From: a virus
IMG/VR virus record: IMGVR_UViG_3300048836_000838
Span: 1-60,508 of that record
Length of the DNA stretch: 60,508 bases
Strand: one strand, 5' to 3'
The position numbers and the translations under genes were made by a program. The notes below the pieces were generated by a model. The model was not told the DNA's origin. It searched no databases and saw nothing but the letters and a program-made list of their open reading frames with translations. This document shows, piece after piece, positions 1 to 60,508 of the stretch (within the stretch, counting starts at the first letter, position 1; the number at the start of each line of letters is the position of its first letter).

Positions 1-127
1 TGCTTGGAAAAATGAGATTGTGGGCAGACGGTCAACGTCTATCACCCCGTCCGTCATCACCTGTACTTTCGTCGCCGCACTCGCAGACCCGGCAATGAGC
101 AGGGCCAGAAGCAAAAATATGAGTCGT
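1..127. repeat. Terminal direct repeat, left copy (circular overlap)
   Basis: Bases 1-127 are identical to 60382-60508. A single reading frame on the minus strand (a signal-peptide fibre protein) runs through the repeat from 132 into the right end of the window, so the two copies are one locus. The length of exactly 127 fits a common assembler k-mer overlap of a circular or circularly permuted genome better than a true packaged terminal repeat, which is inference. Confidence 0.95.
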
Positions 128-132
128 TTCAT
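1..132 (-). CDS. 5' end of the signal-peptide fibre-like protein that continues at the right end of the window
   Basis: The ATG at 132-130 directly follows the TAA stop (135-133) of the upstream gene. The first 44 codons lie here, and the same frame continues at 60381 down to 59410, giving a 367-residue protein across the map junction. Residues 1-19 are a classic Sec signal peptide: Lys-Arg, a run of Leu/Ile/Phe, then Gly-Ser-Ala-Ser-Ala before the likely cleavage site. At the right end of the window the ATG is missing because the window stops three codons into the gene, so this copy defines the true start. Confidence 0.85.
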   Translation of the reverse strand, partial: MKRLIFLLLALLIAGSASAATKVQVMTDGVIDVDRLPTISFFQA

Positions 133-327
133 TTAGCTATCCTTCCCAATCAGGTAGTTTCCGTTTTCGTCTGTGAGGTAGTTGCCGGATTCGTCTATTA
201 GGTAGTATTCGCCAGCGGCGAGCACCGGGAGGCCGGAAGGCCAGGAACCGCCAGCGAGCCACGCGACAGGGTTGAGAACGTCAACCACCGGGTTGAGCAC
301 TGGGTTGCAGATGACCGGATGGATCAT
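133..327 (-). CDS. Small late protein of unknown function with GNYL repeats
   Basis: A 64-residue protein that I do not recognise. Its C-terminal third repeats a Tyr-Leu-x-Asp-Glu-x-Gly-Asn motif (YLIDESGN, then YLTDENGN, then YLIG), a beta-hairpin-like pattern seen at the ends of some phage structural proteins. The N-terminus is rich in Pro, Val and Asn. It sits between a small head/neck-region protein (332-613) and the secreted fibre-like gene starting at 132, with its stop abutting that start, so it is probably translated with them. A structural or fibre-tip role is inference. A GGTAAGG site precedes the ATG. Confidence 0.6.
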   Translation of the reverse strand: MIHPVICNPVLNPVVDVLNPVAWLAGGSWPSGLPVLAAGEYYLIDESGNYLTDENGNYLIGKDS

Positions 328-331
328 AACC

Positions 332-613
332 TTACCCTATTTCCTGCGCACTATATGCCATGTCCACGACTACGGAAGGGGACACTCGAATCGCCTGCAC
401 TTCACATTCGAACGTGAAAGGAAGCCGCGTGGCGTCGGTAAGATCAATTGTCTTGATGGACTGGTATCCAACGCCGGCGTTGATCTCAACAAGCACCGTA
501 CCGGTCGATCCGGAAAAAGCAAGCTGGTGCCGCGCAACCCCAGAAGGCAGATGCGGAGACACGATAGCATAGGCGGCAGCCGGGAGATCTTCTACTTTAA
601 CTCGTAACGACAT
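332..613 (-). CDS. Small structural protein, probably head- or fibre-associated
   Basis: A 93-residue protein with no recognised domain. Its hydrophobic/polar alternation suggests a beta-sandwich. A strong AGGAGG site lies just upstream of the ATG at 613. It is 9 nt downstream of the head-tail adaptor gene and 4 nt before the 64-residue gene, inside the late operon. By position it could be a head-completion, decoration or small baseplate protein. The sequence alone does not decide between these. Confidence 0.6.
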   Translation of the reverse strand: MSLRVKVEDLPAAAYAIVSPHLPSGVARHQLAFSGSTGTVLVEINAGVGYQSIKTIDLTDATRLPFTFECEVQAIRVSPSVVVDMAYSAQEIG

Positions 614-622
614 ATATGCCTC

Positions 623-1033
623 CTAGACAAGGACGCGAGTAATAATGTTCGAGGAAGAAAGCAATCCTTGTAACGAGCGAAGAATGGACGGAAAATTTGT
701 ACGCCCTTCGCCGTTCCCAAAAGTGAGTGCGACGGGGCCGACCGAGAGGCTCTTCAGCTTCTGTTCAGAGAGCGGTGAAAGCGCGTTCGGAGTTGTTAGC
801 TCAATACGAACGGCTTCACAGAGTGCAGAAACGACGCCGCTGGGAGGCTCTTCACCCCAACGCAGCGGCGTCGTGATTTCTTCAGTTGAAGGAACCCATG
901 GCAGTACCTCGATGTAGTCCATTGCGCGAAGCACTGATGCTTCCGTGACTGTGAGTGTGTATCCGCGTGCGCTCAGATGCGCTTGGATATCCTCAAGGGT
1001 CGCGTATGTGTTGGTGCCTACTACGAGTGCCAT
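623..1033 (-). CDS. Head-tail connector/adaptor protein (gp6/DnaT-like)
   Basis: A 136-residue, mostly helical protein starting MALVVGTNTYATLEDIQAHL, an opening typical of phage proteins often annotated as DnaT-like or gp6-like adaptors. These start with a short strand and a Thr-x-x-Asp/Glu-Ala helix. They usually sit under the portal and form the first ring of the neck. The position after capsid and decoration genes supports this. The following Trp, Pro-Leu-Arg-Trp and Pro-Ser-Gly-Val-Val-Ser-Ala-Leu-Cys-Glu-Ala segments also match the family pattern. An AAAGGA site precedes the ATG. Adaptor identity is family-level inference. Confidence 0.65.
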   Translation of the reverse strand: MALVVGTNTYATLEDIQAHLSARGYTLTVTEASVLRAMDYIEVLPWVPSTEEITTPLRWGEEPPSGVVSALCEAVRIELTTPNALSPLSEQKLKSLSVGPVALTFGNGEGRTNFPSILRSLQGLLSSSNIITRVLV

Positions 1034-1045
1034 GAGTCCTTTCCT

Positions 1046-1312
1046 TTACTTGGTTGCCGTTGCCTTCGAACCGCGGGCGCGGGAAGGCTTCTCAGGGGCG
1101 GGCTGATCCACCGGAGCAGTTACCGGCTCTTCATCCTCCTCGTCTTGCAGAACCGGAATCTCGCCTTGAAATTCATAGCCTGCATTGATGAGAAGCTGTG
1201 CGAGGAAAGGATCAACCACCTCCATGCTGGGTTCGGTGAACCGACAGGCCTCCTTATCCTTTGCGGGATCCCACACTATAGCAGGTCGGTCACCTTTCTG
1301 GAACTGTGCCAT
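1046..1312 (-). CDS. Small late protein, hypothetical
   Basis: An 88-residue protein of unknown function. The first half contains Val-Val-Asp-Pro-Phe-Leu-Ala and an acidic stretch (DEEDEEP). The C-terminal 25 residues are rich in Pro, Ala, Arg and Lys and look disordered. GGAG lies about 8 nt before the ATG. It is tightly packed between the putative decoration protein (1318-1758) and the adaptor (623-1033). Such small proteins with charged tails are common between capsid and neck genes, but no function can be assigned. Confidence 0.55.
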   Translation of the reverse strand: MAQFQKGDRPAIVWDPAKDKEACRFTEPSMEVVDPFLAQLLINAGYEFQGEIPVLQDEEDEEPVTAPVDQPAPEKPSRARGSKATATK

Positions 1313-1317
1313 AACGA

Positions 1318-1758
1318 TTACTCCGCAGCAATGATCGTGGTTACATGTGTCTTCTCGGCCAGGGCCTTCCCAAGGATGGTCTTGGTCGGGAATGTTACAG
1401 TTGCAGTTTCATCAGCAACCCAGGCGTGCGCCGAGCCCGTGAGCGTAAGCGTAGCAACGCCTTTGACAAACACTAGACTCGTGCTGCTAATCGTGGCGCC
1501 GCCCAGGGCGGAAGTGTCTGCAACAGAAGCAGCCGTGGCAATGGTTCCGTTGAACCATTCATGCACTTCACCGGCAGCGGTAACGAGCTTGATTACAAGA
1601 GCCTGCGTCCAGGCGGCTGTAGTTGCAACCCGATCTGCAATAGCAGGCGTGATGGCGTAGGCGATATCACCGCACATGGCCTTGTCACGAAGAGCCTGCA
1701 TACGAGCAAGCTCCTCACGCACCAGCGGGGAGAGACCTACAAGTTCTTTCATATCCAT
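1318..1758 (-). CDS. Putative head decoration/stabilisation protein
   Basis: A 146-residue protein immediately downstream of the major capsid gene. After a helical N-terminus (about residues 1-45), the rest is rich in Thr, Ala and Val with short beta strands, including a Val-Ala-Thr-Leu-Thr-Leu-Thr-Gly-Ser-Ala segment near residue 105 that resembles phage Ig-like or decoration folds. GGAGG lies 6 nt before the ATG. Location next to the capsid gene and the beta-rich composition support a capsid-surface role. No motif proves it, and a tail-associated Ig-like protein is the alternative. Confidence 0.5.
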   Translation of the reverse strand: MDMKELVGLSPLVREELARMQALRDKAMCGDIAYAITPAIADRVATTAAWTQALVIKLVTAAGEVHEWFNGTIATAASVADTSALGGATISSTSLVFVKGVATLTLTGSAHAWVADETATVTFPTKTILGKALAEKTHVTTIIAAE

Positions 1759-1787
1759 AGTTGACCTCCGTCAGTCCAGGCTACAGA

Positions 1788-2729
1788 TTAGGAAGTGGCC
1801 AGGCCGGAGAGCTTGCCGTGATAGGCAGCCGGGCCGTGGTCCAAGCCGACCTGTCCGTAGATCTGTCCCTTGAGAGCAGCACCGGTCTTGCTCAGCTCCT
1901 CGTAGAAGATCAAGCCCTTGCCAGGCACCGGGCAGAAGACCGGGGAGATGACGCTCATCTCAACGATGGCCAGGCCGTCGTTCGGCATCTGCGGAGTCCA
2001 CACAACACCCAGCTGGGCGAAGTCGGTCTCAATGACATTCACGTTCACACCACCGACATTGCGGTCAGCAGGAGCGTAACCGAACAGTGCCGACAGGACC
2101 TGCTTCTGGAATGCGTTGACCAGGATGACCGGATTGACAAACACTGCACCGTTGGCAGCCATTTCACGAAGAAGCTGGTTGAACAGTGCCTTGGAAAGCG
2201 CAGCGGTGCCGGCAGCAATCGCATTTACAGTACAAGCAGCGAGGATGCCGCGAGTCTTGGGGGCAACATCAGCACTGGTAGCTTGCTGATAAGCACCCTG
2301 GATGAACGAAAACTCAGCATCGAGTGCGACCTGGCGCAGGTTCGCCATGATCTGGAAGTCCAGTTCGTTGGTGACAGGGTTGGCGCCGTTCATGGCCTTG
2401 TCGGTCGTCGCGTCAGCAGAGATGACCTGCGTGGTCGACTGCTTGGCGTACGTGACCGTGACAGCCTGGTGATGGATCTGTACCGTATTGGTCGCAAGCG
2501 AGCGACCGTAGGTGGTTGCGTTGGGGGCGGTGATCGCCTGGTTTTCCGTGCGGGCAGGCTGGGAGGCGCTGTTCAGTGACCAGGGCTGACTGGTCGGGAA
2601 GTCGAAAGCGCCGTACTGCTTGCCACCGTTCAGTCCGCCCATCATGTTCAGGAAAGGCGTCTGGGTCGCACCGACCAAGAACAGCTCACCTACGTAGTTA
2701 GGGCAGCTCCACATAGTTGCGTTGGCCAT
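1788..2729 (-). CDS. Major capsid protein (SU10/HK97-fold family)
   Basis: The 313-residue protein matches the SU10-type major capsid family: an N-terminal Thr-Pro-Phe-Leu-Asn-Met-Met-Gly-Gly segment, a Ser-Gln-Pro-Ala-Arg-Thr-Glu stretch around residue 58, a central helix with Asn-Glu-Leu-Asp-Phe-Gln (about 122), and a C-terminal Gly-Leu-Asp-His-Gly-Pro close to the end. This family forms the icosahedral shell and is made with a separate scaffold, here the gene just upstream. The start is fixed by GGAGGAAG 6 nt before ATG 2729. Its codon use is regular and it is likely one of the most expressed late genes. Confidence 0.85.
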   Translation of the reverse strand: MANATMWSCPNYVGELFLVGATQTPFLNMMGGLNGGKQYGAFDFPTSQPWSLNSASQPARTENQAITAPNATTYGRSLATNTVQIHHQAVTVTYAKQSTTQVISADATTDKAMNGANPVTNELDFQIMANLRQVALDAEFSFIQGAYQQATSADVAPKTRGILAACTVNAIAAGTAALSKALFNQLLREMAANGAVFVNPVILVNAFQKQVLSALFGYAPADRNVGGVNVNVIETDFAQLGVVWTPQMPNDGLAIVEMSVISPVFCPVPGKGLIFYEELSKTGAALKGQIYGQVGLDHGPAAYHGKLSGLATS

Positions 2730-2752
2730 GATATCTTCCTCCGAAGAATTGG

Positions 2753-3571
2753 TTATTTGTTGGCGTTCCGCTCAGCGATCTGTCGCTTGAGGGACACCAT
2801 GGCGGCAACGTCATTGGCCTTCTGTGCAGCGGCCAGCTTGGCTTGGAGGTCATCACCCCCACCACCATCACCGGAACCGCCACCAGAGCCTTGACTTCCC
2901 GACCCCTTGAGGAAGCGTTCTTTCATCGGATGCGCATTGATAATGGCTTCGATGCACTCTTCAGGGTCGGCGAACTTGCCGGGGTCTTTTCGAGAAAAAA
3001 TCTTCTCATTGTCCAAGTATCCAACAACAAAAGGCTTGCCTTGCTGATCGTACTCGACCCGCAGGCCGGTTTTGAAGCTGGCGTATGCAATGTCCGGGGT
3101 CAACATCGTTTTTTCACGCAGAAAATCGGACCGCTCAAATGCACCCAGAACCAAGAGTTCGTCGATGTTACCAAGCAACTTCTGCTCTTTGGCTGTGAGC
3201 TCCTGGATCTTCTGCTCATAACTCTTCTTAGTGTTGCTGAGATTTTCTTCGAAAGAGGCGGCGAGACCTTTCTTGATCGTCTCCACTTCACCAGCGTCGA
3301 TGAGCTTCTTGTCATCCAGGTTCTTGATCGTCTCCAGTGCCTTGCGAGCAGCAGCGGCATCCAGCCCGTCGTACGCCGTCTTCAAAGACGAGACTTCGGT
3401 TTTGAACTGTTCCGCCTGCTCCCGGTAGCTCTTGCTCTCCCCGTTCAGTTCTTTGATCTTCGACATTGCCTGTACGGCGTCGAAAGGGATTTCCTTCCCG
3501 TCGTCGTGAACGTAGACCGGCTTGCCATCTGCTACAACTGCGTTACCCTGTTCATCCAACTTCAGCTTCAT
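2753..3571 (-). CDS. Capsid assembly scaffolding protein
   Basis: A 272-residue, highly charged protein, mostly predicted helix and coiled coil (about residues 35-140), followed by a region with GFKTGLRVEY-like strands and a Gly/Ser/Asp-rich linker (about 228-245). It ends in a basic helix (LKRQIAERNANK). This architecture and the position directly before the major capsid gene are typical of phage scaffolds, which fill the procapsid and leave it during DNA packaging. An in-frame upstream extension to 3616 exists, but the GAGG-preceded ATG at 3571 gives the usual MKLKLDEQG start. It is the first gene after the promoter at 3684-3723. Confidence 0.75.
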   Translation of the reverse strand: MKLKLDEQGNAVVADGKPVYVHDDGKEIPFDAVQAMSKIKELNGESKSYREQAEQFKTEVSSLKTAYDGLDAAAARKALETIKNLDDKKLIDAGEVETIKKGLAASFEENLSNTKKSYEQKIQELTAKEQKLLGNIDELLVLGAFERSDFLREKTMLTPDIAYASFKTGLRVEYDQQGKPFVVGYLDNEKIFSRKDPGKFADPEECIEAIINAHPMKERFLKGSGSQGSGGGSGDGGGGDDLQAKLAAAQKANDVAAMVSLKRQIAERNANK

Positions 3572-3683
3572 TGTGCGTTTCCTCGCATTGTTAGTGTGCT
3601 CTTCCGAGCGGGACAACCTGCAACCTCACAACGAAGTTACAGAACCGATAGAAATTCGTAATACAAAATCGGTCGTTTTCCAA

Positions 3684-3723
3684 TACATAGGTGAGAAAAG
3701 AAAAAAGTCAACGACCGAGTCAA
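3684..3723 (-). promoter_or_regulatory. Late/head promoter with tandem TTGACT boxes
   Basis: On the minus strand: TTGACT (3723-3718), 6 nt, TTGACT (3711-3706), 16 nt, TATGTA (3689-3684). The second box and the TATGTA fit sigma-70 -35/-10 spacing. The extra upstream TTGACT at a 12-nt period is repeated at 18460-18499 on the other strand, including the intervening CGGT. It drives transcription leftward into the scaffold and capsid genes. An AT-rich palindrome lies just upstream. Activity is inference. Confidence 0.7.
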
Positions 3724-3742
3724 TTATTTTGTAAAATAATTG
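3721..3742. repeat. AT-rich perfect palindrome upstream of the capsid promoter
   Basis: Two 10-nt arms (3721-3730 and 3733-3742) are exact reverse complements separated by GT. The first arm overlaps the outer TTGACT box of the adjacent leftward promoter. It could be an operator, an UP-like element or, since it follows the minus-strand gene at 3812, a terminator of the incoming transcript. No role is proven. Confidence 0.7.
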
Positions 3743-3811
3743 GCCAAAATAAAAGCCCTCGATTTCTCAAGAGCTTCGTATATATGGGTATGGCAAGTAC
3801 TGCTCAGTGCG

Positions 3812-4108
3812 TCATAGTCGAGAACGTGCCCCCCCCCCCTTGCAATCAGCCGGACTTTCGTTTTCAATCAGCCAGTCCACCTCGGCGCGGGCGGCTGCGT
3901 GATCCGTCCATATAGGCATTCCTACCTCCCCTAGTTGGAACCCAGCGTCATCGAGCGCGTCAAACGCTAGGTGCTCTTTCTTCACTGCCTCCACCAGCGC
4001 ATTGTGACGGGCCTGAAGGGAGGCGTAGTCGGATTCTGCTGCACAAATAGGGCAGGATCGACGTAACTGCCCGTGCTGACAATCGCGTGCACTTGGATAA
4101 TCTCTCAT
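3812..4108 (-). CDS. Small Cys-containing protein, hypothetical, with a homopolymer near its 3' end
   Basis: A 98-residue protein with Cys10, Cys19 and Cys22 near the N-terminus (RDCQHG, then SCPIC), suggesting a small metal site, followed by a helix (LQARHNALVEAV) of a type common in phage accessory proteins. The start overlaps the stop of the upstream gene (TAATG). The coding strand crosses an 11-G run near its end, so the last residues (after about 90) depend on exact tract length. Function unknown. The 3571-3811 interval after it holds the leftward promoter and palindrome. Confidence 0.55.
   Translation of the reverse strand: MRDYPSARDCQHGQLRRSCPICAAESDYASLQARHNALVEAVKKEHLAFDALDDAGFQLGEVGMPIWTDHAAARAEVDWLIENESPADCKGGGARSRL
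3829..3839. repeat. 11-base poly-C homopolymer inside a coding region
   Basis: Eleven consecutive C on the plus strand (G on the coding strand). It lies about 7 codons before the stop of the 3812-4108 gene, so a one-base change alters only the C-terminus. It could be a slippage site, a phase-variable tract or a sequencing-sensitive position. Confidence 0.9.
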
Positions 4109-4416
4109 TACTCCTCCAGCGCCCGGCGGGCTATTGCGTATATTTCTGGCGACACGCCGTGCTCGGTCCTTGCCATAGTGACGTACAGCGCCTCCTCCAG
4201 CCTCGTCACTCGGGCGAGGATATCGTCACGCTGACGAAGTACGGCGTTCATGTCCTTTTGCCACGTCGCGAGTTTCGCTTCAGCCTGCTCGGCACGGAGT
4301 TTAAGAGCATTAAGCTCTGACCGGGCCATCCACTGCTCATCGATGCTTATGCGCTCCATTTCAGCAAGTTCTTTCTGAGCTGCAAAGTCATTTTCAATAC
4401 AGTATTTGCCACCCAT
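4108..4416 (-). CDS. Coiled-coil protein, hypothetical
   Basis: A 102-residue protein, strongly helical and charged from about residue 10 to 85, with heptad-like Leu/Ala spacing (LNALKLRAEQAEAKL). Coiled coil is the only visible feature. A GGAGGGGTGAG site precedes the ATG, and its stop overlaps the next start (TAATG), so it is translationally coupled to 3812-4108. Similar small coiled-coil proteins occur between MuF and scaffold genes in many phages. No function is assigned. Confidence 0.65.
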   Translation of the reverse strand: MGGKYCIENDFAAQKELAEMERISIDEQWMARSELNALKLRAEQAEAKLATWQKDMNAVLRQRDDILARVTRLEEALYVTMARTEHGVSPEIYAIARRALEE

Positions 4417-4443
4417 CTCACCCCTCCCCGACCAGCGCGGCCG

Positions 4444-4530
4444 CTAAAGAAAACACGATGCAAACGCACCAACAATGATGAAAGCAACAGTGATCAGCAA
4501 TATGCACTTTAGCTTTTCTAACGGATCCAT
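4444..4530 (-). CDS. 28-residue single-pass membrane microprotein
   Basis: This short frame encodes MDPLEKLKCI followed by a hydrophobic segment (LLITVAFIIVGAFA) and ends SCFL. GGAGAAGGG directly precedes the ATG at 4530, giving a convincing ribosome site, and it exactly fills the gap between two minus-strand genes. One membrane helix with N-terminal charges suggests insertion in the inner membrane. Function unknown. Shortness limits confidence. Confidence 0.5.
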   Translation of the reverse strand: MDPLEKLKCILLITVAFIIVGAFASCFL

Positions 4531-4539
4531 CCCTTCTCC

Positions 4540-4716
4540 TCAAAGCCGCTCCTTGGGCATCCCGTGCGACTTCCTCATATTTTCCAATCGTGTTCGGATA
4601 TCAGTAACCCGTGCTGGATCCGCCTGGAGGACAGCGCCTACGGAGATCCGGCGAGAATACTGCAACAAGAAAACCACATCCTCTACCAATTGCTTTTCAG
4701 TAGGTGTCAATGCCAA
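4540..4716 (-). CDS. Small helical protein, hypothetical
   Basis: A 58-residue helical protein if started at TTG 4716, where AGGAG sits 8 nt upstream and the overlap with the preceding gene is only 20 nt. An ATG at 4770 in the same frame would give 76 residues but overlap the preceding gene by 74 nt. The body (TEKQLVEDVVFLLQYSRR) is followed by a basic helix ending MPKERL and could bind nucleic acid or protein. Function unknown. Confidence 0.45.
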   Translation of the reverse strand: MALTPTEKQLVEDVVFLLQYSRRISVGAVLQADPARVTDIRTRLENMRKSHGMPKERL

Positions 4717-4987
4717 TGCCGCGCTCCTGTGCAATGCGGGTAAGGGCTCTAAGAGATAACGAACCGACATACTCTTTCTCCTTGAAGAAAAACACCTCAG
4801 GTGCGAACTTACTCATCACACCTACGAAGTGCTCGTATGACTCATATCGGTCGACGGGGACTTTCGGCTCCTTGAGACGGAACTCCTTGCCGTAATGCAC
4901 GAACGCCTGGTAGTGGTCGCCGTCCTGGATCCATCCTTTGAACCATCCTTCTTCGATATGCGTCAAGCTGATGAGAAACATAAGCAC
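4697..4987 (-). CDS. Hypothetical protein, 96 residues
   Basis: A short protein with aromatic-rich segments (HIEEGWFKGWIQDGDHYQAF) and a Tyr-Glu-Ser-Tyr-Glu-His stretch. No family recognised. An AAGGAGGTGCTT site makes the ATG at 4987 firm. It lies immediately downstream of the MuF/toxin gene (5032-7950), a place where MuF-toxin phages and prophages often carry a small antitoxin or immunity protein. That role is therefore a specific but untested possibility. Confidence 0.6.
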   Translation of the reverse strand: MLMFLISLTHIEEGWFKGWIQDGDHYQAFVHYGKEFRLKEPKVPVDRYESYEHFVGVMSKFAPEVFFFKEKEYVGSLSLRALTRIAQERGIGIDTY

Positions 4988-5031
4988 CTCCTTGGAGTGT
5001 TATACGAAGATGCAAGCACATACTGATCTAC

Positions 5032-7950
5032 TCAGATATCTGCTGCTTTCTTCTTTGCAAGAGCTTCGGCAGCTTTCTTGGCTGCGGCATCCTGGATTGC
5101 TTTCTTTGCTGCCTTGCGAGCTTCATCGAGATACTCGGAAGTCCCTTCTCCGCGCTCAAACGCATGGAAAGCATAGGGCACTTTCTTCTTGTCTAGCATG
5201 TCAGTGAGCTCTTTTAGTTCCTTGGCACGGTGCACATCAGCTTTCCATTGCTTCGGGATCATTACGACCTTAACGTCATCAAGCGTTAGCCCGCCTATGA
5301 ACTGTGCTTCGGTGTACGTCTCCAAGCCAGCAATTCCTTTGCCGTTCTTGATATACCTCGTAACTATCTTAATCTTCTCTGCAACTGAGCTTGCCTCATA
5401 CTGCGCGTTTTCGTAAACTGCATCGAGCAATGATATCGGATTCCGCGCTGTTGAGATGGGGCGCCGCGTTCCTGGACGGTAATAGTACCCGGAACTGTTG
5501 CCTACCGTAAATGTTGTACGATCAATCAACCGCTTCTTATCGAGCACAAAAGAGAGCTGCCCATACTGCCCTGTGCCTGGAAGGAAGGCCATGCCATCCT
5601 CTGCCTTCAAACCGTCATGCACATACCCGTAGAAAGGTCGCTCTCGCCCCAGCTCTGGCGTAAAGTATTCCTGGTTATTCATTCTCCTGTAATCAGCACT
5701 CTTCTGGAATGTACCGCCGTACATTTGCTTCTCCCAGGCGTCTCGTAAACTATCTTTGTACGGGCAAAGCGACCCATTGGATGTTGCTTTCCTGCCGAGC
5801 TCGAACTGGTTCTTGAACTTCCCTTCTTTAGCAAGGCTCTTCCACATCGCAGGGCTGCCATTTGTATTGAATGCCAGCTCGAACTTGTCCTCATCCAGCA
5901 GAGCAAGCTTCAGCTCTTCATACTGCTTCTCAAGCACCTCACGAGGTACACTGTAGCGCTCGGACATCAGATCCAGGATCTCGTTTTCTGCGTTCTTGGC
6001 TTTGGCTTCTGCGAAATCGATCGCCTCTTTCTGGAGCTCTGTTAGCTCGATGCCTGCTTTGGTCTTGATAACAACACCAGGCTTCGGAGGCGGAGGAGCA
6101 ACGAAAGGCTTCAGAGGCTCAACAGCATCGCCGGCCTTGGTCATTATGCGAGCCATGCCCGCTGCTTCCTCAACGTCATCCCAGAACTTGGCAACACCTT
6201 TTACGAAATCGGAACCATCATCCGTCATCTTGAGAACAACCACCTCTCGGCCGTGAAGTGTGGTGATGCCTGTTACATCGAACTTCGCACCAGGAAGCAC
6301 AAGCAACCGCTCCATATCAGCAGGGGCGACGTGCATGCCTGCTGGCACTTCTATCTTGAATAAGTGTTTTCCGTAGCTAGCCGCCTTCTCCATGCTGGCC
6401 GATCCAAGGCCGCGTGCTGCAAGCTCTGTGCCGCGGAACTCTGCCTTCATGCCTTCATCAAGAAACTCGAAACCCTTTTCATCAGTTGCCCAAAAACCGA
6501 ATCGAGCCTTAGTGGTCTTGAAATCATCCGATGCAGCAACACGGTAAATAGACTGGACATGCTCTTCTCTAAGCATCCCTTTAATGGTCTCACCTCCACT
6601 CTCCGCCCTTCTCAAGAAGTACTTACGAGCATCTGGGTCTCGTAAATCACCCCAAGGAGCGGCGATCGAAGAAGGGAACCGATCAGGATCTTCATACGCA
6701 AGTGAATCCCAGGGATCCCCTGCCGGTTTCTTCGGCGGTGTTACGGTTAGTGGCGGTGTTGTAGGAGTCTTTGCTCCAGGAACAGTTTTGATTGTCGCAG
6801 CGCCCGGGACAGGCGGCGAAGATCCCTGGATCCTCAGCTCTTCCAGAGTGTAAAGGCGGCCTGTCTTGTAATCGATAAGATCATCCACCTTGAGCAGGCC
6901 TGCTTTCATCATTTCGTGCCGCCCTTTCCCTAGCATGGAGAGCTGGACCTCTTCAGGCAGCGAAGTAAACCCTGCTCGAAGACCGCCCGGCAACACGGTG
7001 AACGGTTTGCCTGGTGCTGCTCCTCCTGTGCCGACCTGTGGGATATACCACTTCCCATCTTTCATCCTGCCGCGCAAGATAACAGGATCGATCTTCTTCT
7101 CGACCTTCTTGAGATCAACACCGATCTTCTTCAGGGACTTGGTCTTGGGGATGAAGAGGCATCGGCATCGCGGATGACGCGGCATCGGCGGATGGGCCTC
7201 TCCTTTGTAGAACGTTTTCCCACCAAGCGGCAGGCACATCAAGCACACACGATCGTCGTTTGCACTGATCCACGTCTTGCCAACCAGTATGTCTGCGTTC
7301 TCCTTATACACACGATCGAAAGCACGGGCATTAGCTGTCTGGAAAAAGGTTCGAGTCATCGTCGTTAGCTCATTCCGCATCAGTTCTGGAAACCGTTGCC
7401 GAAGCCCCTTTACCATTCGGTCATATGATGCTCCTGTCAGTGCGCCGATGCGCATCTCCTGGAGAAGCGCGTTCTGCATATCAGCCAGACCTGCACGGTC
7501 AAGCATAGACGTTACGACCTTGGGAATCATGATCGGCAACGACTCGGTGAAGAACGAAGCAAACTGGGAAGGCGACAATGCAATTGCACTGGTCTTGATT
7601 GCGCCGCCTACAGAAAGGATGTCGTTGTACTCCTTCACGGCAGCGGAGCCTACTGTTCCAGATGCGGCTGTCACACTGCCCGTAATATCGGCGTTGAGCG
7701 CCGCTGTCAGGCGTTCCATCTCCCTTTCCACCTGCCCGGCTCGGGCCGCTTGCCAGCTTCCTTCCTTGCCGCGCTTGGAAAGCTCCTCGACCTTGGCGTG
7801 CATCCGCTTGCCTGCTTCCTCAACAACAGGCAGGAAGCTCTTGATTGCAGCTTCCTCATACGCGCTCAACTGGTAAGTCCAGTATGTGCCGCGAATCGCT
7901 CGATATAGATCAACCTTCTCCTCAAGAGAAAGCATCATGTCAGCTGCCAT
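5032..7950 (-). CDS. MuF head-morphogenesis protein with C-terminal ADP-ribosyltransferase-like and DUF3626-like domains
   Basis: A 972-residue protein. Residues 1-270 are an SPP1 gp7/Mu F-type minor head protein, with the diagnostic Cys236, Cys239, His259, Cys262 and Cys264 near a Pro-Pro-x-Pro-Arg-His-Pro segment. A Pro/Thr-rich linker (about 375-410) follows. Residues about 440-580 resemble R-S-E ADP-ribosyltransferases: Tyr-Arg470, Ser-Ala-Ser 517-519 and Glu547 before Leu-Leu-Val-Leu-Pro-Gly. Residues about 640-935 resemble DUF3626: Arg-Pro-Phe-Tyr-Gly near 771, Tyr-Gly-Gln-Leu 796-799, Arg-Thr-Thr-Phe-Thr 811-815 and Glu-Ala-Gln 881-883. MuF proteins sit at the portal and can be injected. 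The start ATG 7950 follows AGGAG, and an earlier frame extension lacks one. Assignment of the two C-terminal domains is from motifs only. Confidence 0.75.
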   Translation of the reverse strand: MAADMMLSLEEKVDLYRAIRGTYWTYQLSAYEEAAIKSFLPVVEEAGKRMHAKVEELSKRGKEGSWQAARAGQVEREMERLTAALNADITGSVTAASGTVGSAAVKEYNDILSVGGAIKTSAIALSPSQFASFFTESLPIMIPKVVTSMLDRAGLADMQNALLQEMRIGALTGASYDRMVKGLRQRFPELMRNELTTMTRTFFQTANARAFDRVYKENADILVGKTWISANDDRVCLMCLPLGGKTFYKGEAHPPMPRHPRCRCLFIPKTKSLKKIGVDLKKVEKKIDPVILRGRMKDGKWYIPQVGTGGAAPGKPFTVLPGGLRAGFTSLPEEVQLSMLGKGRHEMMKAGLLKVDDLIDYKTGRLYTLEELRIQGSSPPVPGAATIKTVPGAKTPTTPPLTVTPPKKPAGDPWDSLAYEDPDRFPSSIAAPWGDLRDPDARKYFLRRAESGGETIKGMLREEHVQSIYRVAASDDFKTTKARFGFWATDEKGFEFLDEGMKAEFRGTELAARGLGSASMEKAASYGKHLFKIEVPAGMHVAPADMERLLVLPGAKFDVTGITTLHGREVVVLKMTDDGSDFVKGVAKFWDDVEEAAGMARIMTKAGDAVEPLKPFVAPPPPKPGVVIKTKAGIELTELQKEAIDFAEAKAKNAENEILDLMSERYSVPREVLEKQYEELKLALLDEDKFELAFNTNGSPAMWKSLAKEGKFKNQFELGRKATSNGSLCPYKDSLRDAWEKQMYGGTFQKSADYRRMNNQEYFTPELGRERPFYGYVHDGLKAEDGMAFLPGTGQYGQLSFVLDKKRLIDRTTFTVGNSSGYYYRPGTRRPISTARNPISLLDAVYENAQYEASSVAEKIKIVTRYIKNGKGIAGLETYTEAQFIGGLTLDDVKVVMIPKQWKADVHRAKELKELTDMLDKKKVPYAFHAFERGEGTSEYLDEARKAAKKAIQDAAAKKAAEALAKKKAADI

Positions 7951-7958
7951 CGGAACTC

Positions 7959-8168
7959 CTAGTGGTGCTCGATTGTGGTCATTGCATCCGTGCCTACACC
8001 ATGGACGGGGCACTCTTCATGCCAGGTGAAGATCGGCTTATCGCCATTCAAAAGAGCACCGTTGCACATTCCGAACCCATAACAGTTGATTTCGACAGGA
8101 CAAGTACACCCTTGTTCCACTGCTTCAGGACTGCCAGGGTTCGGAATGGCTATACGGTTCGAGCTCAT
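7959..8168 (-). CDS. Small Cys-rich portal-adjacent protein
   Basis: A 69-residue protein with six Cys and late His residues: GCTCPVEINC, MCNG and ECPVHG. The Gly-Cys-Thr-Cys-Pro start and Cys-Pro-x-His-Gly end recur in small proteins encoded next to phage portal genes and suggest a structural zinc site. GGAG lies upstream of ATG 8168. The gene lies between portal and MuF with gaps of 2 and 8 nt. Its role is unknown. It may assist head assembly. Confidence 0.6.
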   Translation of the reverse strand: MSSNRIAIPNPGSPEAVEQGCTCPVEINCYGFGMCNGALLNGDKPIFTWHEECPVHGVGTDAMTTIEHH

Positions 8169-8170
8169 CT

Positions 8171-9784
8171 TTACTGCTCCGCTCCTGTTCCTGCACCGAA
8201 CAGTGCATCGAAGCCGGACACAGGGCTCGCTTGGCTGGATACGTTCTCTTTGGACATCATCGCCAGCACATCTTCCCACTGCACATCAGCGGGGATGAGG
8301 CCTTTCTTCTGCGCCTCGCGGAACAAAAGCTCCTTAGGGAGGTTGCCTGCTTGGACCTGGGTAGCGATGAAGCCTTCTCCACGCTCGTCCATTGCGGCTT
8401 CGAGCTTGAGCAGTTCTTCTTCATCCTTCTCGTTGAAGCTAGGACCGAGGATGCCACGACGATACATTTCCTTCCACATAGTCGAGCGCGAGATGTCCTT
8501 GCCCTTGCGGAGTTCAAGGATCGCCTGGTACTCAGCGGCAGAAGCAGACAGGCCATGAGAAGTATTGACCGAAACGTTTGGTGCATCTAGCAGGCCTGGG
8601 GACTTCCAAAGCGTCGTGTAAACAACTGCAAGCTCAAGCGCGTCCTTCAACCCCATCGCCCAGGACTGGAGTGCGCTGGATGCTGTTGCTGTGTCCAGTG
8701 CAGCTCTGGTGGCGGACTCATCACCTGTCGACTGCTTCAGGAGCGGCTCATACGACAACAATGCGATCTGCCCTTCCAGCGCCTTCAACGAATCAGCACC
8801 AGATGCAATCGCCGCCCCAGTATGCTCAACGAACCGAAGATCGCCATGCTCATCCTGGGAGTGGATCATGGCACTTGCTCCCTGCTCAATCTTGCTGGTG
8901 CCTTCCAGGAACAACCGCTTGCCAAACAGAAGAGGGAATCGACTGTAATCGAGAATATGGTCCTGGGAGCTGGTGCTCTGGTAGTGGCGGACGCAAAGGC
9001 GCGCCATGTCGTGGAGCGGCGGAGATGCTCGAAGCGGCCCCTTGCGCTTGGTGTATACAGGGATCAATGGGATGATTGGGATCGACATCTTGAATATCTG
9101 TTCGGATTCGACTGCCCCTGCTTCGGAGCACTGGAACTCATGGCAGCTACCAAGACGGTACACACGCAGAATCTTCTTCTTCTCAAACACGAACAGCGAC
9201 GTCTCGACATCGCGGTACTGAAGAGTGCGCAATTCCACCAGAACGTTGACGCCGTTGATTCGTTCAAACTTCCAGCCGATCACTTCTGCTGCTTTCAGGA
9301 AGATCCAGTAAGGGCGACGAGTGCGCTTCTCCTTCAGCTCTGCTTCCTGGTTAGGGGCTGTGGGGAGGGACGGGAAATCGACCATGATATACGAAATGCC
9401 CTCAGCAATGGCCGCGGAGAAGACCTCCTGCGCGAATACATGGAGGTTGTTGCCTTCCATATCCACATCATCTTCGAATGCAGCCCAATCGTCGCTTGCG
9501 TCTTCGAACTTCACTTCTTTCGAGAACACACGCCCTGACAACGAGTCAACGGTGCGGCTGAACTGATTGAAGAAGGTTGCTGTGTCCAGGCGCTTCTGAT
9601 AGGCCGTGTCGTTCTCAAGCTCTTTCTGCGGAAGGTAGGTCGTGCGGGCAGCACGCAGAGCAGTGATGCCTTCCATCAAATCGCGACAAACGCCGCGCTC
9701 CCTTTCATCAACTGTCCATGCCGGGCACGGGGTTTGGGCAAGGATCGCTTGCTCTTTGGTAATGGTCGTCTGTTCCGTTGCCAT
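8171..9784 (-). CDS. Portal protein (DUF4055-type)
   Basis: The 537-residue protein carries the features of DUF4055 portal proteins: an early Arg-Thr-Tyr-Leu-Pro-Gln (about 47), the AYQKRLDTATFFNQFSRTV helix (about 61-79), Leu-Ser-Gly-Arg-Val-Phe and the beta-strand block ISYIMVDFPSLP near 130. Portals form the dodecameric vertex through which DNA enters and leaves. It lies just downstream of terL and upstream of MuF, the canonical order. The C-terminal 60 residues include Gln-rich, likely flexible sequence. GGAGGATTACGATC places the start firmly at 9784. Confidence 0.85.
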   Translation of the reverse strand: MATEQTTITKEQAILAQTPCPAWTVDERERGVCRDLMEGITALRAARTTYLPQKELENDTAYQKRLDTATFFNQFSRTVDSLSGRVFSKEVKFEDASDDWAAFEDDVDMEGNNLHVFAQEVFSAAIAEGISYIMVDFPSLPTAPNQEAELKEKRTRRPYWIFLKAAEVIGWKFERINGVNVLVELRTLQYRDVETSLFVFEKKKILRVYRLGSCHEFQCSEAGAVESEQIFKMSIPIIPLIPVYTKRKGPLRASPPLHDMARLCVRHYQSTSSQDHILDYSRFPLLFGKRLFLEGTSKIEQGASAMIHSQDEHGDLRFVEHTGAAIASGADSLKALEGQIALLSYEPLLKQSTGDESATRAALDTATASSALQSWAMGLKDALELAVVYTTLWKSPGLLDAPNVSVNTSHGLSASAAEYQAILELRKGKDISRSTMWKEMYRRGILGPSFNEKDEEELLKLEAAMDERGEGFIATQVQAGNLPKELLFREAQKKGLIPADVQWEDVLAMMSKENVSSQASPVSGFDALFGAGTGAEQ

Positions 9785-9797
9785 GATCGTAATCCTC

Positions 9798-11312
9798 CTA
9801 GACTAGCGGGAAGGAGAAAACCTGCCCGCCTGTGTTCTTTCGTAGCTTGTTGTATGCGCCGGCGATGGCGTCGACCTGGTCTTTGAACTTGCCAAATGGG
9901 AACATTCGAAGCTCGTCTGTGAATGCTTTATTCCACGGCCCAGCAATCATCTCAACGTTCCCTGCGTTCACCTGCACCGAGAACGGATCGGCGCGGGTTA
10001 CTTTGTCACCAGTAGGATGATCTGCAAGCGCGATGAAACCATCAAGACCGCGTATAGAGATCTGGACTGAGTCCTTACCTGCTGAGCCCCCTTCTTGCTC
10101 CATGTAGATGTGAACAGCTTCTCCATCATGCCGTGCCGTCTGCACAATCCGCGCCTCTCGAATATCTGATGCCCACTGCCCCCTCTCAACATGGAAGATG
10201 CAGTACTTGCCGTTTGCGAGTTTTGCCATCTTCGCGCCTACCGTAAAGCAGCCGGCGTCTTGGGTGGCGGCTTTATCCCAGTAACGGATCGTTCTGCCTA
10301 CAACAGGCGCTGACGGCTCCGAAACCACCATGATATTATCAGGCTGGAACATGCCACCAGCAGGAGGGGTTGGGTTCTGGCCGATCTGCCCTGCGTAACC
10401 ATACTGGCCAAGGTCAGCTTCGAGCTCTTGTAGAACAGGCCAGGGCATTCGGTTTGCATCGAGCAAATCATCTTGATAGTGTGTAATCAGACCGGGCGGC
10501 TTGATCAGATCCTTGTACGCACGAGCTTCGCCTGGCAGGCAGATATGAAAAACGTTATCTTTCTGCTTGGCGAGGAGATGGCCCGTCGGATCATCTTGGT
10601 GCAATCGCTGCATAATCAGAACTGTTGAAGTGACTTGTTTGTCGACCTTACGAGTAGACAGCGTATGATCGAGCCAGCGGTTTGCAGATTTAATCTCAAC
10701 TTCGCTCACTGCACGATTCGGATCAAGCGGATCGTCGACCAGTAGGATGTGGCCATGGAAACCTGTTAGTGTGCCGCCGACCGATGTCGAGATTCTGTTT
10801 CCGCCTTGCCGGATTGCTACGAAGTTCCCTTCATCGTCGTACTCGTCGTACTGGATGCGGAAGTTGGACTTGGTATCCTTGTCCATCTTGATCTGGAGAT
10901 GTGGGAACAGATCACGAAATTTCTTAGAGCGGATGATGTCTCGGGAGTATTCACCGAGTTCGAGTGACAAGGCGGCTGCATATGATATGGTAATGAACTT
11001 CAGGTGCGGCCAGTTGGTCCACGCCCATGCTGGAAACATAACTGAGCAGGTAATCGATTTGGTTGTGCCCGGAGGAATGTTGACGATCATATCATGCTCT
11101 TTCGGCAGCCCGTTCCCTGCGCGGTGAGCGATGCGCATCAACTGCGAACACAGATAAGGGATGTGCCAGTTCCACGAAGGCACGTCTCCGCTCACCTCGC
11201 TCCAGAACGTTTTCATGAAGTAGAACAAGGATCGCCGGCACAGCTCCGCCTCAACGTTAAGTGGACGAGAGAATGCTTTGCGAACCAGATCGGCCTTATT
11301 GCGAATCGGCAT
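9798..11312 (-). CDS. terL: Terminase large subunit (packaging ATPase-nuclease)
   Basis: A 504-residue packaging motor. The ATPase domain has a Walker A-like Pro-Pro-Gly-Thr-Thr-Lys-Ser (about 75-82), a Walker B Ile-Leu-Leu-Val-Asp-Asp (about 190) and a following Thr-Val-Leu-Ile-Met-Gln-Arg (motif III region). The C-terminal RNase H-like nuclease begins at Arg-Tyr-Trp-Asp-Lys-Ala (about 330), whose Asp is the first metal ligand. It overlaps terS by 17 nt, indicating translational coupling. It cuts concatemeric DNA and drives it into the prohead. Length and order are typical. Confidence 0.93.
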   Translation of the reverse strand: MPIRNKADLVRKAFSRPLNVEAELCRRSLFYFMKTFWSEVSGDVPSWNWHIPYLCSQLMRIAHRAGNGLPKEHDMIVNIPPGTTKSITCSVMFPAWAWTNWPHLKFITISYAAALSLELGEYSRDIIRSKKFRDLFPHLQIKMDKDTKSNFRIQYDEYDDEGNFVAIRQGGNRISTSVGGTLTGFHGHILLVDDPLDPNRAVSEVEIKSANRWLDHTLSTRKVDKQVTSTVLIMQRLHQDDPTGHLLAKQKDNVFHICLPGEARAYKDLIKPPGLITHYQDDLLDANRMPWPVLQELEADLGQYGYAGQIGQNPTPPAGGMFQPDNIMVVSEPSAPVVGRTIRYWDKAATQDAGCFTVGAKMAKLANGKYCIFHVERGQWASDIREARIVQTARHDGEAVHIYMEQEGGSAGKDSVQISIRGLDGFIALADHPTGDKVTRADPFSVQVNAGNVEMIAGPWNKAFTDELRMFPFGKFKDQVDAIAGAYNKLRKNTGGQVFSFPLV

Positions 11313-12033
11313 AGTGTTCCTCTTCCAGTGCGAGCAGATCTGTCACACACTCATCAATCCCGCACGGATTCTCGTCCGTTGCCATCATCTTGCGAAGAAC
11401 TCGAAGCTCTTCTGTCGATAACGATCCCAGATTGAGCTTGTTGTCGTTTATCTGTACGCTGTTTCCATTACCTTTAACAACGGTGCAGTTGTTGTACTGG
11501 ACTGACAGCGCCGAAGCTCGTTCTGGTGCAAGTAATCCCAGGTGCGTCATAATGGTCTTGAGTGCCTGGAGTTTGTCGTACGTCTTGTACTTCACATTGG
11601 CTGTTCCATCTTTGGACACTCTCACATCGATCTCGCTGATTGCTGCTCGCACTCCTACTGGGAGCTCATCAGGTCGTCGAAGTTGCCCGTCTTGGTTGTA
11701 CAGTTGCCCTGCATCAAAGAACGCGATTCGAGAAAGCTCTGTTATTACTCGATCTGCTGTTACCTTGGTGCGCTGTACTCTCTGTTCGATAGCCTCTGCG
11801 AGATACTCTTGTACTCTCGGACTGGATAGAACTGCGAGTGCTGCTCTTTCCTGATCTTGTTTCGTTGCCCTGATCGTAGTGTACTTCGCTTTGATTGCTG
11901 CGCCCACTGCATCGAGATCAGTTAGATACTCGTGCACGAAGATCACTTCCTGTGCTCGAAAGTCTCTGAGTCGCTCGATATGGCCTGCAAGACCTGTACT
12001 CGATCTGGGAGGGAATTTGGTTCTTCTTCTCAT
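11296..12033 (-). CDS. terS: Terminase small subunit
   Basis: A 245-residue protein and the first gene of the leftward arm. It has an N-terminal helix-turn-helix region (QEVIFVHEYLTDLDAVGAAI) and the conserved central stretch Thr-Ala-Asp-Arg-Val-Ile-Thr-Glu-Leu-Ser-Arg-Ile-Ala-Phe-Phe-Asp (about 93-108) of the Terminase_2 family. The C-terminal half carries the oligomerisation and TerL-contact region. It selects the packaging start on phage DNA. The protein starts at ATG 12033 after GAGG, with the divergent control region immediately upstream. Confidence 0.85.
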   Translation of the reverse strand: MRRRTKFPPRSSTGLAGHIERLRDFRAQEVIFVHEYLTDLDAVGAAIKAKYTTIRATKQDQERAALAVLSSPRVQEYLAEAIEQRVQRTKVTADRVITELSRIAFFDAGQLYNQDGQLRRPDELPVGVRAAISEIDVRVSKDGTANVKYKTYDKLQALKTIMTHLGLLAPERASALSVQYNNCTVVKGNGNSVQINDNKLNLGSLSTEELRVLRKMMATDENPCGIDECVTDLLALEEEHYADSQ

Positions 12034-12313
12034 ACTTTGGGCCTCTATGTACTTGATCGCTGGAAGTCAACTTGTTTCGGACGTATTTTTACCGTAAAAA
12101 AATTACAGTATGTATTACGGTTTCCTACCCAATAGATAGAAAAGTTCCATAGAAAAATACAAAATAATTCGAGTAAACCCATTGACTTTCTCGAGTTTAC
12201 ACATTACAAATGCGTTGCATTTGGAGGTTGTTTTAGGCGGTAGGCGCCACAAAGAGGCAGGATTCGCTACCCTGCACTCTCGCTTCACACACAACAAACC
12301 ACGGAGACCCAAC
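12034..12313. promoter_or_regulatory. Divergent control region between late and early arms
   Basis: A 280-nt non-coding gap between outward-facing terS and the first early gene. It holds a 7-bp inverted repeat ACCGTAA/TTACGGT (12091-12097 and 12115-12121), AT-rich DNA at 12081-12170, and a rightward promoter at 12182-12210. On the minus strand a TTGACT (about 12070) lies close to the terS start but with poor -10 spacing. This is the likely switch point between early and late transcription. Confidence 0.7.
12182..12210 (+). promoter_or_regulatory. Early rightward sigma-70-like promoter with flanking inverted repeat
   Basis: TTGACT (12182-12187), a 17-nt spacer, TACAAA (12205-12210). GTAAAC at 12173-12178 and GTTTAC at 12195-12200 form an inverted repeat around the -35 box and could be an operator. 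The promoter precedes ATG 12314 by about 100 nt. Box match and spacing are seen. Function is inferred. Confidence 0.65.
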
Positions 12314-13375
12314 ATGTCATCTTACACAGAAATCACCGAAACTGCCCTTGTCGTAAAGAGTGACTGGTCGAATAAGGCCGTCATGCAATTCCATTATTTC
12401 AATCCCAACGGTCTTTATGCCGCGAAGAAGCGCGTCGATGAGCAGATCAGTAAGCTCGTTGATCAGGGGAAGTGCCAGTCGGGTGCCATTTTCGCTTATG
12501 GCTCGCTCAATCGTTACGCCGCAGATAAGATCGCTGATCTCGCGATGAAGAAGAAGGTCGGCCGGATCGAAAGCATGGTCGCAATCGAGATGATGATGGA
12601 TGCTATCAGCTCCGCCGAAAAGTTCATCGGCGGGATCATGGAAGAGACCAGAAAGGCCGCGCTGCTCAATCCGAAGGCCGCTGAGAAGGAAACGCCTGAA
12701 GCGGTGAAGAGAATTGCCGGCGAGATTCTGGGCCTGGAAACACTGGAAACCAGGAACAGTGACAGCCTGGACTTTCACGAACTGGCAGTCTGGAACATCG
12801 AAGACGCACTTATCGCCGCTTACGAAGCTGGTTTGAAGGCTGATGCTGAAGCCGTCGGAAATCGCGACGGGAAGACCTACACTCTGCACGTTACAGCAGG
12901 GCCGGCATATCTCAAGGAAGATGGATGGGAAAATCTTACCAACCTCGTCGACTACGCAATGACTGAACATAGCACCGGCGAACTCGGCTTCCTGCAAGAA
13001 GATCGGTCATACAAGAATTACCTGGTTGACGGAATGTACATCATGGAAGATGGCAGCGATTCTGAAGACCCAATTTGGTCCTGGTATCCTGAGAAGGTCG
13101 AGGAGCCGGTCAAGGCCGTTACGCCGCTGCAGCTTGCCATGCTCGAAAAGATCGCCTTCGACGAATTCACCGCCGCTAACGGCAGCATGCCTGAGAATCA
13201 CCGCGACACAGAAACCTGGGCAGACCAGATCATCGAAACGTCGCAGGATAAGGGCGTCTTCACATCCTTGCTCAACGCCGAGCTTGTCTGGCACAGCGGT
13301 ACCGGTCGTGAAGCAGGCGTCGGTCTCACCGAAGAAGGGTACAAGGTCTTCCGCGCAACCACCAAGAAGAACTAA
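12314..13375 (+). CDS. First early protein, hypothetical, 353 residues
   Basis: Acidic, mostly helical protein with no family I recognise. An N-terminal block (residues 1-65) with LVVKSDW and FHYFNPNG is followed by helical segments and a C-terminal winged-helix-like region (LQLAMLEKIAFDEF, later VGLTEEGYKVFRA). As the first gene after the early promoter it probably acts soon after infection, for example in host takeover, but this is inference. An in-frame extension upstream to 12182 overlaps the promoter and is rejected. GGAG precedes ATG 12314. Codon use is regular, supporting high expression. Confidence 0.75.
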   Translation: MSSYTEITETALVVKSDWSNKAVMQFHYFNPNGLYAAKKRVDEQISKLVDQGKCQSGAIFAYGSLNRYAADKIADLAMKKKVGRIESMVAIEMMMDAISSAEKFIGGIMEETRKAALLNPKAAEKETPEAVKRIAGEILGLETLETRNSDSLDFHELAVWNIEDALIAAYEAGLKADAEAVGNRDGKTYTLHVTAGPAYLKEDGWENLTNLVDYAMTEHSTGELGFLQEDRSYKNYLVDGMYIMEDGSDSEDPIWSWYPEKVEEPVKAVTPLQLAMLEKIAFDEFTAANGSMPENHRDTETWADQIIETSQDKGVFTSLLNAELVWHSGTGREAGVGLTEEGYKVFRATTKKN

Positions 13376-13387
13376 AGGAGAATGATC

Positions 13388-13720
13388 ATGGCACTCGCAT
13401 CCGTTTACAAGAGCAACCTGAATACGGCCCATCCTTGGGCCGTACAGATCAAGGCCGATCCTTCTCAGGGCATCAAGGGCGGTCGTTTCGGATTCTGGTC
13501 GACCAAGAAGAAGGCGCAGGCCTGGGCTGACGAGTTCAACAAAATTCACCCCATCGATTTCAAGGTTGGGGACGAAGTCAAGTTCTACGAAGGGGACGAC
13601 CTGAACGTGTCTTACGGAACCGTCACTTGTGTTAGGGCAGACACCTGCTTCGTACAGGTCAAGGGATACGAACAGGATCACACGTACCAGGTCAAGAAGA
13701 GCCAGCTCAACTACAACTGA
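13388..13720 (+). CDS. Early protein with an SH3-like C-terminal half, hypothetical
   Basis: A 110-residue basic protein. The first half has Gly-Arg-Phe-Gly-Phe-Trp-Ser-Thr-Lys-Lys-Lys-Ala-Gln-Ala-Trp-Ala, and the second half (about 60-105) reads as small beta-barrel strands (FKVGDEVKFYEG, then GTVTCVRADTCFVQV), like SH3/KOW-type folds. AAGGAG lies 7 nt before ATG 13388, which is preferred over ATG 13382. It is followed by a strong terminator, so it ends the first early transcript. Nucleic-acid or protein binding is possible, with no proof. Confidence 0.7.
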   Translation: MALASVYKSNLNTAHPWAVQIKADPSQGIKGGRFGFWSTKKKAQAWADEFNKIHPIDFKVGDEVKFYEGDDLNVSYGTVTCVRADTCFVQVKGYEQDHTYQVKKSQLNYN

Positions 13721-13724
13721 CCCA

Positions 13725-13742
13725 GAGGGGCTTCGGCCCCTT
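13725..13742 (+). terminator. Rho-independent terminator with TTCG tetraloop
   Basis: Stem AGGGGC (13726-13731) and GCCCCT (13736-13741) around a TTCG loop, extended by a G-T pair, then a short T run (TTTC). It lies 5 nt after the stop of the 13388-13720 gene. The T tract is brief, so termination may be partial, letting later early genes be read through. Confidence 0.8.
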
Positions 13743-13758
13743 TCAAAGGAGGAGCATC

Positions 13759-14142
13759 ATGGAACGGAGATGGTTTTACAAAGGAAACAGAGAACTCGCC
13801 CCGATGGCAATCTCACTCTCAATGGCGACGGGATCCCTTGCCGGCAAGGTAATTGAATCACACCTCGACGAAAACGACGAAATGGTAATTGATTCGGAAT
13901 GCGAAGTCTGCCGCGCAGGTCACCACGACACAACCTACACCCTTTACACAGAGGATGATGATCATGAAGTTTCTCACACAGAATTTCCTTCCTTGTACCA
14001 AGTCGCCAAATTACACTCCGGCGGGTTCTTTCGCGTCCTGGCTCAGGATTCAGCCTCGAAGGATGATGTACAGCACCTTCTCCTCCGCACTCCGAAGGGC
14101 GATTTGTGGTACCCGATCGAACAGGTATCGCCTACCTTATAG
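13759..14142 (+). CDS. Early protein, hypothetical, 127 residues
   Basis: Unknown protein with an acidic middle (DENDEMVIDSE, EDDDHEVSHTE) and a single Cys-x-x-Cys (CEVC, about 48-51). The C-terminal half is strand-like (FFRVLAQD, LLLRTPKGDLWYPI). AAAGGAGGAG upstream gives a very strong ribosome site. It lies directly after the terminator, so it is expressed by read-through or its own promoter. A small acidic early protein could mimic DNA or bind a host factor, but nothing in the sequence shows this. Confidence 0.65.
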   Translation: MERRWFYKGNRELAPMAISLSMATGSLAGKVIESHLDENDEMVIDSECEVCRAGHHDTTYTLYTEDDDHEVSHTEFPSLYQVAKLHSGGFFRVLAQDSASKDDVQHLLLRTPKGDLWYPIEQVSPTL

Positions 14143-14152
14143 CAAGTGGGAT

Positions 14153-14230
14153 GTGGTGCTCGAAGGAATCGGAACAGTTTTCATTCTCATACTAATCGCC
14201 GCGTTCATGATCGTCGGCCAAGCACTCTAG
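14153..14230 (+). CDS. Possible 25-residue membrane microprotein
   Basis: From GTG 14153 the frame reads VVLEGIGTV then a hydrophobic helix (FILILIAAFMIV) and GQAL. It fills the 97-nt gap before the next gene and would be one membrane helix. The ribosome site is weak and the start is not ATG, so this may be translated by coupling to the upstream stop, or not at all. Confidence 0.35.
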   Translation: MVLEGIGTVFILILIAAFMIVGQAL

Positions 14231-14239
14231 GAGAACAAA

Positions 14240-14542
14240 ATGAATGCACAAGACGCCCTGCTCGAAGTTGATCACCTGAACGACCATCTTATCTTCCTTG
14301 CCGAATGCTGGAAGGAGGAGCCGAACAAGTCAGAATGGCCCTTTTACGAGGCCAAGATACGGAAGATGTTCCCGCGAGTCTTGATTGAGAAAGTTACACA
14401 GCGGCCTTTCGGATTTATCATCAGGGCGGAGGATCAGCGCCTCCAGATCAAGTATCTGATGCACAATCCGAAAGTTGCGCGGACGGCAGTCTTCTCACCC
14501 ATCGGCCGCGCCGCACAGAAAAAGGCCCGCGCCTCCAAATAA
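14240..14542 (+). CDS. Early protein, hypothetical, 100 residues
   Basis: A compact protein with a helical first half (ALLEVDHLNDHLIFLAECW) and a beta segment (FGFIIRAEDQRLQI), ending in a basic tail (RAAQKKARASK) that could contact nucleic acid. AGGAG precedes the ATG. It is 37 nt before the SNF2-type helicase gene and probably co-transcribed with it. No family recognised. Confidence 0.65.
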   Translation: MNAQDALLEVDHLNDHLIFLAECWKEEPNKSEWPFYEAKIRKMFPRVLIEKVTQRPFGFIIRAEDQRLQIKYLMHNPKVARTAVFSPIGRAAQKKARASK

Positions 14543-14579
14543 CCTGTAACTAGCATCAAACCATCAAGGAGCTGCTATC

Positions 14580-16676
14580 ATGAAAGCCACTATCTTCCGC
14601 ACCAAGCAATACTTCGCCAACGAAAAGAACATCCCAATTCTGTTTGCGGCCATCGTCCTTAAAGAAACTGAGAAAGCCGCGTACGTATACGGACAAGGCA
14701 CAACGGAAGTTACCCAGTTTGGGATCTGCATGAGATGCGGAAGGAAGCTCACACACCCCGTCAGTGTTGCTCTCGGCATTGGACCCGAATGCGGCGGTCA
14801 CTGGCACAACTGGGATGCCATCGGCGGATACAACGAAGAAAACATCGGCCGGCTCAAGAAGGCCGTCGCAGAAATCAAGGTCGATTGCTGGCTGCCGAAG
14901 ACGGCGCTGAAGGAGATGGGGCCTTCTGATCTTGAAATTCTCTACCCCGGCGACCATCCTCTCTTCCAGAAGTCAACCACAGCCAGGAAAGAGCCCCAGA
15001 AGAAGCTGGTGGACATGTTGCCTGGGGAAGCAATTCCAACCTTCAAGGTCACGTTTCCATTTAACGAGGCCGACCTCAACACAGTGAAGGGCATGCCAAA
15101 CCGCCGCTGGGACAGCACCAACCACTGGTGGACGCTCCCTGCCGATGTCCATCGTGCTAACGAGCTCCTCCTCATGGGGTTCGAGCACACCGAATCCGTC
15201 CGTGAATGGATCAAGGAAGAAACAGCGACCATCTTCCTGAAGCCCGTGCAGATCGAAACACTGAAAGGAGCGCTCAGGCCATTCCAGCAAGAAGGTGTCG
15301 CATTCCTTCAGGCCAAGAAAGGTCGTGCACTCATCGGCGATGAGATGGGTCTTGGTAAAACGGTTCAAGCGCTTGCCTGGCTGGAAGCAAATCCGCAAGC
15401 ACGACCGGCAGTCATCGTCGTTCCTGCTTCGCTCAAGCTCAACTGGGAAAGGGAGGCAAGGAAGTGGATGAGCCAGCCCCGGACCCAGGTGATCTCAGGA
15501 AGATACAACCCCGCAGCGCCATTGCACGGTGATATCGTAATCATCAACTACGACATCCTGGCCAACGCCAGAGAGACCACCAAAGACCGCGCCACAGGCA
15601 AGAAGGTGTACAAAGTGCTGCCAGGAACCGGATGGGTCGATCATCTTGTCAAGTACGGCTGCAAGGCTGTCATCCTCGATGAAGCGCACAACATCAAGGA
15701 ATCATCCACCTTCAAGACACAGGACGTCAAAAAGCTGTGCAAGAAAGCCGCACACCTGATTGCTCTCACAGGCACGCCGATCATCAACAGACCGATTGAG
15801 CTTTACAACGTTTTCTCACTCATTAAACCAGGGATGTTTGCCAACCGGCACGAATTCGGAGTTCGCTACTGCGCCGCCAAGCACGATGGCTTCGGCTGGA
15901 ACTACTCCGGTGCAAGTAACACCGAAGAGCTTTACGAGAAACTGAAAAGCACCATCATGCTTCGCCGACTCAAGAAGGATGTTCTCAAAGAGCTGCCTGC
16001 TAAGACCCGGACAGTCATTCCGCTTGAGATTCAGAATGAAACTGAGTACAAGAAAGCCCAGGACGACATGATCTCCTGGATCCGCCAAACCAAGGGGCAG
16101 AAAGCAGCAGAACGCGCTAGTGGAGCAGAAGCGCTGGTGCGCCTGGAGATGCTCAAGCAACTAGCAGTGGCAGGTAAGACCAAAGAAGCCGTTGCCTGGA
16201 TTCATCAGTTTATGGAAACCAGTGAAAAGCTTATCCTCTTCGGCGTTCATCAAAATGTCATTGCTGCTCTCACAGTTGCGCTAAAGAGATACAATCCGGT
16301 CGTCATTGACGGAAACAAAACAGCAACCCAACGACAGGCCGCTGTCGACGCCTTCCAGAACGACCCCAGCTGCCGCATATTCATCGGCAACATCAAGGCC
16401 GCAGGTGTTGGTCTCACATTAACCGCCGCATCGGCAGTGGCTTTCTTGGAGCTGGGGTGGACACCCGGGGAACATGATCAAGCCGAAGACAGGGCGCATC
16501 GCATCGGACAGCGCGACAACGTCCAGATCTTCTACCTGCTCGCAGAAAACACAATCGAAGAAGATATTGCCACCATGCTCGACGCCAAGCGGGAAAACAT
16601 CTCCCGCGCAATCGACGGGCAGGAAGCCGAAGAAAATACACTGCTCACAAACCTTCTCAACAACCTCGCAGCCTAG
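14580..16676 (+). CDS. SNF2/SWI2-family helicase with N-terminal DUF6011-like zinc motif
   Basis: A 698-residue superfamily 2 translocase. Residues 45-75 hold Cys50-x2-Cys53 ... Gly-Ile-Gly-Pro-Glu-Cys71-Gly, a DUF6011-like metal motif. Then comes a HARP-like region (about 135-205) with Phe-Pro-Phe-Asn and Trp-Trp-Thr-Leu-Pro. The helicase core has Gly-Asp-Glu-Met-Gly-Leu-Gly-Lys-Thr (about 253-261), a DEAH box (Leu-Asp-Glu-Ala-His, about 366), Leu-Thr-Gly-Thr-Pro (about 396) and a C-terminal Asp-Arg-Ala-His-Arg-Ile-Gly-Gln. Such proteins remodel DNA-bound proteins or anneal forks. It heads the primase-helicase operon, fitting replication restart or recombination. Confidence 0.88.
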   Translation: MKATIFRTKQYFANEKNIPILFAAIVLKETEKAAYVYGQGTTEVTQFGICMRCGRKLTHPVSVALGIGPECGGHWHNWDAIGGYNEENIGRLKKAVAEIKVDCWLPKTALKEMGPSDLEILYPGDHPLFQKSTTARKEPQKKLVDMLPGEAIPTFKVTFPFNEADLNTVKGMPNRRWDSTNHWWTLPADVHRANELLLMGFEHTESVREWIKEETATIFLKPVQIETLKGALRPFQQEGVAFLQAKKGRALIGDEMGLGKTVQALAWLEANPQARPAVIVVPASLKLNWEREARKWMSQPRTQVISGRYNPAAPLHGDIVIINYDILANARETTKDRATGKKVYKVLPGTGWVDHLVKYGCKAVILDEAHNIKESSTFKTQDVKKLCKKAAHLIALTGTPIINRPIELYNVFSLIKPGMFANRHEFGVRYCAAKHDGFGWNYSGASNTEELYEKLKSTIMLRRLKKDVLKELPAKTRTVIPLEIQNETEYKKAQDDMISWIRQTKGQKAAERASGAEALVRLEMLKQLAVAGKTKEAVAWIHQFMETSEKLILFGVHQNVIAALTVALKRYNPVVIDGNKTATQRQAAVDAFQNDPSCRIFIGNIKAAGVGLTLTAASAVAFLELGWTPGEHDQAEDRAHRIGQRDNVQIFYLLAENTIEEDIATMLDAKRENISRAIDGQEAEENTLLTNLLNNLAA

Positions 16677-16689
16677 GAGAAATGCTCAA

Positions 16690-17160
16690 ATGAACGCAAT
16701 CGCAATCGCACACAAGCTGGCGCTTTCGTATAACAGAACGACAGGCATCGAGGTTGAGGAATTGGTAAGTGAGGCGTACTTGGAATATCTGATCTGGGAG
16801 CCGCAGTACAATCCCGAGAAAAGTGCCAAGTCAACCTTCGCGTGGATGGTGATGGAAGGGAAGATGAAGGACATGGCGGCCCGGGCCAAGAAGGCGCCGA
16901 TCGCTGACAGCGATTTCATTGATACATGCAGCACAGCAATCGGCAACCCTGAAACCCGGTATCTGTTCATCGACTCCCTCAAGGAGCTCAGTACAGATGC
17001 TTTCGAGGTCTGCCAGATGATCTTCGAAGCGCCGATGGACTTCATTCAGGACACACCTCGCGCATCCAGAAAGACACTCGCCGACTTCCTCAGAAACGAA
17101 GGGTGGACTTTCATCCGGATCGAAAACGTAATCAGAGAACTCAAACACTTTCTCGCATAG
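16690..17160 (+). CDS. Sigma-factor region 2-like protein
   Basis: A 156-residue protein. Residues 18-60 resemble sigma-70 region 2: Val-Glu-Glu-Leu-Val-Ser-Glu-Ala-Tyr, then Tyr-Asn-Pro-Glu-Lys-Ser ... Ser-Thr-Phe-Ala-Trp. The C-terminal third could be a helix-turn-helix (TLADFLRNEGWTFIRIENVI). It might redirect host RNA polymerase to phage promoters, but a degenerate sigma-like regulator or replication protein is also possible. An AGGAGAA site precedes ATG 16690, 13 nt after the helicase stop. The two unusual tandem-TTGACT promoters are possible targets, which is inference. Confidence 0.55.
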   Translation: MNAIAIAHKLALSYNRTTGIEVEELVSEAYLEYLIWEPQYNPEKSAKSTFAWMVMEGKMKDMAARAKKAPIADSDFIDTCSTAIGNPETRYLFIDSLKELSTDAFEVCQMIFEAPMDFIQDTPRASRKTLADFLRNEGWTFIRIENVIRELKHFLA

Positions 17161-17168
17161 GAGTCGCG

Positions 17169-17501
17169 ATGACAATCAGAGTTAGAAAGACAACCCCGCC
17201 ACCATTGGAACCGCAGCCACCTCGAATTCGCCAGAGAAAACCAGGCGAGACGGCTTGGACTAAAGAAGAGGAAGCGATGATGCCGCACAAGTGGTATCCT
17301 GGTTACATGCCAAATCCGCCTGAAACCTGCACCAGGAAACGGGAGATGATAGACAGGATGAAGCGCGGGTATATCAGCAACATGATCTGCGAAGAGTGCC
17401 GAGAGCAAGGTCGCTGTAAGCGCCGGCAGGAGTTCAAGGCCGAGTGGAAAAAGTGGAAGAAGGATCACCGCAAGGTCGAAGAAGAGAATAAGGACGCCTA
17501 A
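17169..17501 (+). CDS. Small basic Cys-motif protein, hypothetical
   Basis: A 110-residue, very basic, Pro-rich protein. The only motif is Cys-Glu-Glu-Cys-Arg-Glu-Gln-Gly-Arg-Cys near residue 77, with another Cys near 58, suggesting a small zinc finger. The last 30 residues are Lys/Glu-rich helix. AGGAG precedes ATG 17169 and its stop overlaps the primase start by one base (TAATG), so translation is coupled. A nucleic-acid-binding helper of primase is a reasonable but unproven guess. Confidence 0.65.
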   Translation: MTIRVRKTTPPPLEPQPPRIRQRKPGETAWTKEEEAMMPHKWYPGYMPNPPETCTRKREMIDRMKRGYISNMICEECREQGRCKRRQEFKAEWKKWKKDHRKVEEENKDA

Positions 17502-18430
17502 TGGACATCCTGGCCATGCTACAAGAGAACGGAGTCGAGGTTCTCACATCCGGCCACAAACACTGCAGGAGCGGGTGGGCAAACATGGCCTGCCCCTTCT
17601 GCACAGGCAACCCCGGATACCACCTCGGACTCACCATGGACAAGCCACACCACTTCGTCTGCTGGCGATGTGGGAGCAAGCCCTATTACTTAGCTCTATC
17701 GAAGGTATTGGGATGCTCTATCGATAAGGCCAAGGAGATAAATCGAACCTATCTCGGCACTGTTGCGCGAACGCCAGAAAAGAAACGAGCAATCCGAACC
17801 AAGGCACACAAACTACCATCCGACACAGGACCTATGGAACAGCGACACCACAACTATCTCCGGAAACGAGGATTTGACTCTGAGGCCCTGGAGGAGCGGT
17901 GGGGCTTGCTTGGTACTGGGCCATGTAGCAAACAAGATTTCGCATCCTACGCACACCGCATACTCGCGCCAATTATGTGGGATGGCAAGCAGGTCTCCTT
18001 CCAGGCACGCGACATTACAAACAAGTCGGATACCAAATACAAGGCCTGCGCAATCGACCGCGAGCTCATCCATCACAAACACATCCTCTACACACATCCT
18101 GAAATCGACTGGAACTCGGTGGTGATTATCGTCGAAGGCATCACGGATGTGTGGCGGTTGGGGGTTCAGGCAGCTGGTACTTTTGGAATCTCGTTCACAG
18201 CCGAACAGGTCCGGATGATCGCCCGGAAGCTCAAAACAGGATGCCGGAAAGCTGTGGTACTCTTCGACGACGAAACCCAGGCCCAAGCGCAAGCACGCAA
18301 GCTCGTTTCTGAGCTTCAGTTCCGAGGAATTGACTGCAAACAGCACACTATCGCCGGGGACCCAGGCGGCATGGACCAGTCAGAAGTCCCTGCATTGTTA
18401 GATTTCCTGACCTATAGGATTTGGCTATAG
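17501..18430 (+). CDS. DNA primase (CHC2 zinc finger plus TOPRIM)
   Basis: A 309-residue primase. The N-terminal zinc ribbon has His21/Cys22, Cys31-x2-Cys34 and Cys54-x2-Cys57 and reads DNA. A linker leads to the TOPRIM catalytic domain, with Val-Val-Ile-Ile-Val-Glu-Gly-Ile-Thr-Asp-Val (the Glu motif, about 207-217) and Val-Val-Leu-Phe-Asp-Asp-Glu (the Asp motif, about 251). It makes RNA primers on ssDNA. Helicase function is on a separate gene (20294-21931). The 295-nt gap after its stop contains a promoter and structured DNA, so the replication genes may form two transcripts. Confidence 0.88.
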   Translation: MDILAMLQENGVEVLTSGHKHCRSGWANMACPFCTGNPGYHLGLTMDKPHHFVCWRCGSKPYYLALSKVLGCSIDKAKEINRTYLGTVARTPEKKRAIRTKAHKLPSDTGPMEQRHHNYLRKRGFDSEALEERWGLLGTGPCSKQDFASYAHRILAPIMWDGKQVSFQARDITNKSDTKYKACAIDRELIHHKHILYTHPEIDWNSVVIIVEGITDVWRLGVQAAGTFGISFTAEQVRMIARKLKTGCRKAVVLFDDETQAQAQARKLVSELQFRGIDCKQHTIAGDPGGMDQSEVPALLDFLTYRIWL

Positions 18431-18459
18431 GAATGATAGAAAAGTTAAATGCCATGAGT

Positions 18460-18499
18460 TTGACTCGGTACTTGACTTTCCAACTTGTACCCTTATGTT
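18460..18499 (+). promoter_or_regulatory. Replication promoter with tandem TTGACT boxes
   Basis: TTGACT (18460-18465), 6 nt, TTGACT (18472-18477), 16 nt, TATGTT (18494-18499). The same double-box layout, including CGGT between the boxes and a 16-nt spacer to TATGTW, occurs on the minus strand at 3684-3723. It would start a transcript near 18506 that leads into the initiator gene at 18726. Confidence 0.7.
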
Positions 18500-18505
18500 A
18501 GAAGG

Positions 18506-18725
18506 TACCAGGCTAGGGTAGCTCCCGAACCTGAAGTAGAGAAGTGTTATTCTCCTCAATATTCAGAGTGTTTTATGCGCCGTTAGTCTCCGTGGCGGCG
18601 CAGGGTTGTGTAGCTCTGCATGTTGGGTCTCCAACTACTTCATGCCTGGTTTCTCTTTTCTAGAATAACACGCACTGGAGACCCGACAAACTGAACACAA
18701 CCGTAACACGTACCACGGAAATACT
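18506..18725 (+). ncRNA. Structured leader or non-coding RNA with interleaved inverted repeats
   Basis: The 220 nt between the promoter and ATG 18726 carry no gene. They contain a GC hairpin TGCGCCG/CGGCGCA (18576-18582, 18596-18602), a perfect 10-bp pair (18544-18553 with 18662-18671), a 12-bp pair with one G-U (18622-18633 with 18676-18687) and a 7-bp pair ACCAGGC/GCCTGGT (18507-18513 with 18644-18650). The long pairs cross each other, as in a pseudoknot. GTTGG/CCAAC (18622-18626, 18631-18635) offers a competing local hairpin. It may be a regulatory leader, an attenuator or part of a replication control region. Confidence 0.55.
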
Positions 18726-20294
18726 ATGAACCCATCTGAAAAACTAGTTCACCAGCTTCTCCGCAACTCTCACTGCACATTTCCTTTCCCTGGCGCATTC
18801 CTGACACACGAAGATCCCCTGACGATAAGACAGGCGATGCTGCTCGCGCTGTATATGGAAAAGCATGCACAGTGGAAGCGCAAGAAAACTGAGAACCCGC
18901 ACATCTTTTTCCTCACACACGCCGTCGTCCGCGAATGCCTTGGTGGAGAATACACCGACGGCATCATCCGCAGAATCAAAACAGAACTGAAAAAACGGAA
19001 GCTCATTCAGACAAGAATGGCATCGATTGGCAGCCGACTTCGACGTGAGTGGATCCTGATTCGATACCAGAAAATCGTCGAAATGCTGACCACCGAAACT
19101 CCGAGTGTAGATGGGGGGGTGGTATATCAAACATTACCACCAAGTAATACTACGTATACTACGTATACTTCGTGTAAGAGTAATACTTCGTATCACTCTA
19201 ACACTTCAGATACTTCGTCTACTCTGATCTCGCAGGGCGAGATCGTACAACAGGATGCGGCGTTGCTAATTGAGTGGTGGAATGAACTTCCAGGAGTTAC
19301 TAAACACACATCACCATCCACCAAAACGTACCAACAGGCCGCTGCCTATCTTTCCAACTTACTCGAAGGCAAGCCTATCGCCATCACTAAATCGGGCGCC
19401 CCAGATAAACGATTCGAAGCTTTCTGCACTAGATACGCAATCCGCCCTAGCATCGCAATCAAGACCTGGTCGGTTGATATGCTGAAAGCTGTCATCCAGT
19501 CAATTGTTGACCAGTGGGAAAATAAGACCAAGCCCATTCTGCCAGAATTGCTGTGGGTTGGTATGACGTCCCGCGGCGGTGGTTACAGCGCCCTGCTCAT
19601 TCACGCCAACCGGCCAGATGTCTCGTCCACCTTCAAGAAAACTGCCAACGCACTAGCAGCAGCCCTGGGCGACAGAATCCCCGCCCAGAAAAAGATGGTC
19701 TGGGCGACGCGCCTTGCGGCATTCAGTGTTGAAGCAGAAATCCCAGGGGAAGACTTGCTCGCCGCCGCAGAATGGTACTCTAGAAATAATGACCGCAGTC
19801 AACCGTATACCATTCTCGTAGATAGTGCAGATGAATTCTGCCAAAAGTATCCCCAACTCAAACGCGCAATGGAACGGAATATGAAACCTGCTGTTTTGAA
19901 ATCTCAAGAAGACCCCCAGACGCTGTTTGCTGCTCACTTTGGCGCTGTCGATGGTTCCCTTTTCTACCGGGACTGTTTTAAGACTGCCATGCACCACATC
20001 GGAAGTGACCCGGGCACCACGGCATCTCGATTAGTAGAATTCCACACCAAGTTGCGAGAGTATCAGAAATCTCGCAAAACACCTGACGACGGATGGGGCT
20101 TCAAGCTGCCTGCCGTTCGAATCATTCGATACTACCTGGATTGGATCGACGAGAATTCCTGGATCACAACCAAGAGTGATAACTTGCTCAGCATGGATCA
20201 CGGGATTTTCAACACATGGCTTGAGCAGCATGCTCGCCAGAACATGGATCGCAATCCGCTTACGGGTGAATGGTTTGCACGGAAGGCGATGTAA
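18726..20294 (+). CDS. Replication initiator, lambda O-like in layout
   Basis: A 522-residue protein. Residues 28-125 look like a winged helix (LTIRQAMLLALYM, then YTDGIIRRIKTELKKRKLIQT, then RREWILI). A Thr/Ser/Tyr/Asn-rich segment (about 140-170) is encoded by 9-nt repeats, followed by a large helical C-terminal part (about 175-522). As in lambda gene O, a DNA-binding N-terminus, an internal repeat array and an immediately following helicase gene point to origin recognition and helicase loading. The start is a weak-RBS ATG after the structured leader, and the stop overlaps the helicase start (TAATG). No close family was recognised, so the call rests on architecture and context. Confidence 0.6.
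   Translation: MNPSEKLVHQLLRNSHCTFPFPGAFLTHEDPLTIRQAMLLALYMEKHAQWKRKKTENPHIFFLTHAVVRECLGGEYTDGIIRRIKTELKKRKLIQTRMASIGSRLRREWILIRYQKIVEMLTTETPSVDGGVVYQTLPPSNTTYTTYTSCKSNTSYHSNTSDTSSTLISQGEIVQQDAALLIEWWNELPGVTKHTSPSTKTYQQAAAYLSNLLEGKPIAITKSGAPDKRFEAFCTRYAIRPSIAIKTWSVDMLKAVIQSIVDQWENKTKPILPELLWVGMTSRGGGYSALLIHANRPDVSSTFKKTANALAAALGDRIPAQKKMVWATRLAAFSVEAEIPGEDLLAAAEWYSRNNDRSQPYTILVDSADEFCQKYPQLKRAMERNMKPAVLKSQEDPQTLFAAHFGAVDGSLFYRDCFKTAMHHIGSDPGTTASRLVEFHTKLREYQKSRKTPDDGWGFKLPAVRIIRYYLDWIDENSWITTKSDNLLSMDHGIFNTWLEQHARQNMDRNPLTGEWFARKAM
19148..19228 (+). repeat. Iteron-like 9-nt repeat array, candidate replication origin
   Basis: Nine consecutive 9-nt units: TACTACGTA twice, TACTTCGTG, TAAGAGTAA, TACTTCGTA, TCACTCTAA, CACTTCAGA, TACTTCGTC, TACTCTGAT. 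Five match TACWWCGTN closely and contain the palindrome TACGTA or its variant. The period equals three codons, so the array is also a Thr/Ser-rich peptide repeat. Its position inside the initiator gene parallels lambda ori. Confidence 0.7.
19226..19244 (+). other. Hairpin directly after the iteron-like array
   Basis: GATCTCGC (19226-19233) and GCGAGATC (19237-19244) form a perfect 8-bp stem around AGG. It touches the last repeat unit and may belong to the same origin. Confidence 0.75.
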
Positions 20295-21931
20295 TGTCAG
20301 GTGCAATTGAGCGAAAAATTGTCATTGGTTTGATCGTTTCCACACCCTTCATTCGGGAAGTGGCGAAGATCTGGAAACCGGAACTTCTCACCTCTGCCAC
20401 AGCGCGCCGCATTGCTGGATGGTGCTTCGAATACTTCGACAAGTATGAGAGAGCGCCATACCGCGATATCGAAGGCATCTTCATGCAGAAGCTCAAGGAA
20501 GGGATGCCTGATGCGATTGCTGATGAAATCGAGAATGACATCCTCCCTGATCTGAGTGATGAGTTTGAGGAGGAGAGCGCCGGCTCTGACAAGCTTCCGG
20601 CCTACTTGCTGGACCAATGTCGTGTTTACTTCCGTGAAAGGAATCTCGACTTATTTACGACACGAATAACGGCAATCGCACAGGGCGGGGAACTGGCAGA
20701 AGCCGAAGCGGAGGCGAGTAGCTATAAACCACTCCAGGAATCAGCCAATTCAGATCTTGAGTTATCGTCTCCAGAACTAGAAGTGAGGATGGAGCAGGCT
20801 TTCGCTGAAACTAGCGAGATCCTGATCACGTATCCAGGTGCCCTTGGAAAGTTCTGGAACAACCAGCTGGTCCGTGGCGGTTTTGTTGGTTTGCTTGCTC
20901 CTGAGAAACGCGGCAAAACGTTCCTGCTTATGGACATGTCCATCCGCGGCTGCCGGCAGGGGAAGCACGTCGCCTTCTTTCAGGCAGGGGACATGACTGA
21001 GAGTCAGCAACTACGCCGCATCGGAATATATCTCGCCCGAAGATCTGATAAAGCGCGATACTGTATGAACGTCCACAAGCCCGTTCTTGACTGCGTGTGG
21101 AACCAGCTTGACGCTTGCAACCGGAAAGAGCGTAAATGCGATTTCGGAGTGTTTGCAGGGAAGGGATGGGAAGCTGGTGAAGTGTACGGCAGCCTCTCTA
21201 AGGATCTTCTTGTTGAGACGCTGAAGGATCTTCCTGAATACGCCCCCTGCGATGAAACAAGATGCCCGCGGTTCCAGGGGTCAGTATGGGTGGAAGCCGT
21301 TCCTACTCCGTACACAGATGCAGGTGAAGTCGATGTGCTAACAGCTCCTGTTGCCATCAAGAAGGTCAAAGAATTCATGGAGCCTAAAGGCCGCGCCTTC
21401 CGCAGTCCTAGAGGCCGATTCAAGCTCTCAACCCACCCCAGTAACACCTTGACAGTTCGTGAAATGCGTGCTATCTTGACCCGATGGGAAAAGCAAGAAG
21501 ACTTCCGGCCTGACGTCATCGTGGTTGACTATGCTGATCTTCTTGAGCCCGATCCCGGAAAGTCTGATTTTCGTCACCAACAGAACGAGATCTGGAAGGG
21601 GCTCCGGCGCATCTCTCAGGAACGGCACGCACTGGTCGTAACGGCGACCCAGGCGGACGCAAACAGCTACACCCAGGATGCTTTGAAGCTGAGCAACTTC
21701 TCTGAGGACAAGAGAAAGTATGCGCATGTCACCGCCATGTATGGTCTCAACCAGGACCAGAAAGGGCGGGAGAAAAGAATTGGCATCTTGCGTATCAATG
21801 AGCTGGTCGTTCGTGAAGATGATTTCTGGGCAGGGCGATACGTCCACATTCTCCAATGCCTGCAACAAGGCACACCGTTTCTCAATAGTTTTGATCCTTT
21901 TCGTGAATCAAAGACCGACGAGGACGTATAA
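20294..21931 (+). CDS. Replicative DnaB-like helicase
   Basis: A 545-residue RecA-fold helicase. The N-terminal helical domain (about 1-140) is followed by the ATPase core with a modified Walker A, Leu-Ala-Pro-Glu-Lys-Arg-Gly-Lys-Thr (about 200-208, Ala in place of the first Gly), and a Walker B Val-Ile-Val-Val-Asp-Tyr-Ala-Asp-Leu (about 408-416). A Cys-rich insertion (about 260-330: Cys-x8-Cys-x6-Cys and Cys-Asp-Glu-Thr-Arg-Cys) may bind zinc and is unusual for DnaB proteins. It follows the initiator with a one-base overlap, supporting joint action at the origin. It would unwind DNA ahead of the polymerase. Confidence 0.8.
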   Translation: MSGAIERKIVIGLIVSTPFIREVAKIWKPELLTSATARRIAGWCFEYFDKYERAPYRDIEGIFMQKLKEGMPDAIADEIENDILPDLSDEFEEESAGSDKLPAYLLDQCRVYFRERNLDLFTTRITAIAQGGELAEAEAEASSYKPLQESANSDLELSSPELEVRMEQAFAETSEILITYPGALGKFWNNQLVRGGFVGLLAPEKRGKTFLLMDMSIRGCRQGKHVAFFQAGDMTESQQLRRIGIYLARRSDKARYCMNVHKPVLDCVWNQLDACNRKERKCDFGVFAGKGWEAGEVYGSLSKDLLVETLKDLPEYAPCDETRCPRFQGSVWVEAVPTPYTDAGEVDVLTAPVAIKKVKEFMEPKGRAFRSPRGRFKLSTHPSNTLTVREMRAILTRWEKQEDFRPDVIVVDYADLLEPDPGKSDFRHQQNEIWKGLRRISQERHALVVTATQADANSYTQDALKLSNFSEDKRKYAHVTAMYGLNQDQKGREKRIGILRINELVVREDDFWAGRYVHILQCLQQGTPFLNSFDPFRESKTDEDV

Positions 21932-21978
21932 CTGATCTCACAGGAAAATGAATTCTTCAACCCCAACAGGAGTTTGAC

Positions 21979-22353
21979 ATGCTGAAAGGCACCACAGTCA
22001 CAAAACGCTTTGAGTTCTGCTACGGGCACCACCTGCCTGAGTACTCCGGGAAGTGCAAATACGTCCACGGGCACAATTCCATGCTCGACGTTGAGTTTGC
22101 ACATCACTCCATCGAGGAGTATAACGGCATGGTGATCGATTTCAACAAGATCAAGGAATTTGTCAAGCCGATCGTTGACACCCTCGACCACCGTGATCTG
22201 AATGAGATCCTGGACCCGTGGTACTTGCCACCCACCGCTGAAAACATCATCGAATTCATTGTCGACCAAATCAGGAAAACGCCGATCGGCGTTGCCTTGC
22301 AGCGGGTCCGGTTGTATGAAACCCCGAACAGCTATGCTGAATGGAGATGCTAG
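21979..22353 (+). CDS. queD: QueD, 6-carboxytetrahydropterin synthase
   Basis: A 124-residue member of the 6-pyruvoyltetrahydropterin synthase family. Zinc ligands His17 (Gly-His-His), His30 and His32 (HGHN) and the catalytic Cys26 in Gly-Lys-Cys are present, as in QueD. It converts dihydroneopterin triphosphate, made by FolE, to 6-carboxy-5,6,7,8-tetrahydropterin, step two of preQ0 synthesis. AGGAG precedes the ATG. It is the first gene of the modification cluster and abuts queE with no gap. Confidence 0.92.
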   Translation: MLKGTTVTKRFEFCYGHHLPEYSGKCKYVHGHNSMLDVEFAHHSIEEYNGMVIDFNKIKEFVKPIVDTLDHRDLNEILDPWYLPPTAENIIEFIVDQIRKTPIGVALQRVRLYETPNSYAEWRC

Positions 22354-23007
22354 ATGCTAAATGTGCATGAGATCTTCCGGTCAATCAGCGGAGAAGTCGG
22401 CGAGATCCCACAAGGGTCTATCGCGTGGTTCATCAGATTCCAGGGATGTAATCTCCGGTGCAGCTGGTGTGACACAGAACGGGCGCAGGAAATCAATATG
22501 CCCGGACATGAAATGGGGCTGACAACTGCGGGCATTGTTGCAAACAGCATCCCCGCAAACAGCAACGTGATCCTGACAGGTGGGGAGCCATACTGCCAGC
22601 CAGTTGACGAGTTGCGAGACCTCATCAAATTCCTTCACGCCAAGAACTGCCGTGTCCAGATTGAGACGAACGGTTCGTATCCTCCTGTTCTTGATGTAGA
22701 CCATGTTATGGATTACAAAACACCTTCTTCTGGTATGACGGCGCTCATGATGGACGCCACGGTGTTTGAATCCCTCCCGCCAGGCAGCTGGGTGAAGATG
22801 GTTGTCAAAACACTGGCTGATATCGAGGCCGCAACTCGTGTAGCAAGTCACCTTGTCCGAGAAGGGGCGCAGGCGCGAATCGCCTTTTCCGCTGAAAGCG
22901 GTGAGATGATATCTGAGGTGATCGATTTCATCAACGGCGTAGCTCCTGAGCTCCTGCCGCACATCGTTTTCAACGTCCAGCTACACAAAAAGCTGGATCT
23001 TGCTTAA
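22354..23007 (+). CDS. queE: QueE, 7-carboxy-7-deazaguanine synthase
   Basis: A 217-residue radical SAM enzyme with the cluster motif Cys32-x3-Cys36-x2-Cys39 (GCNLRCSWCD), a Gly-Gly-Glu-Pro at about 75 that binds SAM, and Ile-Glu-Thr-Asn-Gly near 110. It rearranges carboxytetrahydropterin to 7-carboxy-7-deazaguanine. It starts one base after the queD stop, so the two are translated together. Length and motif order match bacterial QueE. Confidence 0.93.
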   Translation: MLNVHEIFRSISGEVGEIPQGSIAWFIRFQGCNLRCSWCDTERAQEINMPGHEMGLTTAGIVANSIPANSNVILTGGEPYCQPVDELRDLIKFLHAKNCRVQIETNGSYPPVLDVDHVMDYKTPSSGMTALMMDATVFESLPPGSWVKMVVKTLADIEAATRVASHLVREGAQARIAFSAESGEMISEVIDFINGVAPELLPHIVFNVQLHKKLDLA

Positions 23008-23045
23008 CTCCATCGAAGAAACTCGAAACCCGCGTATAACTTCAC

Positions 23046-23414
23046 ATGAGCAACGCAAGTAAGGTTTTCGTAAACGATGTTCCAGAGGAAGAGCGCCCGC
23101 AGGTGCTCCTGGGGTCAATCTTGTCCTGCTTCACCTCATCCCTCATGTACTGGAGTACAGAGGCACTATTCGATCTTTACAAAGGCGCTTCGGAAATGGT
23201 CATCGAGCACTACCAGTCGCAAGGGCGTAAAACCAAGAAGCTTGAGGAGAAACTCTCCACGGCTCTCCGGTACGCCGGCACAGAACGGACAGCAATCATG
23301 GATGTCATTTACGAAGAGGTTTTACGGTACGAAAACAAAGGGCGTCTAACGGGATTCGGAATGGCGAATCGCTACGGAGACTGGATGCCTGGTAACCCTG
23401 AAAGGAGTATGTGA
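23046..23414 (+). CDS. Hypothetical protein inside the deazaguanine cluster
   Basis: A 122-residue, mainly helical protein with no recognised family. It has a Glu-Glu-Arg-Pro near residue 15, a hydrophobic-aromatic helix (LTSSLMYWSTEALFDLY) and a basic helix (SQGRKTKKLEEKL). Its stop overlaps the next gene's ATG, tying it to the acidic-linker protein that follows. Position between queE and queC makes a role in modification, or an unrelated passenger, equally possible. The 38-nt gap before it has no strong ribosome site. Confidence 0.6.
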   Translation: MSNASKVFVNDVPEEERPQVLLGSILSCFTSSLMYWSTEALFDLYKGASEMVIEHYQSQGRKTKKLEEKLSTALRYAGTERTAIMDVIYEEVLRYENKGRLTGFGMANRYGDWMPGNPERSM

Positions 23415-24097
23415 TGGCTAAGAAAGAAGCAGCCGCCCCTGTTCGTCTCAAGAAGAGCGATCTCGTCAAGGTCGGCGAAGAAATGAATGAAATTCTGGCA
23501 TGTGATCCGCCCATCAACACGTCGTTGACCGCAACCCTTCTCGAGAAAGAGATCGTGGAATCGGCGGCCCTCGTTGATCCTGCTGACCCGTTCACCGAAA
23601 GCACCTGGAAGATCCTGGGCCAGCTGGCAAACGTCTTCCCCGGCGCTACTACGCTGGAAGACGACGGTGCGGATCTGGATCCTGAAGAGTATGATGAAGT
23701 TGGTGGTGAAGAAGAAGAAGAAGCACCTGTCATCGAAGATCCCGAACCGCCCGTACAGTCCGCAAAGAAAGAAAAGCCGGCTCCTGCTGCCAAGAAAGAA
23801 GCAACAGAGTCCAAGAAGCCGGCAGTCCGCAAGACTCTGTGGGCCCCTGGTACCGAGCTCAAGGTTGTCCTCGCCGGCTCCAAGCTGGCCGCTGCCCTTG
23901 ACATTATGAAGGCCAAGAAGTTCAAGAAGTGCCGTCTTGAAGACTTCGAGTCCCTGGGCTGGAATCTGGCACTGGCGAAGGCGTACATCTGCTACGATAT
24001 CAACAAACTCGGATACGGCAGCCGCTTCCACGAAGACGGGTCTTTCGATCTTATCCTGCCTGATGGATGCTCTATGCCGGCACACAAGGAAAAGTAA
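23414..24097 (+). CDS. Hypothetical protein with acidic/Lys-Ala linker inside the deazaguanine cluster
   Basis: A 227-residue protein in three parts: a charged helical N-terminus (1-75), a long acidic then Lys/Ala/Pro-rich linker (about 95-140, including EEEEE) and a compact C-terminal domain (about 148-227) with LKVVLAGSKLA and WNLALAKAYICYDINKLGYG. The linker looks disordered, as in nucleoid or DNA-binding proteins. GGAG precedes ATG 23414, and the stop touches the queC start. It may bind DNA or tether the modification enzymes, but that is conjecture. Confidence 0.6.
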   Translation: MAKKEAAAPVRLKKSDLVKVGEEMNEILACDPPINTSLTATLLEKEIVESAALVDPADPFTESTWKILGQLANVFPGATTLEDDGADLDPEEYDEVGGEEEEEAPVIEDPEPPVQSAKKEKPAPAAKKEATESKKPAVRKTLWAPGTELKVVLAGSKLAAALDIMKAKKFKKCRLEDFESLGWNLALAKAYICYDINKLGYGSRFHEDGSFDLILPDGCSMPAHKEK

Positions 24098-24778
24098 ATG
24101 ACACCTCACATTGTCATGGGCCTCTCAGGAGGGATGGATTCAACCACCCTCCTGGGCCGGTTCCTCGAAGTTGGTGCTAAGGTCCACTGCGTCCTCTTTT
24201 CATACGGCTCCAAGCACAACGCGTATGAAAACGATGCAGCCGTAAACGTGGTCAAGTATTACCAGGAGCAGGGCTGTCCCGTCACAAGCTCCTACGTTGC
24301 TCTTGAAGGCGTGATGGCCGGGTTCAAGTCCGCGTTGCTCTTAACCGGAGACGCAATCCCGGAAGGCCATTATGCTGAAGAGAGTATGCGAAAAACAGTT
24401 GTTCCTGGTCGCAATCTCATCATGGCTTCTGTGATGGCGGGGCTGGCTGAATCCATAGGAGCTACGCAAGTTGCTCTTGGCGTACACAGCGGTGACCATC
24501 ATATCTACCCTGATTGCCGGCCGGCCTTCGTGGAAGCCGCGAATCAGGCGATCTTGGCGTCATCGGATGGGCGGGTCTCCGTCATTGCACCCTTCATCCA
24601 GGATACCAAAGAAACTATCATCGAGCAGGGTCTGGCTTTCGACATCGCTGTGCCGTACCACTTGACCAGAACCTGCTACAAAAATCAACCAATCAGTTGC
24701 GGCAAGTGCGGAAGCTGCACCGAACGCCTGGAAGCGTTTGAACTGGTTGGAATAGAGGACCCGATTCCCTATGAGTGA
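24098..24778 (+). CDS. queC: QueC, 7-cyano-7-deazaguanine (preQ0) synthase
   Basis: A 226-residue ATP-dependent enzyme. The PP-loop Ser10-Gly-Gly-Met-Asp-Ser, a central Val-Pro-Gly-Arg-Asn (about 104) and the C-terminal zinc motif Cys-Gly-Lys-Cys-Gly-Ser-Cys (about 208-214), with a further Cys just before, are all present. It turns 7-carboxy-7-deazaguanine into preQ0 using ammonia and ATP. No amidotransferase (Gat-QueC) fusion is present, so it should stop at preQ0. It overlaps folE by 8 nt. Confidence 0.93.
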
Positions 24779-25358
24779 ATGCAAAGGCGACAGCCTGCTT
24801 GAAAACACAAATTCGTTTGGAATGGAGCTGCTTCTGAAGGAGCAGCTTCGCTTCATCGGTGAAGATCCTTCACGAGAAGGTCTGATAGACACTCCCAAGC
24901 GGATCGTCAGGAGCTGGGGTGAGCTTTTCTCCGGATACAATAAAGATCCGCGGGACCTGGTCACCGACTTCGCAAGCGACGGGTACGATCAAATGGTGGT
25001 GCTCAAAGATATCGAGCTCTACTCGATGTGTGAGCACCACATGTTGCCTTTCACCGGCAAAGCGCATGTTGCGTACATCCCCAATACCCGCGTCGTCGGC
25101 ATCTCCAAGCTTGCCCGATTGGTCGACATCTTTGCCCGGCGCATGCAGATCCAGGAGCGGATCGGTGAGCAAGTGACCGGCTTCCTGATGGATTACGTCG
25201 GTGCAAAAGGTGCTGCCTGCATCATCGAAGCTTCCCATCTGTGTATGAGGATGCGGGGATGTAGCAAACAAGGCAGCACCATGATCACGTCCTCTCTGAA
25301 AGGGGACTTCATGAACAGCCCGGAAACTCGGATGGAGCTTTTGCACTTCATCAAGTGA
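24771..25358 (+). CDS. folE: FolE, GTP cyclohydrolase I
   Basis: A 195-residue type IA GTP cyclohydrolase. It has Asp-Pro-Ser-Arg-Glu-Gly-Leu-x-Asp-Thr-Pro (about 30-40), the zinc and catalytic Met-Cys-Glu-His-His-Met (about 86-91), the Gly-Ile-Ser-Lys-Leu-Ala-Arg segment and a C-terminal His-Leu-Cys-Met-Arg-Met-Arg-Gly. It opens GTP to dihydroneopterin triphosphate, the first step toward preQ0, and gives the phage a supply independent of host folate regulation. It sits after queC with overlapping ends. Confidence 0.94.
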
Positions 25359-25363
25359 GCACC

Positions 25364-25798
25364 ATGAGCACAAGCCCAGAGAAGATCTTCGAAGTAATTC
25401 AGACGTGGTGTGCTAATCGATTGAACAGTGTTGACGAGTCCGGCGGCCCATGCCGGGCTCGTTTTCTGGGAAGCGAAGCAGCGGAAGAGATGCTTGAGAT
25501 TTACCAAGCACTGAAAGGGCAGGAAAAGCAAACAGCCCGCGCCTTTATCCAGGGCATCATCACAATGACTAAACTGTTTCCTCCTGAGGAGTACCAGAAG
25601 AATCCGTTTTTCAGTACAATCAAAGGACTCTATATCATCAAGCACCTGCCTGCTGATTCGTATAAATCATTATTCGTGGAACGCTTTCCGGAAGTGGCCT
25701 GCCTCGGCCGGGAATACAAACAGAAACTCAAGGAGAAGAAACGTGGAAGCAAAAGACAACACCTCCAACTTGACCCAGTTGGGATCGGCAAAGACTAA
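25364..25798 (+). CDS. Hypothetical protein between folE and queF
   Basis: A 144-residue helical protein with no family I recognise. Notable stretches are Ser-Glu-Ala-Ala-Glu-Glu-Met-Leu-Glu-Ile-Tyr (about 38-48) and Lys-Asn-Pro-Phe-Phe-Ser-Thr-Ile-Lys-Gly-Leu (about 79-89). It could begin at GTG 25355 or ATG 25364, neither with a clear ribosome site, and is probably coupled to folE. Its last 56 nt overlap queF in another frame, a longer overlap than elsewhere, which supports real, compact operon structure. Confidence 0.6.
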   Translation: MSTSPEKIFEVIQTWCANRLNSVDESGGPCRARFLGSEAAEEMLEIYQALKGQEKQTARAFIQGIITMTKLFPPEEYQKNPFFSTIKGLYIIKHLPADSYKSLFVERFPEVACLGREYKQKLKEKKRGSKRQHLQLDPVGIGKD

Positions 25799-26159
25799 GT
25801 ACGTGTACGATGATCCGACGGCGAGCCTTCTGGAGACTTTCGAAAACAAAGCCCCACACCGCGATTACGTCACGGAATTCGTCTTTAACGAGTTCACCTC
25901 GCTCTGCCCCAAGACCGGCCAGCCGGACTTTGCAACCATCACCGTACAGTATGTCCCCGACAAGCTGTGCATCGAAACCAAGTCCCTGAAACTGTACTTC
26001 CTGTCCTTCAGGCAGCACGGCGCTTTCATGGAAACGATCGTCAACAAGATGCTGGAAGACCTGGTTGCTACTTGTGACCCGCGCCGCATGGCTGTCATCG
26101 GTCGTTTCAATGCACGCGGCGGCACGCTCATCAACGTCCAGGCCAACTACGAAAAATAA
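25743..26159 (+). CDS. queF: QueF, preQ0 reductase
   Basis: A 138-residue unimodular QueF that makes preQ1 from preQ0 with NADPH. The catalytic Cys55 and Asp62 are in Ser-Leu-Cys-Pro-Lys-Thr-Gly-Gln-Pro-Asp. Glu97 is kept but the residue before it is Met, where the well-studied Bacillus enzyme has His (Phe-His-Glu). The NADPH motif reads Glu-Thr-Lys-Ser-Leu-Lys-Leu-Tyr (78-85). The start is GTG 25743, 7 nt after AAGGAG. Retained reductase motifs argue against a QueF-like amidinotransferase. The next gene starts 2 nt later, so preQ1 synthesis is tied to DpdA. Confidence 0.92.
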   Translation: MEAKDNTSNLTQLGSAKTKYVYDDPTASLLETFENKAPHRDYVTEFVFNEFTSLCPKTGQPDFATITVQYVPDKLCIETKSLKLYFLSFRQHGAFMETIVNKMLEDLVATCDPRRMAVIGRFNARGGTLINVQANYEK

Positions 26160-26161
26160 CC

Positions 26162-27214
26162 ATGAAAGAGATTAAACTGTATTTCGCCGGCGCCTGGTGT
26201 GGGTCTTGCTCGATTGAAGAAGCAGACCTGGGCATCACCAACAAGCTGGTGTCCTTCATCTACCCAGATCAACTACGATCCTGGTTTGAGGTTTCGGAAG
26301 GGCGGGAAGGTAACATCATCGTTGACTCCGGGGCGTTTTCCGCCTGGAACAAAGGGAAACCTGTCGACCTCGATGCTTACATCAACTACGCCCTCACCGC
26401 AATCGAGAAAGGGAAGTCCCAAGGCAAGCGAGTACACATCGTTAATCTCGACGTGATACCAGGGAAGGCCGGTCAAACGGCCTCCCTGAATCGGCCTAAG
26501 GACTCCCAGGACTTCGTTCGGGTGAAGGCAATCAAAGACGAGGCAGCCCGGCAAGGGTACCATAATCTGAAACGCATGAAAGAAGCCGGCATCACTCCCA
26601 TCCACGTCTTCCATCAAGGTGAAGACTACAAGTGGATTGAAAGGATGGTGAAACTCACGCCGTACATTGGCATCTCACCGGCGAACGACATGTCCGTAAA
26701 GGAAAAGGCGGCGTGGATTGGTGACGTCTTCAGATACTTATGGGAGAAAGGCATCGAAGTTGATACGCACGGCTTCGCAGTCTGGATGCCATCAGTAATG
26801 AAAGCGTACCCGTGGACATCTTGTGATGCCGCCACCTGGAGGCTTCTGGCTGCCTGGGGATGTATCATGTGGCCTCCGGGCGGTCTTGTGCCTGAGGCAA
26901 TGTGGTTGAAGCCTGCAACCATTTCGGTGTCAATGCAGCAGAAGAAGCCCAAGAAAGGTGAGAAACCTAAATCCGGTTTCTTCACATCGGACGAACTTCA
27001 GATGCCTTGCGCAGGCACTGTGCACCTTTCCCCTGCAATCATGCAACAGATCGAGGCTGCTGGCTTCACTTTCGAAGACCTCCAAACCTGGGAAGGCCGT
27101 GCTCGCATTAACGTGAAATATTTCCTCGGCCTTGAAAAGCATCTCAACGAGTATAAACGTGTGACAGAGTTTAACCCTGCAACCCTCACACTAAAGGATA
27201 CGGAGCTCCAATGA
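26162..27214 (+). CDS. dpdA: DpdA-like 7-deazaguanine DNA transglycosylase
   Basis: A 350-residue protein of the tRNA-guanine transglycosylase fold, matching phage DpdA. It has Val-Asp-Ser-Gly-Ala-Phe-Ser (54-60, first Asp), Val-Asn-Leu-Asp (94-97), His-Gln-Gly-Glu (151-154), Gly-Ile-Ser-Pro-Ala (170-174) and His-Gly-Phe-Ala with Trp-Thr-Ser-Cys-Asp-Ala (218-223), where Asp222 corresponds to the TGT nucleophile. DpdA swaps guanine in DNA for a deazaguanine base. The nearby FolE-QueD-QueE-QueC-QueF set supplies preQ0 and preQ1. No other DpdA, glycosylase or Gat-QueC gene is seen. Substrate preference for preQ1 is inference. Confidence 0.88.
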   Translation: MKEIKLYFAGAWCGSCSIEEADLGITNKLVSFIYPDQLRSWFEVSEGREGNIIVDSGAFSAWNKGKPVDLDAYINYALTAIEKGKSQGKRVHIVNLDVIPGKAGQTASLNRPKDSQDFVRVKAIKDEAARQGYHNLKRMKEAGITPIHVFHQGEDYKWIERMVKLTPYIGISPANDMSVKEKAAWIGDVFRYLWEKGIEVDTHGFAVWMPSVMKAYPWTSCDAATWRLLAAWGCIMWPPGGLVPEAMWLKPATISVSMQQKKPKKGEKPKSGFFTSDELQMPCAGTVHLSPAIMQQIEAAGFTFEDLQTWEGRARINVKYFLGLEKHLNEYKRVTEFNPATLTLKDTELQ

Positions 27215-28233
27215 TCATTAACCGAAAAAAGCTGCTTGAGCACCTGGAGAAGGCGCGTCCGGCACTTGCCTCCAAGCCGATGATAATCCAATCGGACTGT
27301 TTCGTCTTCATGGACGGATGGGTCTTCACCTACAATGATGAAATCAGCATCTCCCGACAAGTGCCTGAGATCGACTTTGAAGGGGCTGTGCCCGCCAATG
27401 AGTTCTATGGATATCTGTCCAGGCTCAAGAAGGATGAAGTGACCATCGAGGTTGACGGCAACCTGCTCCGTATTTCTGCAGGACGCTCAGAGGCAGTGAT
27501 CACATTCGACCCTTCCATCCAACTGCCGCTTGATGAGGTGCTCGAAGAGAAGAAGTGGAAGCCGATCCCCTATGGGATGCTTGAAGGCATGCACCTCAGT
27601 TCGTTCTGTGCTGGAGATGACACACGCAATCCGCTTCTGTGCTGCATTCATGTTGCAAAGGACCGGGTTGAAGCGTGCGACAACACACGGTTTCTGATCC
27701 ACGAGATTGGATCTGAGCTCCCTTGTGATCCTTTTCTCATTCCGTTATCATCCATGCGCCAGTTCCGTGCATTCGATCTCAAGCATATTGCGCGAACAGG
27801 AACAGGCTGGGTACACTTTCGCGATGCTGACAAAGCTACTGTACTTTCGTGCCGCGTATTCAGTGACAACTTCATGGACCTGTCCGTCATCAACCTTGAA
27901 GAGGGGACGGCCAGGGACATCAAATGGCCCGCTTCTCTGGTGGAAGCCCTGGGTCGTGTTGAAGCAATCACATCTCCTGAGAAAGGCGACCTCCCTATGG
28001 TCCAGATCCATGTTGGGGAGAATAAGTGGACACTCACTGGTGGTGGAGATCGCGGCAGCGCAACGGAGGTCTGTAATGTCAGGTACTCCGACGACCCGTT
28101 CACGTTCAACACTGCAATCGAGTTCCTGAAAGAAGCAGCACCGCTCGTTACTTCAAGCCGCATCAGCGGAAAGCTCATTGAAGCCCGTGGTGAGGGATGG
28201 AGACATGTGCTTGCACTGATGGAAGAAGTGTGA
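27211..28233 (+). CDS. DNA polymerase sliding clamp (DnaN-like)
   Basis: A 340-residue three-domain beta-clamp-like protein. The N-terminal motif, the central Cys-Ile-His-Val-Ala-Lys-Asp ... Ala-Cys-Asp-Asn-Thr-Arg-Phe (about 148-164, the Asp-x-x-Arg-Phe of DnaN) and the C-terminal strand pattern are visible. It would encircle DNA and hold the family A polymerase. The start overlaps the DpdA stop (ATGA). A phage clamp together with a clamp-loader ATPase (30890-31804) is more host-independent than most family A polymerase phages. Confidence 0.82.
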   Translation: MIINRKKLLEHLEKARPALASKPMIIQSDCFVFMDGWVFTYNDEISISRQVPEIDFEGAVPANEFYGYLSRLKKDEVTIEVDGNLLRISAGRSEAVITFDPSIQLPLDEVLEEKKWKPIPYGMLEGMHLSSFCAGDDTRNPLLCCIHVAKDRVEACDNTRFLIHEIGSELPCDPFLIPLSSMRQFRAFDLKHIARTGTGWVHFRDADKATVLSCRVFSDNFMDLSVINLEEGTARDIKWPASLVEALGRVEAITSPEKGDLPMVQIHVGENKWTLTGGGDRGSATEVCNVRYSDDPFTFNTAIEFLKEAAPLVTSSRISGKLIEARGEGWRHVLALMEEV

Positions 28234-29489
28234 TGCGTGGTTTCTTCTCGCCGGAACAAATCAAATCGTCCTCTCGCCCTGACGGGAGGACGTACTCATG
28301 TGCCTCCTGCGGGCTCTACCGGCAAGCACTACGCCCCCGCAGAGGCCCGCAAGGCGGTTTCAAAAAGCGCATCCTCAACATCGGCAGCTTTCCAAGCGAA
28401 GCGGACGACCGTGAGGACGCATACTGGAACAGCGGAGGTGGGCGGCTGTTGTCCCGAATGCTTGAGAAGCACGGCATCAGCCTTGAAGATGATTGCCTGA
28501 ACATCAACGCCATCAATTGCTTCCCAGGCGACCAAACAACCAACGATTATCATCTGATGTGCTGCCGCAAGCGCATCCATGCGGCAATCAAAGAGTATCA
28601 GCCACATCTTATTTTGCTACATGGCCCACAGGCATCACGCTCGTTCATCACTGCATACTGGAGCAAATCCTTCGGAACAGCACAGCAGTGGTGGGGGTGG
28701 CGGATCCCGCACCAAGAAACGCAGGCGTGGGTGTGTCCTCTGCCGTCCCCAGGATCTGTGGTCCGTGAGCAGAAGCGACCGGAGCTCAAGAAGACATGGA
28801 CGGACATGATGGCCGCTGCGCTGGAACTGGTTGACACGCCGGTGACGCTCTATAAGAAGGCTGAAGAGTGTATTGAAATTGTGCCAGACAGCAGTATCGA
28901 AGTAGTAATAGAGCGGATGTTGCTCGAGCCGCCGCCCTTACTGTTCTTCGACTATGAAACGACCGGACTGAAACCGCATGGGAAGACCCATCAGATTTAC
29001 TGCGTGGGGGTCTCACCACACCCGGACAAGTCGTATGTCTTCTACATGCCAAAGCGCAAACATGAGCAGGTGCTTTTCAAACGGCTGCTAGTGAGAGAGG
29101 ACATCCTGAAGGGTGCTGCAAACATGAAGTTTGAGCATAACTGGACGATGGAAAAGTGCGGATTTCAACCACGAGGTTGGTACTGGGACACAATGCAAGC
29201 GGCCCACGTCATGGATAATCGCCAGGGGATTACGTCTCTCAAGTTCCAGGCATTTGTGCAGCTGGGAGAAAACTCCTACGACACAATCGTAGAACCATAT
29301 TTGAAAGGGAAGGATCCAAAGAATGCAAATTCGATGAATCGGGTGCTTGAGATGGACGCACTCGGCCTTGATCCTGAGCTTCTGAAATACTGCGCTCTGG
29401 ATGCTCTTTTTGAGCACCGTCTCGGCCTCGTTCAGATGAAACAACTAGGGATGCCAATTCCCGAACAAGGACCTGGATTATGGGAATGA
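28233..29489 (+). CDS. Uracil-DNA glycosylase-like domain fused to 3'-5' exonuclease domain of the polymerase
   Basis: A 418-residue fusion. A small Cys-pair (Cys-Ala-Ser-Cys, about 23-26) precedes a UDG-like domain (about 45-210): Asn-Ile-Gly-Ser-Phe-Pro-Ser-Glu-Ala (about 51-59), Asn-Ile-Asn-Ala-Ile-Asn-Cys-Phe-Pro (about 90-98), Cys-Cys and Leu-Leu-His-Gly-Pro-Gln-Ala. A DEDD exonuclease follows (about 235-400): Phe-Asp-Tyr-Glu-Thr-Thr-Gly (Exo I), Lys-Phe-Glu-His-Asn-Trp (Exo II) and Tyr-Cys-Ala-Leu-Asp-Ala (Exo III). It is the proofreading part of a split Pol I. The pairing with a glycosylase-like domain is unusual. It overlaps the polymerase gene by 10 nt. Confidence 0.8.
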   Translation: MRGFFSPEQIKSSSRPDGRTYSCASCGLYRQALRPRRGPQGGFKKRILNIGSFPSEADDREDAYWNSGGGRLLSRMLEKHGISLEDDCLNINAINCFPGDQTTNDYHLMCCRKRIHAAIKEYQPHLILLHGPQASRSFITAYWSKSFGTAQQWWGWRIPHQETQAWVCPLPSPGSVVREQKRPELKKTWTDMMAAALELVDTPVTLYKKAEECIEIVPDSSIEVVIERMLLEPPPLLFFDYETTGLKPHGKTHQIYCVGVSPHPDKSYVFYMPKRKHEQVLFKRLLVREDILKGAANMKFEHNWTMEKCGFQPRGWYWDTMQAAHVMDNRQGITSLKFQAFVQLGENSYDTIVEPYLKGKDPKNANSMNRVLEMDALGLDPELLKYCALDALFEHRLGLVQMKQLGMPIPEQGPGLWE

Positions 29490-30880
29490 TGCAAGCAACA
29501 CGCCTCGACGCCTACAACCTGATTCATGAAGGTGTCCTCGCCCTGGCAGCGGCGGAACGAGTAGGGATGAGGGTTGACGTCGAGTACTGTGAAAAGAAAA
29601 AAGAGCACCTCACCAGAAAGGTCGAATGGCTGGAAAAGCGCTTCCTTGAAACAGCACTTGCCCAAGAGTGGAAGCGAATCTTTCCAACTGACTTCAATAT
29701 TGGATCGGACACCCAGCTCCGGCACCTGCTGTATGATGTAATGGGTAAGATTCCACCGAAAACCACCGAGAGCGGCTTGGGCGGCACCGATGAGGAAGCA
29801 CTTACCCAGCTTGGTGATTCCTCCTTGCTCTCCCTTATACAAATGAAGAAACTCAGGAAGATCAGAGACACCTACCTGGATGGATTCCTCCGTGAGCAAG
29901 TGGACGGTGTCATCCATCCTTTCTACAACCTACATACAGCTCGCACCTACCGGTCAAGTTGCGAATCACCGAACTTCCAGAACATCCCAAAACGAGATGA
30001 AGAGGCGATGAAGATCTGCCGCCGAGCAATCTACGCACGAAAAGGCCACCAGCTTCTTGAGGTGGACTTCAAGGGCTTGGAAGTCTCTATCGCCGCATGC
30101 TACCACAAAGACCCGACCATGTTTGCGTACCTGACGGACACACGCAACGATATGCACCGGGATGTGGCTATGCAGATCTTCTTCCTGGATGAGTTCAACA
30201 AGGCGCTGCCAGAGCATAAGAAACTACGAAACGCCACCAAGAATGGGTTCATCTTCCCACAGTTCTACGGTGACTACTACAAGAACAATGCACACAGCTT
30301 GGCAGTACAGTGGGGCAAGCTCGGGACGGGTGCATGGAAGAAGGGGCAAGGGATTCCGATGCCTGGCGGCAGTTCTCTTGCAACCCACATGATCGAGCAT
30401 GGCATCAAGTCGTTCACCGCGTTCGAAAAGCATCTCCAGATCATGGAAACAGACTTCTGGGGCAAGCGGTTCCCTGTCTACAATAAGTGGAGAGAGGACT
30501 GGTTTGCTGCTTATCAGAAGAATGGATTCTTCCAGATGCACACTGGGTTTGAGTGCCGCGGTGTGTTCCGGAGAAACGAAGTCATAAACTACCCGGTACA
30601 AGGAGCGGCATTCCACTGCTTGCTCTGGTGCTTCATCCAAATACACAAGCAGTTTACGGAACGTAAAATGCGAACCTGTCTCATTGGCCAGATTCATGAC
30701 GCCTTGATTGTTGACGTACATCCTGACGAACTAAACCAAGTTCTGGAACTGATCCACAAAGTGACTACTGAAGACCTTCCTAATCACTGGAAGTGGATTA
30801 TCGTCCCGCTCGAAGTTGAAGCAGATCTTTGCCCTGTCGACGCGCCGTGGAGTGAGAAACGCGGCATCAAAATACAATAG
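29480..30880 (+). CDS. Family A DNA polymerase, polymerase domain only
   Basis: A 466-residue polymerase. Motif A reads Leu-Leu-Glu-Val-Asp-Phe-Lys-Gly-Leu-Glu (about 190, replacing DYSQIE). Motif B is Arg-Asn-Ala-Thr-Lys-Asn-Gly-Phe-Ile-Phe-Pro-Gln-Phe-Tyr-Gly (about 250-264), with Phe at the sugar-selection position. Motif C is Gln-Ile-His-Asp-Ala (about 413-417). The palm-thumb-fingers unit copies DNA, and proofreading is in the preceding gene, so it is a split polymerase. ATG 29480 overlaps the exonuclease stop, with further ATGs at 29486 and 29489 as alternatives. It is served by the clamp and loader around it. Confidence 0.9.
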   Translation: MGMMQATRLDAYNLIHEGVLALAAAERVGMRVDVEYCEKKKEHLTRKVEWLEKRFLETALAQEWKRIFPTDFNIGSDTQLRHLLYDVMGKIPPKTTESGLGGTDEEALTQLGDSSLLSLIQMKKLRKIRDTYLDGFLREQVDGVIHPFYNLHTARTYRSSCESPNFQNIPKRDEEAMKICRRAIYARKGHQLLEVDFKGLEVSIAACYHKDPTMFAYLTDTRNDMHRDVAMQIFFLDEFNKALPEHKKLRNATKNGFIFPQFYGDYYKNNAHSLAVQWGKLGTGAWKKGQGIPMPGGSSLATHMIEHGIKSFTAFEKHLQIMETDFWGKRFPVYNKWREDWFAAYQKNGFFQMHTGFECRGVFRRNEVINYPVQGAAFHCLLWCFIQIHKQFTERKMRTCLIGQIHDALIVDVHPDELNQVLELIHKVTTEDLPNHWKWIIVPLEVEADLCPVDAPWSEKRGIKIQ

Positions 30881-30889
30881 GAGAGATAC

Positions 30890-31804
30890 ATGGCACTTTA
30901 TCACAAGCATCGCCCGACATCATTCGACGAAGTCATCGGTAACGAGAAGACTGTCGAACTACTCAGAAACTCTGTAACGGGCGACAACTGCCCACACGCC
31001 TTCCTTCTCCACGGCCCTACCGGCTGCGGGAAAACAACTCTCGGCCGCATTGTGGCGAAAGAGCTGGGATGTGTTGGCAGCGATTTCAGAGAAGTTGACT
31101 CGGCGGATTTCAGAGGAATCGACACCATCCGTGACATGCGAAAGCAAGCACGATACCAGCCCCTTGAAGGCCCTTGTCGTGTGTGGTTGCTGGATGAGTG
31201 CCACAAGATGTCGAATGATGCCCAGAGCGCCTTGCTGAAAGCTCTCGAAGACCCGCAGCCGCACGTTTACTACATCCTGGCTACCACTGATCCGCAGAAG
31301 CTCCTCAATACCATCCGCGGTCGATGCAGCCAATTCGCTGTCAGCATGCTTGAAGAGCGGCAGATGATGACACTACTCCGCAAGGTCGTCAAGGCTGAAG
31401 AAGACACCTTGCCGAAATCCGTCTATGAGCAGATCGTCCAGGATGCTGCTGGCCATCCGAGAAACGCACTTCAGATCCTTGATCAAGTCCTTCGCGTCGA
31501 TGAGGAGAAGCGGCTAGAGGTTGCTAAGCAGGCTGCCGAAACAGCCATCGACGCAATCGAGCTGTGCCGTGCTTTGATTGACAACGCAAACTGGAAGCAG
31601 ACGGCCGCCATCCTGACAAAGCTCAAGGAACAGGAACCGGAGAGTGTGCGAAGATTGGTTCTTGGATATTGCACAACAGTGCTTCTCAAGAGCGGCAATC
31701 CGCAGGCAGCCAGGATTCTCGAATCGTTCAGAGCGCCCTTCTACGACATCGGGTACCCGGGTCTTGTGTTTGCTTCCTTTGATGCTACATTCGACGGCGA
31801 ATGA
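30890..31804 (+). CDS. Clamp-loader ATPase (DnaX/gp44-like)
   Basis: A 304-residue AAA+ protein with Walker A Gly42-Pro-Thr-Gly-Cys-Gly-Lys-Thr, Walker B Leu-Leu-Asp-Glu-Cys-His (100-105), sensor Ala-Thr-Thr-Asp and an SRC-like Arg-Gly-Arg-Cys-Ser (about 144-148). It opens the clamp and loads it on primed DNA. Only this one subunit is visible and no delta-type partner, so a homo-oligomer or host partners may complete the loader. A GGAGAGATAC site precedes the ATG. It ends the replisome block before a 224-nt gap. Confidence 0.88.
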   Translation: MALYHKHRPTSFDEVIGNEKTVELLRNSVTGDNCPHAFLLHGPTGCGKTTLGRIVAKELGCVGSDFREVDSADFRGIDTIRDMRKQARYQPLEGPCRVWLLDECHKMSNDAQSALLKALEDPQPHVYYILATTDPQKLLNTIRGRCSQFAVSMLEERQMMTLLRKVVKAEEDTLPKSVYEQIVQDAAGHPRNALQILDQVLRVDEEKRLEVAKQAAETAIDAIELCRALIDNANWKQTAAILTKLKEQEPESVRRLVLGYCTTVLLKSGNPQAARILESFRAPFYDIGYPGLVFASFDATFDGE

Positions 31805-32028
31805 TCATCAGAGATGGAACACCACGCCGTATAACTCGGTAACAGCATTTGTTATTGATTCCCGCTGTCGACTTCGAGCAGGCCCAGGCGAATTTGGTAA
31901 GTAGCTTGCGGTGATAAAGTATCGAAGGACACGGCAGGATGCGGGCGCCATCCTGCTTGTGGATCCTCTCCTAATCCCTTGGGGAGCGTCGAGCCGGGCT
32001 CCCTGCGCCCACTACTATAGGAGGAAAT
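31805..32028 (+). terminator. Intergenic region with two GC hairpins, probable terminator or leader
   Basis: The 224-nt gap carries no convincing gene. GCAGGATG (31934-31941) pairs with CATCCTGC (31949-31956) around 7 nt, and GGGAGC (31982-31987) pairs with GCTCCC (31998-32003) around 10 nt. There is no long T run, so termination would be weak or Rho-dependent. A plausible AGGAGG site for the next gene sits at the end. A tRNA was considered and not found. Confidence 0.5.
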
Positions 32029-32538
32029 ATGAGTCAAGATCATGTTCGAAGTTACGAAGAAGAAATGGGGATCGATTGCTCAGCGTTAGATGTCGAGTGG
32101 CTGGAGCAGCCACGCCTCATGATGAAGTATGGAAGGCAGCTCGCTGACGCCCGAAGGGCCCAGGATGACGCTAAGGAGTTCCTTGATTACACCAAAGCCA
32201 AACTTGATAACGATATCAGGCAAGACCCTGATAGTTACGGACTTGCCAAGGCAACAGAAACTGCGGTTGCTGGTGCCATCCTGCTCCAGGACGAGTATAG
32301 GGAAGCATCCAGTGCGCTGATCCAGGCCAAGTACGACACCGAATTGCTCTCTACTGCAGTTCGCGCTGTTGACAGTCGCAAGACGGCTCTTGAAAATCTG
32401 GTTCGCTTGCATGGTATGTCATACTTTGCAGGGCCTGCTGTGCCGCGTGACCTGGCTGCTGAGCGTGAGAAGCATACTGAAAAGCTGAACCAGGATGCAA
32501 ATCAGCGCGTTCGCATTGCAAGAAGGAGGAAAGAGTAG
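32029..32538 (+). CDS. UvsY-like recombination mediator candidate
   Basis: A 169-residue helical protein with an acidic N-terminus, a Glu-Trp-Leu-Glu-Gln-Pro motif near residue 24, and a coiled coil over about 40-125 (YGRQLADARRAQDDAKEF). This layout, together with an SSB and a RecA downstream, is what phage UvsY-type mediators show. They help RecA displace SSB from ssDNA. Identity is inferred from architecture and context. A plain coiled-coil protein is the alternative. AGGAGG gives a firm start at 32029. Confidence 0.5.
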   Translation: MSQDHVRSYEEEMGIDCSALDVEWLEQPRLMMKYGRQLADARRAQDDAKEFLDYTKAKLDNDIRQDPDSYGLAKATETAVAGAILLQDEYREASSALIQAKYDTELLSTAVRAVDSRKTALENLVRLHGMSYFAGPAVPRDLAAEREKHTEKLNQDANQRVRIARRRKE

Positions 32539-32539
32539 C

Positions 32540-32716
32540 GTGACAGAACCGATTGTCTACTACTCCTTGACAGGGATTCTGGCAATCTTATTCATTTGCT
32601 TCATCATCCCTTTCATTTGTTACGTCGTTTCAAAAGCAATTACTCGTGGAAAGCTACACGCTGTCCGCGAAAACATACGAAAACTGGAGAAGAATCATGG
32701 CAAAAAAGATGAGTAA
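32540..32716 (+). CDS. Small single-pass membrane protein, hypothetical
   Basis: A 58-residue protein started at GTG 32540, with AGGAGG 10 nt upstream. Residues about 7-30 form one hydrophobic helix (YYSLTGILAILFICF) and the C-terminal half is basic and helical, so it probably spans the inner membrane with a cytoplasmic tail. Its last 20 nt overlap the SSB start. A membrane anchor among recombination genes is unexpected. Function unknown. Confidence 0.55.
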   Translation: MTEPIVYYSLTGILAILFICFIIPFICYVVSKAITRGKLHAVRENIRKLEKNHGKKDE

Positions 32717-33833
32717 GTTCCGCGGTGCCGTTTCCGCCAACTCCCAGAAACAGAAAACACAAGGGGCCTCTTACGGCCACCTCCAGCTGCCCCGCGGTGT
32801 AAGTGTTTTCAAAGAGGAGCCCGGTGGTAGAGCGCATCTGGACATCATGCCGTATCTGGTGACCGATGCTGCCCATCCTGATTACGATTCTCAGAGCGGC
32901 ATTGCAGCAGTTGGTGAATTGTGGTACAAGCGCCCTTACAAGCTGCACAGAAGCATCGGCAGCCAGAATGACAGCCTGGTGTGCCCTACATCGGTTGGCA
33001 AGCGTTGCCCCATCTGTGAGCACCGCGCCAAGCGGATCAAAGAAGGCGCCCCTGAGGATGAAACGAAGGAACTCAAACCGTCGCTTCGCAACTTGTATTG
33101 TGTCATCCCGCTCGGCATGGACAAGTACGAAGAAACGTACCACATTTGGGACATTTCCCAGTACCTGTTTCAGGACATGTTAAACGATGAGATCGCCGAA
33201 AACGAAGATTTCGAAGTCTTCCCGGATCTCGAAGAAGGCTTGTCCTTGCGCCTGCGCTTCAGTGAAGAAGTCTTCGGCAAGAACAAGTACGCCAAAATCA
33301 GCCGCATCGATTTTGAAGATCGTGACGGTGCTTATGATGAGGCTATCCTCAAGGACATCCCCTTGCTGGACGAGGTTCTCATTATCCCTTCGTACAAGGA
33401 GGCAGAAGCCAAGTTCTTCGAATTGGATGATGACACCGACGACAGTGCTCCGCCCAAGATGCAGCGCGCTCCCAAGCCGGCGCCTGCTGCACCTGCTAAC
33501 GACGATGACGACGACAAGCCCCGCCAGCGTAAGACCCTGAAGAAGCCTGCAGCTCCTATTGAAGAGCCTGCCACCGAAGAAGAAGATGACACACCGCCGC
33601 CTCCGCGTGCAAGAACTCCGCGCCGTGCTGCTGAACCGGAACCAGAAGCCAAAGCGCCTGCACGGAAAGCGCCTGGGAAGCCTGCACCTGCAGCCACGGC
33701 GCCGAGAAAGCCCAAATCAGCAGACACGTGTCCCTTCGGCCACACATTTGGTGACGACTGTGAACAGTTTGACGAATGTGATGATTGCGAAAAGTGGGAT
33801 CCCTGCATGTCCTTGAAAGAAGCATCGATGTAA
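32697..33833 (+). CDS. Single-stranded DNA-binding protein, gp32-like, with C-terminal Cys-rich tail
   Basis: A 378-residue protein. The core (about 40-245) has a zinc motif Cys-Pro-Thr-Ser-Val-Gly-Lys-Arg-Cys-Pro-Ile-Cys (about 98-109) and acidic strands as in T4 gp32-type SSBs. A Pro/Ala/Lys-rich linker with Asp runs (about 258-340) follows. The last 40 residues form a Cys cluster: Cys-Pro-Phe-Gly-His, Asp-Cys-Glu, Glu-Cys-Asp-Asp-Cys and Asp-Pro-Cys. Acidic C-termini of SSBs bind partners. The extra Cys cluster is not standard. ATG 32697 follows GGAG, and an earlier in-frame start is weaker. Confidence 0.78.
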   Translation: MAKKMSKFRGAVSANSQKQKTQGASYGHLQLPRGVSVFKEEPGGRAHLDIMPYLVTDAAHPDYDSQSGIAAVGELWYKRPYKLHRSIGSQNDSLVCPTSVGKRCPICEHRAKRIKEGAPEDETKELKPSLRNLYCVIPLGMDKYEETYHIWDISQYLFQDMLNDEIAENEDFEVFPDLEEGLSLRLRFSEEVFGKNKYAKISRIDFEDRDGAYDEAILKDIPLLDEVLIIPSYKEAEAKFFELDDDTDDSAPPKMQRAPKPAPAAPANDDDDDKPRQRKTLKKPAAPIEEPATEEEDDTPPPPRARTPRRAAEPEPEAKAPARKAPGKPAPAATAPRKPKSADTCPFGHTFGDDCEQFDECDDCEKWDPCMSLKEASM

Positions 33834-33836
33834 GCT

Positions 33837-34325
33837 ATGGCATCGAATCTGTTCCCAGTAACAAAGAAAGGTCTGCGAGGGCATAAACTGCTTCAGGTGG
33901 AGATTCCGCCGCAGGACTGGGACTACCTGGTCCTGCAGGCACTCTACAACTACAAAACCCTCGCTGGCCTTATCCGCGAACTTCTTGAGGAATGGATCAA
34001 CGAAAAGACGAACCTGGATCACGATCATGTGATCCGGGTTCTTGCTTCTCGCGCATACAGTGAATGGACGCAGCGCCTTGCTAAACGAGGTGGGAAACCA
34101 TTCTGGCAGACCCATACTGAACTTGCTTCTCGTTTCCGTGAATTTGAAGTAGAGGCCAAGATCCGCTTATTGAAGCGCGGACTCGCTGAGCAATACGCAG
34201 ATGAAATTGTGTCCGTCATCACATCCATGCGAAACCTTGATCCAAACATTTCCAGTGACTTTTTCGTAGGAGAGAAAAATGCAAAGAATCCGCGCCGCGG
34301 CCGTGGGCGTCCAAGAAAAGAATAA
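33837..34325 (+). CDS. Hypothetical basic protein before recA
   Basis: A 162-residue helical protein. Residues 10-60 resemble a ribbon-helix-helix or similar small DNA-binding fold (LLQVEIPPQDWDYLVLQALY, then LAGLIRELLEEWI). The C-terminus is strongly basic with Arg-Arg-Gly-Arg-Gly-Arg-Pro-Arg-Lys (AT-hook-like). It follows SSB by 3 nt and overlaps the RecA start by 47 nt. A DNA-binding partner of recombination is likely by sequence character, though no family was recognised. Confidence 0.6.
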   Translation: MASNLFPVTKKGLRGHKLLQVEIPPQDWDYLVLQALYNYKTLAGLIRELLEEWINEKTNLDHDHVIRVLASRAYSEWTQRLAKRGGKPFWQTHTELASRFREFEVEAKIRLLKRGLAEQYADEIVSVITSMRNLDPNISSDFFVGEKNAKNPRRGRGRPRKE

Positions 34326-35325
34326 ACAGAAACCCAAGCCGGCCAAGATTGCCGAATACGAAGGAAGTGATGTCTTCATTTCATCCGGGTCGACACTCTT
34401 AGATCTCGCCATTTCAGGCGGCAGGGTTCGTGGAGGGGGCATCCCCGGCGGCATCCTTGTTGAGGTCTTTGGCCCTTCAGGTGCAGGGAAGACCGTTCTT
34501 CTTTGTGAGATTGCCGGCGGCGTGCAGCGGCAGGGCGGGCAGATCATGTTCCGCGATCCTGAGGCTCGATTGAATCAGCAATTCGCCGCCATGTTTGATC
34601 TTGACGTTAACGAAATGGCTTATGACACGCCATCCACAGTGCCTGAGGTATTTGGGCCGGTAAGGAAATGGAACCCCCAGCCAGAAGGCAAGATACATGG
34701 CATCTTCGCCGACTCTCTAGCTGCCTTGTCAACCAATCTTGAGATGGATAACGAGGACGGTGACAAGATGGGAATGCGCCGGGCCAAGGAGTTCAGTGAA
34801 GAGTGCAGGAAAACCTGTCGCATCATTACTGAGCGCAACTTCCTGATGGTATGCTCCAACCAGGTCCGCCAGAACCTCGATGCTGGGCCGTACGGCGAGA
34901 AGTACAAAGCACCGGGCGGAGAGGCTTTTCCTTTTTATGCGAGCCTTCGGTTGCGCTTCTCCGGCGGCACGAAGATGACTGAAAAGAAGACCATCAAAGG
35001 CAAAGAACACAGCAGGGTGGTCGGCATTGAAAGTGAAGTGTTTGTGCACAAATCTTCTGTGTGGAAGCCATACAGATCCGCACCGTTGATCATTTCATTC
35101 GACTACGGTGTGGATGACATCCGCGCAAATCTCCAGTACGTTAAATCGCTCCGCAAGGCCACTACTTACGTAATCGGAAAACGCAAACTCGGCACTGCCA
35201 TGAAGGATGCCATCGAGCAGGTTGAAGAGGATGGTCTCATCGACGAGCTTCGCGAGGAGACGATTGACCTCTGGGAAGAGGTGGAGGCGGCGTTCACCGT
35301 TTCTCGTAAACCTAAACGAGGATAG
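34279..35325 (+). CDS. recA: RecA-like recombinase
   Basis: A 348-residue recombinase. Walker A is Gly65-Pro-Ser-Gly-Ala-Gly-Lys-Thr72, Walker B is Gly-Ile-Phe-Ala-Asp-Ser (near 140), followed by a Ser-Asn-Gln-Val-Arg-Gln-Asn segment with Lys-Ala-Pro-Gly-Gly near 213-217 (the L2 region). It forms filaments on ssDNA for strand exchange and replication restart. The protein is shorter than bacterial RecA and lacks its acidic C-tail. The start overlaps the upstream gene, preceded by AGGAG. It works with the SSB, UvsY-like protein, SbcCD-like complex and exonuclease nearby. Confidence 0.88.
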   Translation: MQRIRAAAVGVQEKNKQKPKPAKIAEYEGSDVFISSGSTLLDLAISGGRVRGGGIPGGILVEVFGPSGAGKTVLLCEIAGGVQRQGGQIMFRDPEARLNQQFAAMFDLDVNEMAYDTPSTVPEVFGPVRKWNPQPEGKIHGIFADSLAALSTNLEMDNEDGDKMGMRRAKEFSEECRKTCRIITERNFLMVCSNQVRQNLDAGPYGEKYKAPGGEAFPFYASLRLRFSGGTKMTEKKTIKGKEHSRVVGIESEVFVHKSSVWKPYRSAPLIISFDYGVDDIRANLQYVKSLRKATTYVIGKRKLGTAMKDAIEQVEEDGLIDELREETIDLWEEVEAAFTVSRKPKRG

Positions 35326-35326
35326 C

Positions 35327-36163
35327 ATGCACACCCTCGTCATCGATTGCAACTACCTCTGTCACCGTGCACGCCACACCACAGGTGAGCTGATTTACCA
35401 CGGGCAGCATACAGGAGTGCTTCATGGCTTCTTTACACAGGTCATGCCGTTACTGTACAAATACCGGCCAGATCGTCTTGTATTTACCTGGGATAGCAGG
35501 CGCTCTCACAGGCGGAAACGGTTTCCGTGGTATAAAGACAGGCCTAAAACTGCCAGTGCTATTGACCCTACGGAAGATTTCAGACAGTTCAATCTTTTAC
35601 GGGATCACTTGCTCTTTGAAGCTGGATTTCAGAACGTCTTCGTTAAAACTGGATTCGAAGCTGATGACCTCATGGCACAAATCGCAGCAACACAAGAGCG
35701 GACAACAATCGTCACAGGGGACGAAGACCTGTACCAGGTCCTTTCGCCCTTGGTATCCATCTACTCTCCGGGCAAGAAGAAAGAAATTACAAGAGCAAGC
35801 TTCATCGAAGAGTATGGCATAACGCCCGCCCAGTGGATCGATGTCAAGAAGATCGCAGGATGTATGAGTGACATGATCCCTGGTGTGCCCGGTGTTGGTG
35901 AAAAGACTGCCATCAAGTATATTCGAGGCGAGCTGAAGAAAACACACAAAACGTACCAGGCCATTCTCGCCAGCACAGAAATCATTGAAAGAAATGACTG
36001 GTTGGTTCGGCTGCCACTTCCTGGTACACCTCGAATTCAGATCCGGCACGATGCAGTAGATGGTGCAGGATTCCGTGCATTGTGCACACGATTCGGACTT
36101 TTCAAACTCATGAACACCATTCCAGAGTGGGAGACTTATTATGGCACGTATCTCGGTGAGTAG
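35327..36163 (+). CDS. 5'-3' exonuclease/flap endonuclease (FEN family)
   Basis: A 278-residue protein with a PIN-like N-terminus (VIDCNYLCHRA, Asp7), an Arg-Lys-Arg-Phe-Pro-Trp-Tyr-Lys arch region, Glu-Ala-Asp-Asp (about 112-115), Gly-Asp-Glu-Asp (about 128-131) and the helix-hairpin-helix Pro-Gly-Val-Pro-Gly-Val-Gly-Glu-Lys-Thr (about 183-192). These are the metal and DNA-binding elements of phage FENs, which remove primers and degrade DNA 5'-3'. It replaces the 5' nuclease domain absent from the split polymerase. The ATG at 35327 lies 1 nt after the recA stop. Confidence 0.9.
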   Translation: MHTLVIDCNYLCHRARHTTGELIYHGQHTGVLHGFFTQVMPLLYKYRPDRLVFTWDSRRSHRRKRFPWYKDRPKTASAIDPTEDFRQFNLLRDHLLFEAGFQNVFVKTGFEADDLMAQIAATQERTTIVTGDEDLYQVLSPLVSIYSPGKKKEITRASFIEEYGITPAQWIDVKKIAGCMSDMIPGVPGVGEKTAIKYIRGELKKTHKTYQAILASTEIIERNDWLVRLPLPGTPRIQIRHDAVDGAGFRALCTRFGLFKLMNTIPEWETYYGTYLGE

Positions 36164-36536
36164 CGCGAAAGACAAGGGACGTGAATTTCAGAAATGGGTG
36201 GCGCGGATGATTTCAGAACTCACCGGGATCCCGTGGGGCAAAGATGAGCTGATTGCTTCCCGAGAAGGAGCCCAATCTGGAACAGATATCCGATTGATTG
36301 GGGAGGCGAAAAAGCAGTTCCCTTTCAGTGTTGAGTGCAAAGCACAGGAGTCCTGGTCTGTACACGAGTGGATCAACCAGGCAGTCGAGAACCAGGAACC
36401 GGGTACAGACTGGTTGCTCTTTTGTCGGAGAGGACGAAAGAAGGGCCAGCCGATTCGTATGGTTGTAATAATGGATGCTGATGCATTCTTCAGAACACTC
36501 GGGAGGTTTCATGATCAAAAGAATAGAACTTCGTAA
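36141..36536 (+). CDS. PD-(D/E)xK nuclease, Holliday-junction-resolvase-like
   Basis: A 131-residue nuclease. Residues 11-25 (GREFQKWVARMISEL) form the first helix. Gly-Thr-Asp-Ile (about 48-51) and Val-Glu-Cys-Lys-Ala (about 65-69) match the Asp ... Glu-x-Lys active site, followed by Trp-Ile-Asn-Gln-Ala. Compact enzymes of this type resolve branched DNA before packaging. It overlaps the exonuclease gene by 23 nt and the SbcC N-half by 26 nt, so it belongs to the recombination operon. Substrate specificity is inferred. Confidence 0.7.
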   Translation: MARISVSSAKDKGREFQKWVARMISELTGIPWGKDELIASREGAQSGTDIRLIGEAKKQFPFSVECKAQESWSVHEWINQAVENQEPGTDWLLFCRRGRKKGQPIRMVVIMDADAFFRTLGRFHDQKNRTS

Positions 36537-37473
36537 TTTTCAACGACACGAGCATCTCACCGTCCGCCCTGCGGACGGTGTTACCGTTATCGTGGGCCCG
36601 TCGCATGCGGGAAAATCAGCTATCATGCGGGCAATCAACTGGGTTGTTTTCAACAAGCCTGCCGGAGCATCATTCATCCGCCATGGAAGTGAAAGCGCAT
36701 CGGTTGCAATCGAAACAGACAAGGGAACAGTTACACGAACCAAGAGCACCAAGGGGAAAAATGAATACCGAATTGATCTTCCTGATTGCGATCCTATCAT
36801 CCTTACTGGCTTCGGGCAGAATGTACCATCGTCAGTGGTTGACTTCTTCGAGCTGGAAGAAATCAACTTCCAGCCGCAGATGTCGCTCCCTTTTCTGATT
36901 TGCAGTAGCGGTGGTGAGGTTAGCAGAAAGCTCAACCAGATTGCGAATCTCGACAAGATCGACACCACCCTTGCTGAACTTGGGCGCATCAGCCGCCAGG
37001 TTACACAGGGCCTTACCGGTGCTCGTGGCCGGATGGATTCGGCCTTCGCTATCGTTAAATCACTGACGTGGCTCGATAACGCCGAAGCAAAGCTGGTTGA
37101 TCTTGAGAAGACCGCGGCCGCAGTTCGGGCCTTACATACACAAGAAGCGGAGATTATCAAAGCTGTTGAAGCGTTCCGAAAGGCAACCAAGATCCCGATT
37201 GAGGAATACCAGCAAGCTGTGGCACAATTCAAGGCGGCCTGTGAGAAGGGTGTACGGATTCAAGAAGAAGCAAAAGACCGAGAACGTCTTGTTGAAACGT
37301 ACAACCAATTAGTTGCGGCACTTGACAAGATTGACACCGCCAAAGCCGGGCTGGCAGGAGCGACGGCACGCGCCGCCGAAGCACAGAAAGCCTACGAAGA
37401 TGCGTTTCCTGAAATCTGCCCAATCTGCGGCAGCTCTATGAGAGGTCCAAATGCGATTCATGCTCACAGCTGA
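36511..37473 (+). CDS. SbcC/Rad50-like ATPase, N-terminal half ending in a zinc hook
   Basis: A 320-residue protein. It has Walker A Gly29-Pro-Ser-His-Ala-Gly-Lys-Ser36, then a coiled coil (about 150-290), and Cys303-Pro-Ile-Cys306 close to its C-terminus, the Cys-x-x-Cys zinc hook that dimerises Rad50/SbcC. It then stops, while the Walker B half is encoded separately at 38560-39141. A split SbcC would need both halves to associate. GGGAGG precedes ATG 36511. It overlaps the SbcD-like gene by 23 nt, supporting joint function in end processing. Confidence 0.83.
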   Translation: MIKRIELRNFQRHEHLTVRPADGVTVIVGPSHAGKSAIMRAINWVVFNKPAGASFIRHGSESASVAIETDKGTVTRTKSTKGKNEYRIDLPDCDPIILTGFGQNVPSSVVDFFELEEINFQPQMSLPFLICSSGGEVSRKLNQIANLDKIDTTLAELGRISRQVTQGLTGARGRMDSAFAIVKSLTWLDNAEAKLVDLEKTAAAVRALHTQEAEIIKAVEAFRKATKIPIEEYQQAVAQFKAACEKGVRIQEEAKDRERLVETYNQLVAALDKIDTAKAGLAGATARAAEAQKAYEDAFPEICPICGSSMRGPNAIHAHS

Positions 37474-38452
37474 TTGGCACCTTCGCGATGATGCGCCGCC
37501 TTGTCGAACAGATGACTTCGTTTCGGCACAGGCCAGAAAGATCCACTACCTGTTTGCGCTTGCAGAAGAGCAACGGTGCGATGGGATTATCATCGCAGGG
37601 GATCTGTTTCACCGCGCCCGGCCTTCCTTTAATACACTCAATTTGGCTGTGACGTTACTCGGCCAAGCGCCGTGTCCTGTTTACACCGTGGCGGGCAACC
37701 ATGACCTGCCTGCGCATTCCTTATCTCTCATGTCAAATAGTGCCTACGGAGTCCTTGCCGCCGTTGGCGTAGTGCACCATTGCAGCGCCAAATCTGCAAC
37801 GAAATTCCCACAGCTTTTTGGAGCTTCCTGGGAGGAAGAGCTGCCATCCTGTGAAGACGGGCAAGGAATCGGCATTGCACACACTATGATTCTCCCTTCT
37901 TCTGAAGCTGTATTTGAAGGAGAGCCGATTCGGCACTTCGCTCGACGCCATGTTGGGTACCAGTTAATCGTCGTCGGCCACCACCATGCGACGTTCACAT
38001 TTGAGGGAATCAAGGGAAAGGTCCCAATGGTGGTGAGTCCGGGCGGCATCACTCGCCAAACTGCTGACGAAGAAAATAAGACCCCGTGCGTGTTCATCTA
38101 CAATACCGACAGTAGAAAGCTCTCTCAGCATGAGCTGCCGCATGAAGGCGGAGTTGTTTCACGGGAACACATTGACCTCATTGCACGGAAAGAGAGCAGG
38201 GTGTCGAAGTTCGTGGAGATGCTCGGCCAGCAGGTGGGTGAAAGCGGAACCAACTTTGAAGAAAATCTTATCACCGCAGTCGAGAATCCGTCGGTGCCTC
38301 GTATAACAAAGAAAATGTGCATCCATGCACTTGAAGGAGTTCCTTATGTCGTTGGAAGAAACGCTAGCGAAGCTGAAGAGGAAAGCGGAAGAAGCGCAAA
38401 ACGCAATGATCCGCCAGCAAGCACAACTCGAGTACGCACTCGAAGGACTTAA
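37451..38452 (+). CDS. SbcD/Mre11-like nuclease
   Basis: A 333-residue calcineurin-like phosphoesterase with Asp7-x-His9 (ADWH), Gly-Asp-Leu-Phe-His (about 50-54), Gly-Asn-His-Asp (about 83-86) and Gly-His-His-His (about 178-181), the two-metal nuclease set. It pairs with the SbcC-like halves around it to trim DNA ends. Its last 107 nt overlap the next reading frame, and the final 40 residues are Ser/Arg/Glu-rich and look disordered. It starts at ATG 37451 inside the previous gene. Confidence 0.88.
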   Translation: MRFMLTADWHLRDDAPPCRTDDFVSAQARKIHYLFALAEEQRCDGIIIAGDLFHRARPSFNTLNLAVTLLGQAPCPVYTVAGNHDLPAHSLSLMSNSAYGVLAAVGVVHHCSAKSATKFPQLFGASWEEELPSCEDGQGIGIAHTMILPSSEAVFEGEPIRHFARRHVGYQLIVVGHHHATFTFEGIKGKVPMVVSPGGITRQTADEENKTPCVFIYNTDSRKLSQHELPHEGGVVSREHIDLIARKESRVSKFVEMLGQQVGESGTNFEENLITAVENPSVPRITKKMCIHALEGVPYVVGRNASEAEEESGRSAKRNDPPASTTRVRTRRT

Positions 38453-38594
38453 CCAGCTTGGATACAAATCGGTTGAAGAAGCGGAGCAAGCACTGGAGCA
38501 CCTGGATGAGTCAATCGAGCACCTCGAAGAAACACTGAAAGTGAAGGAGGATGAATTTGATGCTGAATTTGGACATCTCCTTCAGAGCTCTTGA
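38346..38594 (+). CDS. Coiled-coil protein between the SbcC halves
   Basis: An 82-residue, almost entirely heptad-patterned helix (LEETLAKLKRKAEEAQNAM). GAAGGAG lies 6 nt before ATG 38346. It overlaps the SbcD 3' end by 107 nt and the next gene by 35 nt, both in other frames. It could supply the missing C-terminal strand of the SbcC coiled coil, making a three-piece complex, but this is only an inference from order and shape. Confidence 0.6.
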   Translation: MSLEETLAKLKRKAEEAQNAMIRQQAQLEYALEGLNQLGYKSVEEAEQALEHLDESIEHLEETLKVKEDEFDAEFGHLLQSS

Positions 38595-39141
38595 TCGCCT
38601 TAAGGGCAAGAGAGCGGCTGCACAAGAACAAGTAGCAGCAGCCAAGGCTGAAATCCGGGCGCTGCTACAAGAACAAAAGGCTGCAGAACAGGCAGTGGTG
38701 CTAACCCAGCAGGTCGCCAGAGAGACCCAGAAGCACCTTGAATTTAAGGTGTCCGCACTATCCACCATGGCGCTCACTTCTGTCCTGGATCGCGACATTT
38801 CACTTTCACTGGAATTTAGTGAGAAACGAGGCAAGACGGAAGCTGAATTTGCCATCATCGAAGAAGGGATGTCGCTGCCGCCCGAAGACCACGTTGGTGG
38901 GGGCGTTATCGATCTCCTGGGACTCTCACTCCGGTTTTCTATTTGGTCTATCATGGCACAGCGAACAGCTCCTATCTTCTTCCTGGATGAGCCGCTTAAG
39001 TGGCTGAAGGGTGGCGGCATGCCTGAGAAAGGGCAAGAACTCATTTCCCAGATCGCGCAGCAGCTCGGTGTCCAGATCATCATGGTCAGTCATGCTCCTG
39101 AACTCATTGCTGGCGCAGATCATACTGTGGTGGTTGAATGA
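38560..39141 (+). CDS. SbcC/Rad50-like ATPase, C-terminal half
   Basis: A 193-residue protein. A coiled-coil segment (about 10-60) is followed by a degenerate ABC signature (Val-Gly-Gly-Gly, 112-115) and Walker B Ile139-Phe-Phe-Leu-Asp-Glu144 with a His-loop Ser177-His178. No hook Cys pair is present, so it is the partner of the 36511 gene. AAGGAGG 8 nt upstream favours ATG 38560 over ATG 38551. Together with SbcD this forms a nuclease-ATPase for DNA end and hairpin processing. Confidence 0.82.
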   Translation: MLNLDISFRALDRLKGKRAAAQEQVAAAKAEIRALLQEQKAAEQAVVLTQQVARETQKHLEFKVSALSTMALTSVLDRDISLSLEFSEKRGKTEAEFAIIEEGMSLPPEDHVGGGVIDLLGLSLRFSIWSIMAQRTAPIFFLDEPLKWLKGGGMPEKGQELISQIAQQLGVQIIMVSHAPELIAGADHTVVVE

Positions 39142-39326
39142 TGGTCATTATCATGTACGGGATTGCCGTATCCGTTGCACTACTCGTGCTCGCAGCAACT
39201 CCTGCCGAGCGCCGGAAATCAAGGAGGAAGAATGATTCCTGTAATCGGAATAGCAGGGAAGATGGGAACAGGGAAAACAACCACCGCAGAGATCCTCAGA
39301 AACAGGTGCCTTGGTGTCATCCTTAG
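39138..39326 (+). CDS. Possible small membrane protein overlapping the kinase gene
   Basis: This 62-residue frame starts with a hydrophobic helix (MVIIMYGIAVSVALLVLAA) and then becomes basic and Asn/Arg-rich. It begins in the stop of the preceding gene (ATGA) but overlaps the kinase gene by 95 nt. The membrane segment is real-looking, and the remainder may be non-coding shadow. An internal stop or later start cannot be settled from the sequence. Confidence 0.35.
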   Translation: MMVIIMYGIAVSVALLVLAATPAERRKSRRKNDSCNRNSREDGNRENNHRRDPQKQVPWCHP

Positions 39327-39807
39327 TTTTGCCGATGCACTCAAAGCAGAAGCAGCTATGCGGTACAATTTCAACCGAGACCTCACATACAGCCAGGAAG
39401 GAAAGAACACCTGCATCTGTCATCCAGATCTTCCAACGGGCGTCTTATCGGTGAGAGAGATCCTTCAATACTATGGCCATAGTAAGCGCCAAGAAGATCC
39501 GCTCTATTGGGATCGAAAAGTTGAAAACCAGATGTCCGAAATGATCCGCCTCGGCGCGTCGATGGTAATCATTGATGACGTTCGACATCCTTCTGAATGT
39601 GAGATGATCCGGACAGTGTTTGGCGGGTTTCTTTTCCGCCTGGAACCGTACCCAAGCTGGACAGCCGGCCCGCACGCTCGCCACCATTCTGAAATCGCGC
39701 TCGACGAATATCAGGAGTGGGACGAGGTGTATCAGCCGGCGTTTGGAGATCTTGATACCGTTGCCACTTCCATTTTACTCCACCTACAGAAAAGGAGAAT
39801 GATATGA
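39232..39807 (+). CDS. Deoxynucleoside monophosphate kinase-like P-loop protein
   Basis: A 191-residue kinase of the T4 gp1 type. The P-loop Gly-Lys-Met-Gly-Thr-Gly-Lys-Thr-Thr (about 9-17), Asp-Asp-Val-Arg-His (about 112-116) and a C-terminal helix fit nucleotide kinases with a short LID. It would phosphorylate dNMPs from degraded host DNA or thymidylate synthesis (ThyX follows). AAGGAGGAAGA precedes ATG 39232. In a dPreQ1 phage, whether it handles unusual nucleotides is an open point, because DpdA normally works on polymer DNA. Confidence 0.75.
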   Translation: MIPVIGIAGKMGTGKTTTAEILRNRCLGVILSFADALKAEAAMRYNFNRDLTYSQEGKNTCICHPDLPTGVLSVREILQYYGHSKRQEDPLYWDRKVENQMSEMIRLGASMVIIDDVRHPSECEMIRTVFGGFLFRLEPYPSWTAGPHARHHSEIALDEYQEWDEVYQPAFGDLDTVATSILLHLQKRRMI

Positions 39808-40001
39808 CCCTTGATCTTGCAGCTGCACGTGCCCGGAAGAAAGAAGCAGAAGCAGCCATCACCGCAATCCTGCAGGAGCTCTGCGAAGAGCTTCGCCCTG
39901 GTAACGTAGGCATGGAACTAAATGTGTCTCGCCTTGAGCAACGGGGTGAGGATGCTCCTGTGAGCATCATGTTTCATGTTAAAATCACTTGCGAGGTGTA
40001 G
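39804..40001 (+). CDS. Hypothetical small protein, 65 residues
   Basis: A small protein with a charged helix (ARARKKEAEAAITAILQEL) and a short beta segment at the end (VSIMFHVKITCEV). Its ATG overlaps the kinase stop (ATGA), and it ends 1 nt before thyX, so it is translated within the nucleotide operon. No family recognised. Confidence 0.6.
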   Translation: MTLDLAAARARKKEAEAAITAILQELCEELRPGNVGMELNVSRLEQRGEDAPVSIMFHVKITCEV

Positions 40002-40002
40002 A

Positions 40003-40656
40003 ATGCGAATTGCTGATCCTTTCTTCGACATCATCCAGCTGCCAGCTCCAGATGTGCTTGAGCTCATCGAAAGCATTGGTCGAGTTTGCTACAAGTCCGA
40101 GGACAAAATGGTGCCAGGTACTGCCCAGCCGTTTATTGCGCGCATTCTCTCGTCAGGGCATGAGAGTGTTATTGAGCATGCATCCATCACTGTGCGAATT
40201 ATTTGTGACCGCGGAGTGACCCACGAACTGGTGAGACATCGTCTTTGCTCTTTCACCCAGGAGAGTACCCGATACGCAAACTACGCGCACGATCGGTTTG
40301 GGAATGAGATCACGGTGATCCGTCCGTATTTCTTCGAAGAAGGGTCGTTACGCTACTTGTTATGGGAAGCTGCCATGCTCGCTTGCGAGCGCGCATATCT
40401 CGATCTTGTGAAAACAGGAGCCACAGCGCAGGAAGCACGTAGCGTTCTGCCCAACAGCCTGAAGACTGAAATAATTATGACGGCCAACATCCGGGAGTGG
40501 CGCCACATCTTCAAGCTCCGTTGTGCAAAAGCAGCGCATCCGCAGATGCGAGAGATCATGCTGCCGATGCTGGCTGGCTTCGCTGCCAAGGTGCCTTTCA
40601 TTTTCGACGATATCTTGAAACGACATCTGCAGGAAGAGGCAGAAACTCGCGTATGA
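40003..40656 (+). CDS. thyX: ThyX, flavin-dependent thymidylate synthase
   Basis: A 217-residue FAD-dependent enzyme. The signature Arg-His-Arg with Ser-Phe-Thr-Gln-Glu-Ser-Thr-Arg-Tyr (about 79-93) binds FAD and dUMP. His-Glu-Ser-Val-Ile-Glu-His (about 53-59) is also typical. It makes dTMP from dUMP. With the kinase upstream it gives a phage-controlled thymidylate route. The ATG at 40003 follows a stop by one base. Length and motif order are normal. Confidence 0.93.
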   Translation: MRIADPFFDIIQLPAPDVLELIESIGRVCYKSEDKMVPGTAQPFIARILSSGHESVIEHASITVRIICDRGVTHELVRHRLCSFTQESTRYANYAHDRFGNEITVIRPYFFEEGSLRYLLWEAAMLACERAYLDLVKTGATAQEARSVLPNSLKTEIIMTANIREWRHIFKLRCAKAAHPQMREIMLPMLAGFAAKVPFIFDDILKRHLQEEAETRV

Positions 40657-40904
40657 TCCTCAACGCGCAGCAACTAACAGCTCTGCGACAGCGCAATGAC
40701 ATGGAATTGTCCAAAGGGGCCAGGAGCTCTCACGGCTATCCAAAGGAAACGATTCGGGACCTGTTACAGACCATAGACGAGCTGCGGGGGCAAAAGAAAA
40801 AGTGGCAGCGGGTTGCTACCCATCGTGGGGAATTGCTGGAAAAGATTTCTAACATGGCCGGACTTGGTATGCTGTCCGGAGAGGTGTGTGATGAACCGAA
40901 ATAG
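40653..40904 (+). CDS. Hypothetical coiled-coil protein
   Basis: An 83-residue helical protein with heptad-like spacing (LLQTIDELRGQKKKWQRVA). It begins in the thyX stop (ATGA) and overlaps the next gene by 14 nt, so translation is coupled. No family recognised. Similar short coiled-coil proteins occur at the ends of early operons. Confidence 0.6.
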   Translation: MILNAQQLTALRQRNDMELSKGARSSHGYPKETIRDLLQTIDELRGQKKKWQRVATHRGELLEKISNMAGLGMLSGEVCDEPK

Positions 40905-41079
40905 ATGCAAGGCATGTGGTCGCTTCATAACGATACAAGATGCGAGTGATTTGTATCCTGATCTGTGTGTTAGTTGTGAGGACAAGCGCAAAGCAAAGTA
41001 TACACGAATCTTGGCTGTAGTAGTTTTTGCGGCGTGGTCTATCAGCGTGGTTCTTGTAACTCTCTGGCTTAGGTCCTAG
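40891..41079 (+). CDS. Zinc-ribbon plus membrane-anchor protein, hypothetical
   Basis: A 62-residue protein. Two Cys-x-x-Cys pairs (CKAC about 6-9 and CVSC about 27-30) make a small zinc ribbon at the N-terminus, and residues about 40-58 form one hydrophobic helix (ILAVVVFAAWSISVVLVTLW). It would be a cytoplasmic zinc domain tethered to the inner membrane. GGAGAGGTGTGTG precedes the ATG. Function unknown, but the architecture is unusual in a phage early operon. Confidence 0.6.
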   Translation: MNRNRCKACGRFITIQDASDLYPDLCVSCEDKRKAKYTRILAVVVFAAWSISVVLVTLWLRS

Positions 41080-41087
41080 GAGGTCGT

Positions 41088-41660
41088 ATGCGGGTAGATT
41101 TTGACAGACGCAAGTACCTGGCTTTTGAAGAAGTATTCGAAACCCGGCAGCTGCAAGATGCAAACAAAGAGTGCAGTGAATTCAACGGAGACAGCGACGA
41201 CCTGGCTTTCGAATTGGCCTACACACGATACGCCCTGGCCAAGGCAGAAAGGACCCTGGACCGTTTCCGGCACAAATGCCTGTTGGTAGAAGACGAGAAT
41301 GCCGAAATGCATTCCAAGCTCGGCCGGCTCTCTGTCTGGTCCGTAGACATGATTGACATGCTGACCAAGGCACTTGGGGCCGATCCTGTGGGCACTTGGA
41401 CTGCTGGCATGGATGACTCCTTACACTCGGAATTACGGCAGGCCGCCCGCCAGTATGGAGGCATGAACAAGGACCAGAAAACCCTGGCCTTTGAAGAATT
41501 CGTGGACGCCATAGAATGGGTCGGGCAGTGTGAAGACTTTTGGAAAGCGCATTCCCCGGTCGAGGACACTGCCTTTTGGCGCTGCTGGGAAACCACCATG
41601 GATGAGGCTTTGCAACACCACGACCAAGCCTATGAAAAGGCCATGGCGTTTTACAAATGA
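41088..41660 (+). CDS. Hypothetical early protein, 190 residues
   Basis: An acidic, helical protein with many Trp residues (for example WSVDMIDML, FVDAIEWVGQCEDFW). No family recognised. AGGAGGTC places the start at 41088. Its TGA stop lies within the stem of the bidirectional hairpin that follows, so transcription probably stops here. Trp and acidic residues suggest a protein-binding surface, nothing more. Confidence 0.7.
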   Translation: MRVDFDRRKYLAFEEVFETRQLQDANKECSEFNGDSDDLAFELAYTRYALAKAERTLDRFRHKCLLVEDENAEMHSKLGRLSVWSVDMIDMLTKALGADPVGTWTAGMDDSLHSELRQAARQYGGMNKDQKTLAFEEFVDAIEWVGQCEDFWKAHSPVEDTAFWRCWETTMDEALQHHDQAYEKAMAFYK

Positions 41661-41702
41661 AATAACAGGCTGCTTGTCATATCAGGCAGCCTGTTATTTC
41701 AT
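41657..41702. terminator. Bidirectional hairpin terminator at the end of the early arm
   Basis: A perfect 17-bp stem (41657-41673 with 41686-41702) around a 12-nt loop. One arm begins A-rich and the other ends T-rich on both strands, so it could stop transcripts from either side. It follows the 190-residue gene, whose stop codon lies inside it, and precedes the last rightward gene and the convergent tail arm. Confidence 0.85.
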
Positions 41703-41721
41703 TACTCAAAGGAGGGCAGGT

Positions 41722-41913
41722 ATGGATAAAAAGACCCCCGAACAACAGGCCCGCGAAATGCTCGACCGCATGGGCGTTGACGGAGCCCTCGAAATGTCCG
41801 CTGGAGACGTTGGCGAGGTGGCGCAGGTTATCGCGGAACGTGGCGCATTTGCGGCAGCAATTATCAGCGGGAAAATCTCCGATGAAATCAAGTCATTAGC
41901 CAACTGCGTCTAA
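41722..41913 (+). CDS. Small helical protein beyond the terminator, hypothetical
   Basis: A 63-residue, mostly helical protein (TPEQQAREMLDRMGVDGAL) with an AGGAGGGCAGG site before ATG 41722. It lies past the hairpin, so it is expressed by read-through or an unseen promoter. Its stop (41911-41913) is one base from the stop of the convergent tail gene at 41915, leaving no spacer between the arms. Function unknown. Confidence 0.6.
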   Translation: MDKKTPEQQAREMLDRMGVDGALEMSAGDVGEVAQVIAERGAFAAAIISGKISDEIKSLANCV

Positions 41914-41914
41914 C

Positions 41915-42169
41915 TCACACCGCCACATACCTGACCCGAGGCGCACTCCCCGCCGCGCCGCCGATGATCTGTGCTGACGACAAATTGCCGCCCGGAATCG
42001 CCACGCTGACCATCTGGCCGACCGCGTAGGGGGTGGACGTCGAAACCAGCACGGTCAGGTCTGGCCTGATCCGGACGGAGACAGAGCCGACGCCGACAGC
42101 GACCACGGGACCGGTGGCGATCTCGGGGACTGGGCGGCGGGGGAGGATGGATGAGGGAGTGATGGGCAT
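41915..42169 (-). CDS. Last tail-arm gene, hypothetical small beta-rich protein
   Basis: An 84-residue, Pro/Val/Ile-rich protein without charged helices. The body (GPVVAVGVGSVSVRIRPDLTVLV) is a series of beta strands, as in small tail-tip OB-fold or spike-cap proteins. AGGAGCC precedes ATG 42169. It is 12 nt downstream of the cadherin-like adhesion gene, which supports a tip or fibre role. No family is certain. Confidence 0.6.
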   Translation of the reverse strand: MPITPSSILPRRPVPEIATGPVVAVGVGSVSVRIRPDLTVLVSTSTPYAVGQMVSVAIPGGNLSSAQIIGGAAGSAPRVRYVAV

Positions 42170-42181
42170 GGTTGGCTCCTA

Positions 42182-44095
42182 TTATGCCGGGCGCAGGGCG
42201 AGGCTTGCTGCGCACCAAGCGCGGGCGGAGCTTGTTGATGCTACTGTCCAAACTGCTGGATCAATAGCCCCGTCGCCGTCAGTCCAGACTCGATTTGCCA
42301 TGCCGACAGTATACGCATAGCTCCAGCTCCCTCCGCGTATTATGGCATTGCCGAATCCTGTCGGTGCTGCTGGCGACAATGGAGCGCCAGACCCGGCTGA
42401 TACGCAAATTACCACCGCATTGTCAGTTACAGGAGTTATTGCGGGAGGATTGGCGTTTGTATTGCCTGCGCCCGTTGCAGTCTGGATAGGGACATCAAGC
42501 ACGATACTTGCAACGCCTCTAAATGTATATGCAACTGCCGCCGCAGGATAATTATTAACTGTCCCGACAGCGTTTATTTCTGCCGTCGTTTCATCAGCTC
42601 CAACAAATTTGTATGATATCCCGAGGTTTGCATCATAAGTGCCGTTTCCGAAAAGGTCGGAAATTTTTGTCCAACCAGAGGACAAAACCGTCGGGCTGAG
42701 GTCTCCGATGGAAACAAACCCATGAGCTATAAGAACCAAATCACCTGCTTGCGTTCCTGCGGGCAAACTGAGCGTGTACGACGCAGCCGTGCTTTGCTGT
42801 ATATGATTGCTCGATGACCCTATATACGTGATTTCACCAGTACCAACTGGTGCCGCACTAACAGTTACGGTTAATGTGCCCTCGTCGTTTGCCACGCCAT
42901 CAGACACATGATATGATATACTTGTCGTGGCAGTTTCGTCGCCTGTCAGCGAGTCAAAATCTCCGGCTGGGTCAAAAGTCCACGCGCCATCGCTGGCAAT
43001 TGTGAACAAACCACCAGATGAACCTGATACGGCAACGCCAACATTGGATGATGACCCGCCCACCGCAGACACTGACAGTGTATCCCCGTCAGAATCTGTA
43101 TCATTTGTGATCACGTTGCCACTGGTTGTCGTATCAGCCGCAACGGCCCCCGTATCATTTACTGCTACGGGCGCTGCGTTCGCACGGGATACGATAACGG
43201 TTATTTCCGCAGTGGCTTCACTCGTTCCATTATTTGCATGGTAGGTAATGCTTGTCTCGGCAGTATCCAGCACTCCAAGCAACCCAAAGTCACCATCAGG
43301 GTCAAACGACCATGCCCCGTCAGCACTAACTAGGAACAACCCGCCATTATCACCTTCAACCTCCACTCCAATGTTTGACGCAAAGCCATTGACCGCCACA
43401 ACGGTAAGGCCAGGCTCGTCATTTGCAAGCACGTTGCCACTTGTCCCGACTAAATGCGTGGTCGCCCCTGTATCATCTGCAACTATCGGCAACTCGGGCG
43501 CAACATAAGCCTCGGGAGCAATCGCCACATGCCGCCGGATAACTGCCTGTTCTGGCATTCCGTCTGGGGTGGCCGTCCATGTGATAGACTCGACCTGTCC
43601 AACCACCGCCACACCGTCCACGGGCACACTGGCCACGTCACCCAGGCTAGCCCCGAGCCCGAGCGGACAGGTCGCGGTCACGTCATCTCGGTAATGCGCG
43701 GCCTCATCTATCGCAGCTGTTGCTCGGGCCAGCCCCATGTCATCATCACCATAGACAGGGTGGATCTCGTCTGGGAGGTCCACTGCTGGATTGATACGGA
43801 TCTCGCGGTGTGCCTCAGTACCTACTGTCGTCAGGAGCAAGTGCCAGCCAAGGTCAGCGTCAACCATCTCAATAATTTGTCCGCTTTGCGGGGTCAGGAT
43901 ACACGGTTGCTCTGTGCCGACCAGGGCCGCCCCTGTCGCCACCAAAATATTGTCCTCATCAAAAAGCAGGACGCCGGAGGACGCCGCACTTGGAAAGAGG
44001 TGTAGTGTATAAGCAACATTTGGCGCAACATTCCACCCGCTAATGAGGGTGGCGTCATCTTGGGCCGTCGCGTTGACTCGGTGCGCTCTAATCAC
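42182..44095 (-). CDS. Tail adhesion protein with two cadherin/VCBS-like domains
   Basis: A 637-residue protein. Residues 1-200 are a beta-rich tail-associated domain. Residues about 205-303 and 308-413 are two tandem VCBS/cadherin-like repeats, each with an Asp-Asp/Asn-Asp-Thr-Gly opening, Gly-Asn-Val ... Asn-Asp and Gly-Ala-Trp-Ser/Thr-Phe-Asp-Pro. The C-terminal domain (about 418-637) ends Trp-Cys-Ala-Ala-Ser-Leu-Ala-Leu-Arg-Pro, seen at the ends of phage fibres. Calcium-binding Asp/Asn residues suggest a stiff adhesin that projects to the host surface. The start overlaps the preceding stop (ATGA). Confidence 0.75.
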   Translation of the reverse strand: MIRAHRVNATAQDDATLISGWNVAPNVAYTLHLFPSAASSGVLLFDEDNILVATGAALVGTEQPCILTPQSGQIIEMVDADLGWHLLLTTVGTEAHREIRINPAVDLPDEIHPVYGDDDMGLARATAAIDEAAHYRDDVTATCPLGLGASLGDVASVPVDGVAVVGQVESITWTATPDGMPEQAVIRRHVAIAPEAYVAPELPIVADDTGATTHLVGTSGNVLANDEPGLTVVAVNGFASNIGVEVEGDNGGLFLVSADGAWSFDPDGDFGLLGVLDTAETSITYHANNGTSEATAEITVIVSRANAAPVAVNDTGAVAADTTTSGNVITNDTDSDGDTLSVSAVGGSSSNVGVAVSGSSGGLFTIASDGAWTFDPAGDFDSLTGDETATTSISYHVSDGVANDEGTLTVTVSAAPVGTGEITYIGSSSNHIQQSTAASYTLSLPAGTQAGDLVLIAHGFVSIGDLSPTVLSSGWTKISDLFGNGTYDANLGISYKFVGADETTAEINAVGTVNNYPAAAVAYTFRGVASIVLDVPIQTATGAGNTNANPPAITPVTDNAVVICVSAGSGAPLSPAAPTGFGNAIIRGGSWSYAYTVGMANRVWTDGDGAIDPAVWTVASTSSARAWCAASLALRPA

Positions 44096-44550
44096 AGGGC
44101 CTCCTTGCTGACCATATCAACACCCCCGCAGACGCATGTGTATCGGTGACGGTAGCCGAGTTTTCCGGCGGCACATTTTGGGCAAACGGCGGTGTGTTGA
44201 AGGGCGTCACCGCATTTTGGACAGACCATTTTAGACAGGGTTTCAGACCCGACCACGCTTCTAGTTTCGGAGTCCGGTTGCCGCTTTTTTACCACATCAA
44301 AGGCTTGAGCCAACCGCTCTGCGTGAACATCCGGGCGCAAAGCCCATGACCGCTCTCCCATGGATATGGCCACCCGGCCATCTGACATCAAACCCGGAGC
44401 AGCTTGAACAGGCTCAAAGCCTGACGCCACCATTTGTCTGGCCAACGTGTTTTTCCGTCCGAGCGCATCGCGCATCCTAGCAATATACGCACGCCTTACA
44501 TCAATTTCTGGACATCGCGACATCAGTGACAATAATTTTTGTAGCATCAT
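44092..44550 (-). CDS. Hypothetical tail-region protein with a double zinc ribbon
   Basis: A 152-residue protein. The first two thirds are helical (RRAYIARMRDALGRKNTLAR). The C-terminus has Cys-Pro-Lys-Cys-Gly-Asp, Cys-Pro-Lys-Cys-Ala-Ala and Cys-Val-Cys, a typical zinc ribbon pair (about 112-142). A cytoplasmic zinc-ribbon protein among tail-tip genes is odd. It may be a chaperone for the neighbouring Cys-rich hub or a regulator. It overlaps both neighbours by 4 nt (ATGA). Confidence 0.65.
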   Translation of the reverse strand: MMLQKLLSLMSRCPEIDVRRAYIARMRDALGRKNTLARQMVASGFEPVQAAPGLMSDGRVAISMGERSWALRPDVHAERLAQAFDVVKKRQPDSETRSVVGSETLSKMVCPKCGDALQHTAVCPKCAAGKLGYRHRYTCVCGGVDMVSKEAL

Positions 44551-47500
44551 ATTACATATACCTTGAATCTAAATAATTTACATTCAAAGCCCGGCGTCTG
44601 GCTACCTGACGGCCCATCCCATCTTACAAAAAACACTCCGTCCACAGGTGAATTGCTTTCAACATTCCAGTTATTTGTGCATGGTGCGGAATGTATATAC
44701 GTGCTTTCGCTGTCGTCGGTTGTGACAACGCCACATGCGTCCACGTTAGGATGACGCACATACAGCCCGCGAGGGTCGCCAGACCCGGATGTTGGAGCGT
44801 CTACGCATGACGGATATGTCTGCACTGTCATAGCCGCAGATGACCCGCACGGTCCGTCAAAACTGACAGTGTACGATGCGCCGTCTCCAGCATCGCCCGG
44901 CATTGTTGCCGTGACCCCATTTCCGAGTTCGTTTTCAAACGGTGTGCCGGGCAATGTTCCCGTGTATTTCGCCCCAGGGCCGAGGTCGTGATAATAGATG
45001 GCTGTTTCACCGGGGTCTAAAATATCATCTCCGACAACCGACCCAACATAATCCTTTTTCGGATTCGTGACCCCCACAGTCCCGCAAACCCGCCCGCCAT
45101 ACGTCACAGTCACCACGCCCTCGCACCCGCCCGCCTTCATCCGGCAGACAAACCCGGTGTCGTAGGGCGCATTGCGGACAAACTCCATGTCGCCCGAGCA
45201 GACGCAAGCCGCGCCTGTCATGCCAGCCGAGGGCACATAGATGGACTCGACGCCTGGGTTGAGTGTGTCCACGCCAGAAACAGAGCACGGCGGGAAATCA
45301 ACCGTCGCCTCACAGCATGTATCCTCAGTCTCGCCATAGCAGACCTTGATCGTAAACGGGCCCTCGCCTCCGGTGGGCATGACCGCCTTGTAGCCGCCTG
45401 TTGGGGTGCGCTCGGTAATGGTAAGCGCCCCGCCCATGAATTGCCCGTTGTTGCCCTTGCCGTCTGTCCATGTGCCCTCGACGCCGGGGCTCAATGTCGC
45501 TGGCCCGTCTAGGACGCATTGGGTGCATTTTTCATCACGCGCTGCCGCACATGCTGCCATGCACGTTGCGTAGGTCATGCCGCCCTCGGTTGAGAGCCGC
45601 CCGGTTGAGCGCAGGGCCGCGCATAATTCATCGCAGGTGCAGGTTCCAGGGCACTCGCCCACAAAAACCTCTGCGTGATTATCGGCGGTGATTACGGGTG
45701 TTCTGGCATTGATTGAATCAGGGCCGCACCCGGTAGCCGTGATTTCTTCCTCTTCTGGCTCCAGCCACGATGTTGGGTCATGGTCGCCAACTTCGCCGTC
45801 GCCAATGACCTCGTCTGGTATTTCGTCGGGGTCACTCGATCCGGGGTTGACCGCCCTGCAATCCCTGGCCGTGATCGAAAGCTGCCCGGTCCCGCCGTCT
45901 TCCGATCCGTCTTCGACCCTGGCCGTTATGATGGCAGAGCAGCCGGGTTGCGACCCCCAAACTGCCTCATAGGTGCACTCCATGGGCTGATCGACGGGCA
46001 GGACTGCGATGTCATCCACGTCGAGAGTGACGACCTTCCCGGCGTGGGAGTCATAATGATTGACCGCGTATCCGTCCCGCGTGCAAACGGGTGTATTCAT
46101 GGGCGTGCGGGTCAGTGTGACCTGGGGCGTCATTATGCCGCCGATGTCGGTGTGATAAACGAGGACAACCTCGCTGACCGGCTCGTACCCGCTCGGCACG
46201 GCTGTGGGCATCCACGCCACCAGGGCCGTGCCGCCTGCCACATAGGTGACTGTGACTTGGGTTCCTGGCAGGAGGGCCGAATTGGAGAGTATGACCGTTT
46301 GCCCGCTGTGCGAGGCATAAAGATCGGAGCCCGGAGTCTCGGTCAGAACCACGCTCGGGGTCGTGCCATCAACCGGGATGCCGGAAAGGCGGACCTCAAC
46401 CGCGCCGCCCCAAATGGATGTGCGAAGGGTTTCAGTGATTGTGCGCGGGGCCAGCGTCTTGCGCGTGGAGGATAGCGACCCGCACCCTATCAGGCCAAAG
46501 GTTGCCGCGCCTATGCCTGCGCCGCCAAACATGCTCGCCTTGAGAAGGATACTGACGGTGTCGCCCAAGCACGGGCTTGATGGACTTGCGTCGAGGCTGA
46601 CCTGTGTTGCGCAGGCCTTTGGGTTGCTCTGGTGCAGGGTCGCAAAGCCCTGTGCCCCGGCCACAGACGCCAGAACCGTAACATCGCCAGGGATGCGGCC
46701 AGCCGTCCACGTCGCGGGTGCACCCTTGACGACATAATCGACGACAAGTGCCTGATCGTAATAATCCAGCGGGGCCGAAAAAGTGATGACGCGGCCATCC
46801 ACGGACCCGCCGCGCTCGGTGTAGTAGTCACGCGCCCGCCTGACATCGCGCCGCCTGTAAACGCCAACCACGGATTCCGCTGGCAGGTCCAGGGTCAGGT
46901 GCGTGTAGTCGTCGGCCTGGTGGACCTCACCCTGTCGTATCACCTCGGCTGTCTGGCTCGTGGCCCCGGACATCATGCCGGATGATGCGCTCCATGTGAC
47001 CTCTGTGCCCAGGGCCACGGGCAGGCCGTCAGCGCCAAGGACAACAGCGATCAGCCGTACCTCAGAAACGCCATCGGCGGCAACGCAAGCATCCTCGTCA
47101 GCGATGGGCACAACCTGCACGGACAGGCCCGCCACGGAGGCGTCACCGGACACAAGGATGCGGTTGCCAAAGTCGGGCACGGTGCGGTCCACCGACTCAA
47201 CATTGATCTCGTCAGCGTCCAGGGTAACGTCTGGCGTTCCGTAGGTGTAGAGTCTGGGAGCCACGGTCAGGGTGCCATCGATCTCCGGCCAAAGGATCTG
47301 GCCAGACTTGGTCGCCAGGTCGCGGATGATCTCGGCAGGGGTCTGGTCGCTCACGGCGTAGCAATATTGGCAGACGTCAAAATCGTTGGTCACGTTGACG
47401 GTCACGCCACACAATGCAGCCACCTCGGCAATGATGCCCGCCACGGTGTTGCCGCCTGGCCACTGCTTGCTGATCTTTTGCGCCCAGGGAGTTGTCGCCC

Positions 47501-47798
47501 GGGCGGAAGCACTGCGCCCCCATAGAGAGGAGGTCCTTGTATTCAGGTCCTGATTCTGGCGGACCTGCTCGAAAAAATAAGCGCCCTTGCTGACCCATGC
47601 CCCGTCTATCCACGCCTCTACTTCGATCGCAAGTTCTTGTGGGACTCGAGGAATGACAAGTCCATCCAAAACAGAGCGGTCCGCTAATTCAACGGAGCAC
47701 TCCCCGCAAAGGTAATCGGCCATGAATCGCGTAGAGACCCCGGAGACCTTCGTGGTAATGTCTTCCCCAAAAAAGAAAACGCGGAATGGACTAGCCAT
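44547..47798 (-). CDS. Cys-rich tail-tip/baseplate hub-like protein with repeated Ig-like domains
   Basis: A 1083-residue protein. Residues about 1-210 look like a tail hub (TPAEIIRDLATKSGQILWPE near 150-170). Ig-like segments follow, then an Asp/Glu/Pro-rich linker with many Cys near 690-750. Around residues 766, 848 and 928 a motif of Leu-x-Pro-Gly-Val/Glu-Glu is repeated about every 80 residues (LSPGVEG, LNPGVES, LDPGETA), marking three related domains. Over twenty Cys suggest disulfides or metal sites, uncommon in cytoplasm-assembled tails. It is encoded after tape measure and a tip protein, the usual hub position. Confidence 0.72.
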   Translation of the reverse strand: MASPFRVFFFGEDITTKVSGVSTRFMADYLCGECSVELADRSVLDGLVIPRVPQELAIEVEAWIDGAWVSKGAYFFEQVRQNQDLNTRTSSLWGRSASARATTPWAQKISKQWPGGNTVAGIIAEVAALCGVTVNVTNDFDVCQYCYAVSDQTPAEIIRDLATKSGQILWPEIDGTLTVAPRLYTYGTPDVTLDADEINVESVDRTVPDFGNRILVSGDASVAGLSVQVVPIADEDACVAADGVSEVRLIAVVLGADGLPVALGTEVTWSASSGMMSGATSQTAEVIRQGEVHQADDYTHLTLDLPAESVVGVYRRRDVRRARDYYTERGGSVDGRVITFSAPLDYYDQALVVDYVVKGAPATWTAGRIPGDVTVLASVAGAQGFATLHQSNPKACATQVSLDASPSSPCLGDTVSILLKASMFGGAGIGAATFGLIGCGSLSSTRKTLAPRTITETLRTSIWGGAVEVRLSGIPVDGTTPSVVLTETPGSDLYASHSGQTVILSNSALLPGTQVTVTYVAGGTALVAWMPTAVPSGYEPVSEVVLVYHTDIGGIMTPQVTLTRTPMNTPVCTRDGYAVNHYDSHAGKVVTLDVDDIAVLPVDQPMECTYEAVWGSQPGCSAIITARVEDGSEDGGTGQLSITARDCRAVNPGSSDPDEIPDEVIGDGEVGDHDPTSWLEPEEEEITATGCGPDSINARTPVITADNHAEVFVGECPGTCTCDELCAALRSTGRLSTEGGMTYATCMAACAAARDEKCTQCVLDGPATLSPGVEGTWTDGKGNNGQFMGGALTITERTPTGGYKAVMPTGGEGPFTIKVCYGETEDTCCEATVDFPPCSVSGVDTLNPGVESIYVPSAGMTGAACVCSGDMEFVRNAPYDTGFVCRMKAGGCEGVVTVTYGGRVCGTVGVTNPKKDYVGSVVGDDILDPGETAIYYHDLGPGAKYTGTLPGTPFENELGNGVTATMPGDAGDGASYTVSFDGPCGSSAAMTVQTYPSCVDAPTSGSGDPRGLYVRHPNVDACGVVTTDDSESTYIHSAPCTNNWNVESNSPVDGVFFVRWDGPSGSQTPGFECKLFRFKVYVI

Positions 47799-48277
47799 CA
47801 GAGTTCCTTTGCGACCACAATAAGATTGATTTCGTATGAATATTCAATACGACCAACGCGCGCCCACATCGCATCGTACCATGCCCGCAAGCCTCTTGGG
47901 TTTCTGGACCAGCGGACCTTCCAACAGGAAATGCCGTCTGTGAAATAGTATTCTGCATTTACAACTGCCTCCGCCGCCTTTAGTGCCGCGACTGTTGCAG
48001 GGGTGAGCCACTCTCCGTCGGATACATTTCCAGCAATATATAGCATTCCGTCGCCTTCGACAACTCCAAAGTCATGGTAAACAACACCACCACCAGTTCG
48101 AATGATCCCTCCGCGACCCGGAGGCGGCGTTAAGATAACACCGCCTTTGAGTGGGTCGTGGTCCAAAGGGATTTTAATAGTCGGTGCAGTGCCCACAGGA
48201 GGTGTTCCTGTGCCAAGCAAAGCAGGGGTGAGGGAAGCCCCTCCTTCCAAGCTAAAGATACAGTAAGCTGTACTCAT
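47798..48277 (-). CDS. Distal tail/tip protein, hypothetical
   Basis: A 159-residue protein with Gly/Pro-rich strands in the first half (SLTPALLGTGTPPVG) and a mixed second half with several Trp residues (WKVRWSRNPRGLRAWYDAMW). It is encoded between tape measure and the hub-like protein, where siphoviruses place distal tail proteins. ATG 48277 is preferred over GTG 48283. Its stop overlaps the hub start. Family not certain. Confidence 0.6.
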   Translation of the reverse strand: MSTAYCIFSLEGGASLTPALLGTGTPPVGTAPTIKIPLDHDPLKGGVILTPPPGRGGIIRTGGGVVYHDFGVVEGDGMLYIAGNVSDGEWLTPATVAALKAAEAVVNAEYYFTDGISCWKVRWSRNPRGLRAWYDAMWARVGRIEYSYEINLIVVAKEL

Positions 48278-48279
48278 GA

Positions 48280-51200
48280 TCACACCCCTGCTACGAGTTT
48301 AAGATTCGAAAGCTCAGCAAAGAACGACTTCATAGACATCTGGCTCGCCTGGTCCTGTATCTGGACACGCGCTTCCTGTTCACCGGCCCTGAATGTGACA
48401 AGCATTGATTCCCCAATGGAAGTCCCAGACATTGCTGGCGCGCCAGCGAGACCGCCAGATGCCATCCGAATCTGCGGGGCTGCGGCCGCTTGGCTGATGC
48501 TTCCTAAGATCTCCAATACCGAAGCGGGGGAAGAGGCCAGATTCATGCGATCGAGCAGCCCGGGGAAGATACTTGAAATCAATCGAGTAGCACGTTCCCT
48601 GAGGATGTACTCACCGTTAGAAACCAATGCCCGTATCGAATCGCTTGTTCCTGTTCCCGCACCGCGGATGCGACCCGCGATCCTGCGCCATGCCTGCCCT
48701 CCGTTTGCGAAGGCCTGGATGAGCCCTCCTCCTGCTCTTTCGTGAACAATCTTACGGCGCTCGATAACAGTATGCTCGGACTTGGTCTTGATTCCATCCA
48801 GAGACTTGATCTTCTTCTCCGCCCTGTCAACATCTTTGGTATTGACGTCGTGCCTGGAAGTGGTCTGGACCGCCCCCAGCTCCGCTTCCATCTTTTCCAT
48901 GGCCTCCGTAACCTTCGATGTCTCGAGGCTGGCAGGGATTGGCAGCTTGGCTTCTTGCATACTGGCGCGGAGGGCTTCAACAGCAGGGGCAATCTGCGAC
49001 ACCTGTAATTGCGCTTCCATGGCAAGGTCCTTATTAGTGGGATCCTGCCTCCAAAGGTCCAGGGCGGTCTGTGCCGCAGTAATATTAAGACCCAGCTGCA
49101 CCTCGGCCTGGGTGGCTGCTGCCAGTTCCTTGATGCGCCCAATCTCTGCAATCGCACTTTCCGAATTCATGACGATTTCGGCGTCCATGCGAATGGCAGA
49201 TTCTTCTTTCAACTTCCCGACGACTTCACGAGTCTTTTCAAGCTCCTCGCGAGTCTCTGCCTGGCCTGTCGCTTCTTTTTCAGCCATCGTAACACGATTG
49301 GCGGAGGCTGCTTCAAGCGCCTTATCAAGCTCTGCGTGTGCGCGTGTCATTTGGTCGATCGCCGTTGCACTCGCTTCGGCTTCGCCAACGATAACGCGGG
49401 AAACCTGCTTGCCACTCTGCTCTATCTTCTCAACGACTTCGCCTGCGTTGCGCCCAGCAAGCTGCGTTGCTTCGTCTGCAAACTTCTTGACCTGGTCAAT
49501 ATTTCCCGCCGCCCCGGCTGCCGCCGCTAACTTGATCTTCTCTTCAATCTGTGCAGAACGGTCCGCGTACGCTGCAGCCTCCGTCATCGTCTTCTGTTTC
49601 AATGCACGAACACGATCTTCCAAACCCATACGAGCCAGCATCCGCTGCTCGTCCAGCTGTATAGCTTGCTGGTGGTATTTCTGCTCGTTAGCGATCTGGC
49701 GCTCCAGTGAAGCGGCCAGCTGCTGTTCAATCTGGGAGTAGACTTCAATCTTCGCATCAAGTGCGTCCTGGTTGAGGTCTTCGATCTTTGCTCCGGATTC
49801 TTTGGCAAGGCTCTCAGCAACTCCGTATGTTGCTTCCCATACAGAAACCATCTGCCTGCCCGCTTCCATGATCGCTTCGACTTTCCGCTGCTCTGCTTCG
49901 TAGGCGATGCGGGCAGCTTCCATAGTCGCGCCTTCCTGGGACTCTCTGTTCCGGGCGTTTGCTTCACTCTCCCTACGCGCATTCTCCTCAACTTGCGCGA
50001 TCTGGTCTGCCAGTGCGCCTTTAATGATTGCAACGCCGGCCTTGTAGTTTGCTGCTAATGCCTCGATCTTACCAGTAGAGTCGGACATGGCACTCGAAAT
50101 GACATCACGAGCAGCAGCATGTGCTCCGGCGATCCCGTCAACAGACTCAGCAACTTCATCGAGCAACTTGGTCTGTTCTTCAAGGTTTTCAGCAATCTCA
50201 TCTTTAGTGAGCCATTGCCAGGCTTCGTACAGCAAGGTCGCACCTGTGATGAGAAGTCCCAGCGGCCCGAGTGCGCCCTTCATGGCCACACCCATTGTCC
50301 GTGCGACGACCGTGGCCCCAGACATGCCGGTGGCAAGTACCTTGGTTGCGGTATACAGGTAGCGGAAAATCGACAGAATGCGAGTCCCGACGGCGCCTAG
50401 TGCTAGGAAGACCAGCCGTAAAGGCCCCCAGGCCGCAGCGATCGTGACACCGACAATAGCAATACGAGAAAAAATAGGAAAGATCTCGACCAATTTCTCG
50501 GCAGCCTGGGCGACCGCTTGTAATCCGATTGCCACCAGGCGGACAACAGGGAGGAAGAGTGTACCAACTGCTGACGACGCGTTACTAAACGCTTGCGACA
50601 TCTTATTGATTTCAGATTGGGTGGAACTCAACTTCAGGGCTGTCAAATCAGATAGCGACTTGACCAGTACGTCGTTATCCTGCGCTGCAAGGCCGAGGGA
50701 CTTGGCTAACATATCAACGCCGTCCGACAGCTTAGAAATGTTCTCCGTATCCATGCCCTGTCCGAAAACATCGATCAAGGCATTCAGGCGGTCGGCATTG
50801 GGCATCTGGCGTAAGGCGGTCAGGAACTGAAGCAAAGCCCCTTTGGCGTCAACAGCAAGTGCCTGCTGGAATTGCTTGGTATTTCCGACGACACGCCCAA
50901 GGGCCTGCCCCATCTTGCCGCTGTCGCCGGCAGCAATACGAAGACGACTCGACAAAGTTCGGATTGCAGTGCCTGCCTGCTCTGAACGTGCACCGAGGGA
51001 AAGGAAAGTCGTTGCCAGGGCGGCTGTTTCTTTCGCTGTGAGACCAAGTGCAGTGCCTGACGAGCCGCCGCGAACCAGGGTCTCAATGATGTCAGCCTCG
51101 GTGGTCGCTGCGTTGTCCGCCAGAACGTTGAGTGTCGCGACGTAAGCTTCCATGTCCTTAACGGACAGTTTCAAAACGTTCTTCAAGAGGGCAAGAGACT

Positions 51201-51900
51201 TGCCGGCTTCTTCCGGGATCATGTCGAAGTTCATTGCGGCAACAGAAGCAATGCGAGCAAACTCAAGGAGATCCTTCTTTGCAACGCCCGTCTTTGCAGC
51301 AGCGGTGGCAAGGCCAACGACAGCAACGGAAGACAGCCCAAGCTCAACCGCCAGGTCCTTAAAGGGCCCGGACATCTTTTCGGCTTCCTCTCGTGTCAGG
51401 TTCGCAGCACGGCGCAAATCAATTATGGCATCTTCGAAGGCCATTGCTTTCTTGGTGACGATAATGAAGGAAACAGCCATGCCAGCAAGGGCCGCGAGGC
51501 CACCTGCAGCTTCCTTCAACTTATCCATCGCAGAAACCGTTACGTTAAGCTCATTTCGGAGCTCTTCAGTCCGCTGCCGCGCCTTCAGCGTCGCCCGTTC
51601 CAGATCCTTGCCTGTGGTGCCTGAAGATTTGGCGAGACGGGCCAGTGCGGCGTTTACGCGGTCTATCTCCGCCTTAATATCCCGAGAGGACCGAACGCCA
51701 ACAACGCCCATATCTTCATGGGCTTTTACAACCTGTCGAGTTGCCTTTACACGCTCGGCTGCAGTACGGATGGAAGCACGGTCCTGTTCAGAGACTTCTC
51801 GGCCAGATTGCTTTACCTGCTGGACGAGCTCTTTCAGCGTCTGCCGCGCTGCGTTGGCGTCGGCCTGGACTTTAATGGCAATGGACGGGTCGTTGCTCAT
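48280..51900 (-). CDS. Tail tape measure protein
   Basis: A 1206-residue protein and the largest in the genome. Long Ala/Glu/Lys/Gln-rich coiled coil (about 620-1000), a hydrophobic helical region (about 470-560) and a TP901-type core (about 145-410) are typical of siphovirus tape measures, which set tail length and help pass DNA through the membrane. The start overlaps the frameshifted chaperone stop (ATGA) and follows AGGAG. The order chaperone, tape measure, tip is canonical. If the usual length relation holds, the tail would be about 180 nm (0.15 nm per residue), which is inference. Confidence 0.92.
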   Translation of the reverse strand: MSNDPSIAIKVQADANAARQTLKELVQQVKQSGREVSEQDRASIRTAAERVKATRQVVKAHEDMGVVGVRSSRDIKAEIDRVNAALARLAKSSGTTGKDLERATLKARQRTEELRNELNVTVSAMDKLKEAAGGLAALAGMAVSFIIVTKKAMAFEDAIIDLRRAANLTREEAEKMSGPFKDLAVELGLSSVAVVGLATAAAKTGVAKKDLLEFARIASVAAMNFDMIPEEAGKSLALLKNVLKLSVKDMEAYVATLNVLADNAATTEADIIETLVRGGSSGTALGLTAKETAALATTFLSLGARSEQAGTAIRTLSSRLRIAAGDSGKMGQALGRVVGNTKQFQQALAVDAKGALLQFLTALRQMPNADRLNALIDVFGQGMDTENISKLSDGVDMLAKSLGLAAQDNDVLVKSLSDLTALKLSSTQSEINKMSQAFSNASSAVGTLFLPVVRLVAIGLQAVAQAAEKLVEIFPIFSRIAIVGVTIAAAWGPLRLVFLALGAVGTRILSIFRYLYTATKVLATGMSGATVVARTMGVAMKGALGPLGLLITGATLLYEAWQWLTKDEIAENLEEQTKLLDEVAESVDGIAGAHAAARDVISSAMSDSTGKIEALAANYKAGVAIIKGALADQIAQVEENARRESEANARNRESQEGATMEAARIAYEAEQRKVEAIMEAGRQMVSVWEATYGVAESLAKESGAKIEDLNQDALDAKIEVYSQIEQQLAASLERQIANEQKYHQQAIQLDEQRMLARMGLEDRVRALKQKTMTEAAAYADRSAQIEEKIKLAAAAGAAGNIDQVKKFADEATQLAGRNAGEVVEKIEQSGKQVSRVIVGEAEASATAIDQMTRAHAELDKALEAASANRVTMAEKEATGQAETREELEKTREVVGKLKEESAIRMDAEIVMNSESAIAEIGRIKELAAATQAEVQLGLNITAAQTALDLWRQDPTNKDLAMEAQLQVSQIAPAVEALRASMQEAKLPIPASLETSKVTEAMEKMEAELGAVQTTSRHDVNTKDVDRAEKKIKSLDGIKTKSEHTVIERRKIVHERAGGGLIQAFANGGQAWRRIAGRIRGAGTGTSDSIRALVSNGEYILRERATRLISSIFPGLLDRMNLASSPASVLEILGSISQAAAAPQIRMASGGLAGAPAMSGTSIGESMLVTFRAGEQEARVQIQDQASQMSMKSFFAELSNLKLVAGV

Positions 51901-52110
51901 TTCGATAACTCTCCTATTGCAGCTTGGAAGCTCTTCTCTTCATACATCGACACCCGCCGCGCTCTGATCTGGTCAACCATGTTCCTCTTGCTTCTCTGCT
52001 CAACCGCCTTGGCGAGTTCCCAGAAGCCTGCCAAGGAGAGATCGAGCACTTCCTCTAATCGGTATCCTGCTCCGACAAGGACGTCGACTGCTCCGGCCCA
52101 AGAAAGACGT
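51897..52110 (-). CDS. Frameshift extension of the tail assembly chaperone (T part)
   Basis: In the -1 frame relative to the 52055-52510 gene, the strand is open from before 52110 to TGA 51899-51897, overlapping the tape measure ATG. It encodes a Val-Leu-Val-Gly-Ala-Gly stretch, a helix (LSLAGFWELAKAVEQ) and a basic tail, as T-domains do. No independent start with a ribosome site was found. In lambda and many siphoviruses such T parts are made by programmed -1 frameshifting as a G-T fusion. The slip site is not obvious here, so its exact position is uncertain. Confidence 0.6.
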
Positions 52111-52510
52111 TGGTCACTGCGTCCATCGCGTCGGCGAACTGGGGCAGGACCCGTTGGGCCAAAAAATCGCCATTCACCTCAACCAGCTTCCCGATCAACA
52201 GAACCAATTCATCTAGATCCAGATTATCGACCCATTCTCTCTCTTTACGAGACGCGATGGCGGTCGCCTGGATGAGAGATTCAACAAGCTGGTCCGAGCC
52301 GTTCATGAGATACGCCATGATAAATTTCTGTGCGGCATCGTCGGCGCCATTCGGAATGCGCTTAAACAACTCCTGGAGATCCGCAAGAACAGGCTTGATC
52401 GCCTTAAACAGCTTCGGCAGCTCTCTGGTTTTGATTGGCTTGATCTCTTCCCTGCCACCGGCAATGTCGATGCGAACAGGATCTGCGACGATCTTCTGCA
52501 AACTCTCCAT
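52055..52510 (-). CDS. Tail assembly chaperone (G part)
   Basis: A 151-residue helical protein between the tail tube and tape measure genes. Gene order and the conserved opening (PVRIDIAGGREEIKPIKTRELPKL) fit the G-type tail chaperone, which coats the tape measure during assembly. AAGGAGCCTTTGT sets ATG 52510. It ends in an acidic Gln/Glu-rich tail at TAG 52055, where a -1 frame remains open to the tape measure start. A terminator-like hairpin upstream would lower its level relative to the tail tube. Confidence 0.8.
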   Translation of the reverse strand: MESLQKIVADPVRIDIAGGREEIKPIKTRELPKLFKAIKPVLADLQELFKRIPNGADDAAQKFIMAYLMNGSDQLVESLIQATAIASRKEREWVDNLDLDELVLLIGKLVEVNGDFLAQRVLPQFADAMDAVTNVFLGPEQSTSLSEQDTD

Positions 52511-52527
52511 ACAAAGGCTCCTTAGAA

Positions 52528-52545
52528 GGGCCGGAAGGCCGGCCC
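52528..52545 (-). terminator. Attenuator hairpin after the tail tube gene
   Basis: GGGCCGG (52528-52534) and CCGGCCC (52539-52545) form a 7-bp GC stem with a 4-nt loop. On the minus strand it is followed by TTCTAAG, so the T run is weak. It lies between the highly needed tail tube gene and the chaperone gene and may lower transcription of the latter. Confidence 0.7.
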
Positions 52546-52555
52546 ATGGGGTTGA

Positions 52556-53308
52556 TTAAGTAGCAGGCACCAGGATGATGCGACCGAACTGGCCCAGAGC
52601 ACCTTCAGCCGACTTCAGGGTGTCTGCCAGGACCTTGGCCTTGATCGGGGCATTGCCCAGCTCATCTGAAATGAATGCCATACCATCGGTCGGATTGATT
52701 GCGATCTTATACAGATCCACCACTACCCGCTCATTGGTAATCTTGTTCAAGCCTTCCAGACGGAACCACTTGTCCATGCTGTCCGCGGTGAACATGGAAA
52801 CGCTGCGGAAGGCCCCGTACGAATAGGCCGCGGTGACTGCCCCGGAAAGTCCGGTGACGTCGGTGAATTCGATAGACCCATGCTTGGCGTTTACCGTGTA
52901 TTTGCTGGCATTGATTACCGCCGACTCATGGTCGGTGAGGACCACCGAAGACACATTCTGCTTCGCCAGCAGGTAGATGCGTCCCGTCTGCGGGGCCGTG
53001 CAAAGGGCTTCCGGACCAGCCACAGTGCCTTCCGCGACGTCAGTGACCGTGCCGTTAAGGATGTAGCCAAAGACCTCCTTGAGCAGCTCTTCCGTGGTCA
53101 GCGACAATTCGCCGGACTTGGAAGTGGTAATGGAGACGTCCGTCAGATCCTGACCGGACATGGACTCCTTGTGCTCAAGGGTTTCGGTGGCGAGGGACAG
53201 GGTGCAATCGGGCACGTTGCCGATGTGGATCAAGCCCTCCGGGTTACCATTGGCATCGCGGTCACCAATGTAGACTTTGCCGCGAAGTGAAAAATACTGA
53301 CTTGCCAT
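52556..53308 (-). CDS. Major tail tube protein
   Basis: A 250-residue protein with the opening MASQYFSLRGKVYIGDRD, Ala-Thr-Glu-Thr-Leu-Glu-His-Lys-Glu-Ser-Met-Ser-Gly (about 41-53) and alternating beta strands ending in a long C-terminal domain, typical of siphovirus tail tube subunits. No sheath gene is present, so the tail is non-contractile. GGAGGATTAC sets ATG 53308. A GC hairpin follows its stop. It is expected to be abundant in the virion. Confidence 0.82.
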   Translation of the reverse strand: MASQYFSLRGKVYIGDRDANGNPEGLIHIGNVPDCTLSLATETLEHKESMSGQDLTDVSITTSKSGELSLTTEELLKEVFGYILNGTVTDVAEGTVAGPEALCTAPQTGRIYLLAKQNVSSVVLTDHESAVINASKYTVNAKHGSIEFTDVTGLSGAVTAAYSYGAFRSVSMFTADSMDKWFRLEGLNKITNERVVVDLYKIAINPTDGMAFISDELGNAPIKAKVLADTLKSAEGALGQFGRIILVPAT

Positions 53309-53317
53309 GTAATCCTC

Positions 53318-53722
53318 CTATGCAGTAGCAAACACTGCAGTAGAAAAGTAGACTGTTGAATACACGAATGCACCATCAAATGTAGATCCGATCGCTCCTG
53401 AGTAGTGAAGCGGATCAAACTCCTCCGAAAGAGACACACCTGACAGCGCACTGATGATCGAAGAAAGCAGAGGACCAGCACTTGTGCCTGGCTTGGTGAC
53501 CAGGATGATGGCCCAGCGTTGCGAAACCTCACAAACAGAACCGCTTCCTGCGTATCCTCCGACGTTGTCGCCGCCCCATGCGACGAAACAAGAAGGAGCA
53601 AGCTGCGCAATCGCTTGGGCTTCCGCCTGCGATGAAACGACCTGCACCTCTTCAAGCGAAGGGATGGCAGCCTTGAGTTTTGTAATCAGAAGGGGCGCGG
53701 CCCCTAGCCAGTCAACCAGCAT
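53318..53722 (-). CDS. Tail completion protein, gp37-like
   Basis: A 134-residue protein of mixed alpha/beta type. Its N-terminal helix (VDWLGAAPLLITKLKAAIP) and strand pattern resemble the Mu gp37-type minor tail proteins that join head and tail. GAGGAGG lies just upstream of ATG 53722, and longer in-frame starts have none. It lies 9 nt before the tail tube gene. Family assignment is by pattern and position. Confidence 0.6.
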   Translation of the reverse strand: MLVDWLGAAPLLITKLKAAIPSLEEVQVVSSQAEAQAIAQLAPSCFVAWGGDNVGGYAGSGSVCEVSQRWAIILVTKPGTSAGPLLSSIISALSGVSLSEEFDPLHYSGAIGSTFDGAFVYSTVYFSTAVFATA

Positions 53723-53760
53723 AACTACCACCTCCTCTACACCCGTGACACCAGAACGAC

Positions 53761-54165
53761 TTAAACTGGTGTCGGATTCGCGCGGAATGGAATGGCGATA
53801 TCTATCTGATACCACCCGTGCCCATCATCACCGCGGATCACGGGCTCCCTTGCTTCGTAGCAGAATACATTCTCGTCACTAAATAACGAAAACGAGCTCG
53901 CCGCTTCATCTGCTAACTCAGTAGCAAGGCCGGCCCCTGTCCCGGAGGGCACGAAAACCTGTAACACAATATCCCCTGAAAGGATTCGCCGCCGTACAGA
54001 GGATGAAGCGTAAGGCACCATCCACGCATAAGGCACCAACGAAAAGCGTATCCACGCCTCTCCTTGAAGCTCTAGTGGTTTCTCATTTGGCCAGGCGATG
54101 TCTGTGGCATCCCAGACCGACATGAAATATGTTGAAAGGATCGCTCGAACCTCATCAAGAATCAT
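53761..54165 (-). CDS. Tail terminator-like protein
   Basis: A 134-residue protein with an N-terminal helix (LDEVRAILSTYFMSVW) and a Trp/Tyr-rich beta sheet, matching the DUF4128/gpU-like tail terminators that cap the tail tube. The gene order (HK97 gp10-like, this, gp37-like, tail tube) supports it. Its start overlaps the gp10-like stop (ATGA). Confidence 0.6.
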   Translation of the reverse strand: MILDEVRAILSTYFMSVWDATDIAWPNEKPLELQGEAWIRFSLVPYAWMVPYASSSVRRRILSGDIVLQVFVPSGTGAGLATELADEAASSFSLFSDENVFCYEAREPVIRGDDGHGWYQIDIAIPFRANPTPV

Positions 54166-54563
54166 AGCGAAATCCCCGCTTTTACATCCGCCACAGCTTT
54201 CTCAACGAAAAAGACACCGGGGCGGCGGCTAGTTCCACTATTGAGCGGAACGATGTAACCGACGTTATTGTAGACCACAATGTAATCCGATCCTTTTACG
54301 ATGGCCGGCGTCTTAGGCTTTGGGTAAATGGGCTTGCGGCCTTTTCTCCATCCCTCAGGCACGGGAATTTCGCCAGGGGCCCAGTCATCCTTGCCATTGA
54401 TGCCGATAGACCATCCGGCCCGTGCACGCCCCGTATCAATGGGGGTTCCCTTAATGAGTGCACCCCAGAGATCCATCGCCACGGTACGCTGTATCTGGTC
54501 AATGTACTCCAGTAACGGCGCTTCGAGCGTGTCCAGGTTGAACTCAATATTGAAGGTGATCAT
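54162..54563 (-). CDS. Neck/tail completion protein, HK97 gp10-like
   Basis: A 133-residue protein with the family's Thr-Pro-Ile-Asp-Thr-Gly-Arg-Ala-Arg-Ala-Gly-Trp (about 40-51) and a later Tyr-Asn-Asn-Val-Gly-Tyr-Ile-Val-Pro-Leu-Asn-Ser-Gly-Thr-Ser (about 96-110), both diagnostic of HK97 gp10-type proteins at the head-tail interface. GGAGAAGGG precedes ATG 54563. It overlaps the previous gene's stop by 4 nt. Confidence 0.85.
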   Translation of the reverse strand: MITFNIEFNLDTLEAPLLEYIDQIQRTVAMDLWGALIKGTPIDTGRARAGWSIGINGKDDWAPGEIPVPEGWRKGRKPIYPKPKTPAIVKGSDYIVVYNNVGYIVPLNSGTSRRPGVFFVEKAVADVKAGISL

Positions 54564-54922
54564 CCCTTCTCCCGCATCTGGAGCTCATAAAGGAGCCCAG
54601 CAGAATTCTTGCCTGACTTCACTTCCCAGTCTTTCCCGTCCCAGGCAATAACAGCACCGACTGGCGGCATGACGGACACTGTGGTCGCGTCAACGAAAAT
54701 TGGAACGTCGCCAGCCTGGATGCCGTTCTGCTGCTGAAACGTACTATAGTTTGATCGGATAGCAGTGAATGTTTCGGTTTCGGTTGTTTCCGTGCTTTTG
54801 CCGAGGATCGGGTCATAAACAGAGCCCGTCACCTTCGTCCACACACACGCGATAACTGTGCCAGGGACAAGACTTGCAACAATACCGAACGCGCTTGAAA
54901 CTGTGCTAGAAAGATCTGCCAC
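54560..54922 (-). CDS. Neck/head-closure protein, hypothetical
   Basis: A 120-residue beta-rich protein (TGSVYDPILGKSTETTETETFTAI, later VSVMPPVGAVIAWDGKDWEV), as in phage neck proteins such as head-tail stopper types. AAGGAGGCGAG directly precedes GTG 54922, which fixes the start inside the end of the upstream phospholipase-like gene (17-nt overlap). The long in-frame extension to 55042 lacks a ribosome site. Family is inferred from position before the gp10-like gene. Confidence 0.6.
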   Translation of the reverse strand: MADLSSTVSSAFGIVASLVPGTVIACVWTKVTGSVYDPILGKSTETTETETFTAIRSNYSTFQQQNGIQAGDVPIFVDATTVSVMPPVGAVIAWDGKDWEVKSGKNSAGLLYELQMREKG

Positions 54923-55379
54923 CCTCGCCTCCTTGGGAATGGGTAATTGCGTACCTAACACCGATCGGACATTCTGCTCTATTCGCTGCCCAGTACTCCT
55001 CACTGTACGTCGTAGCTGAAACAGCATACATGAACTTGGCACTTGATATGTATCGCGGCATCATGCTGTACCATGTGCTGTGGTGCCAAATCCAGAGAAT
55101 CAAGTTCTGGGCAAAGATACCATCAGCAATTATTTCGTCTTCTTCACAACAGCAACGCTCGTACATATGATCATGAATGTAGCAGAGATACGAAATCCTA
55201 AGGCCTAAAATTGACTGCGGAATTGCTTTCGAAAGACCGCGCGGGCCGCATCCATTATAGTAGAACGACAGCTCATCATGCGGAATAGCCAAGAAGGAGC
55301 GGGGTGCCCACAGCAGACAATTACTCTCCGAATGGCGGAAGAGGATGATGTCGTCAACTGGGTGTCCTGGAAACGGCAT
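54906..55379 (-). CDS. Phospholipase A2-like protein
   Basis: A 157-residue protein. Tyr-Tyr-Asn-Gly-Cys-Gly-Pro-Arg-Gly-Leu (40-49) matches the calcium-binding loop of secreted/viral PLA2, and Cys66-Tyr-Ile-His69-Asp70-x2-Tyr73 matches the catalytic His-Asp motif, followed by Ala-Asp86-Gly-Ile-Phe. Cys76-78 and others could form disulfides. This layout is seen in parvovirus VP1 and bacterial PLA2 domains, which cut phospholipids. No signal peptide is visible. It lies next to endolysin and membrane-protein genes, suggesting lysis or membrane entry. Start at ATG 55379 (AGGAG 10 nt before). Confidence 0.7.
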   Translation of the reverse strand: MPFPGHPVDDIILFRHSESNCLLWAPRSFLAIPHDELSFYYNGCGPRGLSKAIPQSILGLRISYLCYIHDHMYERCCCEEDEIIADGIFAQNLILWIWHHSTWYSMMPRYISSAKFMYAVSATTYSEEYWAANRAECPIGVRYAITHSQGGEGGRSF

Positions 55380-55386
55380 GCCTTCA

Positions 55387-55605
55387 CTACTCCTGGTACT
55401 TCTTTCGTTTAATCGCCGCCTCAATCGTGATTAGGCTTTTCATATCTTCAAATGCTTCTGTAGCGATGCCCGGGGCTGGAGCGTATTTCGCAAACATGTC
55501 GTCGAGTATCAAAATCTGTCGGGGTGTGACCCACTATGACATGCCGGCCATATAAGCGTCAAATGGGTTGATCTTCCCCCGAGTATGGTATGGTTGATCA
55601 CTCAT
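55387..55605 (-). pseudogene. Small reading frame split by an in-frame amber codon
   Basis: From ATG 55605 the frame encodes 23 residues ending Tyr-Met-Ala-Gly-Met-Ser, then TAG (55536-55534), and continues in the same frame for 48 residues (Trp-Val-Thr-Pro-Arg, then a helix EDMKSLITIEAAIKRKKYQE) to TAG 55389-55387. The two parts read as one 72-codon gene, as if a nonsense change or read-through site divides it. Its start overlaps the preceding stop (ATGA). Either a broken gene, two tiny genes or amber read-through is possible. Confidence 0.5.
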
Positions 55606-55760
55606 CCCTTCGGCACCATCACACCGGCAACTGCGCCGACGCATGTTCCTGTGTGAACAGGCGCTGTACCGATGTACGCGCAAATCGACATCTCGGCGAC
55701 TGCTACGAGCAGCAGACCGATGATTGCGATACTGATGTTCTCTTGGCAAAGCCCTGTCAT
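55602..55760 (-). CDS. Small single-pass membrane protein, possible holin or lysis factor
   Basis: A 52-residue protein with one long hydrophobic stretch (IAIIGLLLVAVAEMSICAYIGTA, about 9-31) and a Gly/Val-rich tail. GGAGGTC 3 nt before ATG 55760 is a very strong site. Its start overlaps the endolysin stop (ATGA). A single membrane segment next to an endolysin fits a holin-like or pinholin-like role, but short phage membrane proteins with other roles are common. Confidence 0.6.
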   Translation of the reverse strand: MTGLCQENISIAIIGLLLVAVAEMSICAYIGTAPVHTGTCVGAVAGVMVPKG

Positions 55761-56305
55761 ATGACCTCCATCAAGCTCCGCACACGATTGATCCATCCGT
55801 CTAAGTACTTCCGTGCTACTTTGCCTTGCTTGCCGCGAAATCCGTAATCAGCAAGTCGTAATGCACAAATGGTAAATGCAAGCGCACCAGCATCGGCGCG
55901 TTTAACTGCTTCGAGGGTCTGGCCCCCGATGACACCGTCCACAACAACATACCGGGAACGCGCAAGGCGGCAGAGCGCTTCCTGAAGCAGTTCGACGCCC
56001 CCCAGAACATCATCGCCCTTGCGGCCTGTGCCCATGTTGATAACCGCGTCAACCGTTGCCTCTCGAACACGCTCAGGCAAGGAGTTCCAAAGCGGCATGT
56101 ACTTCTCATAGTAAAACTCTGAAACAGCTTCCTCAAAACCAGGACCAGAAGTGATCCCACGATCAACAAACTGCCAGACGCGTGCATGCGGGTTGTGCTT
56201 TCGAGCGATGCCCCATGCAGTTTGACCCCCGGGGTCTTCCGGATCATGATGGGCTTTCCGCCCTTCGTGATCCATTAACCAAGAAAAAAATTGTTCCCAG
56301 GTCAT
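55757..56305 (-). CDS. Endolysin, GH108-type N-acetylmuramidase
   Basis: A 182-residue lysin. The GH108 core has the catalytic Glu14 in His-Glu-Gly, then Asp-Pro-Gly-Gly-Gln-Thr-Ala-Trp-Gly-Ile (about 24-33), an Asn-Met-Gly-Thr-Gly stretch and the Pfam PG_binding_3-like C-terminal half with Val-Asp-Gly-Val-Ile-Gly (about 122-127). It would cleave the glycan backbone at lysis. No signal peptide is present, so it needs a holin. ATG 56305 is preceded by GGGTGAG. Confidence 0.88.
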   Translation of the reverse strand: MTWEQFFSWLMDHEGRKAHHDPEDPGGQTAWGIARKHNPHARVWQFVDRGITSGPGFEEAVSEFYYEKYMPLWNSLPERVREATVDAVINMGTGRKGDDVLGGVELLQEALCRLARSRYVVVDGVIGGQTLEAVKRADAGALAFTICALRLADYGFRGKQGKVARKYLDGWINRVRSLMEVI

Positions 56306-56308
56306 TGC

Positions 56309-56701
56309 TCACCCCTTTAGTCCGTTCTTCACGCCGCCCTGGCCGTTGTTCATGTTGGCAACCATCATCAGTATGCGGTCCATCTTGTCGTCCTGCCTGC
56401 GCATCCACTCGAGGGTCTCGCGCTGGTAGGTCCCACTGCGATCATAGCACTCTCTGCGGCACGCAGAGCAGTCCGCCTTGATCACGGCCTGGCTCTGCAG
56501 ATCGGCCTGCTTCTGGTACAGCGTGTCAATCTTGGCAGACAGGATCTGGATGTCCCCGGAAATTTCACTTATCTTTGCGTCCATGGTGGCTATGTTTCTC
56601 CCGATGCTCCACTTTAAGATCCCGAAAGCCCCGAGGGCCGTGGCGCCTCCTATTGACACCCCCATCGTGACCACTTGAAACAGGCTGATGCTCATTTCCA
56701 C
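56309..56701 (-). CDS. Membrane-anchored coiled-coil protein, lysis-associated
   Basis: A 130-residue protein. One membrane helix (about residues 5-30: VVTMGVSIGGATALGAFGILKW) is followed by a coiled coil (about 38-72, MDAKISEISGDIQILSAKIDTL) and a Cys-x-x-Cys (DCSACRREC, about 77-85). AAGGAG lies 6 nt before GTG 56701, and ATG 56695 has poorer spacing, so GTG is chosen. The N-in membrane helix plus coiled coil, encoded just upstream of the endolysin, fits a holin or spanin-like partner. It is not a classical holin. Confidence 0.65.
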   Translation of the reverse strand: MEMSISLFQVVTMGVSIGGATALGAFGILKWSIGRNIATMDAKISEISGDIQILSAKIDTLYQKQADLQSQAVIKADCSACRRECYDRSGTYQRETLEWMRRQDDKMDRILMMVANMNNGQGGVKNGLKG

Positions 56702-56743
56702 ATGTTACTCCTTATCGCCCGCCAGATTCGCGCCCCACGTTCA

Positions 56744-59413
56744 TCACTGCACCCTCAACACACTGTCCCCCACGCGCAGGAGGTGCGAGCCTGTGCGCAG
56801 GATGGGGCCGGAGGTTGCGGGGGCTTCTGGGTCTGGTGCTGGTTCTTCGGGGTCGGGCGTGCCTGGATCGCCGGGGTCAACCGGGATACCGCCGCTTTCA
56901 TCCGTCCACGCAAGCAAATATTGCCCGTCTGTCTCAAGCACTGTTCGCGTGCCCTCAAGCGGTTCGCCTTCGTTGCCCTGAGAATCCACAGGGGTAATGA
57001 GGTACTGCGTTGACCCATCCGAAGCGCCAAGCCAATCCAGATATTCTTTTTCGGCTGTCGCCGGGATGGACGCGATACGCATTGCCTGTGTTGCGATTGG
57101 TGTCTCTCCGTCTGCTGCATAAACATTGTAGTAACGTGTGATTTCAGGTTGAAATGTCGTGCAAAAATTACTCTTTCCTTTCGGGTCGGCAGGATACGCG
57201 GCGGTCTGTGTTCCTGCGCTGGAATACACGTTGGAGAGCGCGCGTGATTCAAGGCCAGACCACTCAACACTTGTCACGGCGTAATGCCATGTGCCAGCGT
57301 CGGGGGTATCTGAGATTTCCCAGTATGGTGCTCCGGTCCAGTCACCAGTTGCAAAATCGTACCGCTCAAAAATTGTTGCGTTTACAGCGGCAACAGGTTC
57401 CCATCCTGTTGATCCATCCGCACTACGCCAAAGCCGAAATTCTTTCGTCTCGCGGGGTGGAGGCGGGTTGTCCGTGTCTTCATCAGGCCATCCGCGATGC
57501 GTATATCCACGGGGGTTGGCTTGATCTAAGCGCCAATCAAAGCGAATTGTGTTTGTTCCTGCGTTTGACGTGACCTGTGTGATTTCAGGGGGATGAGGAT
57601 ACGCAGCGACGGCGTATGAAATACTTGCAAAGGAGCCGTCATTAGCAGGCGTTGAGTCTTCGTAGTACCCGGAGTTGAACATGATTGTGGTGAACGCAAC
57701 CTTTGTCCCGTCTGGTGACTGCGACGGCCTTGGTAATGATGTGTAATCAACAGCATGTGCTATGTGATATGTGTCGCCGGGCAACCACGAGTCAGATAAT
57801 CCCCACGTTGCTGACGTAGCATTATTTGATGTTATTGCGCTTTGTTGCTTGGTTCGCATGTTGCGCAACATTTTGCCGACGAGCGCATTTTCAGTCCAAT
57901 TCCTGTTTGCATCGACAATGGTTGTCGCGGATGTAAGCGTATTTTCTCCGAACAAATCTTTTGCAACATCTACAATTTCATCTGGCGCACGATAATTATC
58001 TTTACCAACAACGCCTGTTTTTTTATAGTTGTTTCCAATAATTAAGTTTGTCACCCCAAAAGTGCCTACTGGGTAATCTGTCCATCCTGTCCAACTATTA
58101 TGCCCTACAATATAATCTTTGTGCGCTAAATAATTACTGTTTGTTGCGTTAAACCATTCTGGGTTTGCAAGGTTGTTGTGTAAATCCAGAATTACATGCC
58201 CAGGGCAACCGTTTTCACCTGTTCTTATGTATGTTGTAGGGTCGGTTGCAGGATAAATTTCATCATTACAATCATGTGACGAGTCTCCGAGAACATAATG
58301 TCCCCACCTGTCGAATGATGGATGCCCCATATATCCGTTGTCATAGTCATTGTGTGGCAGGTTGTTCACCGATGCGGCGTTGTCAGACCATGCCCTTATC
58401 TGGTCGTCGCCATAACTATCGCCGTCCCAATCAGACCACACCGGCCCGCCATCTGCTGCCGTGCCGTTTAGCGCCATTGCAAAATATCCCTGTATTGTGC
58501 CGCATGATCCGAAATCAGTGTAATGCGCGAAAAACAACGGTGTGTCGCCGTTTATTAAAGCAGAAGACGATGATCTAAACCCAATTTCACACTCAGGACT
58601 TAAATTAAACTGCGGGTCTTCTGTCGGGCCAATTCCCCTGTACGCACCCCATTCATTCACAACTGTTTTTTCATTGAGATCAACAAAATATAGCTTTGTA
58701 CAGTTTACAGGATATGCGCCGTCCCAATCAGATCTTTCGCCTGATTGTAAAACAATCATGCCGTCATCTGCCGTAATCGGGTCTTTAATTGTTGAATAAA
58801 GTCTTTCGTTCCCGGTATCAACAGTATTCATAAACACTGTTTTTGTGCATGTATTTTCGCTGTCAACGACAATTTTCAATAATGCGCCAGGGAAGTCTGC
58901 ATTTCCAAATATTCCGTCGGACGGATATATGTACGCGCTCCGCTCTGTGTGGAGCCAGTTTGCAAACTCAACGCTTGTACCTGATCCGGTTGCAATACGG
59001 AGTTTTGACCCGTCAGCAGACATGTGCCAGCGCCCATTACTAATCACATCTTTCTGCTGATTTACCGGGACACGGTAGTTTGAAATGGAGCGAAAAGCTA
59101 ATGTCCCACCATCTCCTGACCATGCTTGCGTCGAATACTCCTTTGAATATGCGTCCATCGACATAGGCTTATACGTCATCCTCCAAACTTCAGCCCCGGT
59201 TGAATTATCTGTATAGCAAAGCGTTTCCGGTTGCCAAAAATAGGGCGAAACATCAGATTCATTTGGGCTAAATGTTGCTGTGGCGTATCTTTGCTTTCTC
59301 GCCATCACTTCGTTAAGCCCGTGAACAGTCCTCGCATCTTGCACGGCAACTGCACTCTGGGGGATGATAAGCGCGGCTATGATGTACGCGAGAATTAAAT
59401 ATTTAGGTATCAT
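56744..59413 (-). CDS. Secreted or fibre protein with signal peptide, propeller-like and FN3-like domains
   Basis: An 889-residue protein. Residues 1-24 look like a Sec signal peptide (Ile-Pro-Lys, hydrophobic core, Ala-Val-Ala before Val-Gln). Residues about 50-590 have repeated Trp/Gly/Asp strands (SGDGGTLAFRS, later HPSFDRWGHYVLG), as in TolB/oligogalacturonate-lyase-type propellers, then an FN3-like domain (about 615-735), a short C-terminal domain, a Pro/Asp/Glu-rich linker and a Leu-Arg-x-Gly repeat at the end. A signal on a late tail-region protein is unusual. AT-rich codons at 57.8-59.4 kb suggest acquisition. Depolymerase or exported enzyme is a guess. Confidence 0.65.
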   Translation of the reverse strand: MIPKYLILAYIIAALIIPQSAVAVQDARTVHGLNEVMARKQRYATATFSPNESDVSPYFWQPETLCYTDNSTGAEVWRMTYKPMSMDAYSKEYSTQAWSGDGGTLAFRSISNYRVPVNQQKDVISNGRWHMSADGSKLRIATGSGTSVEFANWLHTERSAYIYPSDGIFGNADFPGALLKIVVDSENTCTKTVFMNTVDTGNERLYSTIKDPITADDGMIVLQSGERSDWDGAYPVNCTKLYFVDLNEKTVVNEWGAYRGIGPTEDPQFNLSPECEIGFRSSSSALINGDTPLFFAHYTDFGSCGTIQGYFAMALNGTAADGGPVWSDWDGDSYGDDQIRAWSDNAASVNNLPHNDYDNGYMGHPSFDRWGHYVLGDSSHDCNDEIYPATDPTTYIRTGENGCPGHVILDLHNNLANPEWFNATNSNYLAHKDYIVGHNSWTGWTDYPVGTFGVTNLIIGNNYKKTGVVGKDNYRAPDEIVDVAKDLFGENTLTSATTIVDANRNWTENALVGKMLRNMRTKQQSAITSNNATSATWGLSDSWLPGDTYHIAHAVDYTSLPRPSQSPDGTKVAFTTIMFNSGYYEDSTPANDGSFASISYAVAAYPHPPEITQVTSNAGTNTIRFDWRLDQANPRGYTHRGWPDEDTDNPPPPRETKEFRLWRSADGSTGWEPVAAVNATIFERYDFATGDWTGAPYWEISDTPDAGTWHYAVTSVEWSGLESRALSNVYSSAGTQTAAYPADPKGKSNFCTTFQPEITRYYNVYAADGETPIATQAMRIASIPATAEKEYLDWLGASDGSTQYLITPVDSQGNEGEPLEGTRTVLETDGQYLLAWTDESGGIPVDPGDPGTPDPEEPAPDPEAPATSGPILRTGSHLLRVGDSVLRVQ

Positions 59414-60508
59414 AATCCATTAGCCTTAAAATCATCTGCGTAAGCCGCTGCGCCACTGAATGACAACCCACAATAGTTCCCTTCGCTGTAATTTGTTTTT
59501 GTTACAGTTGCCATGTCTGATTCATTCGTGTCTTCAAAATCGCCGTCATCATTCCAATCAACTTTAACTGTTATCGTTGTTCCAACTATAGACGCATACA
59601 TAAGATGCCCAATGCCGCTCCCCCAAGTTTTTCCACCAGTAAAATTAATAATAGATAAATTCGATAATGTGCTTCCAGAAAACGTACCTACTGACATGCG
59701 GTCACTAAACGCCCCAGAAGGGTAAACATAATATCCTTCTGCCCCGTTTGTGCGCAATACTACACCAGAGGTAGCAGCCCCAGATTTAAACGAATAGACT
59801 TGAGCTTCTTGATCTGCGCTAGCTAGGCTTTCCTCATGATATACACTTCCGATTCCGCCAGCGTCGAAAACGCCGCCTACTACAGAAAAAGTACCTGCTA
59901 TAGCCGTGTAATCAGCGGACGAGTCGGAACTAAAATCATCATCAATCGCCCATTCTGATGCACTCGCCGCAGTCGTCACCACAAACGCATCACTCACGCC
60001 CCCAATCACCACCGTAGCATTGACCGCCGTGCCATCACTCGCGCTCGACGTGACAACCGCCCTAACCGAGTCACCACTTGCAACTGTGCCGTTCGTGCTC
60101 ACTGCCGTGGCGTTGTTGACGGAGTATTTCGCGCTTGCGTCACCAGACACGCTGATCGCGGCAGGCCAGTTGATACCGGACACCGTGATGGGGTCGGAGG
60201 TGTAGGGCGTGGAGATTGTGGCATTGGTCACGTCCGTGAAGCTGAAGGCTTCCGGGGTTGTGTCCCATTCAACGAGGCTGGTGGCGTTGAACTCGTAGAC
60301 GCCGAGAGCACCCGCGACTTTCAACTGGTTCGTGGCGTTGTTCCACCAGATTTGACCTAACTCAGGGGATGGGGGGTCGGTTGCTTGGAAAAATGAGATT
60401 GTGGGCAGACGGTCAACGTCTATCACCCCGTCCGTCATCACCTGTACTTTCGTCGCCGCACTCGCAGACCCGGCAATGAGCAGGGCCAGAAGCAAAAATA
60501 TGAGTCGT
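59410..60508 (-). CDS. Signal-peptide fibre-like protein, 3' part (5' end duplicated at 1-132)
   Basis: The full protein is 367 residues, starting at 132 on the circular map and ending at TGA 59412-59410. After the signal peptide it has an Ile-Trp-Trp-Asn-Asn-Ala-Thr-Asn-Gln segment (about 55-63), an Ig-like domain (about 85-180) and a ConA/lectin-like sandwich (about 185-367) rich in Ser/Gly/Tyr with Asp-Asp-Asp. Such domains bind glycans. The ATGA overlap with the 889-residue gene below links the two. A secreted structure or host-range fibre is inferred. Confidence 0.7.
   Translation of the reverse strand, partial: RLIFLLLALLIAGSASAATKVQVMTDGVIDVDRLPTISFFQATDPPSPELGQIWWNNATNQLKVAGALGVYEFNATSLVEWDTTPEAFSFTDVTNATISTPYTSDPITVSGINWPAAISVSGDASAKYSVNNATAVSTNGTVASGDSVRAVVTSSASDGTAVNATVVIGGVSDAFVVTTAASASEWAIDDDFSSDSSADYTAIAGTFSVVGGVFDAGGIGSVYHEESLASADQEAQVYSFKSGAATSGVVLRTNGAEGYYVYPSGAFSDRMSVGTFSGSTLSNLSIINFTGGKTWGSGIGHLMYASIVGTTITVKVDWNDDGDFEDTNESDMATVTKTNYSEGNYCGLSFSGAAAYADDFKANGL
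60382..60508. repeat. Terminal direct repeat, right copy (circular overlap)
   Basis: Identical to bases 1-127. See the left copy for the circular-overlap interpretation. Confidence 0.95.

What the first reader, a model, noticed from the sequence alone, without database searches (positions are those of the whole stretch)
5032..7950. MuF protein carrying two toxin-like C-terminal domains
The N-terminal head-morphogenesis domain is clear. Behind it lie Arg470, Ser-Ala-Ser 517-519 and Glu547 in ADP-ribosyltransferase order, and a region resembling DUF3626 with Glu-Ala-Gln 881-883. MuF-linked polymorphic toxins are known mostly from temperate phages, so this would be an injected effector in an apparently lytic phage. 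The small gene at 4697-4987 could be its immunity partner.
Basis: partly seen in the sequence, partly recalled or inferred. Interest (0 to 1): 0.8.

Follow-up and report, generated by a model that had tools for sequence, protein, structure and literature searches.

The report
Phage head protein carrying SopF-type ADP-ribosyltransferase
A protein that this phage probably packs inside its head and injects with its DNA ends in an enzyme domain of the same family as the Salmonella effector SopF, which attaches ADP-ribose to proteins, and the small gene behind it looks like a dedicated partner, perhaps an antidote.

Summary
The gene is real, on the minus strand (5032-7950, 972 aa), in a complete genome with no integrase found. 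Order: portal-interacting MuF head domain, ART-like domain (about 460-580), DUF3626 domain (about 640-930).

DUF3626 is the firm part. Pfam E 1e-12. Family profiles match only SopF in the PDB (E 2e-11 and 7e-12), and Foldseek of a modest model (pLDDT 57) agrees (E 7e-7). SopF is a proven ADP-ribosyltransferase. Y774, E881 and Q883 are invariant in 17 divergent phage sequences.

The first domain is probably ART-fold: it outscores 2,000 shuffles and every non-ART decoy. But alignments do not put Ser517-Ala-Ser519 or Glu547 at the catalytic positions, so its activity is doubtful.

The architecture recurs: 16 of 64 viral DUF3626 proteins carry Phage_Mu_F, and at least two carry MuF + classical ART + DUF3626. 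The related phage AXL1, which lacks lysogeny genes, has a MuF-ART protein found in virions. So "injected ART in a lytic phage" is precedented.

The small gene gains support: its only viral relatives found lie directly behind another MuF-DUF3626 gene, in a phage sharing little else detectable. SopF-type ARTs as phage head effectors appear undescribed. Nothing biochemical was tested.

The parts
5032..7950 (-). MuF head protein with two C-terminal domains, 972 aa (P0001); alternative GTG start at 8013
7120..7482 (-). MuF/SPP1 gp7-like head-morphogenesis domain, residues 157-277
   Evidence: PHROG 241 E 7e-22; TIGR01641 39.6 bits (cut-off 39.65); Phage_Mu_F 22.5 bits (below cut-off 29.6)
6211..6573 (-). 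ART-fold-like domain, residues about 460-580 (R470 on first strand; catalytic Ser/Glu positions uncertain)
   Evidence: phage-ART profile 12.7 bits against maximum 11.8 in 2000 shuffles and 4.8 in non-ART decoys; model made with an ART alignment resembles Vis and C3larvin; no Pfam/PHROG/PDB sequence hit
5161..6033 (-). DUF3626 / SopF-type ADP-ribosyltransferase domain, residues about 640-930
   Evidence: PF12294 E 1e-12; profile against PDB 7DN8/7DN9 E 2e-11 and 7e-12; Foldseek 7dn8_A E 7e-7
5302..5310 (-). Glu881-Ala-Gln883; E and Q invariant in 17 of 17 divergent phage homologues
5629..5631 (-). Tyr774, invariant; proposed counterpart of the Tyr of the I-Y-E triad reported for SopF (inference)
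4697..4987 (-). small partner gene (96 aa, P0002), candidate immunity protein
   Evidence: homologous to the ORF directly behind the MuF-DUF3626 gene in L115/L114 (E 6e-7 among 8121 ORFs)
8171..9784 (-). portal protein; closest deposited relatives are Mesyanzhinovviridae-type phages (AXL1, Mallos, AAT-1)
   Evidence: PHROG 145 E 2e-97
9798..11312 (-). terminase large subunit
   Evidence: PHROG 38 E 9e-79

Best explanation
The gene encodes a minor head protein whose N-terminal MuF domain takes it into the procapsid beside the portal and whose C-terminal domains are effectors delivered with the DNA. The last domain is a SopF-type (DUF3626) ADP-ribosyltransferase that would use NAD+ to modify an unknown host target early in infection. 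The domain in front of it is a second ART-fold domain, possibly without canonical catalytic residues, that may act as a divergent enzyme or a substrate-binding or spacer module. The 96-aa gene directly behind it is a partner of the DUF3626 domain, most likely an inhibitor that keeps the newly made enzyme harmless in the producing cell. Shown here: the domains, their homology to SopF, invariance of the key residues, recurrence of the architecture, and co-occurrence of the small gene with DUF3626. Inferred: packaging, ejection, catalysis, target and inhibition.
For: Domains. SopF homology by profile; by model. SopF carries DUF3626 (PMC6682159) and is an ADP-ribosyltransferase with an I-Y-E triad, PDB 7DN8/7DN9 (PMC10333799). 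Invariant Y774, E881, Q883. Of 64 viral DUF3626 proteins, 16 match Phage_Mu_F, 2 Phage_min_cap2, one or two are portal fusions, 4 match ADPrib_exo_Tox. MuF + ART + DUF3626 in L124 and L145. Virion location of a related MuF-ART protein, AXL1 gp16, 48 peptides (PMC9206674). SPP1 gp7 is carried into the procapsid by the portal (PMC6316719). Small gene.
Against: No biochemistry and no virion proteomics for this phage. The structural model has mean pLDDT 57. The His of the common EAQxHGG motif is Ile885 here. SopF needs a eukaryotic ARF GTPase for activity (PMC10333799), so a phage relative needs another activator or none. The small-gene link for this family rests on one other phage lineage (L114 and L115 are near-identical), and a fragment of the family occurs in a Desulfosudis genome away from any DUF3626 gene.
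Confidence: 0.7

Rival explanations
1. The C-terminal domains are packaged but no longer enzymes: divergent ART-fold modules kept for head or DNA-ejection roles.
For: The first domain lacks the catalytic Glu and Ser in register in three alignments; H to I885 in the DUF3626 motif; SPP1 gp7 is dispensable for assembly but supports infection without any toxin domain (PMC6316719).
Against: E881, Q883, Y774 and R811 are invariant in DUF3626 across otherwise about 25%-identical sequences, as expected under selection for catalysis.
Confidence: 0.15
2. The first C-terminal domain is a fully active R-S-E ART, so the protein carries two working transferases.
For: Residues R470, S-A-S and E547 occur in order; phage-ART profile score above all shuffles; classical ART + DUF3626 co-occur in L124, L145 and L122.
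Against: Aligned catalytic positions fall on M-K-A and R548 (or L549, with a gap), not on S-A-S and E547; no close relative exists to test conservation.
Confidence: 0.25
3. The small gene is an unrelated morphogenesis gene that happens to sit behind the MuF gene.
For: Small ORFs follow most long MuF genes (89.4% in Jamet 2017); AXL1-type phages have an unrelated 90-aa ORF there; orphan fragment in L175.
Against: Homologue directly behind the DUF3626 gene of L115, which shares only DUF3626, the distant MuF fold and this gene with the window; absent from all MuF loci without DUF3626.
Confidence: 0.3

Closest known systems
MuF polymorphic toxins (Jamet 2017, PMC5576092; Bxa, PMC11699363)
   Same: MuF head domain, toxin-like C-terminal domain, small ORF directly behind; ART is a frequent toxin domain
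   Different: Described as exclusive to temperate phages; here a genome with no integrase found and a DUF3626 domain, which is not named in that paper's text
AXL1 gp16 and relatives (Mallos, Elanor, AAT-1 minor head proteins)
   Same: Related portal, MuF plus two further domains (HELGH peptidase-like motif and C-terminal ART), phage without recognisable lysogeny genes, protein found in virions
   Different: Classical VIP2-type ART, no DUF3626; the downstream small ORF is unrelated
SopF (Salmonella effector; PDB 7DN8/7DN9)
   Same: DUF3626 domain, homologous by profile and predicted fold
   Different: Secreted by a type III system into animal cells and activated by ARF GTPases; not a head protein. 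No ARF-like partner is implied here
Streptococcus phage MissE2 UJD18122
   Same: MuF N-terminus and a C-terminal DUF3626-like domain (Pfam E 0.003), directly after the portal, followed by a 103-aa ORF
   Different: No ART-like middle domain recognised; small ORF unrelated to P0002
T4 Alt and polyvalent proteins (Iyer 2017, PMC5512222)
   Same: Head-packaged ARTs injected with DNA; several effector domains on one chain
   Different: Alt/VIP2 and HYD2 clades, not the SopF family

Membership tests
MuF polymorphic toxin | MuF/SPP1 gp7-like N-terminal domain behind the portal gene | tested here: met
   PHROG 241 E 7e-22; gene follows portal; Pfam score below cut-off
MuF polymorphic toxin | C-terminal toxin or effector domain that varies between related phages | tested here: met
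   Related-phage MuF proteins are short, or carry ART, kinase-like, peptidase-motif or intein-containing extensions
MuF polymorphic toxin | Cognate small immunity gene behind the toxin | tested here: inconclusive
   P0002 co-occurs with DUF3626 in one other lineage; function untested
MuF polymorphic toxin | Encoded by a temperate phage | tested here: not met
   Complete genome by 127-bp terminal repeat; no Phage_integrase or Resolvase; repressors not searched exhaustively. So I file it as a MuF effector protein, not as a typical member
DUF3626 / SopF-type ADP-ribosyltransferase | Profile match above cut-off | tested here: met
   PF12294 44.9-48.1 bits, cut-off 27; 7DN8 E 2e-11
DUF3626 / SopF-type ADP-ribosyltransferase | Conserved Tyr and Glu of the triad | tested here: met
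   Y774 and E881 invariant in A4 and in 63 of 63 non-gapped A7 members; assignment to the SopF residues is inferred from spacing
DUF3626 / SopF-type ADP-ribosyltransferase | NAD+-dependent ADP-ribosylation | not testable with these tools
   needs an enzyme assay
R-S-E (VIP2/ADPrib_exo_Tox) ART, residues 460-580 | Pfam match | tested here: not met
   no match up to E 10
R-S-E (VIP2/ADPrib_exo_Tox) ART, residues 460-580 | ART fold | tested here: inconclusive
   profile above controls; model pLDDT 58, built on an ART alignment, top hits Vis and C3larvin E 4e-4 to 1e-3
R-S-E (VIP2/ADPrib_exo_Tox) ART, residues 460-580 | Catalytic Arg, S-T-S and E-x-E in register | tested here: inconclusive
   R470 aligns in two of three alignments, S-A-S and E547 in none

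The most novel reading that the evidence does not exclude
Phages use SopF-type ARTs widely as head-delivered (MuF- or portal-fused) effectors, each with a dedicated small partner gene from one of several unrelated families, forming a toxin-antidote-like system in phages that lack lysogeny; the SopF-type effectors of bacteria could derive from this phage pool.
Probability: 0.4. Interest if true: 0.75.

Novelty: new variant of a known kind. Interest (0 to 1): 0.58.

Why it matters
It would add a further family of ADP-ribosyltransferases, with a solved structure and a known activity in one member, to the enzymes phages inject, and gives concrete residues (Y774, E881) and a partner gene to test. 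If the small gene is an antidote, it raises a question that can be tested directly: why a phage that only lyses would need to protect the cell in which it is assembled. It also offers a possible phage origin for a family known so far mainly from a pathogen effector.

Tried and rejected
No relatives of the whole protein in phages or IMG/VR by direct search. No relatives of residues 440-610 in phages, plasmids or IMG/VR; a first ART profile was contaminated by a KGDYVGHPFRGNQW linker and gave only weak support. An apparent 31-52% identity of P0002 to small ORFs of AXL1-type phages is an alignment artefact: few invariant columns and no phmmer hit. First single-linkage clustering of downstream ORFs was chained by shared linkers and redone on N-terminal stretches. 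P0002 is not detectably related to the two large partner families. No NADAR, ADP-ribosyl hydrolase or macro domain in the genome. Alignment-based scans failed for genome contigs with DUF3626 and for viral ARTs. A shadow-ORF match between L115 and the portal region, E 0.006, was judged chance.

Full report
Window and gene. The window is a whole IMG/VR record. An exact 127-bp direct repeat at its ends indicates a complete, circularly assembled genome. Head genes lie on the minus strand in the order terminase small, terminase large, portal, MuF gene, small ORFs, scaffold, major capsid. The plus strand carries replication genes, a QueE-like gene and a queuine tRNA-ribosyltransferase-like gene. No tyrosine or serine integrase was found; repressors were not searched exhaustively, so 'apparently lytic' is likely, not shown. 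The portal's closest deposited relatives are Mesyanzhinovviridae-type phages at about 35% identity.

Observation. The N-terminus matches head-morphogenesis families strongly in PHROGs and below cut-off in Pfam. DUF3626 is above cut-off. Residues 440-610 match no library by sequence.

The DUF3626 domain. A profile of the window domain with phage homologues retrieves SopF chains 7DN8 and 7DN9 from the PDB at E 2e-11 and 9e-10, nothing else below 0.05; a second profile with plasmid-borne members gives 7e-12. An AlphaFold2 model of residues 425-945 (mean pLDDT 57, better over DUF3626) has 7dn8_A as its only Foldseek match below 0.001, E 7e-7. Papers state that SopF contains DUF3626 (PMC6682159) and is an ADP-ribosyltransferase with an I-Y-E triad (PMC10333799). 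Y774, Y796, R811, T813, S819, Y879, E881, Q883 and G886 are invariant in 17 divergent sequences, and the Tyr, Glu and Gln in all 63 non-gapped members of a 64-protein set. Assigning Y774 and E881 to the SopF Tyr and Glu is my inference from spacing and motif.

The first C-terminal domain. A profile of phage ARTs gives 12.7 bits, above all 2,000 shuffles (best 11.8, next 7.0) and above all real decoys that are not ARTs or pieces of this protein (best 4.8). A model built with an ART alignment (pLDDT 58, so not independent evidence) resembles the ARTs Vis and C3larvin and ART-like regions of other toxins. I therefore think it is ART-fold. But in three alignments the S-T-S position falls on M-K-A and the catalytic Glu on R548; pairwise with AXL1, E547-R548 matches the E-R of E-R-E and the catalytic Glu is missing. 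Catalysis is open.

How common is it? Scans of IMG/VR gave 16 and then 73 loci with DUF3626-type proteins. Of 64 scanned, 16 match Phage_Mu_F, 2 Phage_min_cap2, one or two carry portal domains, 4 ADPrib_exo_Tox. L124 and L145 combine MuF, classical ART and DUF3626, and L162 fuses a Mu-type portal to DUF3626 (in L124 the MuF call rests on a model built here). L115 and L116 have an HExxH motif where the window has the ART-like domain. Streptococcus phage MissE2 has MuF plus a weak DUF3626 match. So the protein is one of a modular set. Only two open-access papers held mention DUF3626, neither about phages, and none linking SopF to phage proteins was found; subscription papers and preprints are not covered.

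Lytic precedent. AXL1, Mallos, Elanor and AAT-1 minor head proteins carry MuF and ART, with an HELGH motif between. AXL1 lacks recognisable lysogeny genes, and its gp16 was found in virions with 48 peptides (PMC9206674).

The small gene. P0002 has no family match. It is homologous to the 89-aa ORF directly behind the MuF-HExxH-DUF3626 gene in L115 (E 6e-7 among 8,121 ORFs) and its near-twin L114. L115 has a different capsid type with a head protease; the matches to the window are DUF3626, the distant MuF fold and this gene. A dedicated IMG/VR scan found only these two, but that is one lineage, and an orphan fragment sits in a Desulfosudis genome. More broadly, the ORF directly behind viral DUF3626 genes often belongs to one of two further small-protein families, 21 and 17 adjacent cases, with none in the loci that lack DUF3626 (the three hits printed as 'non-DUF' are DUF3626 loci left out of that list, L120, L167 and L169). 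The families were seeded from these positions and some phages are related, so this shows association, not function. An antidote, a chaperone or a packaging adaptor would all fit; I favour an inhibitor.

Conclusion. New variant of a known kind: a MuF-delivered effector whose catalytic module belongs to the SopF family.

Noticed in passing
L119, L122, L142, L145, L150, L151, L154, L162, L170, L173 and others, directly behind the DUF3626 gene: Two recurring small-protein families sit directly behind viral DUF3626 genes, often overlapping the stop codon, sometimes fused after DUF3626 or forming the N-terminus of the next large protein. They look like general partners of DUF3626.
   Followed up: partly
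L162:1936-6570: A Mu-type portal protein fused to a C-terminal DUF3626 domain, with a SAP domain between.
   Followed up: no
L106, L107, L112, L113: AXL1-type phages encode a YbiA/NADAR-like gene on the opposite strand close behind their MuF-ART gene; it might reverse ADP-ribosylation. The window has no NADAR, macro or ADP-ribosyl hydrolase match.
   Followed up: partly
L033, L036, L060: MuF genes interrupted by intein-like segments, with DUF559-type nuclease matches in two of them.
   Followed up: no
L049:6265-7998: MuF protein with a C-terminal PI3/PI4-kinase or Fam20C-like match, another possible injected effector.
   Followed up: no
22354-23007 and 26162-27214: QueE-like and queuine tRNA-ribosyltransferase-like genes suggest 7-deazaguanine modification of the phage DNA.
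   Followed up: no
L175:5962-6144: P0002-like fragment (49% over 43 aa) in a Desulfosudis genome assembly, without a DUF3626 gene next to it; possibly an orphan antidote remnant.
   Followed up: partly

Follow-up and report, generated by a model that had tools for sequence, protein, structure and literature searches.

The window, the whole stretch of viral DNA analyzed here (60,508 nucleotides; IMG/VR record IMGVR_UViG_3300048836_000838), ends in two overlapping genes encoding proteins of 889 and 367 amino acids. The contig ends are an exact 127-bp terminal repeat, so the phage contig closes into a 60,381-bp circle and the gene for the 367-aa protein is complete across the join. Read across the join, this second ORF has an ATG start, is exactly 367 aa long and reads MKRLIFLLLALLIAGSASA followed by ATK. 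By window position, the features are:

128–132, minus strand: first bases of the 367-aa gene, with the ATG at window bases 130–132, from reading through the circular join
133–327, minus strand: 64-aa ORF, whose end directly abuts the 367-aa start codon
623–1033, minus strand: Ad1 head-tail adaptor, upstream border (phrog_477, E 3.6e-12)
54560–55042, minus strand: Hc1 head closure, downstream border (phrog_161, 1.4e-12)
55757–56305, minus strand: endolysin, GH108 plus peptidoglycan-binding domain (PF05838, 1.9e-12; phrog_315, 7.5e-22)
56309–56701, minus strand: 130-aa membrane/coiled-coil protein, a possible holin
56744–59413, minus strand: 889-aa gene (ORF list, homologues)
56747–56893, minus strand: proline-rich linker and short repeats ILRTGSH LLRVGDS VLRV of the 889-aa protein, read from the sequence
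56894–57598, minus strand: two tandem FN3 domains, about residues 606–840 (model, Foldseek, profile match to 5z06)
57599–59332, minus strand: propeller-like region of putative fold, about residues 28–605 (PD40-type motifs, conserved residues; poor model)
59345–59413, minus strand: predicted signal peptide of the 889-aa protein, residues 1–23, also in homologues
59410–60508, minus strand: 367-aa gene, all except its first five bases (ORF list, 127-bp end repeat)
59413–59952, minus strand: C-terminal domain of the 367-aa protein, putatively lectin-like, also in the partner protein of viral contig L052
59965–60267, minus strand: Ig-like domain of the 367-aa protein (matches in 6 of 198 genomes)
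60457–60508, with first bases at 128–132, minus strand: predicted signal peptide of the 367-aa protein, residues 1–19

The preliminary description had placed two overlapping genes in a tail/fibre region. The overlap is real: the 889-aa ORF and the second ORF, which occupies 59410 to the end of the window, share 4 bp (ATGA). The label of the region is incorrect here: the pair belongs to an eight-gene insertion between Ad1 and Hc1, in a stretch densely packed with head, lysis and neck genes; the endolysin adjoins it, and the tail genes come later. The 130-aa membrane protein resembles a 126-aa membrane protein of L052 in layout and not in sequence. A Desulfuromonadia host was sought through the capsid protein, with no match among 274 genomes.

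Both proteins carry predicted Sec signal peptides. A crude script scoring n-region, h-region and AxA motif was run on the window's 207 ORFs of 100 aa or more in six frames and flagged nine of them; the 367-aa protein scored highest (5.62) and the 889-aa protein second (4.88), the next ORF reaching 4.13. By the same scan the window's own tail proteins have no signal peptide. The N-termini of relatives agree: each of the four phage copies of the 889-aa family with a complete N-terminus has a signal peptide (scored by the script), and the N-terminally complete bacterial relatives have a signal-like start, judged by eye. No lipobox or anchor was seen in either window protein. The earlier proposal of Sec signal peptides on both proteins is thus borne out: that the two proteins are real and begin with such signals is convincing as a prediction from sequence, and the idea of export, predicted by script and eye, is well supported at that level.

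The domain content was claimed to include propeller- and FN3-like parts in the 889-aa protein, with structure prediction proposed for the propeller and for lectin-like domains. The FN3 part stood. Residues 606–840 match FN3 pairs by Foldseek (E down to 3.5e-4) and 5z06 by profile (E 7e-4), and the AF2 model is partly confident there; a tandem FN3 fold is supported, with no Pfam FN3 match in the protein. The propeller did not fare as well and is only suggested: PD40 matches fell below the cut-off (12.9 and 16.6 bits vs 20.9), profile self-comparison yielded only a 13-column repeat, and the AF2 model of the protein (pLDDT 40.8, 6-row alignment) drops below 50 in this region. The model of the 367-aa protein is likewise poor (pLDDT 34.7, 2-row alignment), and because of these two models the propeller and lectin folds fall short of proof. 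From the Foldseek list for the 889-aa model only the FN3 rows were used; a tail tip of phage T1 and pectate lyases are among the rows set aside. No catalytic domain was recognized in either protein, and Pfam gave no lysis domain in either.

The 367-aa protein appears modular. Its N-terminus bears what we take to be a fibre-like motif, counted below in favor of exported fibres. Its Ig-like domain recurs in exported bacterial multidomain proteins, and its C-terminal domain, a LamG/ConA-like lectin candidate without a Pfam match, is 34% identical to the L052 partner (E 1e-16). A weak match to L002 was rejected: it comes from an unrelated tail protein that carries the motif DWNDDGDF.

When the 889-aa sequence alone, whole or in part, served as query, no match came from viral contigs, genome contigs, phages, plasmids or the PDB. 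Relatives were found with the motif pattern RPxxSPDGTKVAF and local tblastn; two of the 17 loci found with the pattern were relatives. The identity of the 889-aa protein to three bacterial copies is 42% (G001, a Pelobacter sp.), 36% and 32%. A profile search of 395 sampled genomes of Pelobacter's phylum gave full-length relatives with a signal peptide in four: G001, G209, G425 and G419. EPS genes surround all four copies, and an exosortase lies within the stretch read in three; exosortase A is over the cut-off in G001 and G209, PrsK and PrsR are present in G001, and no exosortase was found within 19 kb in G419. Copies in Firestonebacteria have a type-IX secretion tail, or adjoining GH123-like and acetyl-xylan-esterase-like genes. 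The EPS/exosortase-locus family and the phage protein share full-length likeness, signal peptide, propeller-like region and FN3 pair, whereas the phage protein has an extra stretch near residues 470–550 and a phage-type C-terminal tail, and its gene lies among late head, neck and lysis genes rather than in an EPS/exosortase locus. We found no family name for secreted propeller-like/FN3 proteins of exosortase-EPS loci. The PD40-type SPDGTKVAF motif is also common to PL22/TolB-like propellers, to which we presume a further resemblance. Membership in PL22, the oligogalacturonate lyase family, was rejected: PF14583 was found in none of the three bacterial genomes with homologues (the control was positive in 1 of 14), and the window protein has no Pfam match.

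Four other viral contigs, L052, L057 and L058 among them, encode relatives of the 889-aa protein, the phage copies with complete N-termini being 28–38% identical to that of the window. As in the window, the relative in L052, L057 and L058 stands beside at least one other signal-peptide protein, and the phage homologues keep company with signal-peptide-bearing beta-helix and fibre-like proteins. The cassettes differ in place, a tail-fibre site in L052 and L058 and a head-neck site in the window and L057, and in their partners: the two-gene pair is repeated in L052, the only one of the four other viral records with a 367-like protein. The L058 cassette has five consecutive signal-peptide genes, and downstream of it lies an endolysin. 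The L057 partner closes with a hydrophobic segment and RKRR and, judged by this end, is possibly membrane-anchored. No similarity was detected between the tape measure proteins of the phages that carry these cassettes. In trees of the 889-aa family, phage and bacterial copies are intermixed, requiring three and four label changes, so that a single phage clade is unsupported; two changes are forced by supported branches, while most inner branches are unresolved and the end branches long. The gene company of the relatives, EPS loci on the bacterial side and beta-helix or fibre-like neighbors on the phage side, supports a predicted link of the pair to surface glycans. The occurrence of related signal-bearing genes among the fibre and head-tail genes of other phages suggests that some phages export fibre-like, sugar-directed proteins.

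The preliminary description offered three roles: exported enzymes, surface proteins of the infected cell that stop superinfection, or fibres attached outside the cell. The explanation we prefer, to which we give an even chance, is that the pair is a late, Sec-exported, glycan-facing module, which probably acts on the EPS of the host when phages leave it or re-adsorb. Late in infection the host Sec machinery would send the two proteins into the periplasm or farther out. Outside, the 889-aa protein, with its propeller-like region and two FN3 domains, would bind or cut host EPS, and the 367-aa protein, with its fibre-like N-terminus, Ig-like domain and lectin-like C-terminus, would bind surface glycan. 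The likely gain would be progeny freed from the EPS matrix, with lowered re-adsorption to debris and sibling cells. Against this explanation stand the want of a recognized catalytic domain and of PF14583 in the bacterial genomes with homologues, the G419 locus with no exosortase in 19 kb, and a 367-like protein in only one of the four other viral records. Phage proteins have precedent for this route: endolysins exported by host Sec are described in PMC6116005. The window proteins would share the Sec route with such endolysins and with exclusion proteins, but are much larger and multi-domain.

A less probable reading, which we nevertheless take seriously, is that the proteins are fibres or fibre accessories that Sec exports and that attach to virions outside the cytoplasm, when the cell lyses or later. 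It gained support from the L058 cassette, one of whose signal-peptide products, of 985 aa, matches tail-fibre families, has tail-fibre repeats and, along part of its sequence, resembles fibres from phage isolates (171 records); its N-terminal part, sought in 297 genomes, gave one weak match. The L058 and L052 cassettes lie directly after tail genes, a tail-fibre position that favors fibres over the preferred explanation. Cellulophaga phage phi12:1 has, at a similar site, a collagen-type fibre and a partner gene, but this pair lacks signal peptides. The window proteins share with tail fibres a fibre-like modular build, and unlike them have Sec signal peptides and match no PHROG, fibre families included. 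The 889-aa family, moreover, is common to bacterial EPS loci and not to known virion proteins. Tails are assembled in the cytoplasm, and the prevailing view has tailed-phage fibres built there as well; an exported fibre would therefore meet virions only at lysis. The lack of precedent also speaks against exported fibres, as the available text of the literature searched, including PMC5723332, PMC3556154, PMC6116005 and PMC10599522, describes neither signal-peptide tail fibres nor such a module; the two and one signal peptides predicted in two Bacteroides phages are, in the part of PMC5723332 consulted, not assigned to fibres.

We regard as improbable a display of the proteins on the infected cell whose main effect is to prevent superinfection, the receptor being masked or changed. 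Superinfection-exclusion proteins are sent out by host Sec, the lipoproteins Llp and Cor being precedents for display and blocking, and the export signals, the glycan-linked relatives and the possible anchor of the L057 partner fit this reading. The window proteins are, however, large, multi-domain, late and free of any visible lipobox or anchor, whereas the superinfection-exclusion proteins known to us are small. Least probable is that the signals are relics or membrane tethers on proteins that work unexported, on virions or in the cytoplasm: the 889-aa gene clearly has a common origin with exported proteins of bacteria, so its signal could be inherited, and export is predicted here by crude script and eye, but the signals are kept in every N-terminally complete phage copy despite the divergence of these copies, and they are also present on neighboring genes of different origin.

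As a late, exported, glycan-facing module, the pair would have a place in a wider pattern. The recurrent cassette of signal-peptide-bearing, fibre-like or glycan-type proteins suggests a second, secreted arm of the interaction between phage and host surface, and ties phages in a concrete way to the exosortase/EPS loci of bacteria. We put forward, tentatively and as a doubtful generalization, that certain tailed phages, whose hosts are probably EPS-forming bacteria, use Sec to export entire sets of fibre-type and glycan-directed proteins, so that virions are decorated, receptors masked or the matrix cleared outside the cytoplasm, and that these modules trade genes with exosortase/EPS loci. Since the 889-aa protein has no match above threshold in Pfam, PHROGs or NCBIfam, a description of its family would join phage and EPS annotation.

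The ends of the 60,508-base record share an exact 127-bp repeat (positions 1-127 and 60382-60508), and the record, though given as linear, therefore closes into a circle of 60,381 bp. Reading across the circular join completes the right-hand gene of the pair at 367 codons (start, MKRLIFLLLALLIAGSASA followed by ATK). The pair is as follows.

59410-60508, continued at 128-132, minus strand: gene of the 367-aa protein
56744-59413, minus strand: gene of the 889-aa protein, downstream of the former

The two genes overlap by four bases (ATGA), in agreement with the overlap claimed in the preliminary description. That description had also read signal peptides on both proteins, and this reading holds in a crude script of our own, which asks of each N-terminus whether it is charged at the start, has a hydrophobic core and carries a cleavage site of AxA type. 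Of the window's six-frame ORFs, 207 reach at least 100 aa; nine of these were flagged, with the 367- and 889-aa proteins at the top (5.62 and 4.88) and the remaining seven at 4.13 or below. The long tail-end proteins of this phage (44547-47798 and 42182-44095) were not flagged. The same scan of four isolated phages, covering all 64 proteins of Cellulophaga phage phi12:1 and, from the feature lists of the other three, 20 of 70, 12 of 82 and 13 of 65 entries, flagged 3 of 109 annotated proteins, with no fibre or tail gene among them.

The minus-strand gene order runs from terminase, portal, head morphogenesis, scaffold and capsid to the head-tail adaptor Ad1. A gene of 93 aa and an ORF of 64 aa separate Ad1 from the 367- and 889-aa pair, and after the pair come a 130-aa membrane/coiled-coil protein, the GH108 endolysin, a second 64-aa ORF and a 172-aa ORF, beyond which lie the head closure protein Hc1, Neck1, the tail terminator and then the major tail and tape measure proteins. 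The pair sits in the head-neck run, between Ad1 and Hc1, and not in the tail/fibre region to which it had been assigned. In Mendokysei, whose capsid is related to that of the window phage (38.8% identity), the connector, neck and terminator genes follow the capsid, without the insertion seen here. Export and lysis genes are thus inserted into the head-neck run of the window phage. The 172-aa ORF (54906-55424) had no Pfam or PHROG match; it has a Cys/HDHMYER stretch, which we take to be reminiscent of phospholipase A2-like phage proteins.

Profile scans of IMG/VR provided four further viral contigs with a relative of the 889-aa protein. In L052, a signal-peptide protein (start at 8283-8286) overlaps a 790-aa relative by a single base and shares with the 367-aa protein a matching C-terminus (34%, E 1e-16); the 790-aa relative is 54% identical to the 889-aa protein in the FN3 part and 24% in the propeller-like part. 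These two were the only proteins flagged among the 28 ORFs of that locus. A 367-like protein was found in L052 alone of the four, and the exact pair is thus seen twice, in the window and in L052. In L057, signal-peptide proteins of 331, 431 and 893 aa are consecutive, between a capsid/protease gene and Hc1; the 431-aa protein (L057:7186-8481) has a weak beta-helix match and ends in a hydrophobic stretch plus RKRR, as would a surface protein that is anchored in the membrane or sorted. In L053, the relative is truncated by the contig end and none of the 21 ORFs was flagged, though its 192-aa neighbour is signal-like by eye. In L058, 6 of the 19 listed ORFs were flagged, five of them consecutive: a 160-aa protein, a beta-helix protein (PF13229, E 3.5e-14), a 985-aa protein, a 247-aa protein and the relative of the 889-aa protein. 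The L058 and L052 cassettes come immediately after tail genes. A membrane/coiled-coil protein and an endolysin lie downstream in L058; genes resembling them are near the L052 cassette, where the enzyme has no match beyond a family of unknown function. In searches run without a positive control, none of the four contigs gave a match to the window tape measure protein, and neither L052 nor L053 gave one to the capsid.

The strongest rival explanation is that both proteins are fibres that join virions after export. The L058 cassette strengthens it, as the 985-aa protein (L058:4999-7956) combines a Sec-type signal peptide with tail-fibre repeats. It matches tail-fibre families at E 4e-12, and part of it is matched by proteins from 171 phage records, many of which carry a tail-fibre annotation. 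Phage phi12:1 also strengthens this rival: a fibre of collagen type and its 370-aa partner (L064:26368-28799) lie there between head-tail joining and tail-component genes, a location comparable to that of the pair in the window. Both lack signal peptides.

Ordinary single-sequence searches with the 889-aa protein gave no match in viral contigs, genome contigs, phages, plasmids or the PDB. Two bacterial relatives were found by motif pattern, and within the Pelobacter class the single sequence matched in 2 of 277 genomes. When a profile built from nine relatives was used, full-length matches appeared in 4 of 395 sampled genomes of the Pelobacter phylum; 34 others had partial matches only, chiefly at the FN3 end. 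All four full-length copies have an N-terminal signal peptide, as judged by eye. Three (G001, a Pelobacter sp., G209 and G425) lie near an exosortase and other exopolysaccharide (EPS) genes; the exosortases of G001 and G209 score above the NCBIfam exosortase A cut-off (219.7 and 214.4 vs 208 bits), and NCBIfam names PrsK and PrsR in G001. The fourth, G419, has a polymerase-like gene nearby and an AMP-ligase 65% identical to that of the G209 EPS cluster; no exosortase was found in the 19 kb examined there. In the Firestonebacteria genome G002, one copy carries a type-IX secretion tail and another adjoins GH123-like and acetyl-xylan-esterase-like genes.

A ten-copy tree splits the window, L053, G001, G425 and G002 from L058, L052, L057, G209 and G419 (branch support 100/99), and an earlier nine-copy tree agrees in grouping L058, L052, L057 and G209. 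The trees mix phage and bacterial copies and force at least two label changes; most other branches are not resolved and several are long.

Among nine copies, H364 and D368 of the 889-aa protein are conserved in eight and Q565, S566 and D568 in all; these polar residues hint at a working site. Residues ~470-550 (57764-58006) are a stretch unique to the window copy among the nine aligned. Structure prediction, suggested earlier for the propeller- and lectin-like domains, gave poor models of both proteins, and we therefore limit our claim to the tandem FN3 part of the 889-aa protein; its FN3-like part is supported, and the propeller-like part is not claimed. Short C-terminal repeats close the 64-aa ORF at 133-327 (7-9 residues; YLIDESGN YLTDENGN YLIGKDS), the 889-aa protein (56747-56893; ILRTGSH LLRVGDS VLRV) and the L058 beta-helix protein (L058:3185-4987; 7-9 residues), and are absent from bacterial homologues of the 889-aa protein.

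Sec-exported phage proteins are known in superinfection exclusion. They are also known in lysis, as a passage of PMC6116005 describes. Full-text literature searches, with most subscription journals outside their coverage, found neither fibre cassettes with signal peptides nor the 889-aa family described. At the level of sequence, the pair combines predicted export signals, a packed late-gene setting, common ancestry with secreted proteins of EPS loci and recurrence in other phages. On our preferred reading, both proteins would be exported in the real host, where they would bind or cut glycan, and the phage may gain in egress or re-adsorption.
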